Source of the DNA: Collinsella sp. AM33-4BH | GTDB taxonomy: Bacteria > Actinomycetota > Coriobacteriia > Coriobacteriales > Coriobacteriaceae | Reading direction: 5' to 3' | Assembly: GCF_003469205.1 (NCBI RefSeq) | Contig: NZ_QSIN01000009.1 | Span: 31,768-95,767, forward strand | DNA length: 64,000 bases | Shown here: in pieces, positions 1 through 64,000 of the stretch | Numbering within the stretch: position 1 is the stretch's first letter | How the letters are laid out: every line of letters begins with the position of its first letter | The notes under the pieces: generated by a model | Seen by the model: only the letters and a program-made list of their open reading frames with translations | Database searches by the model: none | What the model was told of the DNA's origin: nothing | Program-made: the position numbers and the translations under genes

Positions 1-184
1 AGCACATCTTGCCGCGGTCTTGGTCGAAGTCAAAAACGTCGCCCGGCCTGTGACCATGGTGGCAGCGGCACGCACCCAGCTGGTCCACGCAGCTCACGCG
101 GATACGCGGACGCTTGCCACGCGGTGCGCCGAGCGGTCTGTTCTCGCCCGCAGGCTTGACGCCGCCCTCGTCAGCATTACTCAT
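1..184 (-). CDS. TIGR04076-like small protein, 5' part
   Basis: This is the first 61 codons of a gene that runs off the window edge, too incomplete to be seen as a whole ORF. The start is ATG at 184, overlapping the last 8 bases of the pyridoxal kinase gene, so the two are translationally coupled. The peptide has a polar, basic leader and then a strand like RIRVSCVDQLGACRCHHGHR followed by PGDVFDFD. The pattern basic strand, Cys-x-Cys, Gly-His-x-x-Gly-Asp resembles the TIGR04076 family of small Cys/His proteins of unknown function. Family assignment is by eye from one third or more of the protein; the coupling to a vitamin B6 kinase is the only functional hint. Confidence 0.5.
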   Translation of the reverse strand, partial: MSNADEGGVKPAGENRPLGAPRGKRPRIRVSCVDQLGACRCHHGHRPGDVFDFDQDRGKMC

Positions 185-1001
185 GGTCAATCACGTCCAG
201 GCATGCCTCGATGGGAAGGCCGGCCGACTTGTCCTCTTGGTCGGCATTGCGCTCGATAAGCTCAGCCACCACACGCATGGCATCGGACGTCGCGCGCTGC
301 AGACTCCAACCTGCCATAACGCGGCCTACGAGCACCGCCGAGAACGTGTCGCCCGTGCCCGGGAAATAGGTCGGAATGAGCTCAAAGGGAATCGTAAAGT
401 AGTCCCCCGCCACATGGTCGTAACCGATAACCGCGTTCGTGCCATTGACTACGGCGCTCGTAATGACCACCGACTTGGCACCCAGCTCACGCACGGCGTC
501 CACAAGGGCGCGGGCCTCATCGGGCGTGATCTGTTCTGCAATAGGCGTATCGGTGAGCAGACAGGCCTCGGTGTAGTTGGGCACCGCGTAGTCTGCGCAC
601 TCCAGCAGGTGCCGCATAAGGCCAATCGTGGACTCGGGCACACCGGCATAGAGCTTGCCGTTGTCGCCCATGATGGGGTCGACGAACACCTTGGTGCCCT
701 TTTGCGCGCGGCGGTGGCAAAAGTCCGAGATGATGCGCGTCTCTTCCTCGGTCACGATAAAGCCGGTAGAGATGGCGTCGAACTCAAAGCCGAGATCCTC
801 CCAGATAGCGAGACTCTGGCGAACGTACTCCGTGGTGTCGTGAATGTAGAACTTGGGATAGTTGAGCGTATCGGAAACGAGGGCCGTCGGCAGGTTGTGG
901 ATGCGATAGCCCATGTGCGACAGCACCGGCAGCATGGCGGAGAGCGCGACCTTGCCGTAGCCGCACATATCGTTGATCAGCAGCAGCTGAGTGTTCTTCA
1001 T
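177..1001 (-). CDS. pdxK: pyridoxal/pyridoxine kinase (PdxK/PdxY family)
   Basis: A 274-residue ribokinase-fold kinase that should phosphorylate pyridoxal, pyridoxine or pyridoxamine with ATP in the B6 salvage pathway. The N-terminus (INDMCGYGKVAL) matches the substrate-binding start of PdxK/PdxY, where Ser is usual for the Asn-Asp region. A VDPIMGDNGKLY segment follows near residue 115, and the catalytic GTGD anion-hole motif lies in PGTGDTFSAVLVG near residue 220. Length is normal for the family. The start ATG at 1001 has GGGAGACC just upstream. It is transcribed away from the MarR/ABC operon, and a small TIGR04076-like gene overlaps its stop. PdxK and PdxY cannot be told apart by eye. Confidence 0.85.
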   Translation of the reverse strand: MKNTQLLLINDMCGYGKVALSAMLPVLSHMGYRIHNLPTALVSDTLNYPKFYIHDTTEYVRQSLAIWEDLGFEFDAISTGFIVTEEETRIISDFCHRRAQKGTKVFVDPIMGDNGKLYAGVPESTIGLMRHLLECADYAVPNYTEACLLTDTPIAEQITPDEARALVDAVRELGAKSVVITSAVVNGTNAVIGYDHVAGDYFTIPFELIPTYFPGTGDTFSAVLVGRVMAGWSLQRATSDAMRVVAELIERNADQEDKSAGLPIEACLDVIDHE

Positions 1002-1210
1002 GAGGGTCTCCCTTGTTTCGGGTGCGGCGCGGCAGCGCCACAGTGCGACTAAGTGTAGCGCAGCGCAATCTAAGTCTTATCCTCGGATGTAAGACCAAGT
1101 TTGGACGCTATTTTGTTCTTAGATTTTTTCTGACGCCTCTAATTCCAGAAGCTTGGCCTTAGAAGTCTTTTCGCATGGGGCAAAGCCGCCTGTCCCCCCG
1201 CACCAAAACT

Positions 1211-1270
1211 AAATCAATTCGGTACCTTGACAATCAGTTAGGTACCTCTAGAATCACTTAGGTACAGAAC
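1211..1270. repeat. three tandem 20-bp repeats, probable operator array
   Basis: Three direct repeats of exactly 20 bp start at 1211, 1231 and 1251. The common core is AATCA-N-TTaGGTAC. The period is about two helical turns, so bound dimers would lie on one DNA face. The array covers the promoter at 1227-1254 and sits 40 bp before the MarR start codon, which fits autoregulation by that MarR protein. The remainder of the 1002-1310 gap holds only this array and an AT-rich stretch. Confidence 0.7.
1227..1254 (+). promoter_or_regulatory. sigma70-type promoter of the marR-ABC operon
   Basis: TTGACA at 1227-1232 and TAGAAT at 1249-1254 are separated by 16 bp. Both boxes lie inside the 20-bp repeat array, so binding there would block polymerase. 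Confidence 0.65.
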
Positions 1271-1310
1271 AATCCCTCTGTTTAACTAAAGAAAGGAGCA
1301 TTGCAGCGAC

Positions 1311-1814
1311 ATGTGTGTTGAAGCACTCGTCTATCCGCACGAGCCCGGCGGCGACCCGTCACAGCCTGCGGATGTACCCGAAGCGGTCAGCGCCGAAGAC
1401 AAGCTTGCCAAGCGCATCCTCAATAATCTGGGCTTTTGCGGCCATTACATGCATTTTCATGGCGGAGGCGTATCCGGCAAGGCGCCCATCATCTGCCTGC
1501 TGGCCAAGCAGCCCGGCGGCGAGATGTCGCAGCAGGAGCTCGGCATGCACTTTGACCTCAAGCCGGGATCGCTTTCCGAGATCCTGTCCAAGCTCGAGCT
1601 CAACGGCCTCATCGAGCGCAGCCGTAACCCCAAGGATCGACGGCAACTCACCATTCGCCTGACCGAAACCGGCCGGGAAAACGCCCGCATCGACCAGGCA
1701 GCCCGCATCCGCTTTAGAGAACGGGCCTTTAGCGCGCTCACCCACGACGAGCGCGAGCAGCTCGCCGAAATGCTCGAGAAAATCCGTGTAACTTGGGAGG
1801 AACTGGATGATTAA
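1311..1814 (+). CDS. MarR family transcriptional regulator
   Basis: A 167-residue MarR-type winged helix protein. The helix-turn-helix spans about residues 70-115 (QQELGMHFDLKPGSLSEILS), followed by the wing with basic NPKDRRQLTIRLTETG, the family hallmark. The last helix (RERAFSALTHDEREQL) closes the dimer domain. GGAG lies 12 bases before the ATG. Its stop codon overlaps the start of the first ABC gene by 8 bases, the usual arrangement of a MarR repressor with the exporter it controls. The triple repeat in its promoter is the likely binding site. The ligand is unknown, probably a drug or toxic metabolite. Confidence 0.85.
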   Translation: MCVEALVYPHEPGGDPSQPADVPEAVSAEDKLAKRILNNLGFCGHYMHFHGGGVSGKAPIICLLAKQPGGEMSQQELGMHFDLKPGSLSEILSKLELNGLIERSRNPKDRRQLTIRLTETGRENARIDQAARIRFRERAFSALTHDEREQLAEMLEKIRVTWEELDD

Positions 1815-3621
1815 AACCCTCATGGGCAGCATCCGCGACTATATGAAAGTCACCGTTGCCACGCCGTTGCTCGTGCTTGGCGAGGTGCTCTGCGAGATGC
1901 TGATTCCATTTATCACCGCCAACCTGATCGACGCCATCAAAGACGGCGCCACCGTAGCCGAGATGCTTCCCACCGCGGGCCTTTTGGTGCTCATCGCGCT
2001 GACATCGCTGGCTTTTGGCGCCGCGGCAGGCGTCACCTGCAGCCATGCGAGTTGCGGCTTCGCCAAGAACCTGCGTCACGACCTGTTCTACAAGATCCAG
2101 ACGTTCAGCTTTGCCAACATCGATGAGTTCTCGAGCTCCTCGCTCGTCACGCGCCTGACCACCGATATCAACAACGTGCAGCAGGCCTTTATGATGATCA
2201 TCCGTATCGCCGTGCGCGCGCCGCTGGTATTGATCTTCGCCTTTACCATGGCGTTTATCATGGGCGGCAGCATCGCCATGGTCTACCTGGTCATCATTCC
2301 GCTGCTGGGCTTTGGACTGTTCTTTATCATCTTTAAGGTGCGCCCCATCTTCTCGCGCGTGTTCCACAAGTACGATGCCCTTAACGAGTCCGTCGAGGAA
2401 AACGTCACCGGCATGCGCGTGGTCAAGAGCTATGTGCGCGAAGACTTTGAGAAGGAGAAGTTCGCGACCGCCGCGCGCGACGTCCAGATGGACTTCACCC
2501 GCGCCGAGAAGCTGCTCGCCTTTAACAACCCCATGATGAACATCTGCGTCAACGGCGCATTTGTCGTCATCATCTACCTGGGCTCCAAGCTCATCATCAC
2601 GAGCCAGGGAACGCTGTTCGACGTGGGCCAGCTCTCCTCGATCTTTACCTATGGCTTCCAGATCCTCATGAGCCTGATGCAGCTGTCGATGATCTTTGTC
2701 ATGGTGACCATGGCCGACGAATCGGCGCACCGCATTACCGAGGTGCTGGCCGCCGAGCCCACGATCGCCGATCCCGCCGAGCCCGTGCTCGAGGTCGCCG
2801 ATGGCTCCATCGACTTTGACCACGTGAGCTTTAAGTATTCCGCGCATGCGAAGCGCCAGGCGCTCGATGACATCGACCTGCACATTAAGAGCGGCGAGAC
2901 CATCGGCATCATCGGCGGCACCGGTTCGGCCAAGTCCACGCTCGTTAACCTCATCGCCCGCCTGTACGACACCACCGAAGGCGCTGTGCGCGTGGGCGGC
3001 GTGGACGTGCGCGACTACGACCTGGACGCGCTGCGTCACCAGGTCGCCATGGTGCTGCAGAAAAACGTGCTGTTTAGCGGCACCGTCGCCGAGAACCTGC
3101 GTTGGGGCGACCCGAACGCCACCGACGAGGAAGTCCGCGAGGCAGCGCATCTGGCCTGCGCCGACGAGTTTGTCGACGGTTTCCCCAAGGGCTACGACAC
3201 CTGGATCGAACAGGGCGGCTCTAATGTTTCGGGCGGTCAGAAGCAGCGCCTGTGCATTGCACGCGCCCTGCTGCGTCGCCCCAAGATCTTGATCTTGGAC
3301 GACTCCACCAGCGCCGTCGACACCAAGACCGACGCAAAGATCCGCGCAGGACTGGCAAGCTATCTGCCCAACACGACCAAGCTCATCATCGCCCAGCGCA
3401 TCAGCTCCGTGCAGGACGCAGACCGTATCATCGTCATGGAGGGCGGCCGTATCGCGCAGATCGGCAACCATGACGAGCTACTCAAGACGAGCGAGATCTA
3501 CCGCGAGACCTTTACCTCGCAAAACAAGATGTCTGCCGAGGGCGAAGGGGCCGTCGAGGCCGACACCGAGGCATCCGCAACGCAAGCTCAGACCCAGGAA
3601 GGAGGCGAGGCACATGAGTAA
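1807..3621 (+). CDS. ABC exporter subunit with degenerate nucleotide-binding site
   Basis: A 604-residue half-transporter: six membrane helices in about residues 15-300 and an ATPase domain from about 335. It should pair with the next gene product as a heterodimeric type IV exporter (BmrC/D-like). The signature VSGGQKQRLCIARA is intact. Walker B ends in LDDS, with Asp499 where the catalytic Glu normally sits, as expected for the non-catalytic half. Unusually, Walker A reads GGTGSAKST, with Ala375 replacing the invariant Gly before Lys. The C-terminal 40 residues are acidic and low complexity. It overlaps marR by 8 bases and the next gene by 8. The exported substrate cannot be inferred. Confidence 0.9.
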   Translation: MIKTLMGSIRDYMKVTVATPLLVLGEVLCEMLIPFITANLIDAIKDGATVAEMLPTAGLLVLIALTSLAFGAAAGVTCSHASCGFAKNLRHDLFYKIQTFSFANIDEFSSSSLVTRLTTDINNVQQAFMMIIRIAVRAPLVLIFAFTMAFIMGGSIAMVYLVIIPLLGFGLFFIIFKVRPIFSRVFHKYDALNESVEENVTGMRVVKSYVREDFEKEKFATAARDVQMDFTRAEKLLAFNNPMMNICVNGAFVVIIYLGSKLIITSQGTLFDVGQLSSIFTYGFQILMSLMQLSMIFVMVTMADESAHRITEVLAAEPTIADPAEPVLEVADGSIDFDHVSFKYSAHAKRQALDDIDLHIKSGETIGIIGGTGSAKSTLVNLIARLYDTTEGAVRVGGVDVRDYDLDALRHQVAMVLQKNVLFSGTVAENLRWGDPNATDEEVREAAHLACADEFVDGFPKGYDTWIEQGGSNVSGGQKQRLCIARALLRRPKILILDDSTSAVDTKTDAKIRAGLASYLPNTTKLIIAQRISSVQDADRIIVMEGGRIAQIGNHDELLKTSEIYRETFTSQNKMSAEGEGAVEADTEASATQAQTQEGGEAHE

Positions 3622-5533
3622 GGCAACGACCGCCGAGCGCGCGCTCAACCGCAAGGGCGGCACCATGTCGCGCCTCATCAAGACGCTCTTTGGCTTCTAC
3701 CCCGTGCTTTTGCCCCTCGTCGTCGCCGGCGTGGTGCTCTGCGCCATCATCAACTCCATCGGCGCGACCTTCCTGCAGAGCGCCCTGCAGATTATTAGCG
3801 AATCGTGGCAGTCGGGCGATTGGGAAGCCGCACAGCCCAAGATTCTGCAGCTCGTGACCACCCTCGCCTGCATCTACGGCGTCGGTGTCCTGTCCTCGCT
3901 CTTCTGGAACCGCGCCATGGCTATCGTCACGCAGGGCTCGCTCGAGAAGCTGCGCGAGATGATGTTCAACCGCATGCAGGACCTGCCGATCCGCTACTTC
4001 GACACGCACCAGCGCGGCGATATCATGAGCCACTACACCAACGACATCGACACGCTGCGTCAGATGATCAGCCAGTCGCTGCCCAACCTGCTCATGACGA
4101 TCATCATCATCGTTACGGTGTTCTTTATCATGCTGTACTACAGCGTGTGGATGTGCCTGGTCATCATCGCCGGCGTCGCCTTTATGACCTTTATGACCAA
4201 GCTGCTCGGCTCCAACTCCGCGCGCTTCTTTATTGCGCAGCAGACCGAGCTCGGCGTGGTCGAGGGCCATATCGAGGAAGTTATGAACGGCCAGAAGGTC
4301 GTCAAGGCGTTCTGCCACGAGTCTGCCGCCGAGGCCGATTTTGACGAGCGCAACGAAAAGCTCTTCGAGGTCTCCCAGAAGGCCAACATGTACGCCAACA
4401 TCCTCATGCCCATCCTTATGAACCTGGGCAACCTGCTCTACGTGCTGGTCGCACTGGCGGGCGGCATTTTCCTGGCGCTGGGCGTGCCCAACCTGAGCAT
4501 CTCGGGCATGGCGCTGTCCATCGCAGTCGTAGTGCCGTTCCTCAACATGACCAAGCAGTTCTGCGGACAGATCGGTCAGATCTCGCAGCAGATCAACGCC
4601 GTGGTCATGGGCCTCGCCGGCGCCGATCGCATCTTTGAGCTTATCGACGAGAAGCCCGAGGCCGACGAAGGCTACGTAACGCTCGTCAACGCGCAGGTGA
4701 ACCCCGAGACTTGGGAGTTCGAGGAGGCTGACCACCACACCGGCATGTGGGCATGGAAACACCCACACCGCGCAACCGGCGAGATCGAGTACGTACCGCT
4801 GCGCGGCGACCTGGTCATGGACAACGTCGACTTTGGCTACACGCCCGACCACGAGGTGCTGCACGGCGTGTCCGTGTTTGCCAAGCCGGGTCAGAAGGTC
4901 GCGTTTGTCGGCGCCACCGGTGCCGGTAAGACGACCATCACCAACCTCATCAACCGCTTCTACGACATTGCCGACGGCAAGATCCGCTACGACGGCATCA
5001 ACGTCAACAAGATCCGCAAGGCAGATCTGCGCCGCTCGCTGGGCGTGGTGCTGCAGGACGTGAACCTGTTCACTGGCACCGTGATGGACAACATCCGCTA
5101 CGGCAACCTGGACGCCACCGACGAGGAGTGCATCGCGGCGGCCAAGCTCGCCGGCGCGGACGACTTTATCACCCGCCTGCCCGACGGCTACGACACCATG
5201 CTCACCGGTAACGGTGCCCAGCTGTCGCAGGGCCAGCGCCAGCTGATTTCGATCGCGCGCGCCGCCGTGGCCGATCCGCCGGCGATGATTCTGGACGAGG
5301 CCACGAGCTCCATCGACACCCGCACCGAGGCTATCGTGCAGGCGGGCATGGATAAGCTCATGGAGGGCCGCACGACGTTTGTCATCGCACACCGCCTCTC
5401 CACCGTGCGTAACTCCGACGCGATCATCTGCCTGGACCACGGCCGCATCATCGAGCGTGGCAACCACGACGAGCTGATCGCCAAGCGCGGGTATTACTAC
5501 CAGCTGTACACGGGTGCATTTGAGCTGGAGTAG
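3614..5533 (+). CDS. ABC exporter subunit with canonical ATPase site
   Basis: A 639-residue half-transporter, partner of the preceding gene. The ATG at 3614 overlaps the upstream stop by 8 bases and has GGAGG 8 bases before it; an open frame continues further upstream but has no better start. After six membrane helices there is an insertion of about 45 residues before the ATPase domain (VNPETWEFEEADHHTG region), seen in this subfamily. Walker A is GATGAGKTT, the signature is LSQGQRQLISIARA and Walker B ends LDEA with the catalytic Glu562. This half therefore supplies the hydrolysis-competent Walker B. The operon ends in a cluster of hairpins. Confidence 0.9.
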   Translation: MSKATTAERALNRKGGTMSRLIKTLFGFYPVLLPLVVAGVVLCAIINSIGATFLQSALQIISESWQSGDWEAAQPKILQLVTTLACIYGVGVLSSLFWNRAMAIVTQGSLEKLREMMFNRMQDLPIRYFDTHQRGDIMSHYTNDIDTLRQMISQSLPNLLMTIIIIVTVFFIMLYYSVWMCLVIIAGVAFMTFMTKLLGSNSARFFIAQQTELGVVEGHIEEVMNGQKVVKAFCHESAAEADFDERNEKLFEVSQKANMYANILMPILMNLGNLLYVLVALAGGIFLALGVPNLSISGMALSIAVVVPFLNMTKQFCGQIGQISQQINAVVMGLAGADRIFELIDEKPEADEGYVTLVNAQVNPETWEFEEADHHTGMWAWKHPHRATGEIEYVPLRGDLVMDNVDFGYTPDHEVLHGVSVFAKPGQKVAFVGATGAGKTTITNLINRFYDIADGKIRYDGINVNKIRKADLRRSLGVVLQDVNLFTGTVMDNIRYGNLDATDEECIAAAKLAGADDFITRLPDGYDTMLTGNGAQLSQGQRQLISIARAAVADPPAMILDEATSSIDTRTEAIVQAGMDKLMEGRTTFVIAHRLSTVRNSDAIICLDHGRIIERGNHDELIAKRGYYYQLYTGAFELE

Positions 5534-5547
5534 GAACGGTTACTGAC

Positions 5548-5653
5548 GGAGGGTGCCCCGGGGCGGCGGGGTAATTCCTCCGTGCTCAAACATTCTCGCT
5601 TCGCTGCGAAACTGCGCGCGGAGGAAATACCCCGCCGCTCCGGGGCACCCTCC
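5548..5653. repeat. 35-bp inverted repeat with 36-bp loop
   Basis: Arms at 5548-5582 and 5619-5653 are complementary over 35 positions with about three mismatches. They start with GGAGGGTGCCCCGG and end with its complement. The element follows the ABC operon stop directly and could act as a terminator or mRNA 3' stabiliser; it has no T-run of its own. Confidence 0.8.
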
Positions 5654-5696
5654 TGCGCGCAATCAGCCCGTTGTTTAAAACGGAATAAAGGTTAGT

Positions 5697-5730
5697 GAGG
5701 CCCTGGCCGTTTGGCCAGGGCCTCGTTTTG
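5697..5730 (+). terminator. intrinsic terminator of the ABC operon
   Basis: A perfect 12-bp stem, GAGGCCCTGGCC (5697-5708) and its complement (5713-5724), with a 4-base loop and GTTTTG after it. Confidence 0.85.
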
Positions 5731-5731
5731 T

Positions 5732-5822
5732 TAGTCTTTTTGGGACGGGGCTTTTTGACTACTTTGAGGGTGCGCAGGCAGGGCGGCAAAAGTAGCTAAA
5801 AAGCCCCGTCCCAAAAAGACTA
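5732..5822. repeat. 34-bp inverted repeat between convergent genes
   Basis: Arms at 5732-5765 and 5788-5822, beginning TAGTCTTTTTGGGACGGGGC, pair almost perfectly around a 22-base loop. With T-rich arms on both strands it can serve as a bidirectional terminator between the ABC operon and the LysR gene. A diverged copy with the same core occurs at 52393-52462. With the two preceding hairpins this fills the 5534-5837 gap; no gene is seen there. Confidence 0.8.
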
Positions 5823-5837
5823 CCCGCGCCAAATGAG

Positions 5838-6716
5838 CTAGTTGAGGAGTTGGGCCATGGCGTTGACGAATTTTTGTACTTGGAGGGTGGGCTCGAGCGG
5901 GTAGTGCAAGAAGACCGGCACCTCGCGGCCACATAGGAACGGCACGCCTACAAAAGCCGGGTGCACGCCCGACCATGCGCCGCAGGTGAGCACCGCGTCG
6001 CCCTTTTCCTCCGCCTCGTTAAAGAGTGCAAAGTCAAAGCTATCCACATCGATCACATCCACGCCGCCGTCTGCCAAAAGATCGATACGCAGGCTGTCCA
6101 TAGCGTCGTTGCCGTGACGGAGCACGCGCAGGCGCATGCCCTCTAGGTCGGCAACCGTAATGCGATTCTTGCGCGCCAGCGGGCTCGCGCGCGGCAGGTC
6201 GATATAAAACGGTACGTTAACGATGTGGAGCTTTTGGCAGGCGTCGCCCCAGCGCGGGGTCGAAAAACTCGACTGCACCACATCCACCTCGCGCCCCAGG
6301 CTGCGCATAACGGTTTCACGCTCGTCATAGAGGTCGCTCACCGGGACAATTTCAAAGCGCAACGACGGTTCCAACTCGTGCACGCCCGTCCACATCGACA
6401 GCGTCTGGCGCCCCGGGCACATCATCGACACGCCCAGGCGCACGGCGCCGCCGTCGCCCGCCGCGCGTCGGGCGCGGCGCAACGCATCCTCGGACTGGCG
6501 CATGATCGAGCGCGCATCGTCCACCAGCAGTGCACCCGCCGGCGTCACCTTGACGCCCGAGTGTGAGCGCTCGAACAACGTGATGCCAAACTCGGCCTCG
6601 AATCCCGACACCTGCTTGACGAGCGCCGGGGTCGACACGCGCAATTTTGCCGCGGCGCGCGAGAAGCTTCCCAGCTCCGCGGCGGCCGTTATGGCCTCGA
6701 GTCGTCGATCGTACAC
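5838..6716 (-). CDS. LysR family transcriptional regulator
   Basis: A 292-residue LysR regulator. The N-terminal helix-turn-helix (residues about 5-62) has the family pattern ELGSFSRAAAKLRVSTPALVKQV followed by LFERSHSGVKVTPAG. The effector domain occupies the rest. The gene is divergent from the SDR/MFS/oxidoreductase operon starting at 6950, with 233 bases between them, so it is the likely activator of that operon. The inducer is unknown. The ATG at 6716 has GGGAG just upstream. Confidence 0.85.
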   Translation of the reverse strand: MYDRRLEAITAAAELGSFSRAAAKLRVSTPALVKQVSGFEAEFGITLFERSHSGVKVTPAGALLVDDARSIMRQSEDALRRARRAAGDGGAVRLGVSMMCPGRQTLSMWTGVHELEPSLRFEIVPVSDLYDERETVMRSLGREVDVVQSSFSTPRWGDACQKLHIVNVPFYIDLPRASPLARKNRITVADLEGMRLRVLRHGNDAMDSLRIDLLADGGVDVIDVDSFDFALFNEAEEKGDAVLTCGAWSGVHPAFVGVPFLCGREVPVFLHYPLEPTLQVQKFVNAMAQLLN

Positions 6717-6949
6717 ATCAATCTCCCGTTTCCAGACATATGGCCATGCGTTGCCAAAGGGGGTTGTTTTGGCAGGTCACACACTCAATTAAGAACAAAT
6801 CGTCTCGTAAGCTATAAACCACAGGTTTACGCCATTCTAACAAATATGCAATTCACCTGCGCAAATTCAAAGCATACGATAACCAGCGAAAACCACGTGG
6901 GTCGAGTAATGGGAGCGGCCCACAGGGAGGCACAAGAAGGGAAGTTCCT

Positions 6950-7831
6950 ATGAGCAACTGGCTTAAGCTCGAGGGCGATGTCTGCGCTGTGACCGGCGCG
7001 CTCGGCGGCATGGGCGTCGAGATCTGCCGCGAGTTCGCCCGCAACGGCGCCAACGTCGTCCTGCTCGACCTGGACGAGGAGAAGGTCAAGGCCGCAGCTG
7101 CCGACCTCGCCGCCGAGTTTGGCATCCACGCCGAGGGCTACAAGATGAACACCACCGACGAGGCCGAGGTTCAGGCCGCCGTCGATGCCACCATCGCCGA
7201 CTTCGGGCGCGTCGACGTCCTTGTCAACACCGCCGGCATCCTGCGCTTTGCCGCTATGGAGGACCTGCCGCTGAGCGACTGGGAGCAGGTGCTCAACGTC
7301 AACCTCACCGGCTACTTCATCACCTCGCAGCGCTTTGGTCGCGAGATGATCAAGGCCGGCCAGGGTCGTCTGGTGCACATCTCGACCGTCGCCAGCCACT
7401 CCCCCGAGACGTTCTCGGGCGTGTACAGCTCCACCAAGGCGGGCGTCAACATGATGTCCAAGATGCTGGCCGCCGAGTGGGGCCCCTACGGCGTGCGCTC
7501 CAACTGCGTCGAGCCCTGCTTTGTCAAGACCCCCATGTCGGCGAGCTTTTATGCCGACCCCGAGGTCGAGAAGAGCCGCAGCCGCCTTATCGCCACGCGC
7601 CGCATCGGCGAGGTCAACGATATCGCCAACGCCGTCATGTTCCTGGCGTCCAAGCGCTCGGACTTTACCACCGGCGACGCTATCAAGGTCGATGGCGGCT
7701 TCTCCAATATGATGGGCGACCTCACCGCCAAGCCCGGCGGCCGCCGAGCCTTTGCCGACAACTACCTCAAGAACAAGGGTGTCGAGCTTTGGTCTGACGA
7801 GTCCGGCGTCGCCAAGCCGACTGACCAGTAA
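6950..7831 (+). CDS. SDR family NAD(P)-dependent oxidoreductase
   Basis: A 293-residue classical short-chain dehydrogenase. The Rossmann motif TGALGGMG lies at residues 15-22; Asp40 after the second strand favours NAD over NADP. NTAG is at about 93-96, and the catalytic residues are Ser145, Tyr159 and Lys163 (YSSTK). A cofactor-loop PMS motif and a C-terminal extension of about 35 residues follow. It heads an operon with an MFS carrier and a Gfo/Idh/MocA dehydrogenase, so it probably oxidises a carried-in hydroxylated substrate such as a sugar, polyol or hydroxy acid. It does not look like the Collinsella bile-acid dehydrogenase sequences I know. Confidence 0.85.
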   Translation: MSNWLKLEGDVCAVTGALGGMGVEICREFARNGANVVLLDLDEEKVKAAAADLAAEFGIHAEGYKMNTTDEAEVQAAVDATIADFGRVDVLVNTAGILRFAAMEDLPLSDWEQVLNVNLTGYFITSQRFGREMIKAGQGRLVHISTVASHSPETFSGVYSSTKAGVNMMSKMLAAEWGPYGVRSNCVEPCFVKTPMSASFYADPEVEKSRSRLIATRRIGEVNDIANAVMFLASKRSDFTTGDAIKVDGGFSNMMGDLTAKPGGRRAFADNYLKNKGVELWSDESGVAKPTDQ

Positions 7832-7897
7832 ACCAACCCGACAGGGAGGCCCCGCGGACGTGTCCGCCCCTCCCCCGCATCGATTAGAAAGAGTCCA

Positions 7898-9154
7898 ATG
7901 GCTTCCACCAACTCCAACAAGGGTCGCACCGTCGTGCTTTCCGCCGCGTGCGTCACCATGTTCTTCATCAGTTCCATCGCGCTGTATTCCGTTGTGAGCA
8001 AGAACCTGCTCGCCGTCTATCCCGAGTGGTCCAGCGCTCTTACCTGGGCCTTCCCGGTCTTTCAGACCATCATGGCCGTGACGGGTATCTTCGCCGGTCG
8101 CATCTCCGATAAGATCGGCCCCCGCAACGTCGTGATCGCCGCCGCCGTGTGCTACGGCCTGGGCTGGTTCATGTCCGGCACCGTCACCGAGCCTTGGCAG
8201 TTCTACCTGTGGTTCTCGCTCGTCGCCGCTGTCGGCAACGGCCTGGGCTACAACCCGGCACTCACCACGGGTCAGAAGTGGTTTATCGACAAGAAGGGCC
8301 TCGCCTCCGGCATTACGCTCGCCGCTTCGACCGCCGGCCCCGCCGTGCTGTCCCCGGTGCTCGCCTCGCTGCTCATCCCGAGCCTGGGCATCTTTGGCGC
8401 CCTCAAGGCACTCGGCGTCATCTTCTTTGTGACGATCGCCGCCTCCGCCCTGTTCCTGAAGGCCCCCGAGGCCGGCTGGCTGCCCGAGGGCTTCGAGGCC
8501 CCCAAGGGCGGCGCACATGCCGGCACCTTCGGCGACCTCACCCCGGGCGAGATGGTCAAGACCCCGCGCTTCTGGGTCCTCATCGTCACCTTCGCCTTTG
8601 CCGCCACCGCGGGTACCCTGCTCGTGGGCAAGGTTGCCTCCATCGCCGCCGTCCAGCTCTTCGCCGACCCCACGAGCGCCGCAGCCGTCGCCCTCGGCGG
8701 TGTGGTGGTCTCCGTCAACACCTGCGCCAACCTGGTTGGCCGCCTGTCCTTTGGTCAGATCATCGACAAGCTCGGCGCCTATAAGTCGCTGCTCATCAGC
8801 CTTGTCGTCACCATCGTCGCCCTCGTCATCATGTCGATGAGCTTTACGCAGAGCATGTTCTTTGTGGCGCTCGCCCTGCTCGGCTTTAGCTTTGGCGCCC
8901 TGCTCGTCATCTACCCGCCGCTCACCGGTGGCGCCTTTGGCACCAGCAACATCGGCGTCAACTACGGCATCATGTTCTTGGGCTACGCCGCTTCTACCTG
9001 GATCAGCCAGCCCATCACCGCCGTGCTGTATCACGCCGAGGCCGGCAGCGCCGCCTACCAGCAGTCCTTCTACGGCGCCATTGTGATCGCCGCCATCGCC
9101 GTCGTGCTCACCGTCTACATGATGGTCTCCGACAGCAAGAAGAAGTCCGCCTAG
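7898..9154 (+). CDS. MFS transporter, oxalate/formate antiporter-like (OFA family)
   Basis: A 418-residue membrane protein with about 12 helices. The loop GRISDKIGPRNVV between helices 2 and 3 is the MFS signature, and a second copy of the pattern (GRLSFGQIIDKLGAYKS) starts the C-terminal half. The NGLGYNPALTTGQKWFIDKKGLASGI stretch, noted here only by its core TGQKWF, is typical of the OFA group. It is embedded between two dehydrogenase genes and probably carries their organic-acid or sugar-acid substrate. The start is set by ATG at 7898 after AGAAAGAG. Confidence 0.85.
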   Translation: MASTNSNKGRTVVLSAACVTMFFISSIALYSVVSKNLLAVYPEWSSALTWAFPVFQTIMAVTGIFAGRISDKIGPRNVVIAAAVCYGLGWFMSGTVTEPWQFYLWFSLVAAVGNGLGYNPALTTGQKWFIDKKGLASGITLAASTAGPAVLSPVLASLLIPSLGIFGALKALGVIFFVTIAASALFLKAPEAGWLPEGFEAPKGGAHAGTFGDLTPGEMVKTPRFWVLIVTFAFAATAGTLLVGKVASIAAVQLFADPTSAAAVALGGVVVSVNTCANLVGRLSFGQIIDKLGAYKSLLISLVVTIVALVIMSMSFTQSMFFVALALLGFSFGALLVIYPPLTGGAFGTSNIGVNYGIMFLGYAASTWISQPITAVLYHAEAGSAAYQQSFYGAIVIAAIAVVLTVYMMVSDSKKKSA

Positions 9155-9162
9155 TTTTACCG

Positions 9163-9193
9163 ATGCGACAAAGGGACAGACCCTTTGTCGCAT
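9163..9193. repeat. 13-bp palindrome of the GTGACAAAGGG family
   Basis: ATGCGACAAAGGG and its exact complement with a 5-base loop, in the 69-bp space between the MFS and oxidoreductase genes. Relatives occur at 35598-35632 and 59611-59638. Confidence 0.75.
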
Positions 9194-9223
9194 TCCACCG
9201 GTCACCAGTATTAAGGAGTCGAA

Positions 9224-10264
9224 ATGTCTGAGCTCAACCCCGTCCGCATTGCCGTCATCGGCGCCGGCGCCATGGGCCGCAACCACATCCGCTTTGTCAC
9301 CGAGGAGCCCGAGGCCGAGCTCGTCGCCATCGCCGACGCCTTTGAGGGCGCCCGCGCCACGGCCGAGGCTGCCGGCGTGCCGTTCTTTACCGATCCCGCC
9401 CAGATGATGGACGAGGTCAAGCCTGAGGCCGTCATCATCGCCACCCCCAACGACCTGCACCTGGGCGTTGCCCGCGAGGCCATCAAGCGCAACATCGTGC
9501 CGCTGGTCGAAAAGCCGATCTCCAACGACCTCGAGGATGCCCAGGCTTTCGCCGCCGAGGCCGAGACCGCCGGCGTGCCCGTGCTCGTGGGTCAGCACCG
9601 TCGCCACAACCCCTTCGTCAACAAGGCCAAGGAGATCATCGAGTCCGGCGAGCTGGGCAAGCTCACCGTGTCGAGCTTCCACTACATGATCTATAAGAAT
9701 GACGAGTACTTCGATGTCGAGTGGCGCCGCAAGAAGGGTGCCGGACCGATCTTGGTCAACCTGGTTCACGACGTGGACCTGCTCCGCTACCTGCTGGGCG
9801 AGCCCGTCGCCGTCCAGGGCATGCAGTCCAGCGCCGCCCGCGGTTTTGAGACCGAGGACTCCGCCGTGGTCAACGTCCGTTTTGCCGATGGCGCGCTTGC
9901 GAGCATGACCATCTCCGACGCCACCGCCAGCCCCTGGAACTGGGAGGCAACCGCTCGCGAGGATCCGCAGTACCGCCCCTTCTACGCCGACGCCTACTTT
10001 ATCGGCGGAACCTTGGGTGCCCTTTCGCTGCCCCGCCTGCATCAGTTCTCCTACGACGGCGCCTCCAACTGGCACAAGCCGCTGCAGATGGAGATTCCGG
10101 CCGTCGACCCGGCGCTGCCGCACAAGATGCAGCTCAAGCACTTTGTGAAGGTCGTCCGCCGCGAAGTTGAGCCCGTCGTGACCCCCGCCGATAACGTCAA
10201 GACGCTCACGCTTCTCAACGCCATCAAGGAGGCCGCCGAGACCGGCCAGCTCGTCGAGCTGTAA
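9224..10264 (+). CDS. Gfo/Idh/MocA family oxidoreductase
   Basis: A 346-residue NAD(P)-dependent dehydrogenase of the glucose-fructose oxidoreductase / inositol dehydrogenase group. The N-terminal Rossmann fold starts with IGAGAMGRNH (residues about 12-21) and contains the family EKPISN motif near residue 93, whose Lys is catalytic in relatives. A GQHRRHNP segment and a C-terminal alpha/beta domain follow. AAGGAG precedes the ATG at 9224. As the third gene of the LysR-linked operon it probably acts on the same imported compound or on the product of the SDR. Confidence 0.85.
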   Translation: MSELNPVRIAVIGAGAMGRNHIRFVTEEPEAELVAIADAFEGARATAEAAGVPFFTDPAQMMDEVKPEAVIIATPNDLHLGVAREAIKRNIVPLVEKPISNDLEDAQAFAAEAETAGVPVLVGQHRRHNPFVNKAKEIIESGELGKLTVSSFHYMIYKNDEYFDVEWRRKKGAGPILVNLVHDVDLLRYLLGEPVAVQGMQSSAARGFETEDSAVVNVRFADGALASMTISDATASPWNWEATAREDPQYRPFYADAYFIGGTLGALSLPRLHQFSYDGASNWHKPLQMEIPAVDPALPHKMQLKHFVKVVRREVEPVVTPADNVKTLTLLNAIKEAAETGQLVEL

Positions 10265-10337
10265 TGTCTTAAGAGCGGGCCGCGGCAAACTCACCGCCGA
10301 GCGCCTTGGCCCGCCGCCAACAAGCCCCCTCTTCTTT

Positions 10338-10372
10338 GCCCCGCGAGCAGCCTCCTGCCCGCGGGGCTTTTT
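10338..10372 (+). terminator. intrinsic terminator after the SDR/MFS/oxidoreductase operon
   Basis: Stem GCCCCGCG (10338-10345) with CGCGGGGC (10360-10367), then TTTTTG. Confidence 0.85.
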
Positions 10373-10434
10373 GCTACTTCGCTGACGATTTTTCTGAGGC
10401 GGGGGGCCTTTTTGCGCCTCAGTTTGGTTCGTTC

Positions 10435-10595
10435 GCCACGAAATGGGCCTATCTACTACGTTTAACCGATCACCCTCAACCATACCGAATTTCGCGAAAT
10501 AAAAACCGCAGGTAAACGGGTTGCCGATCTTCGGAAAACCCAGGCATGGTCAGCCCCTACGGGTAAAACGTAGTAGATAGGCCGTTTTTGTGGCG
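10435..10595. repeat. 161-bp palindromic element, CTACTACGTTTA family, copy 1
   Basis: Imperfect terminal inverted repeats of about 34 bp at 10435-10468 and 10561-10595 share GGCCTATCTACTACGTTT. A second copy of the same design is at 52482-52642. It has no coding capacity and looks like a small non-autonomous repeat or a large structured RNA hairpin. It fills most of the 10265-10676 gap, together with the terminator. Confidence 0.75.
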
Positions 10596-10676
10596 CGGCC
10601 CCAAAACAGTCTTTTGGGACGGGTGGTATCCTTGGTAGCTCTGTGCTGCAAATGCACCATAAACGCAAGGAGTTCC

Positions 10677-12824
10677 ATGGATCTTATCGCGCAGCTCGCC
10701 CACGAGCTCAACCTTAAGGCCGCCAACGTCGAGGCGGCCGTCAAGCTCATCGACGAGGGCAATACTATCCCCTTTATCTCGCGCTACCGTAAAGAGGCCA
10801 CCGGCGGCATGGATGACGTCGCCCTGCGTGCGCTCGACGAGCGCCTGTCCTACCTGCGCAATCTTGAGCAGCGCAAAGAGGACGTCATCCTGCTCATCGA
10901 CGCGCAGGGCAAGCTCGCGCCCGAGCTCGAGCAGCAGATTCGCGAGGCCACGCAGCTCCAGCGCGTCGAGGACCTCTATAAGCCCTACCGCAAAAAGCGC
11001 ATGACCCGCGCGCAGAAGGCCCGCGAGGCAGGTCTGGAGCCGCTTGCCAACATGATCATCATGCAGGCCTCGGCCAAGGGCAGCGCGCTCGACGCCGCCG
11101 CGGCATACGTCAACGAGGAGGCCGGTTTCGACACGCCCGAAAAGGCGCTCGCTGGCGCCGCCGACATCGTGGCCGAGACGGTGGCCGAGGACCCCGAGAA
11201 CGTCGCCGACCTGCGCGCCTTTACGCAAAACACCGCCGACATCGTCGTCGAGGCCACCGACCCCGCCGAGAAGACCCCCTACGAGCCGTACTACAGCTAT
11301 GATGAGCCGCTGCGTCGCATCCCCAACCACCGTGTGCTGGCTATCGACCGCGGTGAGCGTGAGGGCAAGCTTCGCATACGCGTCAACGTCGACGGCGCTG
11401 CCGCTACGGCGCGCCTCGGCAGCCGTTGGCCCCGACGCCAGGGCGTCTTCGCTCCCATCTTCGATGCCGCCATCGCCGATGGTTACAAGCGCCTCATGGC
11501 CCCCTCGCTGGAGCGCGAGGCCCGCGCCAAACTCACCGTTCGCGCTCAGACCGAGGCCATCAACGTCTTTGCCAAGAATCTCGAGGGCCTGCTCTCGGCG
11601 CGCCCCGTGCGCGGCGCCCGCGTACTCGCGCTCGACCCGGGCTACCGCACCGGCTGCAAAGTCGCCGTCATGGACGAGACCGGCAAGCTGCTCGACCACG
11701 GCGTGGTCTACCCCACCAAGCCGCGCCACGACGTCGCCGGCACCAAGCGCGAGCTCGCCCGCCTCGTCAAGAAGGACAGCGTCAACACCATCGTCATCGG
11801 CAACGGCACCGCCAGCCGCGAGACCGAGGAAGTCGTCTCGGAGTTCATTACCGAGCAGGCGCCCGGGTTGCGCTACACCATCGTCAACGAGGCCGGCGCA
11901 TCTGTGTACTCCGCCTCCGAGCTCGCCAGCCAGGAATATCCCGACCTGGACGTCACCGTGCGCGGCGCCATGAGCCTAGGCCGCCGCCTGCAAGACCCGC
12001 TGGCAGAGCTCGTCAAGATTCCGCCCCAGTCCATCGGCGTCGGCCAGTACCAGCACGATCTTGACCAAGCCGAGCTTTCGCGCACCCTGGGCTACGTGGT
12101 GGAGGACGTCGTCAACCGCGTGGGCGTCGATGTAAACACCGCGAGCGCGAGCCTGCTGGGATATGTATCTGGCATCACACCGAGCGTGGCCAAGAATATC
12201 GTGGCCTACCGCGAGGAAAACGGCGCCTTTACCGATCGCCGTCAGCTTAAGAAGGTCCCCAAGCTGGGGCCCAAGGCGTATCTCAACGCCGCGGGCTTCC
12301 TGCGCATCAGTGGCGGCAAGAACCCACTCGACGCGACAAGTGTCCACCCTGAGAGCTACGAGGTGGCCACGGCCGTCCTGGAACGCGTCGGCGTTGCGAC
12401 AAGCGAGCTCAGCCGTGGCGGCGTGCCCGACATCGAGCGCCGCCTGGGCAGCATCTCGGCACTGGCAAGCGACCTGGACTGCGGCACCCTGACGCTCATC
12501 GACATCGTCAACGAGCTCAAGAAGCCCGGGCGCGACCCGCGCGACGACGCGCCCGAGGTGGTCTTTAGCCGCTCGGCGCTTTCCATCGATGACCTGGAAC
12601 CCGGCATGGAACTCAAGGGCACAGTGCGCAACGTCGTCGACTTTGGCGCCTTTGTCGACGTGGGCGTGCACCAGGACGGCCTCGTGCACATCTCCAAGCT
12701 GGCCAACCGCTTTGTCAAGCACCCGAGCGACGTGGTGCGCGTCGGTGACACGGTAAAGGTGTGGGTCGAAAAGGTCGATCGGGACCGCAAGAAAATCTCC
12801 CTCACCATGGTGCAGGGGAAGTAA
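10677..12824 (+). CDS. tex: Tex-family RNA-binding transcription accessory protein
   Basis: A 715-residue protein of near-normal Tex length. It has the N-terminal Tex helical region, a YqgF/RNase H-like domain (LALDPGYRTGCKVAVMDETG, about residues 320-440), the helix-hairpin-helix module (VGVDVNTAS to KAYLNAAGFLR, about 480-560), and a C-terminal S1 domain (GMELKGTVRNVVDFGAFVDV, about 640-710). Tex binds nucleic acid and acts in transcription and ribosome-related processes. The ATG at 10677 follows AAGGAG; the longer open frame upstream lies in a repeat element and is not coding. It stands alone in the operon sense. Confidence 0.93.
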   Translation: MDLIAQLAHELNLKAANVEAAVKLIDEGNTIPFISRYRKEATGGMDDVALRALDERLSYLRNLEQRKEDVILLIDAQGKLAPELEQQIREATQLQRVEDLYKPYRKKRMTRAQKAREAGLEPLANMIIMQASAKGSALDAAAAYVNEEAGFDTPEKALAGAADIVAETVAEDPENVADLRAFTQNTADIVVEATDPAEKTPYEPYYSYDEPLRRIPNHRVLAIDRGEREGKLRIRVNVDGAAATARLGSRWPRRQGVFAPIFDAAIADGYKRLMAPSLEREARAKLTVRAQTEAINVFAKNLEGLLSARPVRGARVLALDPGYRTGCKVAVMDETGKLLDHGVVYPTKPRHDVAGTKRELARLVKKDSVNTIVIGNGTASRETEEVVSEFITEQAPGLRYTIVNEAGASVYSASELASQEYPDLDVTVRGAMSLGRRLQDPLAELVKIPPQSIGVGQYQHDLDQAELSRTLGYVVEDVVNRVGVDVNTASASLLGYVSGITPSVAKNIVAYREENGAFTDRRQLKKVPKLGPKAYLNAAGFLRISGGKNPLDATSVHPESYEVATAVLERVGVATSELSRGGVPDIERRLGSISALASDLDCGTLTLIDIVNELKKPGRDPRDDAPEVVFSRSALSIDDLEPGMELKGTVRNVVDFGAFVDVGVHQDGLVHISKLANRFVKHPSDVVRVGDTVKVWVEKVDRDRKKISLTMVQGK

Positions 12825-12835
12825 ACCGTCAAAGC

Positions 12836-13045
12836 AAGGTACCCCCTGTAGCAACGTGCAAAATCGCGAGTATTCTGCAATTTCCGCCGCTCCGAACGCC
12901 CCTCAGAGACAATAACGTCAAAAACAGCCCCCGTTTTAGCGTCATCAGAGCCAAAACGGGGGTTGTTCCGTGCTTCAACCAGCTGGTAAAAGCCTTTACC
13001 TTGCTGAATACTCTCAATTTTGCACGGCGCAGGCGGGGGTACCTT
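12836..13045. repeat. 210-bp nested palindrome, GAGTATTC family, copy 1
   Basis: Outer arms AAGGTACCCCC (12836-12846) and its exact complement (13035-13045), inner arms GTGCAAAAT and GAGTATTC (12856-12875) facing GAATACTC and ATTTTGCAC (13006-13025), and a core inverted repeat around CCCCCGTTTT. The whole can fold into one long branched hairpin. A relative with the same GAGTATTC arms is at 56158-56358. It lies just after tex, and no gene is present in 12825-13204. Confidence 0.8.
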
Positions 13046-13103
13046 TGTCCACGGCAGGATATGGAAGCCTATCACCAACCTACTGGCAAGCTCGTGTCGG
13101 CAG

Positions 13104-13173
13104 CCCCGGCCTTTCCTTTGTCTAGCGCGACCCTCGCGAAGCGCGTGAGCGATAGGGAAAGGAAAGGCCGGGG
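13104..13173. terminator. 16-bp stem between convergent tex and transaldolase genes
   Basis: CCCCGGCCTTTCCTTT (13104-13119) pairs perfectly with 13158-13173 around a 38-base loop. Its position between convergent genes suggests bidirectional termination. Confidence 0.65.
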
Positions 13174-13204
13174 CGAGCAGCCCGCGGCGTAGTCAGTGTT
13201 CGCG

Positions 13205-13909
13205 TTACGGCAGAATATGGAAGCCCAAAGCGGCGATATCCTTGGCAAAGCCGCGCACGGTATCGAGCGAGACCTCGTACGGGTCGCGACCGATGTTCTT
13301 GCGCTTGGCCAGGATGCTGTTGGGCACCGTGATGATCTGGCAACCGCATCCTTCCGCCTGGTAAATGTTGATGAGCTCGCGTGTGGATGCCCACAGGACC
13401 TCGCAGTTGGGCTTGGCGGTGGCCTTCTTGACCGACTCCGTCATAAACGGAATGGGATCGACGCCGGTGTCGGCGATGCGGCCGGCAAAGAGCGAGATGA
13501 TGGACGGCGTCTCGGCGTCAACGGCCTCGACCATCTCGTCGACCTGCGCGGGCGTAAAGATGGTGGTGACGTTGACCTTGATGCCGTCGGCGGAAAGCTT
13601 GCGCACCAGCTCGGCCGTGGACTCGCCTTTGGTGGTCACGCACGGAATCTTGACGTAGACGTTATCTGCCCAGGCAGCAATCTCGCGGGCCTCGACCTCC
13701 ATGGTCTCGACGTCGTCGGCAAAGACCTCAAACGACACGGACACATCGGTGATGTGGGCCAGGACCTCCTTGGCAAACGCGCGGTAATCCGTCACGCCGC
13801 CCTTCTTCATAAGGGACGGGTTGGTCGTGAAACCCTGAACGTTGCCGCTCTCGTACATGTCGAGCATGCCCTCGAGGTTTGCACCGTCAGCGAACACCTT
13901 GATTGCCAT
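13205..13909 (-). CDS. transaldolase-like / fructose-6-phosphate aldolase family protein, copy 1
   Basis: A 234-residue class I aldolase of the small TalC/FsaA group. The Schiff-base Lys is Lys87 in NVYVKIP. TTNPSLM (about residues 28-34), FAGRIADTG and SILAKRKN are further family motifs. Starting at MAIKVF gives a normal length; AAAGGAA lies upstream of ATG 13909. It is the last gene of a reading direction that begins at 17214 with a close paralogue, with a PTS between, but a terminator at 14137-14175 separates it from the PTS genes, so it is probably an independent unit. Whether the reaction is transaldol transfer or aldol cleavage cannot be told by eye. Confidence 0.85.
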   Translation of the reverse strand: MAIKVFADGANLEGMLDMYESGNVQGFTTNPSLMKKGGVTDYRAFAKEVLAHITDVSVSFEVFADDVETMEVEAREIAAWADNVYVKIPCVTTKGESTAELVRKLSADGIKVNVTTIFTPAQVDEMVEAVDAETPSIISLFAGRIADTGVDPIPFMTESVKKATAKPNCEVLWASTRELINIYQAEGCGCQIITVPNSILAKRKNIGRDPYEVSLDTVRGFAKDIAALGFHILP

Positions 13910-14048
13910 CTGCCTGATTCCTTTCGTTAGCATACGGCCGATAAACTGCTAAACACTTTATCTACGTTTATCAAGGCGTGAACTGCGGTTTTTTATCTTC
14001 TCGGCGAACGGTTTTGCAGATTTACCATTTTTATATCGACGCCCCAGC

Positions 14049-14065
14049 GGCAAAACGTTTTTGCC
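14049..14065. promoter_or_regulatory. short palindrome upstream of transaldolase copy 1
   Basis: GGCAAAA and TTTTGCC are separated by 3 bases. It lies about 140 bp before the transaldolase start in the 13910-14233 gap and could be a regulator site. No gene is seen in this gap. Confidence 0.4.
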
Positions 14066-14136
14066 GATCATTGCGTTTGATTCCGTTCACGGAACAGAAG
14101 CAGCGCCTCGCCGGCTCATATTCACAATCGCTCCAA

Positions 14137-14175
14137 AGCAAAAAGCGGTGACGCCTCGATTGAGACGTCACCGCT
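14137..14175 (-). terminator. intrinsic terminator of the Ula-type PTS operon
   Basis: On the minus strand the stem AGCGGTGACG with its complement (14144-14153 and 14166-14175) is followed by TTTTTG. It lies about 60 bases past the EIIC stop. Confidence 0.85.
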
Positions 14176-14233
14176 TCCGTGTAGGAGCCGGTTATCGGAG
14201 CTCCGCCCGATTAGGGCTTAACGTATGCCTGGA

Positions 14234-15625
14234 TTACTCTTCCTCAACGTGATTGATCACAGCACCCTTGGTGTGGATGAAGTTGGGGACGAAGGCAACG
14301 ACCAGAAGGACAGCGAGAATCGCGTAGACACCGGTGGTACCGAAGGCCTCGGCAGCGCGGCCAAGCGTAATACCAATGACGGAGAAATCGAAGTCGCCGA
14401 ACGTAGTGTTCTTGAAGCCAAAGACGTCAAGAACGGGCAGGAGCAGGGCCGGGGCAAAGGTGATGAGCAGGCCGTTGACGAAAGCGCCAAGAGCTGCGCC
14501 CTTGCGACCGCCGGTAGCATTGCCGTAGATGCCCGCGGTAGCACCGCAGAAGAAGTGGGGAACCATGCCCGGGATGATGAAGATGCCCAGGGTAGCGCCC
14601 ACGATGAACATACCGACCACGCCACCGATAAAGGAAGCGACAAAGCCGAGGATGACGGCGGTGGGAGCATAGGGGAAGAAGACGGCGCAGTCGACGGCGG
14701 GGATGGCACCGGGGATCAGCTTGTTGGAGATGCCCTGGAAAGCCGGGACCAGGTCGGCAAGGATCATACGAACGCCGTTATAGACGATGGTGACACCAAC
14801 GGCGAAAGACAGAGCGCAGGTCAGGGCATAGACAATCACGTTGTCGCCGCCAGCGGTCTTGGTAACGACCGCAGGATCTGCGATGTAAGCGGCGAAAGCG
14901 GTAACCAGGTAGAAGAAGGCCATGGTAAGAGCCGTGGAGATGGTAGTGTCGCGCAGGAAGGCGAACTTCTCGGGAACCTCGATCTTCTCGGTGCTGTTCT
15001 CCTCGGCGTCCTTAGCAAAAAGCGTACCGACTGCAGCGGAGATGTAATAGGCGAGTGAACCGAAGTGGCCCATGGCGATTTCATCGCCATCGGTAACCTT
15101 CTCGGTGAAACGCTGACCAACGGCGGGAAGCATAGCGCTCACGAGGCCCAGGAACATGCCGCCCACGATGACAAGCTGGACATCCTGGAAGCCAGATGCC
15201 TGCAGAACGGCAGACAGCAGGCAGGCCATAAACATGCTGTGATGGCCCGTCAGGAAGATGTACTTAAACTTGGTAAAGCGGGCAATGATAATGTTCACGA
15301 CATAGCCGAGAATCAGGATCATCATGGTCTGAACGCCGAGCACGCTCTGAGCCATCGAAACGACGACCTCGTTGTTGGGCACGACGCCGGTGATGTGGAA
15401 ACCGGTCTCGATGAAGGTACCCAGCGGAGCAAGGTTCTCCTGAACAACAGCGGCGCCGGCGGACAGCATGATGTAACCAAGAATGGGCTTCAGGGTGCCC
15501 GTCATCACCTTGTGGGCAGGACGCTTAAGCGCGACAAGGCCCACAAAGGCAAATAGACCCATAATCCACGCTGGCTTGGTCAGAATCGATTGGATAAACT
15601 CAAGTATGGGAAGGATGGCTTGCAT
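14234..15625 (-). CDS. PTS ascorbate-type EIIC (UlaA/SgaT family)
   Basis: A 463-residue membrane permease of the ascorbate-galactitol PTS superfamily, with about 10-11 helices. The segments AHKVMTGTLKPILGYIMLSAGA (cited by its core MTGTLKPILG), LTGHHSMFMA and VNGLLITFAPA are typical of UlaA. AAAGGAAG precedes ATG 15625. With EIIB and EIIA upstream it should take up and phosphorylate a sugar acid, pentose or polyol. Ascorbate is the family reference substrate, but none of the usual UlaDEF catabolic genes are here; transaldolase-like enzymes take their place, so the true substrate is open. Confidence 0.85.
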   Translation of the reverse strand: MQAILPILEFIQSILTKPAWIMGLFAFVGLVALKRPAHKVMTGTLKPILGYIMLSAGAAVVQENLAPLGTFIETGFHITGVVPNNEVVVSMAQSVLGVQTMMILILGYVVNIIIARFTKFKYIFLTGHHSMFMACLLSAVLQASGFQDVQLVIVGGMFLGLVSAMLPAVGQRFTEKVTDGDEIAMGHFGSLAYYISAAVGTLFAKDAEENSTEKIEVPEKFAFLRDTTISTALTMAFFYLVTAFAAYIADPAVVTKTAGGDNVIVYALTCALSFAVGVTIVYNGVRMILADLVPAFQGISNKLIPGAIPAVDCAVFFPYAPTAVILGFVASFIGGVVGMFIVGATLGIFIIPGMVPHFFCGATAGIYGNATGGRKGAALGAFVNGLLITFAPALLLPVLDVFGFKNTTFGDFDFSVIGITLGRAAEAFGTTGVYAILAVLLVVAFVPNFIHTKGAVINHVEEE

Positions 15626-15696
15626 CTGCGCTTCCTTTCTCTCTAACGTGGGCGCGTTTCCCTCTTCCACAGGGAACCGCCCTTTTTTGTGCCGCT

Positions 15697-15972
15697 TTAG
15701 GCGTTAGCGGCGGCCGCCTTGATTGCCTCGAGGGCGTCTTCGCGGATCTTCTTCTTGTTCACATAGCTGCGAACAATCACAACGTTGCCGTGGAGCTCGG
15801 GGGCGAGTTCCTTAACGGTGATGAACAGATCCGGATTTGCGGAAGAAGCACCGTTCAGGTCCATAGACTCAACGTCGGCCTTGATGCCCTCCTCCTCGCA
15901 AAGCTCCTCGACTTTGCCAGCGAGCATCAGGCTGGACCCGATGCCGTTTCCGCATACGGTGATGATATGCAT
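15697..15972 (-). CDS. PTS ascorbate-type EIIB (UlaB family)
   Basis: A 91-residue cytosolic phosphocarrier. The N-terminal P-loop CGNGIGSS presents Cys7, which receives phosphate from EIIA and hands it to the sugar bound in EIIC. Length and fold order match UlaB. It sits between EIIA and EIIC in the same direction, with good Shine-Dalgarno sequence (GAGAGGAAGG) before ATG 15972. Confidence 0.88.
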   Translation of the reverse strand: MHIITVCGNGIGSSLMLAGKVEELCEEEGIKADVESMDLNGASSANPDLFITVKELAPELHGNVVIVRSYVNKKKIREDALEAIKAAAANA

Positions 15973-16047
15973 GGCAACCTTCCTCTCCTACACGTGACGG
16001 TTTTCCGTCTATCCAAAAGCGGCGACGCATCGCCGTGCCATTAAGGC

Positions 16048-16494
16048 CTAAAAGAATGAACGCATGGTCTCCAAAACCTGCTCGGGCGTATCGCATGCGC
16101 TGAGCTTGGCAACGCAGTCCTCGTCCTCAAACATCTGCGAAAGCTCCGCCAAGCAGCCAAGATGAGCCTTGGGGTCGGGTGCGCAAATACCCACGAGCAC
16201 GTGAACCGGATCGAAATCCTCGTGTCCAAACGCAACGGCTGGGTCAAGCGTGACGATACAGATTCCCGCTTCGCTCACATTGCCATCTGCTTGAGCGTGG
16301 GGCATGGCGATGCCCTCTTCCAAGACCATATAGGGGCCGAATTTGTGAACCGATGAAATCATGGCGTCAACATAGCTCTGGTCGCATTTGCCAGCGTCTA
16401 CGAGCAACTTACCGCATGCCCTGATCGCTTCCTCCCAGTCGGAGGCCTCGACGTGGCAGGCAACAAGCTCGGGTTTAAGAAGATCGGTCAGCAT
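16048..16494 (-). CDS. PTS EIIA (UlaC / mannitol-fructose type)
   Basis: A 148-residue EIIA domain. The phosphorylated His is His66 in GIAMPHAQ, the signature of the fructose/mannitol/ascorbate EIIA fold; HVLVGICAPD further along supports it. It receives phosphate from HPr and passes it to the EIIB encoded next. The gene lies 9 bases after the transaldolase copy 2 stop, so the two are surely co-transcribed. Confidence 0.88.
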   Translation of the reverse strand: MLTDLLKPELVACHVEASDWEEAIRACGKLLVDAGKCDQSYVDAMISSVHKFGPYMVLEEGIAMPHAQADGNVSEAGICIVTLDPAVAFGHEDFDPVHVLVGICAPDPKAHLGCLAELSQMFEDEDCVAKLSACDTPEQVLETMRSFF

Positions 16495-16503
16495 ACTCGT
16501 CCC

Positions 16504-17214
16504 CTACTCCTCGGGCAGGATGTGAAAACCAAGCGCCTGAATGTCGCGGGCAAAGCCCTTGACCGTATCAAGCGAGTACTCAAGCAAATCTTTCCCGAAA
16601 TTCTTGCGTTTGGCAAGAAGGGCATTGGGGACCGTAATGATCTGGCATCCAACGGACTCCGCCTGGAAGATATTGAGGACCTCGCGCGTAGACGCCCAGA
16701 GAACCTCGGCAGCAGGCTTAACGGCAGCCTTCTTTACGGACTCCGCCATGAGGGGCAGCGGATCGACGCCGGTATCGGCAATGCGACCGGCAAAGATGGA
16801 CAGAATAGAGGGGGTCTCAGCAGAAACGGCATCGACAAACTCGTCGACCTGCTCGGGCGTAAAGATAGTGGTGACATTCACCTTGATGCCGTCGGCAGAA
16901 AGGCGCTTGACCAGCGCGGCAGTGGACTCACCCTTGGTGTTGAGCGCCGGGATCTTAACGTAGACGTTGTCTGCCCAGGTTGCGATCTCGCGAGCCTCGG
17001 CTTCCATACCTGCCTCGTCGTCGGCGAATACCTCAAAAGAGACCGACACATCAGTAATGTGCTCAAGAACCGTCTTGGCAAAAGCGCGGTAGTCGGTCAC
17101 GCCGCCGGCCTTCATAAGGGAAGGATTGGTCGTGAAGCCCTGAACGTTGCCATTGTCATGCATGTCAAGCATGCCCTCGAGGTTAGCGCCGTCGGCAAAC
17201 ACCTTGATCGCCAT
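16504..17214 (-). CDS. transaldolase-like / fructose-6-phosphate aldolase family protein, copy 2
   Basis: A 236-residue paralogue of the protein at 13205-13909, very similar along its whole length by eye, with the same Schiff-base Lys87 in NVYVKIP. It is the first gene of the PTS operon, so it most likely processes the phosphorylated sugar made by that PTS. The ATG at 17214 follows AGAAAGGACC; upstream in-frame codons have no ribosome site. The presence of two copies around one PTS suggests duplication with separate regulation. Confidence 0.85.
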   Translation of the reverse strand: MAIKVFADGANLEGMLDMHDNGNVQGFTTNPSLMKAGGVTDYRAFAKTVLEHITDVSVSFEVFADDEAGMEAEAREIATWADNVYVKIPALNTKGESTAALVKRLSADGIKVNVTTIFTPEQVDEFVDAVSAETPSILSIFAGRIADTGVDPLPLMAESVKKAAVKPAAEVLWASTREVLNIFQAESVGCQIITVPNALLAKRKNFGKDLLEYSLDTVKGFARDIQALGFHILPEE

Positions 17215-17242
17215 GTTCGGTCCTTTCTCATCTAACACTATT

Positions 17243-17320
17243 GCTATCGAAAGCCTTCTTCTTTGTTTCAAAAGCTTTTCGGTTTTCTTTTATAAACCAT
17301 TTCAAAAGCTATCGAAAGCT
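17243..17320. promoter_or_regulatory. duplicated operator-like motifs in the divergent PTS/DeoR region
   Basis: GCTATCGAAAGC occurs at 17243-17254 and again at 17308-17319. TTTCAAAAGCT occurs at 17266-17276 and 17300-17310. The spacing and position, 30-110 bases before the transaldolase copy 2 start, suggest operators for the DeoR-type regulator. The rest of the 17215-17562 gap is AT-rich and shows no gene. Confidence 0.55.
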
Positions 17321-17562
17321 CAATTGTCAACTTTCCGTGAACGGTCGAATATCGGGCGTGAACGTACTTCTTTTGGGCGGCACCTTCAGAATGAGACTCT
17401 TTATAGCCCGTTTACGTGCGAACTATCTGCTACGCATGCATTTGTGACATGCCATTCCGTTCTTTTGATTCATTCGAATTTGCCTTGTTCTTTTCATATC
17501 GATACGTTATATTTCGATTACGAAAGGCGCATCTTTTACCTTTTGTTCAAAAGGAGCGGCAT

Positions 17563-18354
17563 ATGGCATCTACTTCAGACCTTTCACCGGCCGAGCGTCA
17601 GCGATTTATCATGAATTGGCTGGCCGAAAAGCCAAATATCTCGGTATCCGACATCGTTCGCCGTTTTTCGGTTTCGGAAGTCACCGCACGACACGACCTC
17701 ATCTCGCTGGAATCCGAAGGCAAGCTGCGTCGCGTACGCGGCGGAGCGGTATCGCTTTCTCGCTCCAACGCAATCTCGTATCCCGAGGAGCGCATCAATG
17801 TCCAAGTCGAGGCCAAGGAGGCCATCGCCGCAACCGCAGCAACTCTTGTTGATGATGGCGATGTTCTGGTAATTGATATCGGCACCACAGGCTTTTACTT
17901 CGCTAAGGCCCTCATGGACAAGCGTGAGATCACCATTATCACCGGCGATCTTGCAATCGCGAACTACGCCAGCTTCAATCTCCCCAATGCTTCGGTAGTG
18001 CTGCTGGGCGGCTCCGTGCGCAAGGGCCACCTCTATCTCGCGGGCGCACTGACGCTCGACTGCATGAGCAAACTACATGCCGACAAGGCGTTTGTCAGTG
18101 CTGACGGATTCCACCCCGACCACGGTTTTACCGTCGAGCACGACTTCTCGGCCATGATCAAGCATATGTACCTTACCAACTCAAACCAGGGCTACATGAT
18201 GGTTGACCAGGGAAAGTTCAACAAGACCAGTTTTTATCAGTCCGCGCAGATCGATGACCTCGACGGCATCATCGTTGATGGAGACAACGAGGGCATCATG
18301 ACGGCGGCGATCGAGAGCAGTCGCAGTCATCCCAAGCTCTATATTGCAAAATAG
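17563..18354 (+). CDS. DeoR/GlpR family transcriptional regulator
   Basis: A 263-residue DeoR regulator. The N-terminal helix-turn-helix (about residues 20-50: NISVSDIVRRFSVSEVTARHDL) is followed by the family motif RRVRGGAV, and the C-terminal sugar-phosphate sensing domain has DIGTTGFYFA and LLGGSVRKG. AAAGGAG precedes ATG 17563. It is divergent from the transaldolase/PTS operon and likely represses it until a phosphosugar binds. A 17-bp terminator stem ends the gene. Confidence 0.88.
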   Translation: MASTSDLSPAERQRFIMNWLAEKPNISVSDIVRRFSVSEVTARHDLISLESEGKLRRVRGGAVSLSRSNAISYPEERINVQVEAKEAIAATAATLVDDGDVLVIDIGTTGFYFAKALMDKREITIITGDLAIANYASFNLPNASVVLLGGSVRKGHLYLAGALTLDCMSKLHADKAFVSADGFHPDHGFTVEHDFSAMIKHMYLTNSNQGYMMVDQGKFNKTSFYQSAQIDDLDGIIVDGDNEGIMTAAIESSRSHPKLYIAK

Positions 18355-18357
18355 CTC

Positions 18358-18398
18358 AAATGGCCGGGTCGCCCCCACTGCGGGCGACCCGGCCATTT
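18358..18398. terminator. bidirectional terminator after deoR
   Basis: A perfect 17-bp stem: AAATGGCCGGGTCGCCC (18358-18374) with 18382-18398, loop 7. The A/T ends give a T-run on either strand, serving deoR and the opposing HAD fragment. Confidence 0.85.
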
Positions 18399-18399
18399 A

Positions 18400-18668
18400 T
18401 TAAATCAACCCAAAATGCTGCATCGCTGTGACGGTGCCGTCGTGTGCGACGTCGTCGGTCACGTAGCCGGCGATCGCCTTGACCTCAGGCATGGCGTTGC
18501 CCATGGCGACAGCCGTCTCGACGGCGGCGAGCATGCCCAGGTCGTTGCCCGAATCGCCAAAGCCAAAGGTGCGCTCGTTGCCAGCGCGACCCAGATACGC
18601 CAGCGCCCGCGCCAGGCCCACGCCCTTGTCGATGCCCTTGGGGCTCAACTCGCGATTTGTTTGCTGGG
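18400..18668 (-). pseudogene. 3' remnant of a Cof-type HAD phosphatase gene
   Basis: About 88 codons of the C-terminal end of a Cof-like HAD hydrolase: QTNRELSPKGIDKGVGL, then FGFGDSGNDLGML (motif IV with the metal-binding Asp pair) and the final MGNAMPEVKAIAGYVT. Upstream of about 18668 the frame runs into a stop and the sequence no longer resembles a HAD protein; the catalytic N-terminal DxDGT motif and about two thirds of the gene are gone. A TTG at 18648 could start translation but the product would lack the nucleophile. The break coincides with the edge of the PTS/esterase operon, so an insertion or replacement probably cut it. Confidence 0.75.
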
Positions 18669-18774
18669 CTCACTTGGAAGAGCGGCGGTAAACGCATCTC
18701 CCGGTTAATCCGGCACCGCCGAAGCGAACCCCACACACGCCCTCCGGCAAGCGGCACGCGCCCGTCAACGCAAA

Positions 18775-18809
18775 GGTCCGGCGGGACGCACCTAGCATCC
18801 CGCCGGACC
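18775..18809 (-). terminator. terminator of the mannose-type PTS operon
   Basis: GGTCCGGCGGGA (18775-18786) and its exact complement (18798-18809) form a 12-bp stem 34 bases past the esterase stop, followed by TTTGC on the minus strand. Confidence 0.75.
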
Positions 18810-18842
18810 GCCACTCGTCCAGGAGGCCGCCGCGACGAGCCC

Positions 18843-19922
18843 CTAGATCTTCGCAAGCTCCTCGGAGATGACGCGGCAGACGTCCTCAGCCTGAGGCATC
18901 ACGCCGTACATCTCGAAGAAGCCGTGGTCGCAGCCGCGATAGCGAATCGCGGTGACGTCAACGCCCGCATCCTGCAGCCTCTTCGCGAATAGCTCGTCCT
19001 GATAGCGCAGGTAGTCATACTCGGAAGAGATGATGACCGTGCGGGGGAACGCGCTCACGTCCTCCGCGAACAGGGCAGACACCCTCGGGTCGAGCATCTC
19101 CTCCGCATTGCCGTTGGTATACATCACTGGCAGGTCGTCGTTGGCGTTGCGGATGCGATCCACCCTGCTCAGAGCCTCGGCCCTCTGGTCGTTCACGATC
19201 TCATAGAGGTCATAGGACCATTCCTCCGGAACAGGGCCGCCGTCGACGAGCGGATACAGCTCGGCCACGAGCTTGATCCTGTCCGCATGGGACCCGTCGA
19301 GGACGACGGCGTTGGTCAGGCTTCCGCCCGCGGAGTCGCCAGCCACGGCGACCCGCGTCGCGTCGACACCCAGCTCATCCGCATGCTCGACAAGCCAGTC
19401 GAGCGTCTTCACGCAGTCCTCGACACCACCGGGGAACATCGTCTCGGGAGACAAGCGGTACTCCGGGTAGATCGCGACGCAGCCCGTTCGCTCCGCGATG
19501 TCGCGCAGGCAGTTCTCGTACTGGCCAATGTTGCCCACCATGAAGCCGCCGCCGTGGATGAACACGAGCGCGGCGGAGCCGCACCCGCGGCCCTCGGGCG
19601 TGAAGACGTGCAGGGGAATGCCCCTGTCGCCAAAGTTCATGACGACGGTCTTCTTGGCGACGTTCGAGCCCCTCACGACATGGGTCTCCTTGTTGGGAGC
19701 GGAGCGCCACGCGATCACGTCCACCGGCCCCGCCGGCGCCGGGCCGGCGGCGAGCTTCGCATGGGCGCGCGCGTAGACGCGCGGATCGAGCACGCGCTCG
19801 CGCTCGTCTCCCGGCACGGGCTTCAGCAGGAGCTTCAGCCCGTTGGGCTCCACGACCTCCCTAGATCCACGCTCAAGCACTTCAAGCTCGGAAGTGGGGT
19901 ACTTCCTCTCCTCGGTGCCCAT
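18843..19922 (-). CDS. alpha/beta hydrolase, hormone-sensitive-lipase-like esterase
   Basis: A 359-residue esterase of the HSL/acetyl-esterase group. The oxyanion motif HGGG is in FIHGGGFMVGN, the nucleophile Ser in GDSAGGS, and the Asp and His of the triad are probably in LDPRVSAL and CDHGFFEM near the C-terminus. It should deacylate a small ester, perhaps an acylated sugar or glycoside taken up by the linked PTS or MFS. It is the last gene of the operon, starting 2 bases after the aldo/keto reductase stop. No signal peptide is visible, so it acts in the cytosol. Confidence 0.85.
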   Translation of the reverse strand: MGTEERKYPTSELEVLERGSREVVEPNGLKLLLKPVPGDERERVLDPRVYARAHAKLAAGPAPAGPVDVIAWRSAPNKETHVVRGSNVAKKTVVMNFGDRGIPLHVFTPEGRGCGSAALVFIHGGGFMVGNIGQYENCLRDIAERTGCVAIYPEYRLSPETMFPGGVEDCVKTLDWLVEHADELGVDATRVAVAGDSAGGSLTNAVVLDGSHADRIKLVAELYPLVDGGPVPEEWSYDLYEIVNDQRAEALSRVDRIRNANDDLPVMYTNGNAEEMLDPRVSALFAEDVSAFPRTVIISSEYDYLRYQDELFAKRLQDAGVDVTAIRYRGCDHGFFEMYGVMPQAEDVCRVISEELAKI

Positions 19923-19924
19923 GG

Positions 19925-20869
19925 CTAGCCGATCTTCAGCTCGTCAAGCTTGGCGTCAAGCTTGGCCATCTCATCGGCGGAAAGCTCCCACTCGAACGTC
20001 TCGCAGTTCTGAATCGCGTGGGCGTCCGTGCGCACGCCAACGAGCGCGGTGCCCACGTACTCCTTCTGGGTGCTCCAGTTCACGGCGACCTGTGCCACGG
20101 GCTTGTCATGAGCCTCGGCGATCTCGTCCATGACCTTGAGCAGCTCCTGGACGCGCGAGAACTTGGGCTCCTGGAAGTAGTCGTAGAAGCCGCCACGAAC
20201 ATCGCCCTCCTCGAACTTCGGCAGCTCGCGGAACTTGCCCGACAGGATGCCCGCGCCAAGGGAGCCATAGGTGAAGGAGTCGATGCCACGCTCGTAGCCC
20301 CACTTGATAAGGTCCTCGGAGGAGCGGTCGACCATGGAGTAGGGCGGCTGCTGGACGTCGACCTGAGCGACCTTCTCGCACTCCTCGATCATCTCGGTCG
20401 TGAAGTTGGAGACGCCGATGTGGCGAATCTTGCCTTGCTCCTTGAGGAGCTGGAGGGCGCACATCGTCTCGGAGAACGGGGTCTTGGCGTCGGGCCAGTG
20501 CACGAAGTAGAAGTCGATGTAGTCGGTGCGGAGATTGCGCAGCGAGCTCTCGACCTCCCTCATGATGTTCTTGAACGAAGAGTCGCGGTCATAGCCGGCG
20601 GCGCTGGTGATCAGGCCAACCTTGGTCGAGAGCAGGTAGCTCTCTCGGTCGACGCCCCTGAGCGCGTTGCCGACGACCTTCTCGGACGCGCCGTTGCCAT
20701 AGCACGGCGCGGTGTCAATGAGGTTGACGCCGTGATCGAGCATGGTGCGGATGGCGGACATGCTGGCGGCGTCATCGTTCTCACCAAAGGAGTCGCCGCC
20801 GATCGCCCAGGTGCCCACGGCGAGCTGGGAGACGTCAACGTCGGAGTTCTTGAGGTGCGTGTAGCGCAT
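19925..20869 (-). CDS. aldo/keto reductase
   Basis: A 314-residue AKR with the tetrad Asp52, Tyr57 (CYGNG), Lys83 (STKVGL) and His124 (FVHWPD). The cofactor-binding end VGVRTDAHAIQN is present. It should reduce an aldehyde or ketone with NADPH, or act in reverse on a sugar. Gene order places it between the PTS EIID gene and the esterase gene, so it is likely part of the same catabolic route. Confidence 0.88.
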   Translation of the reverse strand: MRYTHLKNSDVDVSQLAVGTWAIGGDSFGENDDAASMSAIRTMLDHGVNLIDTAPCYGNGASEKVVGNALRGVDRESYLLSTKVGLITSAAGYDRDSSFKNIMREVESSLRNLRTDYIDFYFVHWPDAKTPFSETMCALQLLKEQGKIRHIGVSNFTTEMIEECEKVAQVDVQQPPYSMVDRSSEDLIKWGYERGIDSFTYGSLGAGILSGKFRELPKFEEGDVRGGFYDYFQEPKFSRVQELLKVMDEIAEAHDKPVAQVAVNWSTQKEYVGTALVGVRTDAHAIQNCETFEWELSADEMAKLDAKLDELKIG

Positions 20870-20966
20870 ATTCTCTCCTTCTAATGGGGCGGCACGCGTC
20901 GAATGTCCTCGATCGCGTGCCGCCAGGAATTGCCTTGAACAGGCTTCGGATGATCCGGAAACCGCC

Positions 20967-21803
20967 TTACACGATGCCCACGAGGCCGAGGACGAGCGCC
21001 AGAACCATGATGCCGACCAGGATGATGTTGACGTTCACGTTCTTCTTGCGCAGGAGCCAGAGGACGACGAGCGTAAGTCCCAGAGGCACGATGCCCTTGA
21101 AGATCGAGTCGAGGTAGGTCTGGATCATGACGGGGTCGGAGTCCTGAACCGGAATGGACAGGATCGTGTTGAATTGGACGTTCGCCGCGGTCATGGCGCC
21201 GATCATCACCAGGCCGATCGTGGAGGTCGCCTTGGTGATGAGCTTCATGAGACCACCCTCGTACATCTCGGAGATGAAGTTGGTGCCCATGCTGAAGCCG
21301 AGGTAGGTCATGAAGTATCGGCAGAGGATCGACGGGATGTTGTAGATCAGCAGGAACATGATCGCGCCGAGGGGCGAGCCGCTCATGGCGAGGTTAATGC
21401 CGATGCCGGCGGCGATAACACGCAGGACGCCCCAGAAGATTGCGTCGCCGATGCCGGACATCGGGCCCATCAGGGAGACCTTGATACCGTCGATGGACTC
21501 GGTGTCGAAGTCTTCGTGCTGCGAGTTCTCCCTCTCCATGGAGGCGACGAGGCCCATGGCGAACGTGCCGACGTTCTGGGTAATGTTGTACCAAGTCGTG
21601 TGACGCTTCATGGCGTCGGCACGAACCTCGGGGTCATCGGCGTAGTAGCGGTTAAGCGCGGGCTGGACGGAGTACAGCCAGCCGTCGGCGCCAGCCTTGA
21701 CGGAACCGCCGGCGCAGGAAGCGAACACGGAGAAGGAGCGCAGGAAAATGCTGTTGAGCATCTTCTTGTCTTCAGGGCTCACATTCTTGGTCAGGTTGCT
21801 CAT
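20967..21803 (-). CDS. PTS mannose-type EIID
   Basis: A 278-residue membrane component of a mannose-family PTS. The soluble N-terminal part has SFSVFASCAGGSVKAGADGW-like residues (cited core CAGGSVKAGA) and YNITQNVGTFAMGL; the C-terminal part has several helices ending in LVLGLVGIV. The ATG at 21803 overlaps the EIIC stop by 4 bases (ATGA), which fixes the start against a longer open frame. EIIC and EIID together form the sugar channel. Confidence 0.9.
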   Translation of the reverse strand: MSNLTKNVSPEDKKMLNSIFLRSFSVFASCAGGSVKAGADGWLYSVQPALNRYYADDPEVRADAMKRHTTWYNITQNVGTFAMGLVASMERENSQHEDFDTESIDGIKVSLMGPMSGIGDAIFWGVLRVIAAGIGINLAMSGSPLGAIMFLLIYNIPSILCRYFMTYLGFSMGTNFISEMYEGGLMKLITKATSTIGLVMIGAMTAANVQFNTILSIPVQDSDPVMIQTYLDSIFKGIVPLGLTLVVLWLLRKKNVNVNIILVGIMVLALVLGLVGIV

Positions 21804-22612
21804 GCGAAGAAATCCTCCTCGTCGCTGGTTACAGAGTCGCCGGAAACGGCCTGGGTGGCCACTCCCTTCTTGGTGAGATCGAAGATCTCCTTGTCGCGGA
21901 GGGCGGAGGCAACCGCGATGATGACACCGAGAACTGCGATGGCGATCATCGGGAGGCCGAGGTACTGGTAGAGCGTAAAGCCCAAGAAGAAGTAGATGCT
22001 GAGCTCGGTGCTCCACAGCATCTGGAGCAGGAGCGCCATACCAACGGCGGGCAGGAGGGCACCCACGGCGTTGAGGCCGCTCATGACATTGGCCGGAATC
22101 TGGTTGACAATGGCGGCAACGGGCTCGGCGCCAAGGTAAACGCCGAGGAAGGCGATGAGGCCAAAGGCGGCGTACTTAACGAACCAGAGAACGAAGTGCT
22201 GAAGCGCGAGGCCCTTCTCGTTGCCCTCGGCGGCCATCTTGTCAAAGGTGGCTGCGAAGAACGCGAGGAACACGTTGTTCATGAAGATCGAGAGAAATGC
22301 GGTGACGACGCCCACGGGAACGGCCAGTGTGATGGCGGCACCCTGGTCGATACCAGCGCCAACGGTGAAGGCGACGGCGAGGGCGGTCGCGGTAACAGGC
22401 TCGGCGGAGATAGCGCCACCAATGTTAACCGCGCCCATGAAGATCGCCTCGAGAGAGGCACCGATGATGACACCGGTCTTGACGTCGCCCATCAGGAGGC
22501 CCGCAACGAGACCTACCACGAGAGGACGCTCGATCATGCACTGACCAAGAACCCAGTTGCCGCCGTAGCAAATCAGCACGGTCAACCAGGCCATTATTGC
22601 CAACCCAACCAT
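21800..22612 (-). CDS. PTS mannose-type EIIC
   Basis: A 270-residue integral membrane protein with about seven to nine helices. The segment ERPLVVGLVAGLLMGDVKTG (residues 28-47) is the family EIIC signature, followed by GASLEAIFMGAVNIGG. It works with EIID, and with the EIIB and EIIA encoded just upstream. The tail (GDSVTSDEEDFFA) is acidic and cytosolic. Gene order EIIA-EIIB-EIIC-EIID is typical of gut bacterial mannose-family systems. Confidence 0.9.
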   Translation of the reverse strand: MVGLAIMAWLTVLICYGGNWVLGQCMIERPLVVGLVAGLLMGDVKTGVIIGASLEAIFMGAVNIGGAISAEPVTATALAVAFTVGAGIDQGAAITLAVPVGVVTAFLSIFMNNVFLAFFAATFDKMAAEGNEKGLALQHFVLWFVKYAAFGLIAFLGVYLGAEPVAAIVNQIPANVMSGLNAVGALLPAVGMALLLQMLWSTELSIYFFLGFTLYQYLGLPMIAIAVLGVIIAVASALRDKEIFDLTKKGVATQAVSGDSVTSDEEDFFA

Positions 22613-22658
22613 TTGACTTCCTTTCTTTCATTTCATTTGGCCGCCTGGCCAAATCCCC

Positions 22659-23162
22659 TTATTTCCCCGCCGCCTCGATCAGACTCTTGAGAGGAGTCTT
22701 GGGATTGGACGGGATAAGCTGATGGAAAACCGGAATACCCTGCTCGCAAAGCTCCTTCGCGGCCTCGAGCTCATCCGGGTTGAGCATGATCGTGGAGTTG
22801 AGGGCGACCTTGCTATCCGGATCGGACTTGTCGAAGCGGCCGACGTTGGCAACGTTCACGCCCTCAATCTTGCCCGGCGCGCCCTTAACGAGCTCAAGCA
22901 CGTCACGCACGCAGTTGGTGAGCGCGAAGATGCGCATGGAGTCCGCGCGCGGATCGTTCGCGATGCGGCAGGCATCCGGAACGTCCTTGACGAGGAGTTT
23001 CTGGCCCGCCGGCGTACCCATGGAAAGCGTCATGCGAAGGGCGTCGCTCTCCACGGCGTGCTTGTTGGCGACGATGATCCTGGTGGTGTTGAGCTCCTTG
23101 GTCCACACCAGGGCGACCTGTCCGTGAATCAGACGGTCATCGACTCGAACCTGAACAATCAT
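22659..23162 (-). CDS. PTS mannose-type EIIB
   Basis: A 167-residue EIIB of the mannose/fructose/sorbose family. The phosphorylated His13 is in VRVDDRLIHGQV, which is the family signature. The rest has the PTSIIB_sorb fold with LTNCVRDVLELV and FHQLIPSNPK. It takes phosphate from EIIA and transfers it to the incoming sugar. Confidence 0.92.
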   Translation of the reverse strand: MIVQVRVDDRLIHGQVALVWTKELNTTRIIVANKHAVESDALRMTLSMGTPAGQKLLVKDVPDACRIANDPRADSMRIFALTNCVRDVLELVKGAPGKIEGVNVANVGRFDKSDPDSKVALNSTIMLNPDELEAAKELCEQGIPVFHQLIPSNPKTPLKSLIEAAGK

Positions 23163-23191
23163 TGCTTCCTCTCTCTACTTGTTAGTACTCT

Positions 23192-23620
23192 CTAATCAAA
23201 GAAGTCTCCCTCGGACTCCTCGTTGTCCGCGGCCTTGCTCGGAGGCTCGACGACCTGCATCGTCGCCCTCGCCAGCTCGACGCTCTGCTTGATCGAATCT
23301 GCCGTGACCGGCTCGGCGCCGAGGAGCGTCTCGATCACGAGGCCGAGGTTCATACCGGTGACGTGGACGATCCCGCGCTTCTCCGGCTCCATAAGGACGA
23401 CCTTCTGGAAGACGGAACCACCGTAGATGTCGGTGAAGATGATGGCCTCGTCCTCAGGGCCCACCGAGTCAATAAAGGCCTGGATGCGAGGGGTGAAATC
23501 GGAGTCGTCCACGTAGCAGTCAACTGCCTCCACCATGTCCGCCATGCCGGTCAGGATTCCGATCGAGCTCCTGATTCCGCTTGCGAGGTGGCCGTGCGAC
23601 GCGACAAGAACTTTCTTCAT
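23192..23620 (-). CDS. PTS mannose-type EIIA
   Basis: A 142-residue EIIA. His9 in VASHGHLA is the phosphorylation site; TDIYGGSVFQ is the second conserved motif. It has an acidic C-terminal tail (SEGDFFD) like that of EIIC in the same operon. Only 10 bases separate it from the aldolase gene. Confidence 0.92.
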   Translation of the reverse strand: MKKVLVASHGHLASGIRSSIGILTGMADMVEAVDCYVDDSDFTPRIQAFIDSVGPEDEAIIFTDIYGGSVFQKVVLMEPEKRGIVHVTGMNLGLVIETLLGAEPVTADSIKQSVELARATMQVVEPPSKAADNEESEGDFFD

Positions 23621-23630
23621 CGAGTCTCTC

Positions 23631-24485
23631 CTAGAGCGAATAGTGGTTGGGGTTCAGAAGCTGGATCTTGCTGACGACGAACGCGCGCATGTCGGGGGCG
23701 GCGTCCATCAGGAGGCCTATGCCGTTGCCGTCGTTCTTACCGGAGTTGATGTCCTTCTCGAAGGCGCGGTACATGGAACGGAAGTACTCCGTGGCGATGT
23801 TGAACTTACTCATGCCGAGGTTCACGGCCTCCTGGAGCTGCTCGTCGGGGATGTCGGAGCATCCGTGCATGACGAGGGGGACGCTGACGGCCTCCCTGCA
23901 GGCCTTGATGCGCTCCATGTCGAGGTTCGGGACCTTGACATAGGGGCCGTGGGCATTGCCGACGGCGATGGCGAGCGAGCCGCAACCGGTGCCCTCGACA
24001 AACTCCTCGGCGAGGTTCGGGTCGGTGTAGTGGTCGCTGTTCACGAAGTCGTTGGCGTCAGAGCCGTTGCCGACATGGCCGAGCTCGGCCTCGATGTCGA
24101 CGTCGAAGATCTTGGCGACCTGGACGACGTCCTTCGTGAGCTGGAAGTTCTCCTCATAGGGAAGTGAGGAGCCGTCGACCATGACGGATGGGAAGCCGGC
24201 CTTGACGCCCTTGACGGCGATCTCGTAACCAGCGGAGTGATCCTGGTGGACGGCGACGGGCACGCTCGCGCGCTCGGCGTAATAGCGGGCGGCGAAGGCG
24301 ATGATGTCGAGGGCGCAGTGGTCCTCGAAGCCAGGCCAGTACTGGATGATGATGGGCATGTGCTCATCCTCGGCGGCCTGGATCGCATAACGGATGGTCT
24401 CCGTATTGATGACGTTAATCGCGGGCACGCCATAGTGGTGCTCGGTCGCATGTTGAAGAAGCTCGTTGACCTTGATGAGTGACAT
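23631..24485 (-). CDS. class II ketose-bisphosphate aldolase (tagatose/fructose type)
   Basis: A 284-residue zinc aldolase like KbaY, GatY or FbaA. The zinc and catalytic residues are in HQDHS (about residues 80-84), IEAELGHVG (about 130-138) and GNAHGPY (about 178-184). The phosphate-loop motif usually written HGGSG reads HGCSD here, an unusual change. In the operon it would split the phosphorylated ketose made from the PTS sugar into triose phosphates, but no kinase for a bisphosphate is seen in the operon. It lies between the MFS and EIIA genes. Confidence 0.88.
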   Translation of the reverse strand: MSLIKVNELLQHATEHHYGVPAINVINTETIRYAIQAAEDEHMPIIIQYWPGFEDHCALDIIAFAARYYAERASVPVAVHQDHSAGYEIAVKGVKAGFPSVMVDGSSLPYEENFQLTKDVVQVAKIFDVDIEAELGHVGNGSDANDFVNSDHYTDPNLAEEFVEGTGCGSLAIAVGNAHGPYVKVPNLDMERIKACREAVSVPLVMHGCSDIPDEQLQEAVNLGMSKFNIATEYFRSMYRAFEKDINSGKNDGNGIGLLMDAAPDMRAFVVSKIQLLNPNHYSL

Positions 24486-24599
24486 CTTTGTCTTCCTTTC
24501 ACCTGAATAATCATTGGATCGGACAGTTCTCAGCTCGTCAGCTGGTTGAACACGAAGCGAAGCGCGAGGCAGGCAGGCGCTTGCGAGGCGCGGTGGAGC

Positions 24600-25802
24600 C
24601 TATGCGGCCGCCTGGCCCTCAGGCTGCGGCGCCGCGCTTCGACGCCATAGCACGTACGCCACAAGAGCAGCGACTGCAGCAATCGTTGAAGCGAGGGCGA
24701 AGGCCAGGAAACCCGCGTGCGTGCCGAGCGCATCGCACGCCCAACCGCCAAACAGGTTCGCAACCACGACGGACAGACCGCTCTGGACCATCGCGAAGGC
24801 GCTCTGACCTCGAGCGCGACAATCCTCGTAAGTGTGGTTGGCAATGTAGGTAACGCAGGAGTAGTAGACGGTCATGTAACTCACGCTCTGCAGCAGCTGG
24901 CCGCAGACCATGACCGGGACGATGCCGGTGCCCACAAGCACGAGCCTGAGCGCCGCCATGAAGCAGGAAAAGATCAGGAGGTTCATCTCGCCGAAGCGCC
25001 TGACCAGCTTGGAGGAAACGAGCAGGATGGGGATCTCGCTCGCAGCGGAGACCGCACTCAGGACGCCCACGAGGTTCTGACCCTCGCCAAGCTCGACCGC
25101 GTAGCGGCCCAAGAACGCCCCGATGAAGCCAATCGCGGCCGAACTGATGAAGGCGAAGACCAAGACGAAGGCGATCTCATTGCTGGTGAACAGCGAGAGG
25201 AGGCCCTTTCCGTGGGAGACCTTGGGATCGTCCGCGGCATTGGCGCGAATTCCCGCCTCGGGGAGGCGCCACATGTGAGCCGCGAAGCCCACCAGCGCGG
25301 CGGAGACCACCGTGAACTGGATTTGAGGAGCCATGTCGAGCAGCCGACCGACGATCAGGACGACGATGGCATAGCCGATAGTGCCACCCATGCGAATGCG
25401 AGAAAAGTCCAGGCCAGAGCGATCCGCGAGCTCGATGACGAGGGAGTCGCTCAGGGGCAGGAGCCCCGAGAAAAACGCCGAGAATGCAAAGGTTACGAAA
25501 AGGACCGGGACGAACGTCGACGCCAGGTAATACAGCGGAGCGAGTACCGCCGCCGCAAGGCAGAGGGCCACGATGACCGCGCGGCGGCGCCCGAGCTTGT
25601 CGGCGATCGTCGACCAGAGCGGCTGGATGGCGAGCGCACACACCGGGGTCGCCGCGAGGAGAATGCCGGTCTGGGCCGCGCTGAGGCCGAGGCTCGTGTA
25701 GTGAGCGGAGAGAAACGGCGAGTACACGCCCGCGCAGACCCAGTAGAGTACGTTCGCGAAGAAGAGCGAAGTCATGCTTGCGTTTGTCTTGGCGTTGTGC
25801 AT
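24600..25802 (-). CDS. MFS transporter (LacY/nucleoside-permease-like)
   Basis: A 400-residue, 12-helix carrier of the MFS_1-like / sugar-proton symporter group. The start NVLYWVCAGVYSPFLSAHYT and the loop IADKLGRRRAV mark the first half; a shorter loop follows helix 8. The C-terminus is cytosolic with EGQAAA. It is the first gene on the operon side facing rpiR. It may import a non-phosphorylated or acylated form of the operon substrate, or export an end product. The 114 bases between it and the aldolase gene contain no feature I can support. Confidence 0.85.
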   Translation of the reverse strand: MHNAKTNASMTSLFFANVLYWVCAGVYSPFLSAHYTSLGLSAAQTGILLAATPVCALAIQPLWSTIADKLGRRRAVIVALCLAAAVLAPLYYLASTFVPVLFVTFAFSAFFSGLLPLSDSLVIELADRSGLDFSRIRMGGTIGYAIVVLIVGRLLDMAPQIQFTVVSAALVGFAAHMWRLPEAGIRANAADDPKVSHGKGLLSLFTSNEIAFVLVFAFISSAAIGFIGAFLGRYAVELGEGQNLVGVLSAVSAASEIPILLVSSKLVRRFGEMNLLIFSCFMAALRLVLVGTGIVPVMVCGQLLQSVSYMTVYYSCVTYIANHTYEDCRARGQSAFAMVQSGLSVVVANLFGGWACDALGTHAGFLAFALASTIAAVAALVAYVLWRRSAAPQPEGQAAA

Positions 25803-25887
25803 CGTGCTTCTCCCTTCTTGCTCGCCAGGTGCCTGTCTGGGCTTCGAAGTGATTCACCATCTAGCGTGAAACGGAGTTGCGAGGCGT

Positions 25888-25910
25888 TGAAACAATGTTC
25901 TGTTGTTTCA
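25888..25910. promoter_or_regulatory. inverted repeat operator, TGAAACAA-N7-TTGTTTCA
   Basis: Perfect 8-bp arms with a 7-base spacer, 86 bases before the MFS start. A further TTGTTTCA-like half site follows near 25925. It is a good candidate RpiR site for the catabolic operon. Confidence 0.6.
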
Positions 25911-26002
25911 TCGTTTTCGTGCCGTTGTTTCACGGCTCATAAGATAGCAGCTCAAGCTGAGATTGCGCCGAGGAAGTACCGATTTACCGTGAACGGTAGG
26001 AA

Positions 26003-26033
26003 ATCAGCGGTGAAACGCTATTTCACCGCTGAT
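26003..26033. promoter_or_regulatory. 31-bp palindromic operator upstream of rpiR
   Basis: ATCAGCGGTGAAA (26003-26015) and its exact complement (26021-26033) with a 5-base centre. It contains GTGAAA and is followed by another TGAAACA. A shorter palindrome, ACCGTGAACGGT, is at 25988-25999. Together these fill the 25803-26102 divergent promoter region. Confidence 0.65.
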
Positions 26034-26102
26034 GAAACATTTTGCTTATTTTTCACCTCTCTTGACCTAAGATACAAAGCAAGCTAGGACCAAGGAGTAA
26101 CC

Positions 26103-26966
26103 ATGGATAAGACAGGGGATGTGCTCAGCCACATCTGCGCGGTCATGAGCAGCCTATCCCCCTCGGAGAAGGCAATCGCAACGTATGTGCTCGACCACCC
26201 GTCGGATGTCGCAACGATGACCGTCCGCGAACTCGCCGCAGAAACCGGTACGTCACCGGCGTCTGTTTCGAGATTCGCAAGGACGCTTGACTACCGAACC
26301 TATTCGGACATGCGTCTGGCGCTCGGCATATCCATCAGCAGGGCATCCGGCGAAGAAAAGGCCACGGACGGCAGGATTACTCTGGACGACGTCGAGGGCT
26401 CCATCAAGTACGTCCTGTCTCACAAGGTCAAGGAGCTCTCCCAAACCGCCTCGCTCATTGACTCCGATGACTTTTCGGCAGTCGTCAATCTGCTCCACAA
26501 CGCCAACCTCGTCCTGATCGCGGGCGTCGGCAACTCGATTAACATGGGCGTAAACGCGGCGTTCAAGCTCTCGCAGGTTGGAGTCAGAGCGTTTTGCCCC
26601 AGTACCACCGAAGCCATGGTCTCCGTCGCAACCAGCCTCAAGGAGAATGACGTTCTGCTCGTCATTTCGACGTCCGGATACTCGAAGCGCCTCGTCAACA
26701 TATTCGACTCTGCCGAGGATTCGAACACCCCCATCATCATGATCACAGACAACCCGGATACGCCGCTCGCGAAGCGTGCCACGCATATCATCCGAGCCAT
26801 CTCGCGAGATCAGGCCATCACCGGAACCGAGATCGCCTTCTCGCACAGCTCGATCAACTTCGTCATCGAGCTGCTGTTCCTCTTCCTGACCTCTTGCTGG
26901 GATGACCCGGTAGAGTTTAACAGGATCATCTCGAAGAATCTCATGGGAGACAAGCAATACAGCTAG
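26103..26966 (+). CDS. RpiR/MurR family transcriptional regulator
   Basis: A 287-residue regulator with an N-terminal RpiR helix-turn-helix (about residues 15-75, TVRELAAETGTSPASVSRFA) and a C-terminal SIS phosphosugar-binding domain (about 125-265, IAGVGNSINMG and VISTSGYSKRLV). AAGGAG precedes ATG 26103. It is divergent from the eight-gene PTS operon and surrounded by GAAAC-based palindromes, so it very probably controls that operon in response to a sugar phosphate. Confidence 0.9.
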   Translation: MDKTGDVLSHICAVMSSLSPSEKAIATYVLDHPSDVATMTVRELAAETGTSPASVSRFARTLDYRTYSDMRLALGISISRASGEEKATDGRITLDDVEGSIKYVLSHKVKELSQTASLIDSDDFSAVVNLLHNANLVLIAGVGNSINMGVNAAFKLSQVGVRAFCPSTTEAMVSVATSLKENDVLLVISTSGYSKRLVNIFDSAEDSNTPIIMITDNPDTPLAKRATHIIRAISRDQAITGTEIAFSHSSINFVIELLFLFLTSCWDDPVEFNRIISKNLMGDKQYS

Positions 26967-27015
26967 GACGACGCACGCCGGCGCACCGATGCCCAGACCG
27001 AAACGGGAGGACCCC

Positions 27016-27843
27016 TTGATAAAGCTCATCCTCGCAGACATGGATGGGACCCTGTTGCCGTTTGGCTCAAGGGTCGTATCGGAGCGCACGCACAGCGCGA
27101 TTCTTTCGGCGCTCGATGCGGGCATCGCGTTCGGCCCCGCAAGCGGGCGCGACTACGCCGACCTGGCCGATGCCTTTGACGGCGACGCGCGCTGTTTCTC
27201 GACCGGCATCATGGCCAACGGAAAGAAGGTCTTCTCCAGCGGCGAACTCGTGTTCAAAAAGACGCTCTCGACGGAGGCCCTCGTCAAGCTCGATAGCGCT
27301 GTACGCCCCTACGCGGGGACGTCACTCTGGCTAGTCGCCGATGTCGATGAGACAGGCAAGCGCTGCGAGCAGTTCCTCTGCGCCGTCGAGCCTGGCGACG
27401 AATTCGCCCTGGAAGTCGTTAAGGACTCCGGAAGAGACATGGCGCTCGGAGACGTGCCCACGAACCGTGACGTCATAACCGCCGGCATCTTCGTCAACGT
27501 CAGCTCCGCCCCGACGGAAGTCGTTCGGAGTCGATGCAAGGAAGCCTGCCCAGAACTTGATTTCCCCTCGCCCGTCCCATTCTTCCTCGATGTTGTTCCG
27601 GCTGGCTGGAGCAAGGTAAACGGACTCGACGCGCTTCTCGGCAGCCTTGGGGTCACGCTGGACGAGGTCGCTTTTATCGGAGACTCGGAAAACGACGTGA
27701 CGCTCCTCGAAAAGGTGCCGAACTCCTACGCAGTCGCGGGCGCGATGCCAGAGGCGAAGGCCGCGGCCCATCACCTGATCGGGAACGCAGCCGAGGACTC
27801 CGTCGCGAAGCTCATCGAACAGATTGTCCAGCAGCGAGGCTAG
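27016..27843 (+). CDS. Cof-type HAD family phosphatase
   Basis: A HAD hydrolase of about 275 residues with the Cof-type C2 cap. Motif I is ILADMDGTLLP with the nucleophile Asp; motif IV is FIGDSENDVTLLE. GGGAGG lies 6 bases before a TTG codon at 27016, which gives the usual family start MIKLILADMDGT; an ATG at 26989 in the same frame has no ribosome site. It probably dephosphorylates a sugar phosphate and follows rpiR by 50 bases. It is a different, complete gene from the broken HAD remnant at the other end of this island. Confidence 0.82.
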   Translation: MIKLILADMDGTLLPFGSRVVSERTHSAILSALDAGIAFGPASGRDYADLADAFDGDARCFSTGIMANGKKVFSSGELVFKKTLSTEALVKLDSAVRPYAGTSLWLVADVDETGKRCEQFLCAVEPGDEFALEVVKDSGRDMALGDVPTNRDVITAGIFVNVSSAPTEVVRSRCKEACPELDFPSPVPFFLDVVPAGWSKVNGLDALLGSLGVTLDEVAFIGDSENDVTLLEKVPNSYAVAGAMPEAKAAAHHLIGNAAEDSVAKLIEQIVQQRG

Positions 27844-27895
27844 GGTTCCGCCAGCGTGGCATGCGCCGCGTGCCTCGTCATCCGTTCGTGGCGCG

Positions 27896-28045
27896 CTACC
27901 TCGTGACGATCCAGAGCGTGGCCATCGTCGCGACGCCGATGCCTACGATGAGCGCGGCCCACAGGACGCGGACCACGGGGTTCATGTCGCCCGTCACCAC
28001 CATGTCGTTCGCGTGCCAGAACCAGCTCTCGTTTCCCTTGCGCAT
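27896..28045 (-). CDS. 49-residue single-span membrane protein
   Basis: A short ORF starting ATG 28045 with GGGAG 8 bases upstream. The protein has a polar N-terminus (MRKGNESWFWHANDM), a PVVRV turn and one hydrophobic helix (about residues 27-47, LWAALIVGIGVATMATLWIV) ending in TR. Charge placement suggests a periplasm-side or cytosol-side short tail, orientation unclear. It is convergent with the HAD gene and lies at the right edge of the presumed island. Function unknown. No other gene is seen in 28046-28296. Confidence 0.55.
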   Translation of the reverse strand: MRKGNESWFWHANDMVVTGDMNPVVRVLWAALIVGIGVATMATLWIVTR

Positions 28046-28263
28046 GATGCACTCCCTTAGCCTCGATTACGCCATCTATGGCCGAGCAATCGCAGGTCAC
28101 GTGCCATAGATTTGCCCTACGCCCAGCTTTCAGTTCTGTAAGGCGGCGGGAGCCTGTGCGAGGCCCCGAGTCCTGAGGCCGTTGCAATGAAAATGGGAAT
28201 CAAGGGGCACGCATCAATCATATGGGTTCCTTTCGAGGGCGATGGCAAACGAAGCATCCATCA

Positions 28264-28269
28264 TATAAT
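28264..28269 (+). promoter_or_regulatory. -10 box of the rlmKL-like gene
   Basis: A consensus TATAAT 28 bases before the start codon. No good -35 box is seen at the right distance. Confidence 0.45.
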
Positions 28270-28296
28270 GGAGCGACGCAACCAGAGAGGTCACCC

Positions 28297-30864
28297 ATGG
28301 AATTTTATGCAAGCTGCCCCGAGGGCTTTGAATCCGCACTCGCCGACGAGCTCAAGTGGCTCGGGCTTTCGCATGTCCGCCGCCTGAAGGGCCGCGCTAC
28401 GTTTGAGGGCGAGCTCGAAGAAGGCTACCGCGCCTGTCTGTGGTCGCGCCTGGCCAGCCGCGTGTTTGTGGTGCTCGGACGCTTTGAGGCACAGGATGCC
28501 GACGAGCTGTACGATGCCGTTTACGACATTGCCTGGGAAAACATCGTCCGCTGCGGCGCCACCATTGCCATCACTGCCCGTGGTGTGACCGAGCAGCTGC
28601 GCAACACGCGCTTCTCTGCCCTGCGCGCCAAGGACGCATTGTGCGATCGCCTGGCCGAGACCACAGGCCGTCGCGCCGATGTCGATGCTGCCGACCCCGA
28701 TGTCCACCTGCTGCTTTCGCTACGCCAGCGCCGTGCGAGCATAAGCCTGGACCTTTCGGGCGATCCGTTATTCAAACGCCTGCCGCCTGCCGCGACCCGC
28801 GCCGGCGAGGGTACGCACGTGCTGCGCCCCGACTACGCCGCCCTGGTGCTTTCGCAGGTCGGCTGGACCGCGCTATGCGAGCGCGAGCTGACGGCCGACG
28901 ATTACGAGAACGAGGCTCTGCCCACGCTGGTCGACGCCTCATGCGCCGGCGGCGGTCTGCTGCTAGAGGCCGTGAATATCCTAACCGACCGCGCTCCGGG
29001 CGCCGCCCACGAGCGCTGGGGCTTTGAGGGCTGGCAGCTGCACGATGCCGCCCTATGGGAGCAGTTGCTTGCCGAGGCACGCGGGCGCGAGGCGGCAGCG
29101 CGTGAGCGCCAGGCGCGCATCGTGGCCGCGGACATCGACCCCGCCGCCCGCAAGACCGCCGAGCGCATGGTTAAGTTTGCCGGCTACAAGCGCTTTGTCG
29201 ATTTTTGCGCCGCCAAATCTGCCACCGTACTGGACCACGCGGGCGCCGTCGCCGGTGCCGCCCTCGTCGCGGATACGACCGAGACGCCGCTGTCGCTTAT
29301 GCATGACGCCATGACGCTGGTCGGCGAGCTGCGCCGCGCGCCCGAGCTTGCTTCGGCACCGGTCGCCGCGCTCACCCGCGACGGCCTGCTGGCCCGCGCG
29401 CTCCATGCCGAGCCCGCGCGCTCCATTGCCGTCATGCCCAACAACGAAGAGGCGACTATCGAGGTTTGGCCCTCGCTCGACCACGCCGCCGCAGCGTTTG
29501 AAGCTGCGACCAGCGCGGATGCCGAGGCCGAGGTTGCGGATGCCAACGAAGTCAACGATGAGGCCGCAGCTTCTGCCATGCCCGAGCCCGCTGCCACGCT
29601 CGACCTGGGCGACGGCAAGCCGCTGCCCGTGCTCATCCCCGAATCCGAGCAGTTCGCCAACCGCCTGCGCAAGAACGCACGCCTGCGCCGCAAGTGGGCC
29701 AAGCGCGAGGGCGTGAGCTGCTACCGCGTCTACGATGCCGACCTACCCGACTACTCCGCCGCCATCGACCTGTACGAGGGTTGCCCACAGACTCCAGGCC
29801 GCTGGCTCGTCATCGCCGAATACGCGGCACCCAAGACCATCGACCCGGCACTGGCCCAGGCCCGTATGCTCGACATTCTGGCCATCGCGCCGCGCATCCT
29901 GGATGTTCCGGCCGAGCATGTGCACGCCAAGGCCCGCATGCGTTCGCGCGGCGGCTCGCAGTACGGCAAACAGGGCGCCGGCAAGGGCGGCTCGAGCGAG
30001 CGCGCTAACATCGCACGTCGCCGTCTGCCGCTCATCGAAGAGGGCGGCCTTACCTTTGCCGTCAACTTTGACGACTATCTGGATGTAGGCATCTTCCTGG
30101 ATCACCGCGTCACCCGCAACCTGGTGCGTGAGCACGCCAAGCAGGCGCGCCGCTTCCTCAACCTGTTTGCCTACACCGGCACCGCCACCTGCTACGCGGC
30201 CGATGGCGGCGTCGAGGAGACCGTGACGGTCGACCTCTCGAACACCTACCTGGACTGGGCCGAGCGCAATATGCGCCAGAACGGCTTTGTTGGCCCGCAG
30301 CATCACTTTGTGCGCGATGACGTGCTCGCCTGGATTCGCGACCAGCGCCAGACGCGCAACCGCTGGGACCTGATCTTTGTCGACCCGCCCACGTTCTCGA
30401 ACTCGTCCAAGATGGGCCGCCGTACCTGGGATGTCCAGCGCGACCATGTTGAGCTTTTGGCCGGCGTGTCGCGCCTGCTCGCACAGGGCGGGCACGCCAT
30501 CTTTAGCTGCAACCTGCGCGGCTTCCGCCCCGAGACGCGCAAGCTTGCGCGCGCAGGCGTGGTGCTGGAGGACATTACGGCGCAGACCATCCCCGAGGAT
30601 TTCACGCGCAACCAGAAGGTGCACCACTGCTACATCGTGCGCCGCCTGCCCATCGAGGACGCCATGGCCGAGGTCGGCTTTAGCGCCGAGGAAATTGCTG
30701 AGCGCGTCGAGGAACTGCGCAACCCCGGAGCCCGCAAGCCTCGCGCAACGGCGCCCGCGCACGCGCAGGCCGGCGTCCGAGGACCGCACGGCGACGACAA
30801 GCCCGCCTGCTCAGGCAAGCCCAAAAAGAAGAAGTTCTACGCCAGCAAGCCCAAGGGCAAGTAA
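28297..30864 (+). CDS. rlmL: RlmKL-like 23S rRNA methyltransferase, N-terminal methylase domain degenerate
   Basis: An 855-residue protein laid out like E. coli RlmKL (702 residues): THUMP domain (about 45-160), an RlmL-type methylase region (about 160-330), a low-complexity linker, and an RlmK/RlmI-type methylase (about 490-790). The RlmK part is intact: LFAYTGTATC near 622 and DPPTF at 696-700. In the RlmL part the SAM motif reads DASCAGGG instead of DPxCGSGT, and the NPPYGER catalytic motif is absent; an Ala/Glu-rich stretch lies there instead. So m7G2069 activity is plausible and m2G2445 activity doubtful. The C-terminus is a long basic Lys tail. ATG 28297 follows GAGAGG. Confidence 0.85.
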   Translation: MEFYASCPEGFESALADELKWLGLSHVRRLKGRATFEGELEEGYRACLWSRLASRVFVVLGRFEAQDADELYDAVYDIAWENIVRCGATIAITARGVTEQLRNTRFSALRAKDALCDRLAETTGRRADVDAADPDVHLLLSLRQRRASISLDLSGDPLFKRLPPAATRAGEGTHVLRPDYAALVLSQVGWTALCERELTADDYENEALPTLVDASCAGGGLLLEAVNILTDRAPGAAHERWGFEGWQLHDAALWEQLLAEARGREAAARERQARIVAADIDPAARKTAERMVKFAGYKRFVDFCAAKSATVLDHAGAVAGAALVADTTETPLSLMHDAMTLVGELRRAPELASAPVAALTRDGLLARALHAEPARSIAVMPNNEEATIEVWPSLDHAAAAFEAATSADAEAEVADANEVNDEAAASAMPEPAATLDLGDGKPLPVLIPESEQFANRLRKNARLRRKWAKREGVSCYRVYDADLPDYSAAIDLYEGCPQTPGRWLVIAEYAAPKTIDPALAQARMLDILAIAPRILDVPAEHVHAKARMRSRGGSQYGKQGAGKGGSSERANIARRRLPLIEEGGLTFAVNFDDYLDVGIFLDHRVTRNLVREHAKQARRFLNLFAYTGTATCYAADGGVEETVTVDLSNTYLDWAERNMRQNGFVGPQHHFVRDDVLAWIRDQRQTRNRWDLIFVDPPTFSNSSKMGRRTWDVQRDHVELLAGVSRLLAQGGHAIFSCNLRGFRPETRKLARAGVVLEDITAQTIPEDFTRNQKVHHCYIVRRLPIEDAMAEVGFSAEEIAERVEELRNPGARKPRATAPAHAQAGVRGPHGDDKPACSGKPKKKKFYASKPKGK

Positions 30865-30875
30865 TAAAAAAGCGA

Positions 30876-30925
30876 TGGGATAGTTCCCCGATGACCTCAT
30901 CAAAGGCCAAACGAGAACTATCCCA
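30876..30925. terminator. 11-bp inverted repeat after the rlmKL-like gene
   Basis: TGGGATAGTTC (30876-30886) pairs with 30915-30925. The sequence that follows, CCGCAACTTATAGAG, is also found right after the hairpin at 52693-52761, so the two belong to one repeat family. Confidence 0.65.
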
Positions 30926-30968
30926 CCGCAACTTATAGAGGGGCCACGTCTGGGGGCCGTGCTCTGAC

Positions 30969-31682
30969 CTATCCCTGGATGACCAATCGGTAACCAATAC
31001 CCACGTGCGTTTGGATATAGCGCGGATGCGCGGGGTCGGATTCGATCTTCTTGCGCAACGTGCCCATAAAGACACGCAGGCTCGCCAGGTCGCTCTTGGT
31101 CGCCGTACCCCAAATCTCGTGCAGGATAAATTGGTGCGTCAGCACCTTGTCGGCGTTGTGTGCCAGCAGGCACAAGAGCTTGTACTCGATCGGCGTCAGA
31201 TGCAGTTCCTCGCCATCCATCGTGGCGATGCCGGCATCAAAATCGATATGCAGCTCACCGGTATCGAACGAGCCCTCGGAGACAACGCCGCCCGTTTGCG
31301 CATACGAAAGGCGCCTGAGCGTCGTGCGAATGCGCGCGAGCAGCTCCTCGACCGAAAACGGCTTAGTCAGGTAGTCATCGGCGCCGGCATCGAGCGCTCG
31401 GATCTTGTCCGCGTCCTCGCTGCGCGCCGAAACCACGATGATCGGCATGCCCGACCACGCGCGCACCGACTCCACCACCTTGACGCCGTCCATATCGGGC
31501 AGGCCCAGATCGAGCAGCACAATGCTCGGCGCCTGCGACGAAGCGGCGGCGATGGCGGCGTGGGCGGTCTCCACAGCCATATGGCGCAAACCGTGCGCCT
31601 CGAGCGCGGCGACGATAAGGTTGCGGACGGCGGGATCGTCCTCAACGACCAAGATGAGCGGTTTCACGGCAGAGTTCGGCAC
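30969..31682 (-). CDS. kdpE: response regulator of the OmpR/KdpE type
   Basis: A 237-residue response regulator: receiver domain with acidic VVEDD, phosphorylated Asp58 (LLDLGLPD) and Lys107 (LTKPF), then an OmpR-type winged helix (about 140-235, LTPIEYKLLCLLAHN). GTG at 31682, 5 bases after the kinase stop and 7 bases after GGAG, is the likely start. The order kinase then regulator and the neighbouring Kup transporter point to a KdpDE-like potassium response, though no kdpFABC genes are in the window. Confidence 0.85.
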   Translation of the reverse strand: MPNSAVKPLILVVEDDPAVRNLIVAALEAHGLRHMAVETAHAAIAAASSQAPSIVLLDLGLPDMDGVKVVESVRAWSGMPIIVVSARSEDADKIRALDAGADDYLTKPFSVEELLARIRTTLRRLSYAQTGGVVSEGSFDTGELHIDFDAGIATMDGEELHLTPIEYKLLCLLAHNADKVLTHQFILHEIWGTATKSDLASLRVFMGTLRKKIESDPAHPRYIQTHVGIGYRLVIQG

Positions 31683-31686
31683 AGCG

Positions 31687-33312
31687 CTACTCCTTATCAA
31701 ACGAAACGTCGGCGGCGGGAAGCTCAATCGTAAAGACCGAACCGTGCGGGTCCGCCGCGGTAACCTCTATGCTACCGCCATGTGCCAGCGCAATGGAGCG
31801 GCAGAGCGAAAGCCCCAAGCCCACACTGCGGCAGCTGTCGGCCAGGCCATGGTTGGCGGTGTAGAACGACTCAAAGATACGCTCGCGGTCCTCGGGCGCA
31901 ATGCCCGGGCCGTCATCGGCAACCGAGCACGCCACGCGCTCATCGCCGACGCCAATCGAGATCACGATATGCGAGCCCGCAGGCGTATAGGCGATGGCAT
32001 TGTTCACCAGATTGACCACCAGCTGCACCATCAGGCGCGCGTCGACGTTGACAAGCGCCGGCTCATCGCACGCCACCACCTTAAGGTCGTGCTCGCGCAC
32101 GGCCGGACTTACGTGGCGCAGCGCCTCCTCGACGATATCGTCCATGAGCTCGAGCGTGGTCGACAGGCGCATACCGCCACCCTCGAGCTTGGTGATGGCG
32201 AGCAGATTCTCGACAGTGGCGTTGAGCCATTGCGCGTCCGAGCGAATGGATAGGAGCATGCCGCGGCGTGTCTGGTCGTCGAGCACGGCCGTGCCGGTCG
32301 AGCCCTGGTCGAGCAACACGTCGGCATTACCCGAAATACTGGTGAGCGGCGTACGCAGGTCGTGCGAGATGGAGCGCAGCAAGTTGGCGCGCAGCTGCTC
32401 GTTTTTAGCAAGCACCGCCGCTTCCTCGCGGGCCTCCATGGCGCGGGCGCGATCGAGCGCCAGCTCGCCTTCGCTCACGATGGCATCGGCAAGCGTCCGC
32501 TCCTCGGGCGTCAGCGCATCGGGCTCGGCGACAATGGCGAACACCCCCACCACCGAGGCGGGATCGCCCGCGCGCACCATGGTGTCGCCCGAGCGCACGG
32601 TCAGGTATATGCCGTAGAACGCCGAGGCGCCATAGGTGGCATCGAGCGGCGTTCCCACATAGGCGGACGCCGAGAGCCGCGGCGGCATCTGCGGCGCCAG
32701 CTGGTGTACCGGCGCGGCATCGCCCACGGCCGTGTACGTCGTGCGCGGCAGCAGGTCATCGTTATCGGCATCGGCGCTATACCACACGACCGGACAGTCC
32801 GAAAGACGCGCCAGCTGCGTTGCCATAGCGTGCACAATCTGTTGCTGATCGCCACACCGCTGCAGCATGCGGTTGGTCTCGAGCACCATCTGCGTGCGAC
32901 GGTCGCTGGCGGCGGCCTGCGCCAAGGCGCGGCGCAGGGCCAGCGCGATCGAGCTCGATACGAGCGAGACCGCAAACATGATAAAGAACATGCCGGGATA
33001 GACGCGGTCGATAAACGACAGCGCGTAGCGCGGGTCGACAAACAAGAAGTTGTAGAGCGCCACGGCGGCAGCCGAGCTCAGCAGGCAGTACAGGCGGCTC
33101 CAGGTAAAGAAAGCGCACAGCTGCACGGCAAACACATAGACGATCATGATGCTCGGCGCGAGCCCCGGATGGTCGAGCAGCGCGCCCACAATCGTCGCCG
33201 CGGCTAGCAGCCCCGCCGATACGCAGGCGTCATACAGAGGACTGCGACGCGTCAGCGTTGTACGCCGCCACCAAAAGTTCTCGGCAATATCGCCGTCCGC
33301 ACGGACGTCCAT
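31687..33312 (-). CDS. KdpD-like sensor histidine kinase lacking the N-terminal KdpD domain
   Basis: A 541-residue membrane kinase. It has a four-helix DUF4118 module (about residues 30-125, ALYNFLFVDPRY is typical of KdpD), a GAF-like region (about 145-285), HisKA with the phospho-His in SISHDLRTPLTSI, and HATPase with ADDGPGIAPEDRERIFE and GLGLSLCR. Full KdpD is about 895 residues; the N-terminal Walker/KdpD and Usp domains are missing. Such short KdpD forms occur in Actinobacteria. It is co-transcribed with the KdpE-like regulator and may sense potassium or turgor. Confidence 0.85.
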   Translation of the reverse strand: MDVRADGDIAENFWWRRTTLTRRSPLYDACVSAGLLAAATIVGALLDHPGLAPSIMIVYVFAVQLCAFFTWSRLYCLLSSAAAVALYNFLFVDPRYALSFIDRVYPGMFFIMFAVSLVSSSIALALRRALAQAAASDRRTQMVLETNRMLQRCGDQQQIVHAMATQLARLSDCPVVWYSADADNDDLLPRTTYTAVGDAAPVHQLAPQMPPRLSASAYVGTPLDATYGASAFYGIYLTVRSGDTMVRAGDPASVVGVFAIVAEPDALTPEERTLADAIVSEGELALDRARAMEAREEAAVLAKNEQLRANLLRSISHDLRTPLTSISGNADVLLDQGSTGTAVLDDQTRRGMLLSIRSDAQWLNATVENLLAITKLEGGGMRLSTTLELMDDIVEEALRHVSPAVREHDLKVVACDEPALVNVDARLMVQLVVNLVNNAIAYTPAGSHIVISIGVGDERVACSVADDGPGIAPEDRERIFESFYTANHGLADSCRSVGLGLSLCRSIALAHGGSIEVTAADPHGSVFTIELPAADVSFDKE

Positions 33313-33340
33313 CAGCGCCCCGCCCCTCTCTCAAAAACAA

Positions 33341-33396
33341 AAACCACCACAAAGGGGACTGGCACCTTTGCGGTGGTGGCCTCCTTGTGGTGGTTT
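33341..33396. terminator. nested hairpin between kup and the kinase gene
   Basis: AAACCACCACAAAGG (33341-33355) pairs with 33383-33396, ending in TGGTGGTTT. An inner CCTTTG/CAAAGG repeat adds a second fold. It can end kup transcription on the minus strand only if read upstream, so it may instead be a general intergenic repeat. Confidence 0.55.
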
Positions 33397-33448
33397 CAAG
33401 TGTATAGCCTTTGCAGCCTGCGGTCGCTAGACAAACAGCAGACGTCGA

Positions 33449-35476
33449 CTACGGACGCTCGTCGGGAGCCAGGCGCTGCATCTTGCTCACGGCCTTAAAC
33501 TTGGTGAACAGCGGCACGTACTCAAAGCTCACGTTGGAGTTCTCCAGGCCGTACCAGCGCGCAGGCGTGCCGGCGGCGCGGCGGATGATGTACTTGAGCG
33601 TGATGGCCGTACGCTCGCTGGGCTCCACGTCGCTTTCGGGCGCCAGCAGCTTGCGGATCATGACGAACTTAAACGTACCGATGTTGCCCGGGTCCTTGTA
33701 GACCGAGTAGTCATGCGTCTGCGCCGGCAGCTCGCCGCTGGCAGCCAGGTCCTGAACAACCTGGCGCAGGTAAGCATTGACGCGCTGGTTGATCTTATAG
33801 CCCAGGTACAGATGCACGCGGAATACGTAGTCGGTGCCGAACGTCTCGACCGAGTAGGCAAAGGTATGCGGCTCCTCCATGGTCTCGACATTCACGAACC
33901 ACCAGGCGCGAGCGCGCTTGGGGTGCTTATCCAAAATCGAGTAGACGATATCGCGGTCGATATAGTCGGTGTTGGTGTCCTTGGTCAGGTACACGATGTT
34001 GTCGCTCATGAGCTCGTAGCGATCGTCGTCGCGCAGGCGTTTGAGCTGCGGCAGATAGCTGCGCAGCGGCAGCAGCGTAAACTGACGTTGCTCGACCGCC
34101 GTACCGTTGTACCAGCACACCATAATGCCCATGATGAGTGCAGCCATAAGGATGGTGAAGTAGCCGCCGTGGAAGAACTTGGTGAGCGAGCTCACAAAGA
34201 AGAAACCCTCGAGCAAAAGGAAGAAGGCAGCAAAGATCCACGGCGCGACCTTGAGATTGCGCTCCACGTGCAGATAGAAGAAGAGCAGCATTGTCGTGCA
34301 CATCATGGTCAGGGTAATGGCCAGGCCGTACGCGGCCTCCATGTGCGCCGAGTTCTGGAACAGCAGCACCACGACGACGCAGCCCACGAGCATGACGTTG
34401 TTGACCATGGGGATGTAGAGCTGGCCCTTGGTCTCGGCAGGATAGAAGACCTGCATATGCGGCATGAGGTCCAGGCGGCTGGCCTCGGACACCAGCGAGA
34501 ATGCGCCGGTGATGAGCGCCTGCGAGGCGATGATGGCCGCGACGGTGGAAAGGCCGACGGCAAAGGGGCGCAGACCCGGGGCGAGCATCTGGTAGAAGGG
34601 GTTGAGGTCGGCGATACCCATGAGCTCCGGGTTGCCGGCGTTGTTGATAAGCCACGCGCCCTGGCCCATGTAGGACAGCAGCAGGCAGCACTTAACGAAC
34701 GGCCAGGTGGCATAGATATTGCCGCGGCCCACATGGCCCATGTCGGAATAGAGCGCCTCGGCACCGGTGGTAGCGAGGAAGCAGCTGCCCAAAATCATGA
34801 TGCCCGCATGGTTGTTGGGGCTCAGCAGAAAAGCGATGCCACGCAACGGGTTGAGGCACAGCAGCACCGCGGGATACTGGCAGACAAAGAACAGGCCCGT
34901 GCCGCCCAGGAACAAAAACCACAGCGTCATGATGGGACCGAAGGCGTGACCGATCTTGGCCGTGCCGATGCGCTGCACCAAGAAGAGCGCGATGATGATG
35001 GCAAGCGTGATGGCGACGACACGACCCTGGTCGTCACCGAGCACGGCATGGACCGCCGGGATGGTGCGCAGGCCCTCGATGGCCGTGGTGACGGTAACGG
35101 CAGGCGTCAGGATGCCGTCGGCGAGGAGCGCCGCGCCGCCCAGCATGGCGGGGATGATGAGCCACTTGCCGCAGCGCTTGACCAGGCTGTACAGGGCAAA
35201 GATGCCGCCCTCGCCGTGGTTGTCGGCGCGCAGCGAGATCAGCACGTACTTGACGGTCGTCAGCAGCGTGACCGTCCACACGACAAGGGAGAGCGCGCCG
35301 AGCACGAACTCCTGCGTGACGCTTCCGATGCCGCCGTTGCCGGCAACGAGCGCCTTGGTTACATACATGGGGCTGGTGCCGATATCGCCATACACCACGC
35401 CCAGCGTGACGAGCATCGCCGAGATGCTCACAGGAATCGCAGCGTGCGAGGCTGCCTCCTTGGCCTTTTGTTCCAT
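33449..35476 (-). CDS. kup: potassium uptake protein of the Kup/HAK family
   Basis: A 675-residue transporter: about 12 helices in the first 450 residues and a C-terminal cytosolic domain. The start VTLGVVYGDIGTSPMYV is the family signature, followed by SLVVWTVTLLTTVKYV and NHGEGGIFALYSLV. Proton-coupled K+ uptake is the family role. ATG 35476 follows GGGAGG at about 11 bases; a longer in-frame reading begins with TTG and is less likely. It neighbours a KdpDE-like system, suggesting a potassium homeostasis block. Confidence 0.92.
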   Translation of the reverse strand: MEQKAKEAASHAAIPVSISAMLVTLGVVYGDIGTSPMYVTKALVAGNGGIGSVTQEFVLGALSLVVWTVTLLTTVKYVLISLRADNHGEGGIFALYSLVKRCGKWLIIPAMLGGAALLADGILTPAVTVTTAIEGLRTIPAVHAVLGDDQGRVVAITLAIIIALFLVQRIGTAKIGHAFGPIMTLWFLFLGGTGLFFVCQYPAVLLCLNPLRGIAFLLSPNNHAGIMILGSCFLATTGAEALYSDMGHVGRGNIYATWPFVKCCLLLSYMGQGAWLINNAGNPELMGIADLNPFYQMLAPGLRPFAVGLSTVAAIIASQALITGAFSLVSEASRLDLMPHMQVFYPAETKGQLYIPMVNNVMLVGCVVVVLLFQNSAHMEAAYGLAITLTMMCTTMLLFFYLHVERNLKVAPWIFAAFFLLLEGFFFVSSLTKFFHGGYFTILMAALIMGIMVCWYNGTAVEQRQFTLLPLRSYLPQLKRLRDDDRYELMSDNIVYLTKDTNTDYIDRDIVYSILDKHPKRARAWWFVNVETMEEPHTFAYSVETFGTDYVFRVHLYLGYKINQRVNAYLRQVVQDLAASGELPAQTHDYSVYKDPGNIGTFKFVMIRKLLAPESDVEPSERTAITLKYIIRRAAGTPARWYGLENSNVSFEYVPLFTKFKAVSKMQRLAPDERP

Positions 35477-35597
35477 AAGCCGGTTTCCTCCCAACTTTAA
35501 CGTTCGAAAGGATTATAGGTAATCGGCCATGTTTTAATGCACTGTTTTCCCAGCTAGATAAACATTTATACAGTCTTTAGGCTACCGCGGCGATATG

Positions 35598-35632
35598 GAA
35601 TGTGACAAAGGGACGCCCCCTTTGTCACATTC
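35598..35632. repeat. 15-bp palindrome of the GTGACAAAGGG family
   Basis: GAATGTGACAAAGGG (35598-35612) and its exact complement (35618-35632). It ends at the stop codon of the nitroreductase gene and could be its terminator. Same family as 9163-9193. Confidence 0.75.
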
Positions 35633-35633
35633 G

Positions 35634-36506
35634 TCATTTTCCGAGCCAGTTTTTGAACCACCACTCCATAGAGCGGCTCATCTCGGCCATAAAGGGGCTC
35701 GTGTGCTTACGGGTGTAGATGTCGATGACGCGCTCGCCCACCTCGCGGGCGTGCGGGCGAAACATCGCATCCATCTCGGCCACCTGCGCATCCATCGTCG
35801 CGGCGTCGGCGCGACAATAACGCTCCTCGTGCACCAGGTTCACCACGGGATGCGCAATGGCCGGGCGCTCCTTACGGGGCGTGCCGATGATGAGCATCGA
35901 CAGCGGCATGGTATAGGCAGGCAAGTCCAGCAGTGCGGCAACTTCCTCGGCGTTCTCGACGATATCACCGATGTAGCAGCTCCCCAGCCCCAGGGCCTCG
36001 GCGGCAACCACGGCGTTTTGAGCGGCGATCACGGCATCCTGCGCCGCGATGGCAAAGTCGCCCAAACCCGGCGCGGGGCGGGGCGCCTTGCCCGTGCGCT
36101 CGACAAACTCGGGCTCAAAGCAGCCCACGTGCTCAAACAGATCGATCCACTTGGCATAATCGACCACAAATATGAGCGCCCAGGGCGCCTTGGCGATCAT
36201 GGGCTGATGATCGCACAGGTCGGCCAGACGGTCCAGCGTAGCCTGCTCGCGAATGCTCACGATGGAATACATCATCATGGCGCCCGCCGACGGCGCGCGA
36301 CTCGCCGCATGCAAGATCGCCGCCCGCTGCTCGTCGGTCACCGCCACGGGACGGCCGTCGTCATCGCGCGCAAAAGCGCGCGTGGACGAGCGGTGCTCCA
36401 AAATGTCCAGTACCGCGTTGCCCGTAGTCTCGACCGGATAGCCGTACGTATCCACGCCCGCAGCTCCGTCGCCGCCCATATCCGCCTCGCAAACCTGCTC
36501 GCTCAT
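35634..36506 (-). CDS. nitroreductase family protein
   Basis: A 290-residue FMN-dependent nitroreductase-fold protein, larger than the minimal 200-residue type. RSSTRAFARDD near residue 40 is the FMN phosphate/ring-binding start; ASRAPSAGAMMMYSIV and EALGLGSCYIGDI are further family motifs. A C-terminal extension with many Met and Trp residues (EMSRSMEWWFKNWLGK) is unusual. It probably reduces a quinone, nitro compound or flavin substrate with NAD(P)H. It is a monocistronic gene. Confidence 0.82.
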   Translation of the reverse strand: MSEQVCEADMGGDGAAGVDTYGYPVETTGNAVLDILEHRSSTRAFARDDDGRPVAVTDEQRAAILHAASRAPSAGAMMMYSIVSIREQATLDRLADLCDHQPMIAKAPWALIFVVDYAKWIDLFEHVGCFEPEFVERTGKAPRPAPGLGDFAIAAQDAVIAAQNAVVAAEALGLGSCYIGDIVENAEEVAALLDLPAYTMPLSMLIIGTPRKERPAIAHPVVNLVHEERYCRADAATMDAQVAEMDAMFRPHAREVGERVIDIYTRKHTSPFMAEMSRSMEWWFKNWLGK

Positions 36507-36719
36507 CGCCCTACCCTCGCCATTTCTTTAAGAAGCCTTTACGTTTCCGTGTAATTCCCGTCCATTATCGCGCAGGTCGCCACCACATTGCGCCACACCG
36601 CCACACGCGCGCGTTAATATGGCTGGTTGTTGTGCGCAGCCACCAATTGCAGCGCATATCTTGGTAACAATCGGGTAAACCCCCGCTTTCGTAGGTTTTA
36701 GTTTGTGAGGAGTCTCAGC

Positions 36720-39020
36720 ATGTTCGCAGCCGCCATCTCGCTCGTCGGTCTTGCGGCGACCGTCTACCTTGTCTTGCGCGAGGCCAAGGCCATTCGCGCT
36801 CAGTCGGGCACCGTTGCCAAAAGCGCTCTTGGGTGGAGCGTCGCCTTCGGCCTGTTCCAGCTCTTTTTGACCATTTGGGGCGCCATTGGCCTCATCGCTC
36901 AAAACGAGCCGCTCGCCTTTGTGATGCTCATCCTAACCAACGCCATCCTCACAGGCTGCGCTTGGGCCAGCATCGCACGCGACCGCATCGCCCCGCGCGT
37001 CTTTGCGTTCGCCGCGCCCGACGCCCCCGCCCCCACCGGCAAGCTCGCCCGCCTGCGCGGCGCCTTTGTGGGCAAACCGCTCGTCGCCGCCGTCTTGTGC
37101 CTGCTGCTCGCCGGCGTCTTTGCGCTGCTGGGAATGGAAGTCTCGTCCAACCACGACTTTACCTGGGTCTACCCCCTGTGCATCCTGCTCGAGTGGGCCA
37201 TCATCACCGTGCTCATGACCGGCTTGTTCTTCCTATTCCAGCGCCACGGCGCAGCTCCCGCGGTCCTGGCCTTTGCCCTCTTTGTCCTGGGCATTGCCGA
37301 GTTCTTCGTCATCACGTTTAAATCTATGCCCATCCAGCCGGGTGACCTTTCGGCCATCTCCACTGCCGCCGCGGTCGCCGGCACCGGCTACACCTTCTCC
37401 ATCTCGCTGTTCTGCGTGCTGTCCATGGGCTTTACCGCCATCGCCATGCTGCTGTGCGAGTACGCTGGCCTGGTGGCGCCGCACCGTCAGAAGGGTGCCG
37501 CCAACGCCAAGCGCATGCTGCTCACCAACCTGCTCGTGGCGGTGCTGTGCCTGGGCGGCGTGACCGCGCATGTCACGCACATCGACTACTACAACACCCT
37601 CGGCATCACCGTCTACACCTGGCGCCCGCTCGAGAGCTACTGGCGTGAGGGCTATCTGCCTGCCTTTATTAGTGCAGCGCAGTCCATTAAGCCGCCCAAA
37701 CCCGCCGACTACTCCGTTGACGACGCCAAGGCCACGCTCAAAAAGTACGCCAAGGCCTACGACAAGTCCGACGCCGCCAAGAGTGACGAGCGCACCGCCG
37801 CAAAGGAGCAATTCGACAGCGAGAAGCCCACGGTCATCGCCATCATGAACGAGACCTTCTCGGACCTGTCCATCTACCAGAACATGCGCGCCGGCTACGA
37901 GGGCCCGCAGTACTTTAAGAACCTGTCCAACTGCCTCAGCCGCGGCAAGCTCTACGTGAGCGCCTACGGCGGCGGCACGGCCAATACCGAGTTTGAGTTT
38001 ATGACCGGCAACTCCATGGCCAACCTGGGCTCGGGCGTGTACCCCTACACCATCTACAACATGGAGACGACCGGGAACCTGGCAGAGCAGTTCAAATCGC
38101 TCGGATATTCCACCACGGCCATGCACCCCAACCACGCGACCAACTGGAACCGCGAGAACGTCTACAAGGACTTTGGCTTTGACCAGTTCCTGTCCATCAA
38201 CGACTTCCAGGGCGCCGATACCCTACGCGGCATGGTGACCGACCAGGCTACCTACGACAAGATTCTTGAGCTGCTCGACCAGAACGCCGACCCGCAGTTT
38301 ATCTTCGACGTGACCATGCAGAACCACTCGGGCTACGACACGGGCCTGCTGCCGGTCGACAAGCAGATGCACCTGAACATCGACACGACCGACTTGGACG
38401 CCAAGACCGTCGAGGACGGCACGCTCTCCGATGTCGACGAGTATGTCTCGTGCATCGAGCAGTCCGATCAGGCGCTGCGCTACTTCCTCAACGCCCTGAG
38501 CAAGCTCGACCGTAAGGTGGTCGTGGTGTTCTGGGGCGACCACCAGCCGTTCTTCCCGTCCAAGTTCAACGACAAGTGGTTTACCGGCGAGGACGACGCC
38601 ACGCATCAGGAGCGCTTGTGGCAGACCGACTACATCATCTGGGCTAACTACGACGTTGCCGGTTGCGACCAGACAAGCGAGGTCGACGACCTGTCCACCA
38701 ACTACCTGTCCACCCAGCTGATGCAGCTGATCGGCGCACCGCTGACCGACTACCAGAAAGCGCACATGACGCTGCGCGAGTCGCTGCTCGCTATCAACTC
38801 GGTGGGCTATGAGGACGCCAGCCTGCGCTGGGCGCTCTCCTCCAACGCCACCGGTGACGACGCCGCAGCAGCAGCCGCCACCAAGGCACGCGAGGATTAC
38901 GCGAAGATGCAGTACTACGAGATGTTCCGCGACGGCAAGAACGTCTATACCGAGCACTTCCAGACCGAGGCCAACGAGACCGACCCCAACCTGGCACCGG
39001 GTACGACCAAGATCAAGTAA
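36720..39020 (+). CDS. LTA synthase-like membrane sulfatase/phosphoglycerol transferase
   Basis: A 766-residue protein with several N-terminal helices (about residues 1-275) and an extracellular sulfatase-fold domain. The nucleophile is Thr420 in GGGTANTEFE, as in LtaS; GDHQPFF supplies metal ligands further on. Relatives transfer phosphoglycerol or similar groups to lipoteichoic acids or other cell-envelope glycans. ATG 36720 with GGAG 8 bases upstream is chosen over GTG 36705. The C-terminal 40 residues are Ala-rich and charged. Confidence 0.88.
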   Translation: MFAAAISLVGLAATVYLVLREAKAIRAQSGTVAKSALGWSVAFGLFQLFLTIWGAIGLIAQNEPLAFVMLILTNAILTGCAWASIARDRIAPRVFAFAAPDAPAPTGKLARLRGAFVGKPLVAAVLCLLLAGVFALLGMEVSSNHDFTWVYPLCILLEWAIITVLMTGLFFLFQRHGAAPAVLAFALFVLGIAEFFVITFKSMPIQPGDLSAISTAAAVAGTGYTFSISLFCVLSMGFTAIAMLLCEYAGLVAPHRQKGAANAKRMLLTNLLVAVLCLGGVTAHVTHIDYYNTLGITVYTWRPLESYWREGYLPAFISAAQSIKPPKPADYSVDDAKATLKKYAKAYDKSDAAKSDERTAAKEQFDSEKPTVIAIMNETFSDLSIYQNMRAGYEGPQYFKNLSNCLSRGKLYVSAYGGGTANTEFEFMTGNSMANLGSGVYPYTIYNMETTGNLAEQFKSLGYSTTAMHPNHATNWNRENVYKDFGFDQFLSINDFQGADTLRGMVTDQATYDKILELLDQNADPQFIFDVTMQNHSGYDTGLLPVDKQMHLNIDTTDLDAKTVEDGTLSDVDEYVSCIEQSDQALRYFLNALSKLDRKVVVVFWGDHQPFFPSKFNDKWFTGEDDATHQERLWQTDYIIWANYDVAGCDQTSEVDDLSTNYLSTQLMQLIGAPLTDYQKAHMTLRESLLAINSVGYEDASLRWALSSNATGDDAAAAAATKAREDYAKMQYYEMFRDGKNVYTEHFQTEANETDPNLAPGTTKIK

Positions 39021-39066
39021 CGGGTCGCTCATAACTGAAACGTCTGTCCGGGCGGAGGTATGTAAG

Positions 39067-39131
39067 GTTCCCTGCTCGGACAGTCCTGCGCAAGACGGAG
39101 GCCACGTTATGTGGCCTTCTTTGTTTGCGGA
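39067..39131. repeat. left 65-bp inverted flank of the surface-protein cassette
   Basis: From GTTCCCTGCTC through CAGTCCTGCGCAAGAC and a small hairpin (GGCCAC-N5-GTGGCC) to TTTGCGGA. An inverted copy with about 57 matching positions is at 45721-45784. The hairpin may end the LTA-synthase-like gene. Confidence 0.75.
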
Positions 39132-39360
39132 AAGTGTGTCCCGGAATTCTTGTCTGGAATGGGATGCAGTTTCCGCTTGGGACCCGATTGGGAAAGTGTG
39201 TCCCACTATTCAGCTGGATTCCGGGATGTATTTTCCCGTTGAGGACCCTTTGGGAAAGTGCGTCCCGGTCTGGGCGCTCAAACTGGGATGGATTTTCCGG
39301 ATGAGGGCTTGACGGAAAATGTGTCCCGTTCCGGGCGCTAATTGTGGGATGCAGTTTCCG
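39128..39360. repeat. array A: four units of a 62-bp palindromic repeat
   Basis: Motif R (GGAAA-N-TG-N-GTCCC) starts at 39128, 39190, 39252 and 39313; motif F (GGGATG-N2-TTTCC), its complement, starts at 39161, 39223, 39285 and 39346. The period is 62, 62, 61. Spacers alternate 14 and 18 bases, and each unit can fold as a hairpin. The same repeat makes array B at 43693-45621. Not coding: the period is not a multiple of three. It fills the 39021-39448 gap. Confidence 0.85.
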
Positions 39361-39448
39361 CTTGCGGAGTCTCCACTCAACAGAAAACCCGGGTGGCCTG
39401 TTTTTTGGCTACCCGGGTTTTTGGGTTGTCGATATGTTCGACTGGCTA

Positions 39449-42400
39449 CTAGTGGGTCTTGCGGCGCTTGATCAGCATGATGAGGGCTATCACTACGAGC
39501 GTTGCTCCCGCTGCTGCTGCGGTGGCGACTAGGGCGAATGTTTGGTCGCCGGTGTTTGCGAGGTTCTTCGCTGTGGTCGTAGTCTTGACCTTGGTGTCGG
39601 TCTTAGCTCCGTTGTCGGACTTGGGCTTGTCCGGGTTCGTCGGGGTCTCAGGAGTCTCGGGGTCCTTTGAGCCTTCGGAATCGGTTGGGCCGGCGGTGTT
39701 TACCAGCGTATGGTCCAGGAACTTCTTGGCGCCCGCACTTGCCTGTGAGAACAGGCGGCGCGTGCGGATCGGGGTGGCGTTCACCGTTGTGGGCGCCGTC
39801 TCCTCGGCCTCGATATTCACGAGCGTCGTGCCGGTGTCGAGGCCCACGTCGTTGTATCCCACGTGGCAGTAATACTGCGCACCGTCATCGTCTGCGGTCA
39901 GGTCAATCTCGAGCTTTGAGGCCGTTCCAGCCGCGAGGTTGCCATCGGCACCCACGAGCTTAAACTCTGTCTCGCCGCGGCCCTTGCGGTACCACATATA
40001 GGTCGGTGCCAGCCCTGTTTCGTTATCGTCGGCACCGAGTTGCTTCACATGGCCAATCGCCGAGAGCGTCAGGTGGCTTCCCGCCGTGCGCTCAACCGAA
40101 GAGTCGTATCCAAGATCCGACCCCTCCGCAGCATCCGCCGCAGGTCCGCTCACGGTCATCGTCATGCCATTGGGCATGGTCTTGACCGTGATGATTGCCG
40201 AGCGAATACCTGTTTCGGTCGTGGATCCATTCTTAACGGCGGCGATGGCGAATCGATACTCCGTATTGGGCTGCAGCCCATCCCACTTGAGCGAGGTCTG
40301 CGTGTTGTCGGCAATCTTCCAGCTATTGACGACCGCATCCGCCGCATTGCTCTGCAGCATGCCCACGCCGTAGTTAAAGCCACTCTTGTTTGCGAGTACA
40401 TCGTCCCAGCTAAACGTAACGCTGGTCGAATCGACGGCGTTTGCCGTAAAGCCCGTCACGGCCGGCGCGTCGGGCATCTCGACGTCCTTAACGTCATAGC
40501 CCACGATCCAGAACTGGTCGGTGTCCTTGGTGCCGAGCTTGTCGCCCGAGTCTGCCTCGAACTTGTCGACATCCACCGCGTTGACGCCCAGACGCCACAC
40601 AAAACCGTACTTGCCCTGCGCGGCCTCGGGCAGGTTGTCGACGGTGCCGCCGTATTCGGTCGATTCACTCGAGGAGTTACCCGTAGTAAAGCCGGCGTTG
40701 GCACCAAAGCACAGGCCGCCAAACAACTCGTGCTTTGCGAGCTTCGCGCCCATGACAACGCTGCCGTTCAGCGTCAAGCCGAGCTCGAGCTCCTGCTCCT
40801 TGCCCTCCTCGACTTCGATGGTCTGCTCAATGCTCGCCCCCGACTGCGCGGCGGCGCCGTTAAACCCATCGTGCGTGTAGGCGCGCGTTACGCCAGGCTT
40901 GCCCAGGCCAAAGGAATCCCCAACGGGAGTCTCGCCGTTGAGCGTCGTTTGATAGGTTCCGGGTTCTCCCGACCGGTTGGTCAAAAAGTAGCTGAGCGGC
41001 GTCATATTGTGCTGTTTGGCAATGCGGTCATAGGCCTCGACATTAACGACCGAGGTCTGCGCGCCGAGCGACACGGGCGCCGCCATCACGCCCTTGCCAC
41101 CAGTTTCCTCATTTTCGATCTCATACTCGTAATAGACCATCGGAATCGTGTAGAGCACGGCCTTGTCACCCTCGCCGGCATGCGACTCATAGCTTACGCT
41201 TGCGCTGACCGTGCGCTCGCTCCGGTAGTCATAGCATCCCTCGGCGGCAAAATCGACTGAAGCATTCATCGCGACCAGGGGCGGACCGGTCTGCACCTCG
41301 ACGGCAACGCCCAACTCGGCGCCAATGGTATAGCCCTGGGATGTCCCCGTGCCCTTTTCCTCTCCGTATGACGTGCCGCCCAACACCAGATAGCCGTATG
41401 CCTGCTCCAGATCCTCAACATAGGGCGCATCCTGCAGCACGGCAAGCACGCGCGGGTTGGTATAGACCTTGTAGCGGTCCTTGTACGTGATCTTGACGCT
41501 GTCGTTGTCGACATCGGGCAGCGCGAGCGAGATAAATGTGCCGTAGGTAGTGCCGCGACGGTTGCTCTCGCTAATCACCTGCTCCTCGCCGCGGCGCACC
41601 TTTCCGTTCTCGTCGAGCGAAAAATGCGAGGCGGTCATCCAATAGTAGTCATCGTTCTTGCGCAGGTCCTCGTCGCGGTGCTTGCCCACCACGGCGATAA
41701 AGCTCTCGTTATAGCGGTCCGAACCCGAGACGCTGCCCGCCTTGACGTCGCTGATCCACACCTGCTCTATACCCTTGTGGTCATGCTTGTTGCTGCTGTT
41801 GTATTGCTGACCGCTCATGCTCATGGTTCCGACCATGGACCCCAAGCCCTGAGCCCCGCTCTGTGCCGTGTTGCAGGCAAAGTCGCGGAACACATCGCCG
41901 CCCACGAGCACCTCGTCGACCGCCAGCTGCTCGGACAGGCCGTCAAGGTTGGCAGTGGCAAGGGCAATAGGCGCCAAGGTGCACGGATAGCGCTTATCCT
42001 GAGCGCTATCCTTCCATGCGCTGTTGGGCACATGCATCAGCCCATAGGAGGCGAGGAGCCCGTCTCTGTATTCCTTGCAATCGGAAAGCTTGAACTCGCC
42101 AGACTCCGAGTCAAAATACGCGTAGCGGTACAGCGCGCCGTACAGCCCCTTGCTGCCGTCAGAAGCGCCGTAATCAAAAGCGCTGCGTTGCCAGTCATAG
42201 CCCGCAAGAATAAGGCCCGTGACGGTTTCACCCGTCTTCTTTCCTTCTTCATCGTAGGCGGCAAACGTGCCGAACGTCGCATTCGCAGCGACCATGGTCT
42301 TGCCGTTCGCGGAGAGGGAGATTGCGCCCGCGTCGCCCAGAGCATCGACATGGACGAGCGCACCCTTGGATGCATCCCACGAAAACAGCTCGCAATGCGT

Positions 42401-43537
42401 CGACTTATCAATATTCTTCTTGCCGTAGGGTGCCGAGACCACGATGGCGAGGTCATCGCAAAAATCGCGATCGAGGTCGCCGGCCGCTAGCGAAACGACA
42501 GGAGCTGACTGAAGCTGCGTCCAGGAGTCGTTCCCGCCCTTGTTGTGCGTGGTGTAGTCCGCGGCGTTACCGGCATCGATCTTGACGACGCTTTGCTTCC
42601 AGTTGCCGCCCTCCAAGTCATACATGTCGACTACAGCCTTGCGCACGCCGTTCTCGTCGACATAGCAGCCCGCGTAGACAAAAAGCTCGTCGACGCCGTC
42701 GCCATCGACATCGCCCGCCTCGACATCAAAGACGGCGTCGTGCTCTTGCAGGTAACCGGCATCCAGGTACTTAAAACGGCCTTCGTACATCATATTAGTG
42801 TTGACCGTCACCGGCAGGTGTGTGTCGAGAGTGCGCGTACGCCCGTTGCTAAACGAGTAGAGGACCAGCTCAACCTTTCCGGCGTATGACTTGCCGTCAA
42901 TCGTCGTGGAGGAACTGTCGCCGTAGGCACGGAGCTCGGCAACGCGGCTCTTTTTGCCCGTGCTGGCGTCGCTGCAGAACTCAACACTCGTGGCGTGAAT
43001 GCCCGAGAAACCGTTGTTGTCGTTGGCGAGTACTGTTGAGGACTCATTGTTGCTTAGGTACGACCAGGTGCCGCCACCGTAGTCGCTATGCTTGTAGAGA
43101 TCGCTGTTCGTATCGAAGTTGTTGACGTTTTGCCAGAACTTTGCGGCGCCCCACACACTTCCATAGCCATCGGTGAGTTTGCTGCTGCCGCCAATGTCAC
43201 CGCGCTCGACGTTCTCGAGCTTGTCGCGCAGAGTGTAGCGATTGCCATGGCTACCGTTAGCTGCCATATAGACCTCGCTGCGCGTGGCAAACGTCGTGGG
43301 GGTATCAGTGGAATAGGGGCCAACGGTATCGGCTGGAATGTCCTCGCTCGTGCCCAGACCCAGGGCTTGATAATCCTGCTCGGTCATATCGGTGATTGCG
43401 GGCGCGTCTGCCGCCTGGGCAACCTGGGGCGTGGCCGTGAAGCAGGCGACGCTCGTGGCGATCAACGCAGCAAGCGCCGCCGTCCCAACAAGCGGGATTT
43501 TCGACAGCCTACGGATACGGGGGTGTGGAACGTGCAT
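39449..43537 (-). CDS. large sortase-anchored (LAxTG) surface protein with FG-GAP-like, FN3 and Ig-like domains
   Basis: A 1362-residue secreted protein. A signal peptide (LVGTAALAALIATSVA, cleavage near VAQA/ADAP) starts it; ATG 43537 has GAGG 6 bases upstream, better than the ATG 36 bases earlier. DVDGDGVDELFVYAG and DLDRDFCDDLAIV near residues 280-390 look like FG-GAP/VCBS calcium repeats. An FN3 domain (TSVTFSWDDV to TEYRFAIAAV, about 1040-1140) and an Ig-like domain (YMWYRKG to YYCHVGYND, about 1180-1250) follow, then a Pro/Lys linker and the sorting signal LANTG, a hydrophobic span and KRRKTH. LAxTG is the class E sortase motif in Actinobacteria. The gene is bracketed by two repeat arrays. 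Ligand unknown; adhesion is likely. Confidence 0.85.
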   Translation of the reverse strand: MHVPHPRIRRLSKIPLVGTAALAALIATSVACFTATPQVAQAADAPAITDMTEQDYQALGLGTSEDIPADTVGPYSTDTPTTFATRSEVYMAANGSHGNRYTLRDKLENVERGDIGGSSKLTDGYGSVWGAAKFWQNVNNFDTNSDLYKHSDYGGGTWSYLSNNESSTVLANDNNGFSGIHATSVEFCSDASTGKKSRVAELRAYGDSSSTTIDGKSYAGKVELVLYSFSNGRTRTLDTHLPVTVNTNMMYEGRFKYLDAGYLQEHDAVFDVEAGDVDGDGVDELFVYAGCYVDENGVRKAVVDMYDLEGGNWKQSVVKIDAGNAADYTTHNKGGNDSWTQLQSAPVVSLAAGDLDRDFCDDLAIVVSAPYGKKNIDKSTHCELFSWDASKGALVHVDALGDAGAISLSANGKTMVAANATFGTFAAYDEEGKKTGETVTGLILAGYDWQRSAFDYGASDGSKGLYGALYRYAYFDSESGEFKLSDCKEYRDGLLASYGLMHVPNSAWKDSAQDKRYPCTLAPIALATANLDGLSEQLAVDEVLVGGDVFRDFACNTAQSGAQGLGSMVGTMSMSGQQYNSSNKHDHKGIEQVWISDVKAGSVSGSDRYNESFIAVVGKHRDEDLRKNDDYYWMTASHFSLDENGKVRRGEEQVISESNRRGTTYGTFISLALPDVDNDSVKITYKDRYKVYTNPRVLAVLQDAPYVEDLEQAYGYLVLGGTSYGEEKGTGTSQGYTIGAELGVAVEVQTGPPLVAMNASVDFAAEGCYDYRSERTVSASVSYESHAGEGDKAVLYTIPMVYYEYEIENEETGGKGVMAAPVSLGAQTSVVNVEAYDRIAKQHNMTPLSYFLTNRSGEPGTYQTTLNGETPVGDSFGLGKPGVTRAYTHDGFNGAAAQSGASIEQTIEVEEGKEQELELGLTLNGSVVMGAKLAKHELFGGLCFGANAGFTTGNSSSESTEYGGTVDNLPEAAQGKYGFVWRLGVNAVDVDKFEADSGDKLGTKDTDQFWIVGYDVKDVEMPDAPAVTGFTANAVDSTSVTFSWDDVLANKSGFNYGVGMLQSNAADAVVNSWKIADNTQTSLKWDGLQPNTEYRFAIAAVKNGSTTETGIRSAIITVKTMPNGMTMTVSGPAADAAEGSDLGYDSSVERTAGSHLTLSAIGHVKQLGADDNETGLAPTYMWYRKGRGETEFKLVGADGNLAAGTASKLEIDLTADDDGAQYYCHVGYNDVGLDTGTTLVNIEAEETAPTTVNATPIRTRRLFSQASAGAKKFLDHTLVNTAGPTDSEGSKDPETPETPTNPDKPKSDNGAKTDTKVKTTTTAKNLANTGDQTFALVATAAAAGATLVVIALIMLIKRRKTH

Positions 43538-43692
43538 GAGGGACCTCGCTTTATTCGAGTGGAGTGGACTCATTTTTGCAAATGATACGCCCGATGCCCG
43601 ATATCACGTGTCTCATTTTCGCCAACGGCGTGTCTCATTTTTGAGAATCCGAGATGCCGCGGAAATCTTATCCCAGCTCAAAGGCCATTTCT

Positions 43693-43892
43693 GGGATGTA
43701 TTTTCCGTCGAGTGCCTCATCGGGAAACTGCATCCCATTTCAAGCGTCGATTCTGGGACGCACTTTCCCCTTAGACCCTCAACCGGAAACCGCATCCCAC
43801 TTTGAGCGCAAATTCCGGGATGCATTTTCCGCTTGAGCCTCATTGGGAAACGGCGTCCCACTTTGAGGGCTGATTGTGGGATGCATTTTCCG
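43693..43892. repeat. array B, left part: 62-bp palindromic repeat
   Basis: F motifs start at 43693, 43755, 43817 and 43878; R motifs at 43722, 43784 and 43845. Same F and R sequences as array A. The array is cut at 43909 by the IS256-family element and continues at 45421. Confidence 0.85.
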
Positions 43893-43909
43893 GTTTTGCT
43901 CTCATTGGG

Positions 43910-45414
43910 GGTAGCGCGCAGAGATGTGGTGTAAGAGGCGGGGAATGCCCCGCCTCCGCCCTTTCTTGAAAGGGAGGGGACACCGCCTAGAATTCGTCGT
44001 TGGAGTAATGAAGGTGACGAATGGAAGGAAAGGCGATGCCCCAAGAAGAGAGTGTACTGCGCCTCGGCCGCGACGAGGCCCTCGAGGCGGCGAGGCTTTG
44101 GCAGGAGTGCGGCGACGCGCGCGAGTTCGCGTGCAGGGTGCTGGGCAGCGTGATGAACGCGCTGATGGACTCCGAGGCCCAGCAGATGTGCGGCGCGAGC
44201 CGCAACGAGCGCAGCGACGGCAGGGAGAACAGCCGCAACGGCTACCGCCCCAGGTCGCTCAAGACCGCCGTGGGCGACGTGGAGCTCGAGATACCCAAGC
44301 TCAGGCACGGCACCTACTACCCCGAGGGCATGCTCGCGCGATGGTCGCGCGTCGACACCTCGGTGGCCGCCATCGTGCAGGAGATGTACGTATGCGGCGT
44401 GTCCACCCGCAAGGTCGAGCGCGTGGCGTCCAAGCTGGGCATATCCTCGCTGTCGAGCTCGGAGGTCTCGAGCCTCTGCTCCGACCTCGACGCCGAGGTG
44501 GCGGAGTTCCGCCGCCGCGACCTGTCGGGCACGCCGTGCTGCTACCTGTGGCTCAACGCTACCTACATGAGCTGCAGGGTCGGCTCGTCGGTCGTCTCGC
44601 AGGGCGTCGTGACCGCGATCGGGCTGGGCGCCGACGGGCGCAAGCACTTCCTGGGCTGCGACGTGGTCGACACCGAGAGCGAGGACTCCTGGGCGGCATT
44701 CCTCGGCGGGCTGCGCGAGCGCGGGCTGGCCGGCGTTCGCCTCGTGGTCTCCGACAGCCACGCCGGGCTCGTGGCCGCCGTCTCGCGCCTGTTCCAGGGC
44801 TGCGCCTGGCAGCGCTGCGTGACGCACCTGCAGCGCAACCTCCAGAGCGCCTGCTCGGGCAGGCCCGAGGACTCCAAGGCGGCCGTCAGGGACCTCGTGC
44901 ACGCCGCGGTCTACCAGGACGACCCCGACCTCGCGCGCTGCGTGTGGGCCGAGGCGGCGCCCTGGGTGGCGTCGGTGTCCGCCAGGGCCGGCGAGGTCTT
45001 CGAGCAGGCCGAGGACTCCGCGCTGGCGTTCACGGCCTTCCCCAGGGCGCACTGGGCCAAGCTCCGCACCAACAACGTCCAGGAGCGCGCCAACCGCGAG
45101 ATCAAGCGCCGCTACAGGGTCGTGCAGTCCTTCCCCTCGAGGGAGTCGATGCTGCGCCTGACGTGCGCGAGCCTCATGGAGACCGAGGGACAGTGGTCCC
45201 AGCAGCGCGTGTTCTCCGAGGCCTCGGCCGCCGAGGGCTTCGCCGAGCCCGCGGACAGGCCGGCCCCGACAGAGGGGAGGCGCCGCGCGCTCGGGCGGCG
45301 CGCCAGGGAGATAGTGGACGAGATAGTCGAGAGGCGCGGTCTCAAGAAGGAGTAACATCGGGACTTGCAGCGACGGACCTCGGGACGCTCTTACACCACG
45401 TCTGCGCGCGCCAC
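43910..45414. mobile_element. IS256-family insertion sequence
   Basis: The element is 1505 bp. Both sides carry CTCATTGGG (43901-43909 and 45415-45423), a 9-bp target duplication as IS256 elements make. Terminal inverted repeats share GCGCGCAGA and GTGGTGTAAGAG, with a small gap between. Removing the IS plus one duplication restores the 62-bp period of array B exactly (R motif at 43845 to 43907). The only gene is the transposase at 44021. A short hairpin near 43939-43965 lies between the left end and the gene. Confidence 0.88.
44021..45355 (+). CDS. IS256-family transposase with Asn at the first catalytic position
   Basis: A 444-residue mutator-type transposase. Family features: N-terminal DNA-binding part, SRNGYRPRSLKT, VSTRKVERV, then the DDE domain. 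The first catalytic Asp lies in YLWLDATY in relatives I know; here it is YLWLNATY with Asn179, codon AAC at 44555-44557. The second Asp is intact in VSDSHAGL, and the Glu in NNVQERANREIKRR. The protein is otherwise full length, so this copy is probably dead as an enzyme although its ends could still be moved by another copy. ATG 44036 is an alternative start with AAGGAAAGG upstream. Confidence 0.9.
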   Translation: MEGKAMPQEESVLRLGRDEALEAARLWQECGDAREFACRVLGSVMNALMDSEAQQMCGASRNERSDGRENSRNGYRPRSLKTAVGDVELEIPKLRHGTYYPEGMLARWSRVDTSVAAIVQEMYVCGVSTRKVERVASKLGISSLSSSEVSSLCSDLDAEVAEFRRRDLSGTPCCYLWLNATYMSCRVGSSVVSQGVVTAIGLGADGRKHFLGCDVVDTESEDSWAAFLGGLRERGLAGVRLVVSDSHAGLVAAVSRLFQGCAWQRCVTHLQRNLQSACSGRPEDSKAAVRDLVHAAVYQDDPDLARCVWAEAAPWVASVSARAGEVFEQAEDSALAFTAFPRAHWAKLRTNNVQERANREIKRRYRVVQSFPSRESMLRLTCASLMETEGQWSQQRVFSEASAAEGFAEPADRPAPTEGRRRALGRRAREIVDEIVERRGLKKE

Positions 45415-45420
45415 CTCATT

Positions 45421-45621
45421 GGGAAAATGCATCCCGTTTCTTGACCGAATAATGGGACGCAATTTCCCGTTGGAGCGCCTTTGGGAAAGTGTGTCCCACT
45501 TCGACCGCCCAGAGTGGGATGCACTTTCCGCAAAGCACCTCAACGGGAAACCACGTCCCATTCCAAAGGCAAATTCCGGGACGCATTTTTCGAAAGCCTG
45601 CCCATCCGGAAAGCCCGTCCC
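45421..45621. repeat. array B, right part: 62-bp palindromic repeat
   Basis: R motifs start at 45421, 45483, 45545 and 45607; F motifs at 45454, 45516 and 45578. With the left part this makes seven units interrupted once by the IS. Several short open frames across it, on both strands, are repeat artefacts. Confidence 0.85.
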
Positions 45622-45680
45622 ACTTTGGACGCATCCGGGCACGGAACCATCGACCTATCAGGCCTCCCATCAATAAAGAG

Positions 45681-45811
45681 GCGTCCTCCCGGACGGCGGG
45701 GCACGAAGTTCATCGCGAGTTCCGCACGCAAAGAAGGCCACTTAATGTGGCCTTCGTCTTGCGCAGGACTGTAGAGCAGGGAACTTCGTGCCCCGACGCC
45801 CGGGAGGACGT
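45681..45811. repeat. 131-bp nested palindrome holding the right inverted flank
   Basis: Outer arms of 30 bp at 45681-45710 and 45782-45811, starting GCGTCCTCCCGG, differ at about three positions. Inside lies 45721-45784, the inverted copy of the 65-bp flank at 39067-39131, with its own GGCCAC hairpin. No gene is seen in 45622-45852. Confidence 0.8.
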
Positions 45812-45852
45812 TTCATTTAGAAAGATGGACCGACCGCCGTCAGCGATGGGAG

Positions 45853-46404
45853 CTACTCCCCCAGCACGGCCTTTTTGGCGGCTGCAGCCATGTTGTCCAG
45901 ATCTTCCTTGGTGGGGTGATCCTTTGCGGCGACCCAGTTATCGAGCAGCATCTTAAAGCGGACATTGTCGGGATCTTGCTCGAGCATGGCCTCGTAGCGC
46001 TGCTTGACCGCGGGACCCATCTTGCCCTGGCACATTGCCCAACCCACAAGCTCGGCATCCTCGGCCAAATTGGAGGTCACGCGATTGATAATCTGCTGAT
46101 AATAGCTCTGGTCGGCGCCAAAACCGCAGGTACCAAAGAGGAAAACGCGCTTGCCGTGCAGAGCGGAGAGCAGCGCGGCAACCGAAGGCGTGCACGCGCC
46201 CTTGTCGCACCAAAAACCGACGAGCACCGTGTCGGCCGCGCAGGCGCCCTGTGCCTCGAGCGCAACCTGACCTGCATCCGCATCGTCGCTCAACGCCGCG
46301 GCATGGACAAACTCAACACCCGCAGCCTGCAGAGCGCGCTTGATCGCGCCCGAAACCATCCTGGTATTACCGCTCTTGCTGTTAACCACCAAAGAGCATG
46401 TCAT
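45853..46404 (-). CDS. flavodoxin-family protein, BilS-like
   Basis: A 183-residue flavodoxin-fold protein. The FMN phosphate loop is NSKSGNTRMV near the N-terminus. The segments LVGFWCDKGACTP and LFGTCGFGADQSYYQQI, then MCQGKMGPAVKQRYEAML and the KDHPTKEDL end, match the flavodoxin partner BilS of gut bilirubin reductases as I recall it. No bilR-like gene is in the window, so this is a family hint, not a pathway call. ATG 46404 is preceded by GAGG at about 10 bases. Confidence 0.65.
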   Translation of the reverse strand: MTCSLVVNSKSGNTRMVSGAIKRALQAAGVEFVHAAALSDDADAGQVALEAQGACAADTVLVGFWCDKGACTPSVAALLSALHGKRVFLFGTCGFGADQSYYQQIINRVTSNLAEDAELVGWAMCQGKMGPAVKQRYEAMLEQDPDNVRFKMLLDNWVAAKDHPTKEDLDNMAAAAKKAVLGE

Positions 46405-46567
46405 AGTCACGTTGCCTCGTTTCCCCCGAAACTCGAGCCATTAATGCAGTTTATTAGATGAATATCTTAGTACTAACGACGCAGATGTAAACCACCGTTT
46501 GTCGATTGGCGACGCAGACGACATTTTTGGACAGATTTCGAACAGTATGTACTTCGGATTGAAACCG

Positions 46568-46704
46568 CCGCAGAACGTTTCACGAATGGCCGAAAAACTG
46601 TTTCACAAAACGCCGTCAAATTGTTTCATATAATATCGTTAATTTGTTTCACGAAATACCGTCAAATTGTGTCATGGTTTTTCGTCAAAATGTTTTACGC
46701 GCTG
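46568..46704. repeat. six tandem 22-23-bp repeats upstream of the DUF4143 ATPase
   Basis: Units start at 46568, 46590, 46613, 46636, 46659 and 46682. Each has the pattern yCGTCAAAwTGTTTCACGAA with variation; the core TGTTTCA/TGTTTTA is in all. The stretch is AT-rich against the GC-rich surroundings and ends 20 bases before the first possible ATG. It may be an operator array or an iteron-like binding region. Nothing else is seen in 46405-46567. Confidence 0.75.
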
Positions 46705-46710
46705 GTAAGA

Positions 46711-46719
46711 TGCTATAAA
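46711..46719 (+). promoter_or_regulatory. extended -10 promoter at the DUF4143 gene
   Basis: TGC followed by TATAAA (46714-46719), with TTTTAC near 46693 as a possible -35. Transcription would start near 46726, so an ATG at 46725 is unlikely to be read and the start at 46752 is preferred. Confidence 0.4.
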
Positions 46720-46751
46720 ACAAAATGTTTCTTTGGATGGCGGGAAGTACG

Positions 46752-48017
46752 ATGACTAGGTATATGAGTAGATGTATCGATCGCTCAATCGAACGCGATC
46801 TTGGCATTTTTGGTGCCGTGCTCATTCAGGGACCGAAGTGGTGCGGAAAGACGACTACGGCCCAGCGATTCGCTGAATCATCGCTGTCTCTCTCCGACCC
46901 TGCCGGAGACTTTGCCGCACTGCAGCTTGCCAGGATCGACCCAGCTCAAGCAATAGTCGGCGCAACGCCGAGACTCATCGATGAGTGGCAGGAAGAGCCG
47001 AAACTGTGGGACGCAATACGTTTCGAATGCGATCGTCGGACCGGTGAGCCAGGGCAGTTTTTGCTTACGGGGTCAGCAACACCAAACGACGCCGACCAAC
47101 CGATGCACAGCGGCATCGGGCGCATATCACGCTTGCGCATGGAAACAATGACTCTGGCCGAACTCGGGGTTTCCTCAGGGGCGGTCTCGCTCGAATCGCT
47201 GCTTAACGGATGCCCCATCAAAGCGGCACTTGGATCCATCAACGGCATCGCCAATATCGCCGATTTGCTATGTCGTGGTGGTTGGCCTCAGGCGGTTGGC
47301 AAGACGACTGCCGATGCAATGCGCATATCCGCTGCCTACATCGACGGTGTTTGCGAATCGGATGTTTCAAGGGTTGACGGCGTAAAGCGTGACCCGGAGA
47401 AAGTCAGGGCTCTTCTGTCTTCGCTTGCGCGTAACGAATCCACTCTTGCCGGCGAAAAGTCTCTTGAGAAAGACCTCGGCGGTGATGTATCGAGAAGTAC
47501 GCTGCGGCGCTATACGGATGCCTTGCGCAGAATACACATCATCGATGATATCCCGGCTTGGCATCCGGCGCTCAGGTCTCCGGTAAAGCTGCGGCAAAGT
47601 GCGAAAAGGCACCTCGCCGACCCTTCGCTTGCCGTCGCACTGCTCGGAGCAAATCCGGAGTCATTGGCATCCGACCCGAAGACGCTGGGACTGCTCTTCG
47701 AATCCCTCGTCCTGCACGACCTTAAGGTCTATGCAGCCGCAAATGACTCGTCGGTGTCCCACTACCATGACGCCGACGATCTCGAGGTCGATGCCGTTAT
47801 ATGCAGGCGCGATGGAACTTGGATTGCCGTGGAAGTAAAACTCGGAAGTCCGCAGATCCCCGAGGCATCTGCAAACCTGCTTCGACTCGAGCGCAAACTT
47901 GTCGAGCGTGGCGAGAGACCACCCGCGGCCAAGCTCATCGTCATCGGGTTCGGCATGCCAGCCCATACAACGCCCGAGGGCATTATCGTTGCCCCCGTTG
48001 ACACACTCGCGCCCTAG
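46752..48017 (+). CDS. AAA ATPase with C-terminal DUF4143/PD-(D/E)XK-like domain
   Basis: A 421-residue protein of the DUF4143 ATPase group. Walker A is GPKWCGKTT (about residues 27-35); PRLIDEWQ is the Walker B region, and LLTGSATP the sensor. The C-terminal half has FESLVLHDL and a nuclease-like core, EVDAVICRRDGTWIAVEVKLG, where Asp, Glu and Lys resemble a PD-(D/E)XK site. Function in vivo is poorly defined; such genes are common in gut Actinobacteria and Firmicutes. The tandem repeat array upstream suggests tight control or self-binding. It is convergent with the ABC operon, 28 bases away. Confidence 0.78.
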   Translation: MTRYMSRCIDRSIERDLGIFGAVLIQGPKWCGKTTTAQRFAESSLSLSDPAGDFAALQLARIDPAQAIVGATPRLIDEWQEEPKLWDAIRFECDRRTGEPGQFLLTGSATPNDADQPMHSGIGRISRLRMETMTLAELGVSSGAVSLESLLNGCPIKAALGSINGIANIADLLCRGGWPQAVGKTTADAMRISAAYIDGVCESDVSRVDGVKRDPEKVRALLSSLARNESTLAGEKSLEKDLGGDVSRSTLRRYTDALRRIHIIDDIPAWHPALRSPVKLRQSAKRHLADPSLAVALLGANPESLASDPKTLGLLFESLVLHDLKVYAAANDSSVSHYHDADDLEVDAVICRRDGTWIAVEVKLGSPQIPEASANLLRLERKLVERGERPPAAKLIVIGFGMPAHTTPEGIIVAPVDTLAP

Positions 48018-48045
48018 CGCTGCATTACATGCCCCACGGGCTTGC

Positions 48046-49905
48046 TTACTGGGCGAATTGGCTGCGGTAGAGTTCGGCGTAGAAGCCGCCTGCCACTAGC
48101 AGCTCGTCGTGCGTGCCGCGCTCGATAATCTGGCCGTCGCGCATCACCAGAATGCAGTCGGCGTTGCGGATGGTGCTCAGGCGGTGCGCCACGACAAAGC
48201 TTGTGCGACCGGCCATGAGCTCGTCGAATGCCGCCTGCACCTGCAGCTCGGTACGCGTATCGATGCTCGACGTTGCCTCGTCCAGCAGCAGAATCGCCGG
48301 ATCGGTGAGCATAACGCGCGCAATGCACAGCAGCTGTTTTTGACCCTGGCTAAACGTGCCGCCGTCCTCGCCGATGACCGTATCGTAGCCGCCTGGCAGC
48401 TGCACGATAAACTTGTGCGCATGCGCGCGCTTGGCAGCTTCGATAACCTGCTCGCGCGTGGCGTCGGGACAGCCGTAGGCGATGTTTTCCGCCACCGTGC
48501 CCTCGAACAGCCACGTATCCTGCAGCACCATGCCAAAGGCGCGGCGCAGGCTCGCGCGCGTGTAGTCACGCGAAGACCGGCCATCGACCATGATGCGTCC
48601 GGCGTCGATATCGTAAAACCGCAGCAGCAAGTTGATGAGCGTTGTCTTGCCGCAGCCCGTGGGGCCGACCAGGGCAAAGCGCATGCCGGGTTTGGCCTCA
48701 ATACAGATATCCTGCAGCAGCTTGCGGTCGGGCACGTAGCTAAAGTCCACATGTTCAAAGGCGACCTCGCCCTTCGGGGCGGCAAGCTCCGCGGCATCCG
48801 TCGCATCGGGCTCCTGCTCGCGCGCATCGAGCAGCGCAAACATGCGGCGCGCCGAGGCGTACGCGGTCTGGATCTGCGTAATGACGTTGGTGACCTCATT
48901 GAACGGCTTGGTGTACTGGTTGGCATAGGACAGGAAGATCTGCACGCCGCCCACCGTAAGCGCCGCGGGCACGCCCGTGATCACGCCCACGCAGCCGATC
49001 ACAGCGACCACGGCATAGATGATGTTATTGATAAAGCGCGTGCCAGGGTTGGAGAGCGAACCCATAAACTGCGCGCGCTCGCCCACGGTGTAGAGCTCAG
49101 CGTTGAGGGCATCGAAGCGCTGCTGGGCGTTGGGACCACAGGCAAAAGTGTCGACAAGCTTCTGCTCGCCCACGTACTCCTCGATATGACCACCGAGCTG
49201 GCCTTGAATGCGCTGCTGAGCCGTAAAGCTCTTGTTGGAGAGCTTGGCGATGGCGCCGGCGGCAAAGATGGAAAGCGGCGTGACGAGCACCACCACGAGC
49301 GTCATGGTCAGGTTAATGGAGAGCATAAACGCAAGCGTGCCCACGATGGTGATAACGCCGGTAAAGAGCTGCGTGAAGCCCTGCAGCAGACCGTCGCCGA
49401 CCTGATCGACGTCGTTGACCACGCGGCTCATAAGGTCGCCGTGGGCATGACTGTCGATAAAGCTGAGCGGCATACGACTGAGCTTGTCGCTCGCCTCCAC
49501 GCGCATGTCGCGCACCGTTTCGTAGGACAGGCGGTTGACGCAATAGCCCTGCAGCCACTGGAAGGCCGCAGCACCTACAACGACAATCGCGAGCTTGGTA
49601 ACGAGCGGCAGCAGTGCATCGAAATCCACCTGGCCCGCGGCAACGATCAGGTCGATACCCTCGCCGATAAGGATAGGCGTGTAGAGCTGCAGAATCACCG
49701 AGATGGCAGCGCTCACGAACGACGCCGTAAACGAAATACGGTGCGGACGGACGTAGCCCATCAGGCGGCGGGTCACCGCGCCCACGGGATAGCGCTCGGG
49801 GTCGCCGGGCTGGCGTGGGCCGTCGCCCAGGTCGTTGAGCTTGTCGTTGCCGGACACATTGGCCGTCATCGTGGCGACCGAACCGGAAGAAGTATACGGA
49901 TTCAT
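48046..49905 (-). CDS. ABC exporter subunit with canonical ATPase site (pair 2)
   Basis: A 619-residue half-transporter. It has an N-terminal polar stretch of about 45 residues, six helices, and an ATPase domain with Walker A GPTGCGKTT, signature FSQGQKQLLCIARV and Walker B LLLDEATSSID with the catalytic Glu. Its ATG directly follows the TAG of the upstream gene (TAGATG), so the two subunits are coupled. This half is the hydrolysis-competent one. The substrate is unknown; the fold is multidrug/lipid exporter-like. Confidence 0.9.
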   Translation of the reverse strand: MNPYTSSGSVATMTANVSGNDKLNDLGDGPRQPGDPERYPVGAVTRRLMGYVRPHRISFTASFVSAAISVILQLYTPILIGEGIDLIVAAGQVDFDALLPLVTKLAIVVVGAAAFQWLQGYCVNRLSYETVRDMRVEASDKLSRMPLSFIDSHAHGDLMSRVVNDVDQVGDGLLQGFTQLFTGVITIVGTLAFMLSINLTMTLVVVLVTPLSIFAAGAIAKLSNKSFTAQQRIQGQLGGHIEEYVGEQKLVDTFACGPNAQQRFDALNAELYTVGERAQFMGSLSNPGTRFINNIIYAVVAVIGCVGVITGVPAALTVGGVQIFLSYANQYTKPFNEVTNVITQIQTAYASARRMFALLDAREQEPDATDAAELAAPKGEVAFEHVDFSYVPDRKLLQDICIEAKPGMRFALVGPTGCGKTTLINLLLRFYDIDAGRIMVDGRSSRDYTRASLRRAFGMVLQDTWLFEGTVAENIAYGCPDATREQVIEAAKRAHAHKFIVQLPGGYDTVIGEDGGTFSQGQKQLLCIARVMLTDPAILLLDEATSSIDTRTELQVQAAFDELMAGRTSFVVAHRLSTIRNADCILVMRDGQIIERGTHDELLVAGGFYAELYRSQFAQ

Positions 49906-51759
49906 CTAGCAGCCCTCCTTTGCGCAAACGGATGCGGGGGCGGTTGGGGCGGACGCGGGTGTCGCACTCCCCTGCTGGCCCTCGAGCTCCTCGCGGCGAA
50001 GCTGCGACTGGCAGATCTCTCGGTAGAGCAGGCAGCTTGCATACAGCTCGTCATGCGTGCCAAGGCCCGCAACCGAGCCGTGGTCGAGTACGCAGATCAT
50101 GTCGGCATCGCGCACGGTCGAGACGCGCTGGCTCACGATGACGGTCGTGAGCGGCAGCCCGCCCTCGGCGGCACCGCGCACGCTACGCTCGCGGATGGCA
50201 TGACGAAGCGCCGCATCGGTCTTAAAGTCGAGCGCCGAGGCGGAGTCATCCATGATCAAAACCTGCGGCGAGCCCACTAAGGCGCGCGCGATGGTCAGGC
50301 GCTGGCGCTGGCCACCGCTAAAGTTCTTACCGCCCGCCTCGACCGGGGCATCGAGCCCCTGCGACTTGCTGCGCACGAACTCGCTCGCTTGCGCCATATC
50401 GAGCGCTGCCCAGAGCTCCTCGTCGGTCGCCGACTCGTCACGCCAGGTCAGGTTGCTGCGGATGGTGCCGCTCATCAGCGACGCGCGCTGCGGAACAGTC
50501 GCGACCACACGGCGCAACTGGTCGAGCGGCCAGGTGCGCACGTCGGAGCCCGTCACGCTCACGCTGCCGGTGCTCGCATCGTACAGACGCGGGATGAGCG
50601 AAACGAGCGTGGACTTGCCGCTGCCCGTGCCGCCGATAATGCCGAGTGTTTTGCCCAGCGGGAGTTCCAGCGTCACATCGTTGACAGCATTGGCCGCGCC
50701 GGCACCAAACGAGAAGCTCGCATGGTCAAAGCTCAGCGCGGGGGCCAGGGCGGCATTGCCCGTCGCGCCCGGCTTGGGCAGCGCGACCGGCTGGTTGCCC
50801 TCGTCAGCGATGCTCGGCACGCAATTGAGCACCTCGTTGATACGCGACGCGCTGGCGCTCGCCTTGGTAAAGACCACGACCAGGTTGGCGACGTACACGA
50901 TGGAGGTCAGGGTCTGCGTCATGTAGTTCACAAACGCCATGACCTGACCCTGCGTGAGCTCGCCCACGTTGACCTGGATGCCGCCCACCCACAGAATGGC
51001 ACACACGCCCAGGTTCATCACAAGAAACGTGACGGGGTTGAGAATCGACGAGAGCTTGCCCACCGCGATGGCAGTATTGGCCTGGTCATCGGCGGCTTGG
51101 GCAAAGCGCTCGCGCTCGTGATCTTCGCGCACAAACGCACGGACCACGCGGGCGCCCGAAAGACCTTCGCGGCAAATGAGCGCAATGCGATCGAGCTTTG
51201 CCTGCAGCTGCTTGTAGTAGGGAATGCAGCGCGCCATGACAACCCAGAACACCAGGCCAATGGCGGGCGTGCAAATCAAGAAAATCACGCCAAGCTTAAG
51301 GTCGATGGCAAGGGCCGCGACCATGGAGCCCACCGCCAGGAAAGGCCAGCGGATGAGCATGCGCACGCCCAGCGCCACGGCGAGCTGCACCTGGTTGACG
51401 TCGTTGGTGATGCGCGTGATGAGCGACGGCGTGCCAAAGCGATCGAGCTCAGCATAGCTCAGCTTGTTGATGTGCTGGTAGAGCGCGCCGCGAATGTCAG
51501 TACCCATGCCCTGCGAGGTGAGCGCCGCCATCTTTTGGCAGACGAGCGTAAACGAGATGCCAATCACGGCCATGGCGGCGAGCACCATGCCGTAGTGGAC
51601 GACGGCGTTCACATCGTGCGCGGCGATGCCCTTATCGATCATCTGGGCAATCACCAGCGGCGTTAGCAGGTCAAAGATCACTTCGATCAGCTTGCACGCA
51701 GGGCCAATCACCATACACCGGCGAAACTTGCCACCAAAACGCCTGAGCAGCTCAATCAT
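49906..51759 (-). CDS. ABC exporter subunit with degenerate Walker B (pair 2)
   Basis: A 617-residue half-transporter, first gene of the pair. Start MIELLRRFGG at ATG 51759 with GGGAG upstream. Walker A GGTGSGKST and signature [14 protein letters not shown] are intact, but Walker B ends MDDS with Asp in place of the catalytic Glu, the typical mark of the inactive site in heterodimeric exporters. Unlike pairs 1 and 3, no MarR gene precedes it; the 475 bases upstream contain the nested palindrome and SRP RNA gene. Confidence 0.9.
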   Translation of the reverse strand: MIELLRRFGGKFRRCMVIGPACKLIEVIFDLLTPLVIAQMIDKGIAAHDVNAVVHYGMVLAAMAVIGISFTLVCQKMAALTSQGMGTDIRGALYQHINKLSYAELDRFGTPSLITRITNDVNQVQLAVALGVRMLIRWPFLAVGSMVAALAIDLKLGVIFLICTPAIGLVFWVVMARCIPYYKQLQAKLDRIALICREGLSGARVVRAFVREDHERERFAQAADDQANTAIAVGKLSSILNPVTFLVMNLGVCAILWVGGIQVNVGELTQGQVMAFVNYMTQTLTSIVYVANLVVVFTKASASASRINEVLNCVPSIADEGNQPVALPKPGATGNAALAPALSFDHASFSFGAGAANAVNDVTLELPLGKTLGIIGGTGSGKSTLVSLIPRLYDASTGSVSVTGSDVRTWPLDQLRRVVATVPQRASLMSGTIRSNLTWRDESATDEELWAALDMAQASEFVRSKSQGLDAPVEAGGKNFSGGQRQRLTIARALVGSPQVLIMDDSASALDFKTDAALRHAIRERSVRGAAEGGLPLTTVIVSQRVSTVRDADMICVLDHGSVAGLGTHDELYASCLLYREICQSQLRREELEGQQGSATPASAPTAPASVCAKEGC

Positions 51760-52085
51760 AAAAAGGCGCTCCCTATCATCATCTCTCTTCAATCTGATTC
51801 ATGATAGTACGGCGAACCCTGAAGATGCGTAAGCAACTCGTTACAGAAGAGTCTTGAGCGGTGGTAAAAACCGTCACTGTTTTGGCGCAGTTAGCAAGCG
51901 ACATAACGCCAGGGATTCAATTATCAGATAAATGTGACCCTTCAGGCGGTTTTGGTCGGCTACCCGCGAGTGCCGGCAGGGCGTTTGGTAGTCGAGCGAT
52001 TCCGCAGGCAAAGCCGAGGACCAGCGAGACACCACTCCATCACGCCCGGACCACGTGGCCGCCTATGTTTTGGCAAAGCCGGCGA

Positions 52086-52185
52086 GCGCCACCCAGAGCG
52101 AACAAGTTGGCATGAAAAAGGCAAGGCATAGACCTTCTGGTCATGCCTTGCCTTTTGAATGACAAATTGTCGCTCTGGGTGGCGC
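52086..52185. repeat. 100-bp nested palindrome beside the SRP RNA gene
   Basis: Outer arms GCGCCACCCAGAGCGAACAA (52086-52105) and 52167-52185; inner arms AAAAGGCAAGGCAT (52116-52129) and its exact complement (52143-52156). It folds as one long stem with a small internal loop. The 51760-52085 part shows no gene. Confidence 0.8.
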
Positions 52186-52234
52186 GCAGCGTCGAGCATT
52201 GCGCGGTTTGGTAAAACCGCGCAAAAAGAAAGCC

Positions 52235-52343
52235 CGTGCGCTCGATGGATTCGGATGCCCGACAGAGGCTCCTTATGGCTGCTTCCTTCCGGACCTGACC
52301 AGATTCGGAACATGTCGTCATCCGAACCCATCGAACGCGCTAG
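52235..52343 (-). ncRNA. ffs: signal recognition particle RNA, small bacterial type
   Basis: On the minus strand the conserved SRP tip reads GGTCAGGTCCGGAAGGAAGC followed by AGCC, the universal 4.5S RNA loop. Long flanking arms pair: GCGTTCGATGGGTTCGGATG at the 5' side with CATCCGAATCCATCGAGCGC at the 3' side. The length of about 108 nt is right for the Alu-less form. TTTCTTTTT after the stem may end transcription. A TATATC box lies at about 52351-52356. Confidence 0.92.
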
Positions 52344-52392
52344 GCGCTCGATATATCTTACCCGCTCCCGCCCGATGGGGCAAGGTAGCTAA

Positions 52393-52462
52393 TTTGGGAC
52401 GAGGCTTTTTTGACTACTCGGGCAATCGGATCGGCAAGTAGTCAAAATCGCCCCGTTCCAAA
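52393..52462. repeat. 25-bp inverted repeat, second copy of the GGGACGGGGC family
   Basis: Arms 52393-52417 and 52438-52462 pair with about four mismatches; GACTAC and the TTTGGGACG start match the element at 5732-5822. Confidence 0.65.
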
Positions 52463-52481
52463 AAGACTGGTCTGACGCTGT

Positions 52482-52642
52482 GCCACGAAAGTGGCCTATC
52501 TACTACGTTTAGGCCGCAGGGGTCAACCATAGCCGGCTTTTTCGAAAACCGGCAAGCTCTCTACCTGCGGTTTCATTTTTGCAAATTCCGAGATGGTCGA
52601 GGGCGGCCGGTTAAACGTAGTAGATGGCCGCATTTTGTGGCG
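52482..52642. repeat. 161-bp palindromic element, CTACTACGTTTA family, copy 2
   Basis: Left arm from GCCACGAAAGTGGCCTATCT (52482) and right arm up to 52642 share CTACTACGTTTA with the element at 10435-10595; the total length is the same, 161 bp. The inner part differs more than the arms. Confidence 0.75.
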
Positions 52643-52692
52643 GACGGTCCGACCCAAGGCACAAGGCGGCCAGCCTCGGATGACCATTCACG

Positions 52693-52761
52693 AAGTTGCG
52701 GTGGAATACGGACTGAATTGGCCCCTTAAAGGCAAAAACACTCCGTATTTCACCGCAACTT
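52693..52761. terminator. 20-bp stem after the tadA-glycerate kinase gene
   Basis: AAGTTGCGGTGGAATACGGA (52693-52712) pairs with 52742-52761, one mismatch region, loop 29. It lies 16 bases past the stop of the minus-strand gene. The flank CCGCAACTTATAGAG recurs at 30876-30942. The other palindromes listed fill 52344-52776; no gene is there. Confidence 0.65.
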
Positions 52762-52776
52762 ATAGAGAGATAGGTT

Positions 52777-54558
52777 TTAGACACGGCCGAGGTCGTAGGC
52801 TTGAGCGGCTGCTTCACCGGCGCAGATGAGGTTGGTTGTGGCTTCCTGGGGGGCGAGCGCCTGGTCAAGAGGCATGGGCCTGCGACAGACCGGCAACACT
52901 AGATCGACACCTCGCTCATACACTACATCCAAGTTATCCGTGCGACCGCCCACGACGGCAACAACCGGCTTGCCATAGCGTTTCGCACGACGGGCCACGC
53001 CCACCGGCGCCTTGCCGGCAGCGGATTGCTCGTCCATATTGCCCTCGCCCGTTATGACCAGGTCGACATCGCGTACGCGCTCGTCAAACCCAACGAGGTC
53101 GAGCACCGTCTCAACGCCCGAGCATAGCTCCGCACCGAGCGCCAGCAGCGCGGCACCCAGGCCGCCGGCGGCACCGGCACCGGGCACGCCGAGCACTGAG
53201 CCAAATGTCCGTGCGCCCTCGGGTGTGCGCAACAACCCCTGAGCCCGTGCCTCGGCAATTGCCGCATCGAGCAGGCGACCGTAGCCGACCATCCAGCTGT
53301 CGCACCTGCGCAGCACCTCAGCGTCATCCGCCGGCAGGCCCTTTTGTCCGCCGAACACCGCAAGCGCGCCGCGACGCCCCACGAGCGGATTCTCGACATC
53401 GGAAAGCACCACGACGCGCGCGCCATTCAATGCCCGAAGCGCCGGTGCCAAATCGATACTCGACGCGTGTTCAAGGCCCGCGAGACCAGGGGCGATATTG
53501 CAGCCACACTCATCGACAAGACGCGCGCCCAGCGCCTGCAACATGCCGGCACCACCGTCGTTGGTGGCGCTGCCGCCCAGTCCTATATATAGAGTCCTCG
53601 CCCCCGCGCGAACCGCACGAAGCATCAGCTCGCCCACGCCATAGGTCGTAGCGGCCAACGCCGCCGGCTCTGTGCAGGGCGAATACCCAATACCCGCCGC
53701 CTCGGCCATCTCAATTACAGCCGACTCGCGCTCGCCATCCACCAACATCCGAGCAGATACGCGATCGCCCAAGGGGCCTGCGACTTCACATGCCACGACC
53801 TCACCGCCACACGCGGCAACGGCATCGAGCGTTCCCTCGCCACCATCTGCCAGCGGCAATGCGCGCACCTCGGCATCGGGCCACACACGGCGCATACCTT
53901 CGGCAACTGCCGACTCCGCCTGCGAGCTCGACACACTGCCTTTAAAGGAATCAATCGCCAGCAGCACACGGCGGGGCCGGCGGCACGCGGCACCAAAATC
54001 GACCGCCTCAACGGCAGTATCTTCAACACACGCGAGCGCCTCGGCATGAGCGGTATGCGCCTCAAGATCGGCCCCACAACCGCAGCCAGCACCATCGGTG
54101 CCACGCAGCCCACTAAAATAGCTGCTCAACACCTCACGACACTCGTCTGCCAGCACGCCGGCCGTCACGTTAAACCGATGATTCAGGCGCGAGTCGGCAT
54201 TCAAATCGTATAGCGACCCCAGAGCGCCCGCCTTAGCATCGGCCGCGCCGTACACGCAGCGCCCCACGCGCGCATTAACCATAAGCCCCGCGCACATGCA
54301 GCAGGGCTCGAGCGTCACGTAGACCGTACAATCGGAAAGGCGCCAGCGTCCAAGCGACTGAGCGGCGGCGCATAGGGCCGCAAACTCGGCATGCGCCGAA
54401 GGGTCCTGATCGAGCTCGCGGCGATTGTGAGCCCTCGCAACAATCTCACCCGCGCGCACTACCACGGCACCAATCGGTACCTCGCCCACCGCAGCGGCGG
54501 CTCGCGCCTCCGCCAGCGCCTCGCGCATGAACTTCTCGTCGATTTCGGTGATCGTCAT
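52777..54558 (-). CDS. TadA-glycerate kinase fusion protein
   Basis: A 593-residue two-domain protein. Residues 1-150 are a tRNA adenosine-34 deaminase (TadA): zinc ligands His56 (in HAE, with catalytic Glu58), Cys86 and Cys89 (PCCMC). A linker of about 45 residues with a GCGCG stretch follows. From about residue 196, RRVLLAIDSFKGSVSS begins a GarK/GlxK-type glycerate kinase of full length, with GLGGSATNDGGAG and LVITGEGNMDEQSAAGK. Both domains keep their motifs, so both may be active. The two functions (inosine in tRNA; phosphorylation of glycerate) are unrelated. ATG 54558 is the start used; an earlier in-frame ATG has no advantage. Confidence 0.88.
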   Translation of the reverse strand: MTITEIDEKFMREALAEARAAAAVGEVPIGAVVVRAGEIVARAHNRRELDQDPSAHAEFAALCAAAQSLGRWRLSDCTVYVTLEPCCMCAGLMVNARVGRCVYGAADAKAGALGSLYDLNADSRLNHRFNVTAGVLADECREVLSSYFSGLRGTDGAGCGCGADLEAHTAHAEALACVEDTAVEAVDFGAACRRPRRVLLAIDSFKGSVSSSQAESAVAEGMRRVWPDAEVRALPLADGGEGTLDAVAACGGEVVACEVAGPLGDRVSARMLVDGERESAVIEMAEAAGIGYSPCTEPAALAATTYGVGELMLRAVRAGARTLYIGLGGSATNDGGAGMLQALGARLVDECGCNIAPGLAGLEHASSIDLAPALRALNGARVVVLSDVENPLVGRRGALAVFGGQKGLPADDAEVLRRCDSWMVGYGRLLDAAIAEARAQGLLRTPEGARTFGSVLGVPGAGAAGGLGAALLALGAELCSGVETVLDLVGFDERVRDVDLVITGEGNMDEQSAAGKAPVGVARRAKRYGKPVVAVVGGRTDNLDVVYERGVDLVLPVCRRPMPLDQALAPQEATTNLICAGEAAAQAYDLGRV

Positions 54559-54573
54559 CGTTCGCCTTCCCTG

Positions 54574-54599
54574 TTGCAAATCCAAAACGATGCTATCAT
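54574..54599 (+). promoter_or_regulatory. probable promoter of tRNA-Ser
   Basis: TTGCAA at 54574-54579 and an extended -10 (TGC-TATCAT, box 54594-54599). The spacer is only 14 bp, so the extended -10 carries the call. Confidence 0.35.
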
Positions 54600-54609
54600 T
54601 ACGACTCAC

Positions 54610-54699
54610 GGAGAGATGGCAGAGCGGTTGAATGCGGCGGTCTTGAAAACCGTTGAGCGCGAGAGCGTTCCGGGGGTTCGAATCCCCCTCTCTCCGCCA
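54610..54699 (+). tRNA. tRNA-Ser (anticodon TGA)
   Basis: A 90-nt class II tRNA with a long variable arm. Acceptor GGAGAGA pairs with TCTCTCC; T-arm GGGGGTTCGAATCCCCC; anticodon TGA at 54644-54646 in loop CTTGAAA. CCA is encoded. It lies between two minus-strand genes. Confidence 0.95.
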
Positions 54700-54702
54700 C
54701 TT

Positions 54703-55287
54703 TTAGTGATGCACCGGCGTCATGGTCCGCTCGAACAGCGCATCGACCACGTCGGCGATTTCGGATCGGCGCTCTAGTACGTGGCCCGATTCCCACCACA
54801 TGGTAAAGAGCCGAATAATGCCGCCGGCGACAAACTCAGACGTCGTCTCGAGCGATACGGGCGCGAGCGCGTCCTCGTCAAGCGCGCTCATCACGCGCCC
54901 GCGTATGGAGCGTGCGATGCGGTCGCAAATCATGCTGGTCAGCATACCCGACATACTGCTCGTCAAAATGTTATCCATGAGCTGCTCATGCGCCAGAATC
55001 AGATCCATGGCATCGGCGAACACTTCGTGGCGAAGCGCGCGCACGTCCTCGGTGCCCTCCGCGCCATCCGCATCGGCCCGCTTTTGCGGCAGGCCCGACA
55101 TGAGTTCATCGATATAGAAGGCAAAGTAATCGTTTTTATCGCGGAAGTGCTTGTAGAACGTCGTCCGGCGAATCATAGCGCGGTCGCACAGCATGGCAAC
55201 CGTCACGTCCTCAAACCGATGCTCTTCGAGCAGCTCAGTAAAGGCCTCGAACAGGGCCCGATAGGTTTTCTTGATGCGAAGGTCCAT
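54703..55287 (-). CDS. TetR family transcriptional regulator
   Basis: A 194-residue TetR-type repressor. The helix-turn-helix (about residues 22-60) is FEDVTVAMLCDRAMIRRTTFYKHF; the C-terminal ligand domain is of the TetR_C_7/DhaS-like kind with FTMWWESG. ATG 55287 follows GGAGGGCG. The gene it controls is not obvious; the divergent LemA gene is the nearest candidate. The 3' end abuts tRNA-Ser. Confidence 0.85.
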   Translation of the reverse strand: MDLRIKKTYRALFEAFTELLEEHRFEDVTVAMLCDRAMIRRTTFYKHFRDKNDYFAFYIDELMSGLPQKRADADGAEGTEDVRALRHEVFADAMDLILAHEQLMDNILTSSMSGMLTSMICDRIARSIRGRVMSALDEDALAPVSLETTSEFVAGGIIRLFTMWWESGHVLERRSEIADVVDALFERTMTPVHH

Positions 55288-55499
55288 ACGTATCGCCCTC
55301 CTCAAGGAAAAGACATCGCTCACTAATCTGTCGCATATCTTACACCTGTATCGCCCGCCCCCTGGCGAATGGCCTCACCTTGGTGGAAACATAACGCTTA
55401 CCGGAAAGTTCGGTATCGCCAAAGGTTGCGGGTATACTAGTAGCGTTACACCAACGGCAGCCGGCGGAAGACGCCGCGGCCATTCGAAACGGAGACACC

Positions 55500-56051
55500 A
55501 TGATTCCCGTCATCATCGGTATCGTTGTTGTCGTTGTGATTGTCTGCGCCATCGCCGGCATCTACAACAACATGGTCACCAAGCGTAACCGCATCGATAA
55601 CGCCTGGCAGAACATCGATACGCAGCTGCAGCGCCGCAACGACCTGATCCCCAACCTGGTCGAGACCGTCAAGGGCTACGCCAAGCACGAGCAGGAGACG
55701 CTCTCCGCCGTGATCAGCGCGCGTAACACCGCCGTCAAGGCCACCACGCCCGAGGCCAAGATGGAAGCCGACAACGTGCTGACCGGCGCGCTGCGCCAGC
55801 TCTTCGCTGTAGCCGAGGCCTATCCCGATCTTAAGGCAAACACCAACTTTACGCAGCTGCAGGCATCGCTCGAGGATACCGAGAACAAGATTAGCTATGC
55901 ACGCCAGAGCTACAACGATTGCGTGCTCAGCTACAACAACGCCATTCAGACGTTCCCGGCTGTCATCTTTGCCGGCATCTTCCAGTTTAAGGAGCGCCAG
56001 GGCTTTGAGGCCGCCGAAGCAGCCCGCCAGGCCCCGACCGTCAAGTTCTAA
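55500..56051 (+). CDS. lemA: LemA family protein
   Basis: A 183-residue membrane protein with one N-terminal helix (IPVIIGIVVVVVIVCAIAGI) and a helical bundle. YNNMVTKRNRIDNAWQNIDTQ and RRNDLIPNLVETVKGYAKHE are the LemA signature. The family role is uncertain, linked to envelope or surface signalling. GGAG precedes ATG 55500, and TATACT at 55433-55438 may be its -10 box. A strong terminator follows. Confidence 0.92.
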   Translation: MIPVIIGIVVVVVIVCAIAGIYNNMVTKRNRIDNAWQNIDTQLQRRNDLIPNLVETVKGYAKHEQETLSAVISARNTAVKATTPEAKMEADNVLTGALRQLFAVAEAYPDLKANTNFTQLQASLEDTENKISYARQSYNDCVLSYNNAIQTFPAVIFAGIFQFKERQGFEAAEAARQAPTVKF

Positions 56052-56090
56052 CAGATCTGCAGCGTATCCTTAATCGGGTATATGCATAAA

Positions 56091-56133
56091 CCGCCCCGTC
56101 GAATGCATACTTCGACGGGGCGGTTGCTTTTTT
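56091..56133 (+). terminator. intrinsic terminator of lemA
   Basis: A perfect 13-bp stem CCGCCCCGTCGAA (56091-56103) with 56111-56123, then TTGCTTTTTT. Confidence 0.9.
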
Positions 56134-56157
56134 AGCGAAGGTCCCCCTCTAAGCACC

Positions 56158-56358
56158 GTGCATTTTTGGGAGTATTCAACATAACCAAGAGCTTCGGGCG
56201 CCACGATAAATGCCAAAGACCGCGAATATCCCTGCAAATCACCCGCTGTCGGCCCATAACCCCGCCTATTATTCGCGAAAAGCATCGACGAGCACGGATT
56301 TTTGCCCGAACGTCGGTATGCAGGGGCCTTCGATTGCAGAATACTCGCAAAAATGCAC
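56158..56358. repeat. nested palindrome, GAGTATTC family, copy 2
   Basis: GTGCATTTTTGGGAGTATTC (56158-56177) faces GAATACTCGCAAAAATGCAC (56339-56358). The arms match those of the element at 12856-13025. Weaker outer pairing (GGTCCCCCT with ACCACCCCC) extends it to about 56140-56378. No gene is seen in 56134-56610. Confidence 0.75.
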
Positions 56359-56513
56359 GTCGCCACCACCCCCACATGACGCGAAGCAAAACAAAAGCGC
56401 GGCCTAAAAGGCCGCGCACCATCTTTATTCAGATCTATATTGCCCGTAACGGCAGCGCCGAGGTAACACAGGCCCGAGGGCAACCTTCCTTTCCGGCGCA
56501 CTCCGCAGGACGA

Positions 56514-56552
56514 AAGAACCTCCGCCGCACGAAGTGCGCAGCGGAGGTTCTT
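56514..56552 (-). terminator. terminator stem after ilvE
   Basis: AAGAACCTCCGC (56514-56525) pairs exactly with 56541-56552; the inner GCGCA/TGCGC adds stability. It lies 58 bases past the ilvE stop. A second stem, GCGCGGCC with GGCCGCGC, is near 56398-56418. Confidence 0.7.
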
Positions 56553-56610
56553 GCATGTCCGAGGACGCGCCGGGAGGGAACTTACTCTCCGCCCGGGCAG
56601 GTAAGACGAA

Positions 56611-57663
56611 TTACGCGACGGTGTAAACCCAGTTGTGCTTATCCTCAACAGCACCAGACTGGATGCCCGTCAGGGTCTCGCGGAGCTTCTTCATCACAGG
56701 ACCGATCTCGGTGTAGCCAGCCGGGAAGGTCACGGTCTCGTCGGCGCCGTAGACCTTGTTGTCGATCTCGCCAACCGGGGAGATGACGGCAGCGGTGCCG
56801 CACAGGCCGCACTCCACAAAGGTGCCGGCCTTGACCTCGGCCCACTCGACGGGACGTTGGTCAACGGTCATGCCCAGGTCCTGAGCAACCTGAACGAGCG
56901 AACGACGGGTGATAGAGGGCAGGATGGAGTCGGTGTGCGACTGCGGAACGACGAGCGTGCCGTCCTCCTTCACGAACAGGACGTTGGCGCCACCGGTCTC
57001 CTCGACATAGGTGCGGGACTCGGAGTCGAGATACAGGTTCTCGGCATAGCCTTCGCGATGGGCCTCCATCGTGGGCTTAAGGGACATAGCGTAGTTGAGG
57101 CCGGCCTTGATGTTGCCGGTGCCGTGCGGTGCGGCACGGTCATACTCGGAAACGCGCAGCTTGACGGGCTTGAGGCCACCCTTAAAGTACGGACCGACCG
57201 GGGTCACGAGAATGCGGAACGTGTACTCAGGAGCGGGAGCCACGCCGATCACGTCACCGGAACCGATCATAAACGGACGCACGTACAGGGTCGCGCCGGA
57301 GCCGAAGGGCGGAACCCAGGCGGCGTTGGCAGAAACGACCTGCTTGACGGCCTCAACGAACTTGTCCTTGGGGAACGGGGGCATCTCGAGGCGCTGGGCA
57401 GAGTTATACATGCGCTCGGCGTTCATGTCGGGACGGAAGCAGACGATGCTGCCGTCCTCGGCGGTGTAGGCCTTCAGGCCCTCAAAGACCTCCTGGCAGT
57501 AATGGAAGATGCCGCCGCACTCGGAGACATGCAGGGTATGGTCGGTGGTCAGGCCGCCCTCGTCCCACTCGCCATCCTTCCAATGGGCCTCGTAGCTGTA
57601 ATCGGTCTTCATGTAGCCAAAGCCGAGGCTACCCCAATCGATATCCTTTTTCTCGACAGTCAT
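56611..57663 (-). CDS. ilvE: branched-chain amino acid aminotransferase
   Basis: A 350-residue fold-type IV PLP enzyme that interconverts Leu, Ile, Val and their keto acids. Family motifs: FEGLKAYT, the PLP Lys in GNIKAGLNYA (near residue 195), EETGGANVLFV and CGTAAVISPVGEI. AAGGAG is 6 bases before ATG 57663. The transcript leader is about 150 nt (TACAAT box near 57818), with no T-box or leader peptide that I can recognise. Confidence 0.93.
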   Translation of the reverse strand: MTVEKKDIDWGSLGFGYMKTDYSYEAHWKDGEWDEGGLTTDHTLHVSECGGIFHYCQEVFEGLKAYTAEDGSIVCFRPDMNAERMYNSAQRLEMPPFPKDKFVEAVKQVVSANAAWVPPFGSGATLYVRPFMIGSGDVIGVAPAPEYTFRILVTPVGPYFKGGLKPVKLRVSEYDRAAPHGTGNIKAGLNYAMSLKPTMEAHREGYAENLYLDSESRTYVEETGGANVLFVKEDGTLVVPQSHTDSILPSITRRSLVQVAQDLGMTVDQRPVEWAEVKAGTFVECGLCGTAAVISPVGEIDNKVYGADETVTFPAGYTEIGPVMKKLRETLTGIQSGAVEDKHNWVYTVA

Positions 57664-57951
57664 ATGTCGCTCCTTACATACACAGTTGCATACTCGCGAA
57701 CCCGCACGCAAGGACCGAGGCCGACCGCGTCGCAACGTCGCACGCCCGGAGCGTAGAGCCGGACGGGACACGCAAACGGCATCAAAGCCGATGGCACGTC
57801 GATTCGCATGCACGAGATTGTACTCCGCACGCGCGTCGGATAAAACGTTTTTCTTTAACTAACTAAAGTATTTTCATTTGACCGAAGCTGAAGAGGCCGC
57901 CCCCGTAAACGGTGACGGGCCTCAACTGCACGGTTTGCGCGCTGGCTCGAG

Positions 57952-58599
57952 CTACGCGTTCTTTTTGCCCAGCTTAGCCTTAACCAGACCGACCACAGTC
58001 GGGATGATCGACACGGCGACAATGCCCACGATCAGCAGCTCAAAGTGCTCCTGCACAAACGGAATGCCACCAAAGAAGTAACCAAGCAGCGTAAAGACCG
58101 TCGACCAGGTAATGCCACCCAGCACGTTAAAGATGACAAAGTTGCGCCAGTGCATACCGCCCATGCCGGCGATAAAAGGCACAAAGGTGCGGATGAACGG
58201 GAAGAAGCGGCCGAGGAAGATGGCCAGATGGCCCCACTTATCCAGGAAATCCTCGGACTTTTTGATGCGCTCGGGCGTCATGGCCTTTACCTTGCCCGAG
58301 GCGATGATCTTGCGGCCAAAGAAGTGGCCGATCATAAAGTTGCACTGATCGCCCAGGATGGCTGCGGCCCATGCGGTGGCCAGAAGCGCCACGATGTTAA
58401 AGCCGCCGTTATGGGCAAAGAAGCCCGAGGCAAACAGCAATGAGTCGCCGGGAAGGAACGGGAAGAACACCACGCCCGTCTCGATAAAGATGATCAGGAA
58501 CACGCAGCCGTAGGCCATGAGCGGGCCGGCAGCGATCCAGCTGGCGATCGCAGTGCGCGGATCCTTAAGCAGCTCGGCGATAAAATTGATGAAACCCAT
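57952..58599 (-). CDS. DedA family membrane protein
   Basis: A 215-residue DedA/VTT-domain protein. FIETGVVFFPFLPGDSLLF and FLGRFFPFIRTFVPFIAGMG (cited cores ETGVVFFPFLPGDS and GRFFPFIRTFVP) are the family re-entrant motifs. Relatives flip lipids such as undecaprenyl phosphate or keep membrane potential. ATG 58599 follows GAGAGG. A GAGGCC-based stem near 57890-57920 may end its transcript. Confidence 0.9.
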   Translation of the reverse strand: MGFINFIAELLKDPRTAIASWIAAGPLMAYGCVFLIIFIETGVVFFPFLPGDSLLFASGFFAHNGGFNIVALLATAWAAAILGDQCNFMIGHFFGRKIIASGKVKAMTPERIKKSEDFLDKWGHLAIFLGRFFPFIRTFVPFIAGMGGMHWRNFVIFNVLGGITWSTVFTLLGYFFGGIPFVQEHFELLIVGIVAVSIIPTVVGLVKAKLGKKNA

Positions 58600-58823
58600 G
58601 AAGTAAAACCTCTCAGTTGTGGGCGCGGACACGTCCAAGTTGACCAGTATACGGTTGCGGCGCGAGCACGGGCCAAACCCCTCAAAAGTCTTACTTCATT
58701 ACCAGCAAGTTTGCATAACTGACACCTGTCGCCTAAAGCAAAGCAAGATTGCCCTTCCTAATCCCTAGCGAATCGCTATACTTTATTGAATCGCATTGTC
58801 ACGGCGCTAAGGGAGGGCGGCCG

Positions 58824-59528
58824 GTGAGCTTTATCAACACCATTCGCGAGGACATCAAGACCGTCCAGGCGCAGGATCCTGCCGCGCAAAATGGCCTGGT
58901 CATCTTCCTGTCCTACCCCGGCCTGCACGCCAAGTGGAATCATGTGCCCGAACACTGGCTGTGGGAACACGGCCATCGATCGCTTGCCCGTGTGCTCTCG
59001 CAGTTAACCCGCCATATCACCGGCGTCGAAATTCATCCCGCCGCGCAGATCGGCAAGCACTTCTTTATCGACCACGCCATGGGCGTCGTTATTGGCGAGA
59101 CTACCATCGTGGGCGACAACTGCGTGCTCTACCAGGGCGTCACGCTCGGCGGCACCGGCAACGAGACCGGCAAACGCCACCCCACCCTGGGCAACAATGT
59201 CACCGTGGGCACGGGCGCCAAGGTGCTTGGCAACATCCGCATTGGCAACAACGTCAAGATCGGCGGCAACTCGGTCGTCGTCAAGGACGTGCCCGACAAC
59301 TGCACCGTCGTGGGCGTGCCCGGGCGCATCATCAAGCGCAACGGCTGCCGCGTGTTCGAGGAGAGCTTCGACGCCAAGCAGCATCGCGAGTACATGCCCG
59401 ACGATGCCGCCGAGCAGAGCGCCCTCAACCGTCAGGGCATCACCGAAAACGCCCGTCGCGTCAAGGAACTCGAGCAAGAGGTGGCCGAGCTCAAAGCCCT
59501 CGTCGCCAAGCTCGTGGACGAGCGCTAG
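58824..59528 (+). CDS. cysE: serine O-acetyltransferase
   Basis: A 234-residue SAT. After the helical N-terminal part, left-handed beta-helix hexapeptides begin at [20 protein letters not shown]; the catalytic His is in that DHA region, and [12 protein letters not shown] is the substrate loop. It makes O-acetylserine for cysteine synthesis. GTG 58824 with GGGAGGGCGG upstream is preferred over the ATG 75 bases earlier. The C-terminus ends in a predicted coiled coil ([17 protein letters not shown]). TATACT at 58778-58783 is a likely -10 box. Confidence 0.9.
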
Positions 59529-59610
59529 GGCTGCGGGCAACCGCCACAGCATGAACGCCAACACAAAAGGCGCGCCAGGGAATCCGCTCCCGGCGCGCCT
59601 TCTTTTCGAT

Positions 59611-59638
59611 GTGACATGCGGGACTGACCCTTTGTCAC
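59611..59638. repeat. GTGACA hairpin, third and diverged member of the family
   Basis: GTGACAT-GCGGG pairs imperfectly with CCC-TTTGTCAC. It lies between convergent cysE and the ABC operon; related to 9163-9193 and 35598-35632. Confidence 0.6.
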
Positions 59639-59639
59639 C

Positions 59640-61643
59640 TTATGCGAACTGGCTTAGGTAGAGGTCGGCATAAGCGCCCTCGGCAGCCAGCAGCTCCTTG
59701 TGCGTACCCTGCTCGATGATATTGCCGTGATCCATGACCAGGATGAGGTCGGCATCGACGATCGTCGACAGACGGTGCGCGATCACAAAGCTCGTGCGCC
59801 CGCGCATGAGCGCATCCATGGCACGGCCGATGGCGAGCTCGGTGCGCGTGTCCACGCTCGACGTCGCCTCGTCCAGGATGAGGATCGCCGGGTTGTTGAG
59901 CAGCACGCGCGCGATGGTCAGCAGCTGACGTTGGCCCTGGCTGATGCTCTCGGCATCGTTAGCCACACGCGTGTCGTAGCCCTGCGGCATAGTGCGCACA
60001 AAGAAGTCGACCTGGGCGGCACGTGCGGCCGCGACAATCTCCTCGCGCGCCGCCTCGGGACAGCCGTAGGCGATGTTCTCGGCAATGGTGCCATCAAATA
60101 GCCAAGCGTCCTGCAACACCATGCCAAACTGCTGGCGCAGCTCGCCGCGGTTCATGCGGCTCGTGTCCACGCCGTCGAGGGTAATGCGGCCGCCGTCGAT
60201 CTCGTAAAAGCGCATGAGCAGGTTGATGAGCGTGGTCTTACCCGCACCCGTGGTTCCCACCACGGCGATCTTCTGACCCGGCTCGGCGGTAAACGACACG
60301 TCTCGCATAAGCGGCTTGTCGGACGAATAGCCAAAGCGCACATGCTCAAAAGCGATGCGGCCCTCCACCTTGCCCGACAGCTTGGCGGCGGCCACCGGCA
60401 ACGGATCGGCCTCCATCTCGGGCTCGTCGAGCAGGTCGAACACACGCTCTGCGCTCGCCAGCGCACTCTGCAGCGAGTTAAAGGTAAACGACAGCTCCGT
60501 CATGGGCTCGGACGCCTCGTAGATAAATTGGAAGAACGCCTGGAACACGCCGACGGTCATATGCCCGGCAACCAGCATGCTGCAGCCCACCAGCGCGATC
60601 ACGATCTGCGCCAAACGGCCGATAAAGCGCACCGCGGGGCCGACGGCGTTAATCATAAAGTCGGCCTTGGTGCTCACGCGCGCCAGCTCCTTCGAAGCCT
60701 CGTGCACCTCGGCAGAGCTCTGGCGCTCGCGGTTAAACGCACGGATCACCAGACGGCCCGAGTAGCCCTCCTCGACCGCGCTCGTAATCTTGGACACCCA
60801 CTCCTGGCGCTCGCCCGTCACATCATGCGTGCGGCGCGACACGACCTTCGTCACCAGCAGCGAAAGCGCCGTAAAGAACAAAAAGACGAGCGTGAGCGGC
60901 ACGCTAAACACGAACATCACGCTCACGGCGCCCACCACGGTACCGATCGACACCAGAAGCTGCAGCAGTCCGCGCTGCATGCTTTCGGACATCTTGTCCA
61001 AGTCGTTGGTCGCACGGCTGACGACCTCGCCGGGACGATGCGCGTCAAAGTAGGCAAGTGGCAGACGGTTGAGCTTTTGTGCGATGCGGTTGCGCAGGCG
61101 CAGGTTGAGGCGCTCGGCAACGCTCGACATCAAAAAGCTCTGGAGTGCGTAGAACGAGGCGGCGGCGGTCCAGATCATAAAGTAGATAAAGATGGTCCTG
61201 CCGCAGTTCTCCCAGGTAATACTGAAGGTAGTGTTGTTGGCAAACGCCAGCTTCATGTGCCCCCACAGCTCATCGATCACGCGGGCGCTGTAAGCCGGCG
61301 CTGCGGTGTTAAAGATGGCATAGAACACGATACTCGCGAACACGATATAGAAGCGCCAATGGTCGCCGGCGGCCTCGCTCCACAGGCGGCGCACCGTCGC
61401 CCAGGTGTCGCGGGGCGTCTCGTCCTCGTCCTCGTCGTCAACGTCGCGCATGCGCTCCGCCTCGGCGCGGGCACGCTCGTCCTCGGCGCGCTCGTTTTCC
61501 TCGTAGAGTGCCTGGCGGCGAGCCTCGCGCTCCGCCGCTGCCTTGGCGGCTTCGTCCAGGTCGGGCGTGGCGCCCGTCTCCTCGACTGTCTCTGCAGCCG
61601 CGACGTCATCGGCGATGCTCCGCTTCTTGAGTTCCTCGGTCAT
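59640..61643 (-). CDS. ABC exporter subunit with canonical ATPase site (pair 3)
   Basis: A 667-residue half-transporter with an unusually long, highly charged cytosolic N-terminus (about 85 residues, rich in Glu/Ala/Arg, ending in acidic VDDEDEDETP). Six helices and an ATPase domain follow: Walker A GTTGAGKTT, signature ISQGQRQLLTIARV, Walker B LILDEATSSVD with the catalytic Glu. ATG 61643 starts one base after the upstream stop, 8 bases after GGAGG. This is the active-site half of pair 3. Confidence 0.9.
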   Translation of the reverse strand: MTEELKKRSIADDVAAAETVEETGATPDLDEAAKAAAEREARRQALYEENERAEDERARAEAERMRDVDDEDEDETPRDTWATVRRLWSEAAGDHWRFYIVFASIVFYAIFNTAAPAYSARVIDELWGHMKLAFANNTTFSITWENCGRTIFIYFMIWTAAASFYALQSFLMSSVAERLNLRLRNRIAQKLNRLPLAYFDAHRPGEVVSRATNDLDKMSESMQRGLLQLLVSIGTVVGAVSVMFVFSVPLTLVFLFFTALSLLVTKVVSRRTHDVTGERQEWVSKITSAVEEGYSGRLVIRAFNRERQSSAEVHEASKELARVSTKADFMINAVGPAVRFIGRLAQIVIALVGCSMLVAGHMTVGVFQAFFQFIYEASEPMTELSFTFNSLQSALASAERVFDLLDEPEMEADPLPVAAAKLSGKVEGRIAFEHVRFGYSSDKPLMRDVSFTAEPGQKIAVVGTTGAGKTTLINLLMRFYEIDGGRITLDGVDTSRMNRGELRQQFGMVLQDAWLFDGTIAENIAYGCPEAAREEIVAAARAAQVDFFVRTMPQGYDTRVANDAESISQGQRQLLTIARVLLNNPAILILDEATSSVDTRTELAIGRAMDALMRGRTSFVIAHRLSTIVDADLILVMDHGNIIEQGTHKELLAAEGAYADLYLSQFA

Positions 61644-61644
61644 G

Positions 61645-63381
61645 CTACTCACCTCCCTTCATCTGCGATTCTGCGATAGCGCGGTACACCTCGCAGGTTT
61701 CCATGAGCTCGTCGTGCGTGCCTAGGCCCACGACTTCACCGTCTTTGAGCACCACAATCTGATCGGCATGCAAAATAGTCGAGATGCGCTGGGCGATGAT
61801 GAGCACCGCGGCATCGTACGTCTCGTCCTGCAGCGCATGGCGCAGTGCCGCATCGGTCTTAAAGTCCAGGGCCGAAAAACTGTCGTCGAAGATATACAGG
61901 TCGGCGCGCTTCATCAGTGCGCGGGCGATTGCCAAACGCTGGCGCTGGCCGCCCGAAAAGTTCGTACCGCCCTGGGCCACCGGAGTATCGAGCCCCTGGG
62001 GCTGGTCGAGCACAAAGGTGCTCTGGGCAACCTCCAGCGCATGGAGCATGTCAGCCTCGGTCGCGTCTTCGTTGCCAAAGCGCAGGTTGCTCGCCACCGT
62101 ACCCGAGAACAGCCATGCCTTCTGCGGCACATAGGCGATACGCCCGCGGATATCGTCTTGCGAAAGGTCGCGCAGATCGACGCCGTTTAGGCGAATGGCG
62201 CCCTTCGTGGCATCGTGGAAGCGAAGCAAGAGCTTGGCCACCGTTGACTTGCCCGAGCCCGTCGAGCCCACGATCGCGGTCGTCTGTCCGCGGCGGCAGG
62301 CAAAACTCAGGTTGTAAAGGGTGTCCTCGTCGGCATCGTCAAAGCGAAACGACATGCGGTCGAACACGGCCACCGTGTCGGCCCCATCTGCGGACTCAGG
62401 TGTCCCGTCGCCCAGCGTAGCCTTACCGTCCACGATGCTCGGCTCGATTTCGAGCACCTGCTGTGCACGGCTGAGGCACGCCGCGGCGCGCGGAAGCGTC
62501 AGCACCACCACCTGCGCCATCATCACAAAGCACAGGATCAGGATCGCGTACTCCAGCACGGCCGAGATGCTGCCGATTTGCATGGCATGGACGCCCACGC
62601 GGTTGCCGCCCACCCACAGCACCGCCACCTCGGCGATATTCATCAAAAAGAAGCTGGAGCTGTCGAGACCCACAAACAGGTGGTTGACCTTGATGGCATT
62701 GGCTGCGTAATCGCTAAACACCTCGTCCAGGCGCTGCTCCTCGTGGCGCTCCTTGTTAAATGCGCGGATGACGCGCACGCCCACGATGTTCTCGCGCAGC
62801 ACCACGTTCATGCGGTCGATAAAGCTCTGCAGGCGCATAAAGATCGGCGCGGCGTTGGCAACGGTAAAGACCGCCGCCACCAGCACGATCGCAACGACCA
62901 CGCCCAGCAGCGTGCCCATGGCAGGATCGATAAACCAGGCAAAGATGATGCCCGCCACGGCCAAGAACGGTACCGGTAACACCAGCTGAATCGTCTGCAG
63001 GATCGCTTGCTGGATCACGTTGATGTCGTTGAGAGAGCGCGTGATCATCGAACCCGTACCAAAGCGCTCAAAGTCGCTGGCGGACAGCTCGAGCGACTTA
63101 TCGTAGACGGCGTTGCGAATGTCGCAGGCCACATTGGCCGCCAGACGGGCCGAAAGATAGCAGCCCAGCACCGCGCCGCCACTGGCCATGCCGGTCGCGA
63201 TGAGCATATACACGCCGTTGCGCAAGATGTAGTCGATATCACCCGTCGTGATACCAGTATTGACCATATTCGCCAACATTGTAGGCACCAGCAGCGTGCC
63301 GACGTTATCTATCAGCAGTACAAACAGCGTCACCGCAATCAGCCCGCGATACGGCCTCATAAATCTCATTAAGAGTCGCAT
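61645..63381 (-). CDS. ABC exporter subunit with degenerate Walker B (pair 3)
   Basis: A 578-residue half-transporter. Walker [10 protein letters not shown] and signature [14 protein letters not shown] are intact; Walker B ends IFDDS with Asp in place of Glu. Its start overlaps the 3' end of the tet(W)::marR fusion frame by 13 bases, as marR overlaps the exporter in pair 1. It is therefore expressed from whatever promoter reads through that fusion, now the tet(W) promoter. Confidence 0.9.
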
Positions 63382-63611
63382 GTCTCCCCTTCGCCCTTAT
63401 CGTCAGCCTCGTTCTCGGCGGCCACTTGCCGTTTAAATGCCTCGCACTCTTCGTTAAGAACATGGGAGAACTTACCGACCAAGCGCATGATCTCGCGCTG
63501 TTCCCACGGCTCGAGCGCCTCGAATGCTCCGCTGGTATATAACAGGCTCTCCGTCAAGGTCGTCTTACCTGCGTCTACATGAGCAAGAATGCCAATATTG
63601 ATGATTTTCAT
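63369..63611 (-). pseudogene. tet(W) 5' end fused in frame to the 3' end of a marR gene
   Basis: An 80-codon frame. Residues 1-29 ([20 protein letters not shown], then ESLLYTSGA) are the start of the Tet(W)/Tet(O) ribosomal protection GTPase with its P-loop AHVDAGKT. From about 63524 the sequence switches to [16 protein letters not shown] and a charged tail, which matches the last helices of a MarR repressor (compare AFSALTHDEREQL in the intact MarR at 1311-1814). Neither protein can work: the GTPase lacks all but its first motif and MarR its helix-turn-helix. The stop overlaps the ABC gene start. A sequencing-assembly chimera at a tet(W) copy cannot be excluded. Confidence 0.8.
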
Positions 63612-63644
63612 ATGATTGTCCTCCATACAAGGCCCAGAAGGGCG

Positions 63645-63681
63645 CAAAAATCCCCAGCGACAAATACTTTTACCGCTGGGG
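63645..63681 (-). promoter_or_regulatory. tet(W)-type attenuator hairpin
   Basis: On the minus strand CCCCAGCG pairs with CGCTGGGG across 21 bases and is followed by ATTTTTG. The same layout controls tet(M)/tet(W) by transcription attenuation, where ribosome stalling on a leader prevents this terminator. Just upstream an ATG at 63701 opens a leader frame that runs into the fusion frame. Confidence 0.8.
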
Positions 63682-63830
63682 ATGATAGGTAGGACACACA
63701 TGAAAACTGCGGCCAAGGCTGGCCGTTGTCTATCACGATATGAAATGAAAAGGCAAAAGTATTCTTAAATTGGGTACAAAAACCAAGCCCTCTCCTTGAG
63801 GACGTTTGTCTTTGTTCCCATTATCAAATT

Positions 63831-63854
63831 TTATTTATGAATACCTTGCCGCAT
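63831..63854 (-). CDS. seven-residue leader peptide of the tet(W) control region
   Basis: MRQGIHK with AAAGGAG upstream. The related MRQGI leader is known from the tet(M) region of Tn916. Its translation is the sensor for attenuation. Confidence 0.7.
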   Translation of the reverse strand: MRQGIHK

Positions 63855-63884
63855 ATTGATAAACTCCTTTGCTTGGATTTTTAT

Positions 63885-63913
63885 AGTATAGCATATCAAA
63901 TTCCCAAAAGCAA
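63885..63913 (-). promoter_or_regulatory. tet(W) promoter
   Basis: Minus-strand -35 TTGCTT (63908-63913), 17-bp spacer, -10 TATACT (63885-63890). The region is AT-rich, unlike the host DNA, as expected for a transferred element. Confidence 0.7.
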
Positions 63914-64000
63914 CCCTGTTAAGATAAATTTTTTCGTCACTGCACCTCCATATCTCTCTCCTTGATTGGCAACTTCATCCGAACACTTCCCACATTCATC
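63896..64000 (-). CDS. 3' end of an unidentified gene upstream of tet(W)
   Basis: The last 34 codons of a frame that enters from beyond the window. It has a Cys pair (DECGKCSDEVANQG) and ends VTKKFILTGLLLGI. Its stop lies in the tet(W) promoter spacer. It could be a gene of the mobile element that carried tet(W), or an accidental frame. I do not recognise it. Confidence 0.3.
   Translation of the reverse strand, partial: DECGKCSDEVANQGERYGGAVTKKFILTGLLLGI

Follow-up and report, generated by a model that had tools for sequence, protein, structure and literature searches.

A tet control region and its first 29 codons fused in frame to a marR remnant ahead of an ABC exporter in Collinsella

In Collinsella sp. 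AM33-4BH, the window analysed here (the whole 64,000-nucleotide stretch of contig NZ_QSIN01000009.1) carries a truncated tetracycline resistance gene that has become the head of an exporter operon. On the minus strand, the control region and 29 codons of a tet gene are read directly as running in frame into the C-terminal 51-52 residues of a MarR-like protein, and two ABC exporter genes follow. The preferred reading, at a probability of about 0.58, is promoter-and-switch capture, in which a recurrent loss of the repressor would here be combined with a tetracycline-responsive switch. The features, in the order of transcription, are as follows.

63960..64000, minus strand: terminal 41 bp of a multi-copy insertion sequence of the IS30 family, continuing beyond the window; the same end is seen in many copies in the genus
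63885..63913, minus strand: tet promoter with -35 box TTGCTT (63908-63913), 17-bp spacer and extended -10 box TGC-TATACT (63885-63890), from alignment with tet(W) promoters
63831..63854, minus strand: ORF of the leader peptide MRQGIHK, 7 codons, ATG to TAA
63650..63683, minus strand: attenuator (intrinsic terminator) hairpin, then a U run, from folding and alignment with tet leaders
63525..63611, minus strand: first 29 codons of a ribosomal-protection tet gene of the donor type seen in contig L103, from which none of the 29 codons differs
63512..63527, minus strand: joint, GCA-A/T-TCGAGGCGC-C/T-CG, common to donor tet and marR (14/16 identical)
63369..63524, minus strand: C-terminal 51 residues of MarR and stop, holding the Shine-Dalgarno-like stretch of the first exporter gene
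61645..63381, minus strand: ABC exporter subunit 1 (ABC1), 578 aa, degenerate Walker B (FDDS)
59640..61652, minus strand: ABC exporter subunit 2, 670 aa, canonical Walker B (LDEA), non-canonical signature

The fusion ORF has 80 codons, from the tet ATG at 63611 through the last tet codon, ending at 63525, to the MarR stop at 63369. In tblastn searches of the window, an intact MarR orthologue gives a single match, residues 119-170 at 98%, and full-length Tet(W) matches at the joint with residues 1-30 (90%); the two remaining Tet(W) matches lie elsewhere and are weak (E 0.004 and 0.81). An in-frame passage from a tet start to a marR 3′ end after codon 29, as the preliminary description had it from the letters alone, is thus confirmed by direct reading and by tblastn. 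Its normal marR-ABC overlap is likewise borne out, as the ABC1 ATG at 63381 lies 13 bases back into the fusion ORF. The claim that the repressor is lost holds for its DNA-binding part: MarR residues 1-118, which include the wing-helix, find no match in the window by tblastn, so no MarR winged helix is present, and the operator-like repeats seen upstream of marR in relatives are gone, but the C-terminal 51-52 residues remain. The sequence 3′ of the joint is 85.5-93.4% identical to that of relatives (n=13 fetched).

Both exporter subunits are complete, each with an ABC_membrane and an ABC_tran domain. Two TMD-NBD halves in tandem, one of them with a degenerate ATP site, characterize a predicted heterodimeric ABC exporter of the TM287/288 and EfrCD kind. 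Among solved structures the best sequence matches are 8wcw and 9iqe (chains A and B); chains A and B of 3qf4, presumably TM287/288, are also matched. The heterodimer-type exporter claimed to lie behind a tet-type attenuated promoter is therefore present in its predicted anatomy, with its ORFs intact. The Tet(46) tetracycline efflux models give 177-269 bits for the window's subunits, far below their NCBIfam cut-off of 1250, and so provide no indication that the exporter would be specific for tetracycline. No close match to the exporter region is found in plasmid or phage records.

The captured region contains everything that a ribosomal-protection tet control region comprises, namely a promoter, a 7-codon MRQGI-K leader, a terminator hairpin and an RBS (GGAGG, between hairpin and tet ATG). 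The predicted folding energy of the leader RNA is -110 kcal/mol, where shuffled sequences average -73.8 (z -7.0), and the terminator hairpin is kept in 6 tet leaders with two-sided changes at 4 of its 19 pairs. A resemblance to Rfam RF02864 extends over 63667-63833 (53.6 bits, E 1.2e-9, below the gathering score of 123), and of the model NF033148 only the first 32 positions are matched in the window. Generic scans of the window picked out a different promoter-like site and a different pair of terminator-like hairpins, and called neither the captured promoter nor the attenuator hairpin. The leader had been read as MRQGIHK, and it is present in that form, but this is not the usual tet leader: all fetched loci that match the pattern read MRQGILK (24/24, or 22 distinct copies with two genomes occurring twice), a count whose pattern leaves aside L010 and L012, where the leader differs at other places.

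A donor-type copy of this region lies in a contig of the viral collection, L103 (IMGVR_UViG_3300031993_006331), which contains a whole tet gene and is the sole viral-collection contig matched by an exact 61-base probe. Across the control region and the first 29 codons, 433 of 440 aligned columns are identical between L103 and the window. The seven that differ, between 63838 and 63935, comprise a one-base gap, a substitution in the -10 box (TATACT in the window, TATATT in L103), a 4-base gap that shortens the window near the start site, and a substitution at leader codon 6 (Leu in L103, His in the window). Among viral contigs, a probe for the leader finds no match when codon 6 is as in the window, and L103 alone when either base is allowed there. 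Because of the changes at leader codon 6, the -10 box and the start site, basal level and induction may have changed relative to L103; the differences could possibly reflect regulatory tuning after capture, or L103's own variation. They cluster in promoter, transcript start and leader (63838, 63882-63886, 63935), and none occurs in the next 313 bases.

A tetracycline resistance protein is assigned to the tet(W) class if it is at least 80% identical to Tet(W). The protein of L103 is 78.6% identical to the best Tet(W) among the 10 matches listed, beyond which 11 further records have their best place at 80-90% identity; in a comparison with the Tet(W) of L058, 503 residues are identical over lengths of 644 and 639. 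It scores above the cut-off of the TetM/W/O/S model (1247.7 vs 1100). By the class rule, tet(W), the name given in the preliminary description, is not the right one for the donor type, which is a relative of tet(W) and possibly belongs to an unnamed class. Within the bacterial class of the window's genome, tet control regions occur in 40 of 396 genomes and are, among the matches listed, at most about 82-83% alike, and they occur in 5 of 396 genomes of the phylum; none in either set is near-identical to the window. Relatives in plasmid and phage records reach at most about 82% over long stretches among the matches listed; in one such search a single record falls at 90-95% and two more at 80-90%, the 81.1% one being the sole member of these three among the 40 matches listed, and another contained a short piece at 83.3%.

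The whole ribosomal-protection gene of L103 spans positions 3865-5799 of a contig filed as viral. We take other L103 ORFs to be serine-recombinase-like and relaxase-like, and for this reason the tet gene appears to sit on a mobile element that is not obviously a virus. Two metagenome proteins (P0040 and P0048) begin with the upstream reading frame of L103 and continue into tet with IEAPGSV, as L103 does. A further protein, P0043, in which a tet start is joined after ..GAIEA to another ORF, was considered as showing a third fusion partner and rejected, its tail lying in the ORF upstream of tet in L103. Since that tail falls within an L103 ORF, P0043 looks like a rearrangement inside the donor element, of another kind than the fusion but at the same spot in tet.

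In 37 of the 43 genus genomes MarR is matched at E 1e-10 or better; 22 of these matches are close orthologues (80-100% identity) and 15 stand at 41-53%. All but one of the close orthologues are intact (21/22), aligning over 162-170 of 170 residues, and in 14 of these 21 a TAG directly precedes a second start codon (MVG-stop-MNSAV), so that they begin four codons later. The intact orthologue matches MarR_2 below threshold (24.1 bits vs a Pfam cut-off of 27). Two operator-like repeats of the type TAGTCAAAACTCGGACTA lie upstream of marR in 15 of the 16 regions located from the 22 close orthologues, the first overlying a TTGACG-17-TAATnT promoter; the window has none. The 13-base marR-ABC overlap is identical in 21 of 29 fetched locus stretches, some of which share a genome, the script having located no MarR end in the other 8.

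A different change to this locus is seen in one relative, G063, where 24 MarR residues (72 bases between two copies of GGATGCT) are lost in frame and a single operator-like repeat remains. The same genome (locus stretches L084/L045) has a tet(W)-type gene (L022/L057) in addition to the in-frame MarR deletion and the loss of one of the two repeats.

At the joint the donor reads GGAGCAATCGAGGCGCCCGG, the recipient AGGCATTCGAGGCGCTCGAG and the window GGAGCATTCGAGGCGCTCGAG. No exact word shared by the donor's first 80 codons and some 500 bases of marR is longer than the 9-bp TCGAGGCGC. Short-homology recombination at a GCGGAGC-like sequence had been proposed for the joint; the short homology is there, but the relevant word is TCGAGGCGC, which adjoins GCGGAGC. 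This word stands in the same codon phase in tet and in marR, so any crossover within it is in frame, and because the phase of the homology dictates the frame, the in-frame joint is weak evidence for selection. The exact overlap at the window's own crossover is only 3 bp, with the 9 bp beside it. Exact-joint scans of viral and genome contigs found no other fusion, nor did gapped and degenerate scans, in which the gapped pattern recovers the window once. The comparison with related Collinsella that the preliminary description had proposed yielded the intact marR locus but not the joint, which has no match across it in any of the 43 genus genomes (0/43) and none in species-representative contigs, indicating a strain-level trait that is perhaps recent.

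As judged from protein sequences, the fusion architecture recurs in other metagenomes. The 80-aa fusion used as a protein query has 555 matches, 120 of them listed, and among those listed ten fusion clusters (P0001-P0010) from 20 contigs cover the whole query at 81-99% identity. Another, P0012 (93 aa, 6 contigs), enters a tet(W)-type allele about 51 codons deep and joins MarR at ERQ-REIM. The joint residues vary: FEAL in the window and P0001, FEAF in P0002, IEAR in P0003, IEAP in P0004, IEAL in P0005, P0006, P0009 and P0010, IEALMA in P0007 and IEPW in P0008. FEAL, IEAL and IEAP would be the three crossovers allowed by two mismatches in the 16-letter homology, and IEPW would fit a second homology, TCGAG; these junction classes are drawn from protein letters, and some may stem from point mutation after a single event. 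The MarR tail of P0009 is that of another species type (genomes G003/G024), and P0012 has yet another tail. Differing junctions and MarR tails indicate several events, or one event spread by recombination. In P0010, which may be error-prone, compensating frame changes occur close to the end. A second protein search, started from P0012, gave no new fusion class among 120 listed of 691 matches.

As a control, wrong-frame fusions were sought, and no candidate appeared, one of the two wrong frames being properly covered; among 223 fetched proteins, wrong-frame words occur only in P0010, within an in-frame fusion. This control depends on gene calling, as callers may drop such ORFs and a protein search favours in-frame fusions. 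Among the same 120 listed matches, reading of the sequences also reveals in-frame internal MarR deletions (P0014, P0015, P0017, P0018 and P0022) and MarR proteins with a foreign N-terminus (P0011, P0019, P0020 and P0042), that of P0020 coming from an ORF which in a relative lies about 3.5 kb upstream of marR. The 44-140 aa range of the search selects shortened forms, so counts of these MarR changes are not frequencies, and some of the shortened forms may be assembly faults.

These observations can be assembled into a sequence of events. The ancestral operon, as seen in relatives, was marR-ABC-ABC, with the MarR-like gene at its head and two operator-like repeats at its promoter, and MarR would have repressed its own ABC operon. 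A tet gene of the L103 type would have come to lie near marR, probably together with IS30, and recombined with it through TCGAGGCGC. This would have removed the stretch from tet codon 29 to MarR residue 119, wing-helix and operator-like repeats included, which is absent from the window, and set the exporter behind the tet promoter, leader and attenuator, where it now stands. Without drug, most transcripts would end at the hairpin. Tetracycline would slow ribosomes on the leader, the terminator would fail to form, and transcription would proceed into the fused ORF. Ribosomes that initiate at the tet ATG would translate all 80 codons of the fusion, as far as the former marR stop, and then restart 13 bases back on ABC1; given such a restart, the in-frame joint keeps translational coupling. 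Repeated fusions and in-frame MarR deletions suggest selection for higher exporter output. A wider version of this account, held tentatively and at somewhat less than even odds, is that tet genes of gut Collinsella donate an inducible cassette to a chromosomal exporter by repeated short-homology recombination, for which the 9 bp act as a hot spot, apparently in more than one species and from two or more tet alleles, so that a repressed pump becomes tetracycline-switched and the resistance enzyme is discarded.

The strongest competitor, though an unlikely one, is that selection acted on loss of MarR only, the tet promoter being merely strong and the attenuator incidental, or broken by the changes in leader and -10 box. 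It draws on the MarR changes that occur without tet (P0014, P0015, P0017, P0018, P0020, P0022 and G063), and on the fact that the window departs from L103 precisely in leader and promoter while the following 313 bases are identical. Against simple derepression, however, the hairpin, leader frame and RBS are all present, and the tet route has been used with at least two tet alleles (P0012 versus the rest). A neutral relic, in which tet inserted near marR and a deletion fused what remained to no benefit, is distinctly less probable. The short homology would give such a joint a simple mechanical cause and the many IS30 copies make rearrangements likely, but the two ABC ORFs, the overlap and the control region have all stayed intact, and the fusion is found repeatedly, with junctions and MarR tails that differ. 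Finally, an assembly chimera of a tet copy and the marR-ABC locus, the refuting case named in the preliminary description, would agree with the lack of the exact joint in any other viral or genome contig scanned, but it is very improbable because an exact overlap of 3 bp, with 9 bp beside it, is too short for a k-mer misjoin, and ten clusters from other sources (lgn, ena and jgi) have the same architecture.

The proposed promoter-and-switch capture can be set beside several known systems. In Bacillus subtilis, BmrB-BmrCD is a multidrug ABC exporter for which antibiotics that act on protein synthesis release transcription by way of a translated leader and a terminator; its leader is native, whereas the window's leader is taken from a tet gene of the ribosomal-protection kind and precedes a fusion with a repressor remnant (PMC4191407). 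PatAB of Streptococcus pneumoniae is similar in that a cis change at an intrinsic terminator before an ABC exporter raises expression, but there point mutations weaken the native terminator, whereas in the window a foreign attenuated promoter replaces most of the repressor gene (PMC4319486). The promoter, leader and hairpin layout is that of tet(M)/tet(W)-type control, in which a ribosomal-protection gene rather than an exporter lies downstream (PMC3350403; PMC5418344). In the actinobacterium Corynebacterium resistens, tet(W) mRNA rises 52-fold after 24 h at 2 ug/ml tetracycline, the leader's role in this induction being left open by the authors (PMC3350403). This induction, together with BmrCD as a native analogue, lends support to a tetracycline response of the captured switch.

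TetAB(46), TetAB(60) and TrexAB are likewise two-gene heterodimeric ABC exporters, and TetAB(60) and TrexAB were shown to affect tetracycline susceptibility (PMC5138185; PMC12256430). The Tet(46) scores given above set the window's subunits apart from TetAB(46)-type pumps. Laboratory evolution in E. coli indicates that the neighbourhood of a drug-resistance gene under selection shapes adaptation, and that report names promoter capture and efflux pumps, but it concerns a placed reporter gene and appears to involve neither a tet control region nor a repressor fusion (PMC5526668). Among the papers listed in searches for tet-exporter fusions or promoter capture of this sort, no precedent for the combination was found.

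Resistance surveys count tet genes by coding sequence, and they would record as broken a truncated tet whose regulatory part had come to drive a different pump. Resistance evolution may here have reused the tet switch and not the tet gene. If the switch works, it would be a natural regulatory exaptation under antibiotic pressure that probably occurred more than once, and with donor type, recipient and recombination site identified, it is directly testable in carrier strains.

The element at the window's end was at one point taken for IS200/IS605-like from its palindrome, an identity rejected on the basis of its transposase. Full copies in relatives have the transposase and conserved ends of the IS30 family, the window itself holding 41 bp; their transposase contains an HTH_38 domain, and for one full copy the match is an ‘IS30 family transposase’ of a Collinsella aerofaciens record, at 95.5%. 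In the window, 46 bp separate the IS30-family end from the captured -35 box downstream of it. Two tet copies in other genus genomes (L002 and L011) are likewise preceded, a few dozen bases before the promoter, by an IS30-like end (palindrome, then ..AATCAA), and IS30 may thus accompany tet within the genus.
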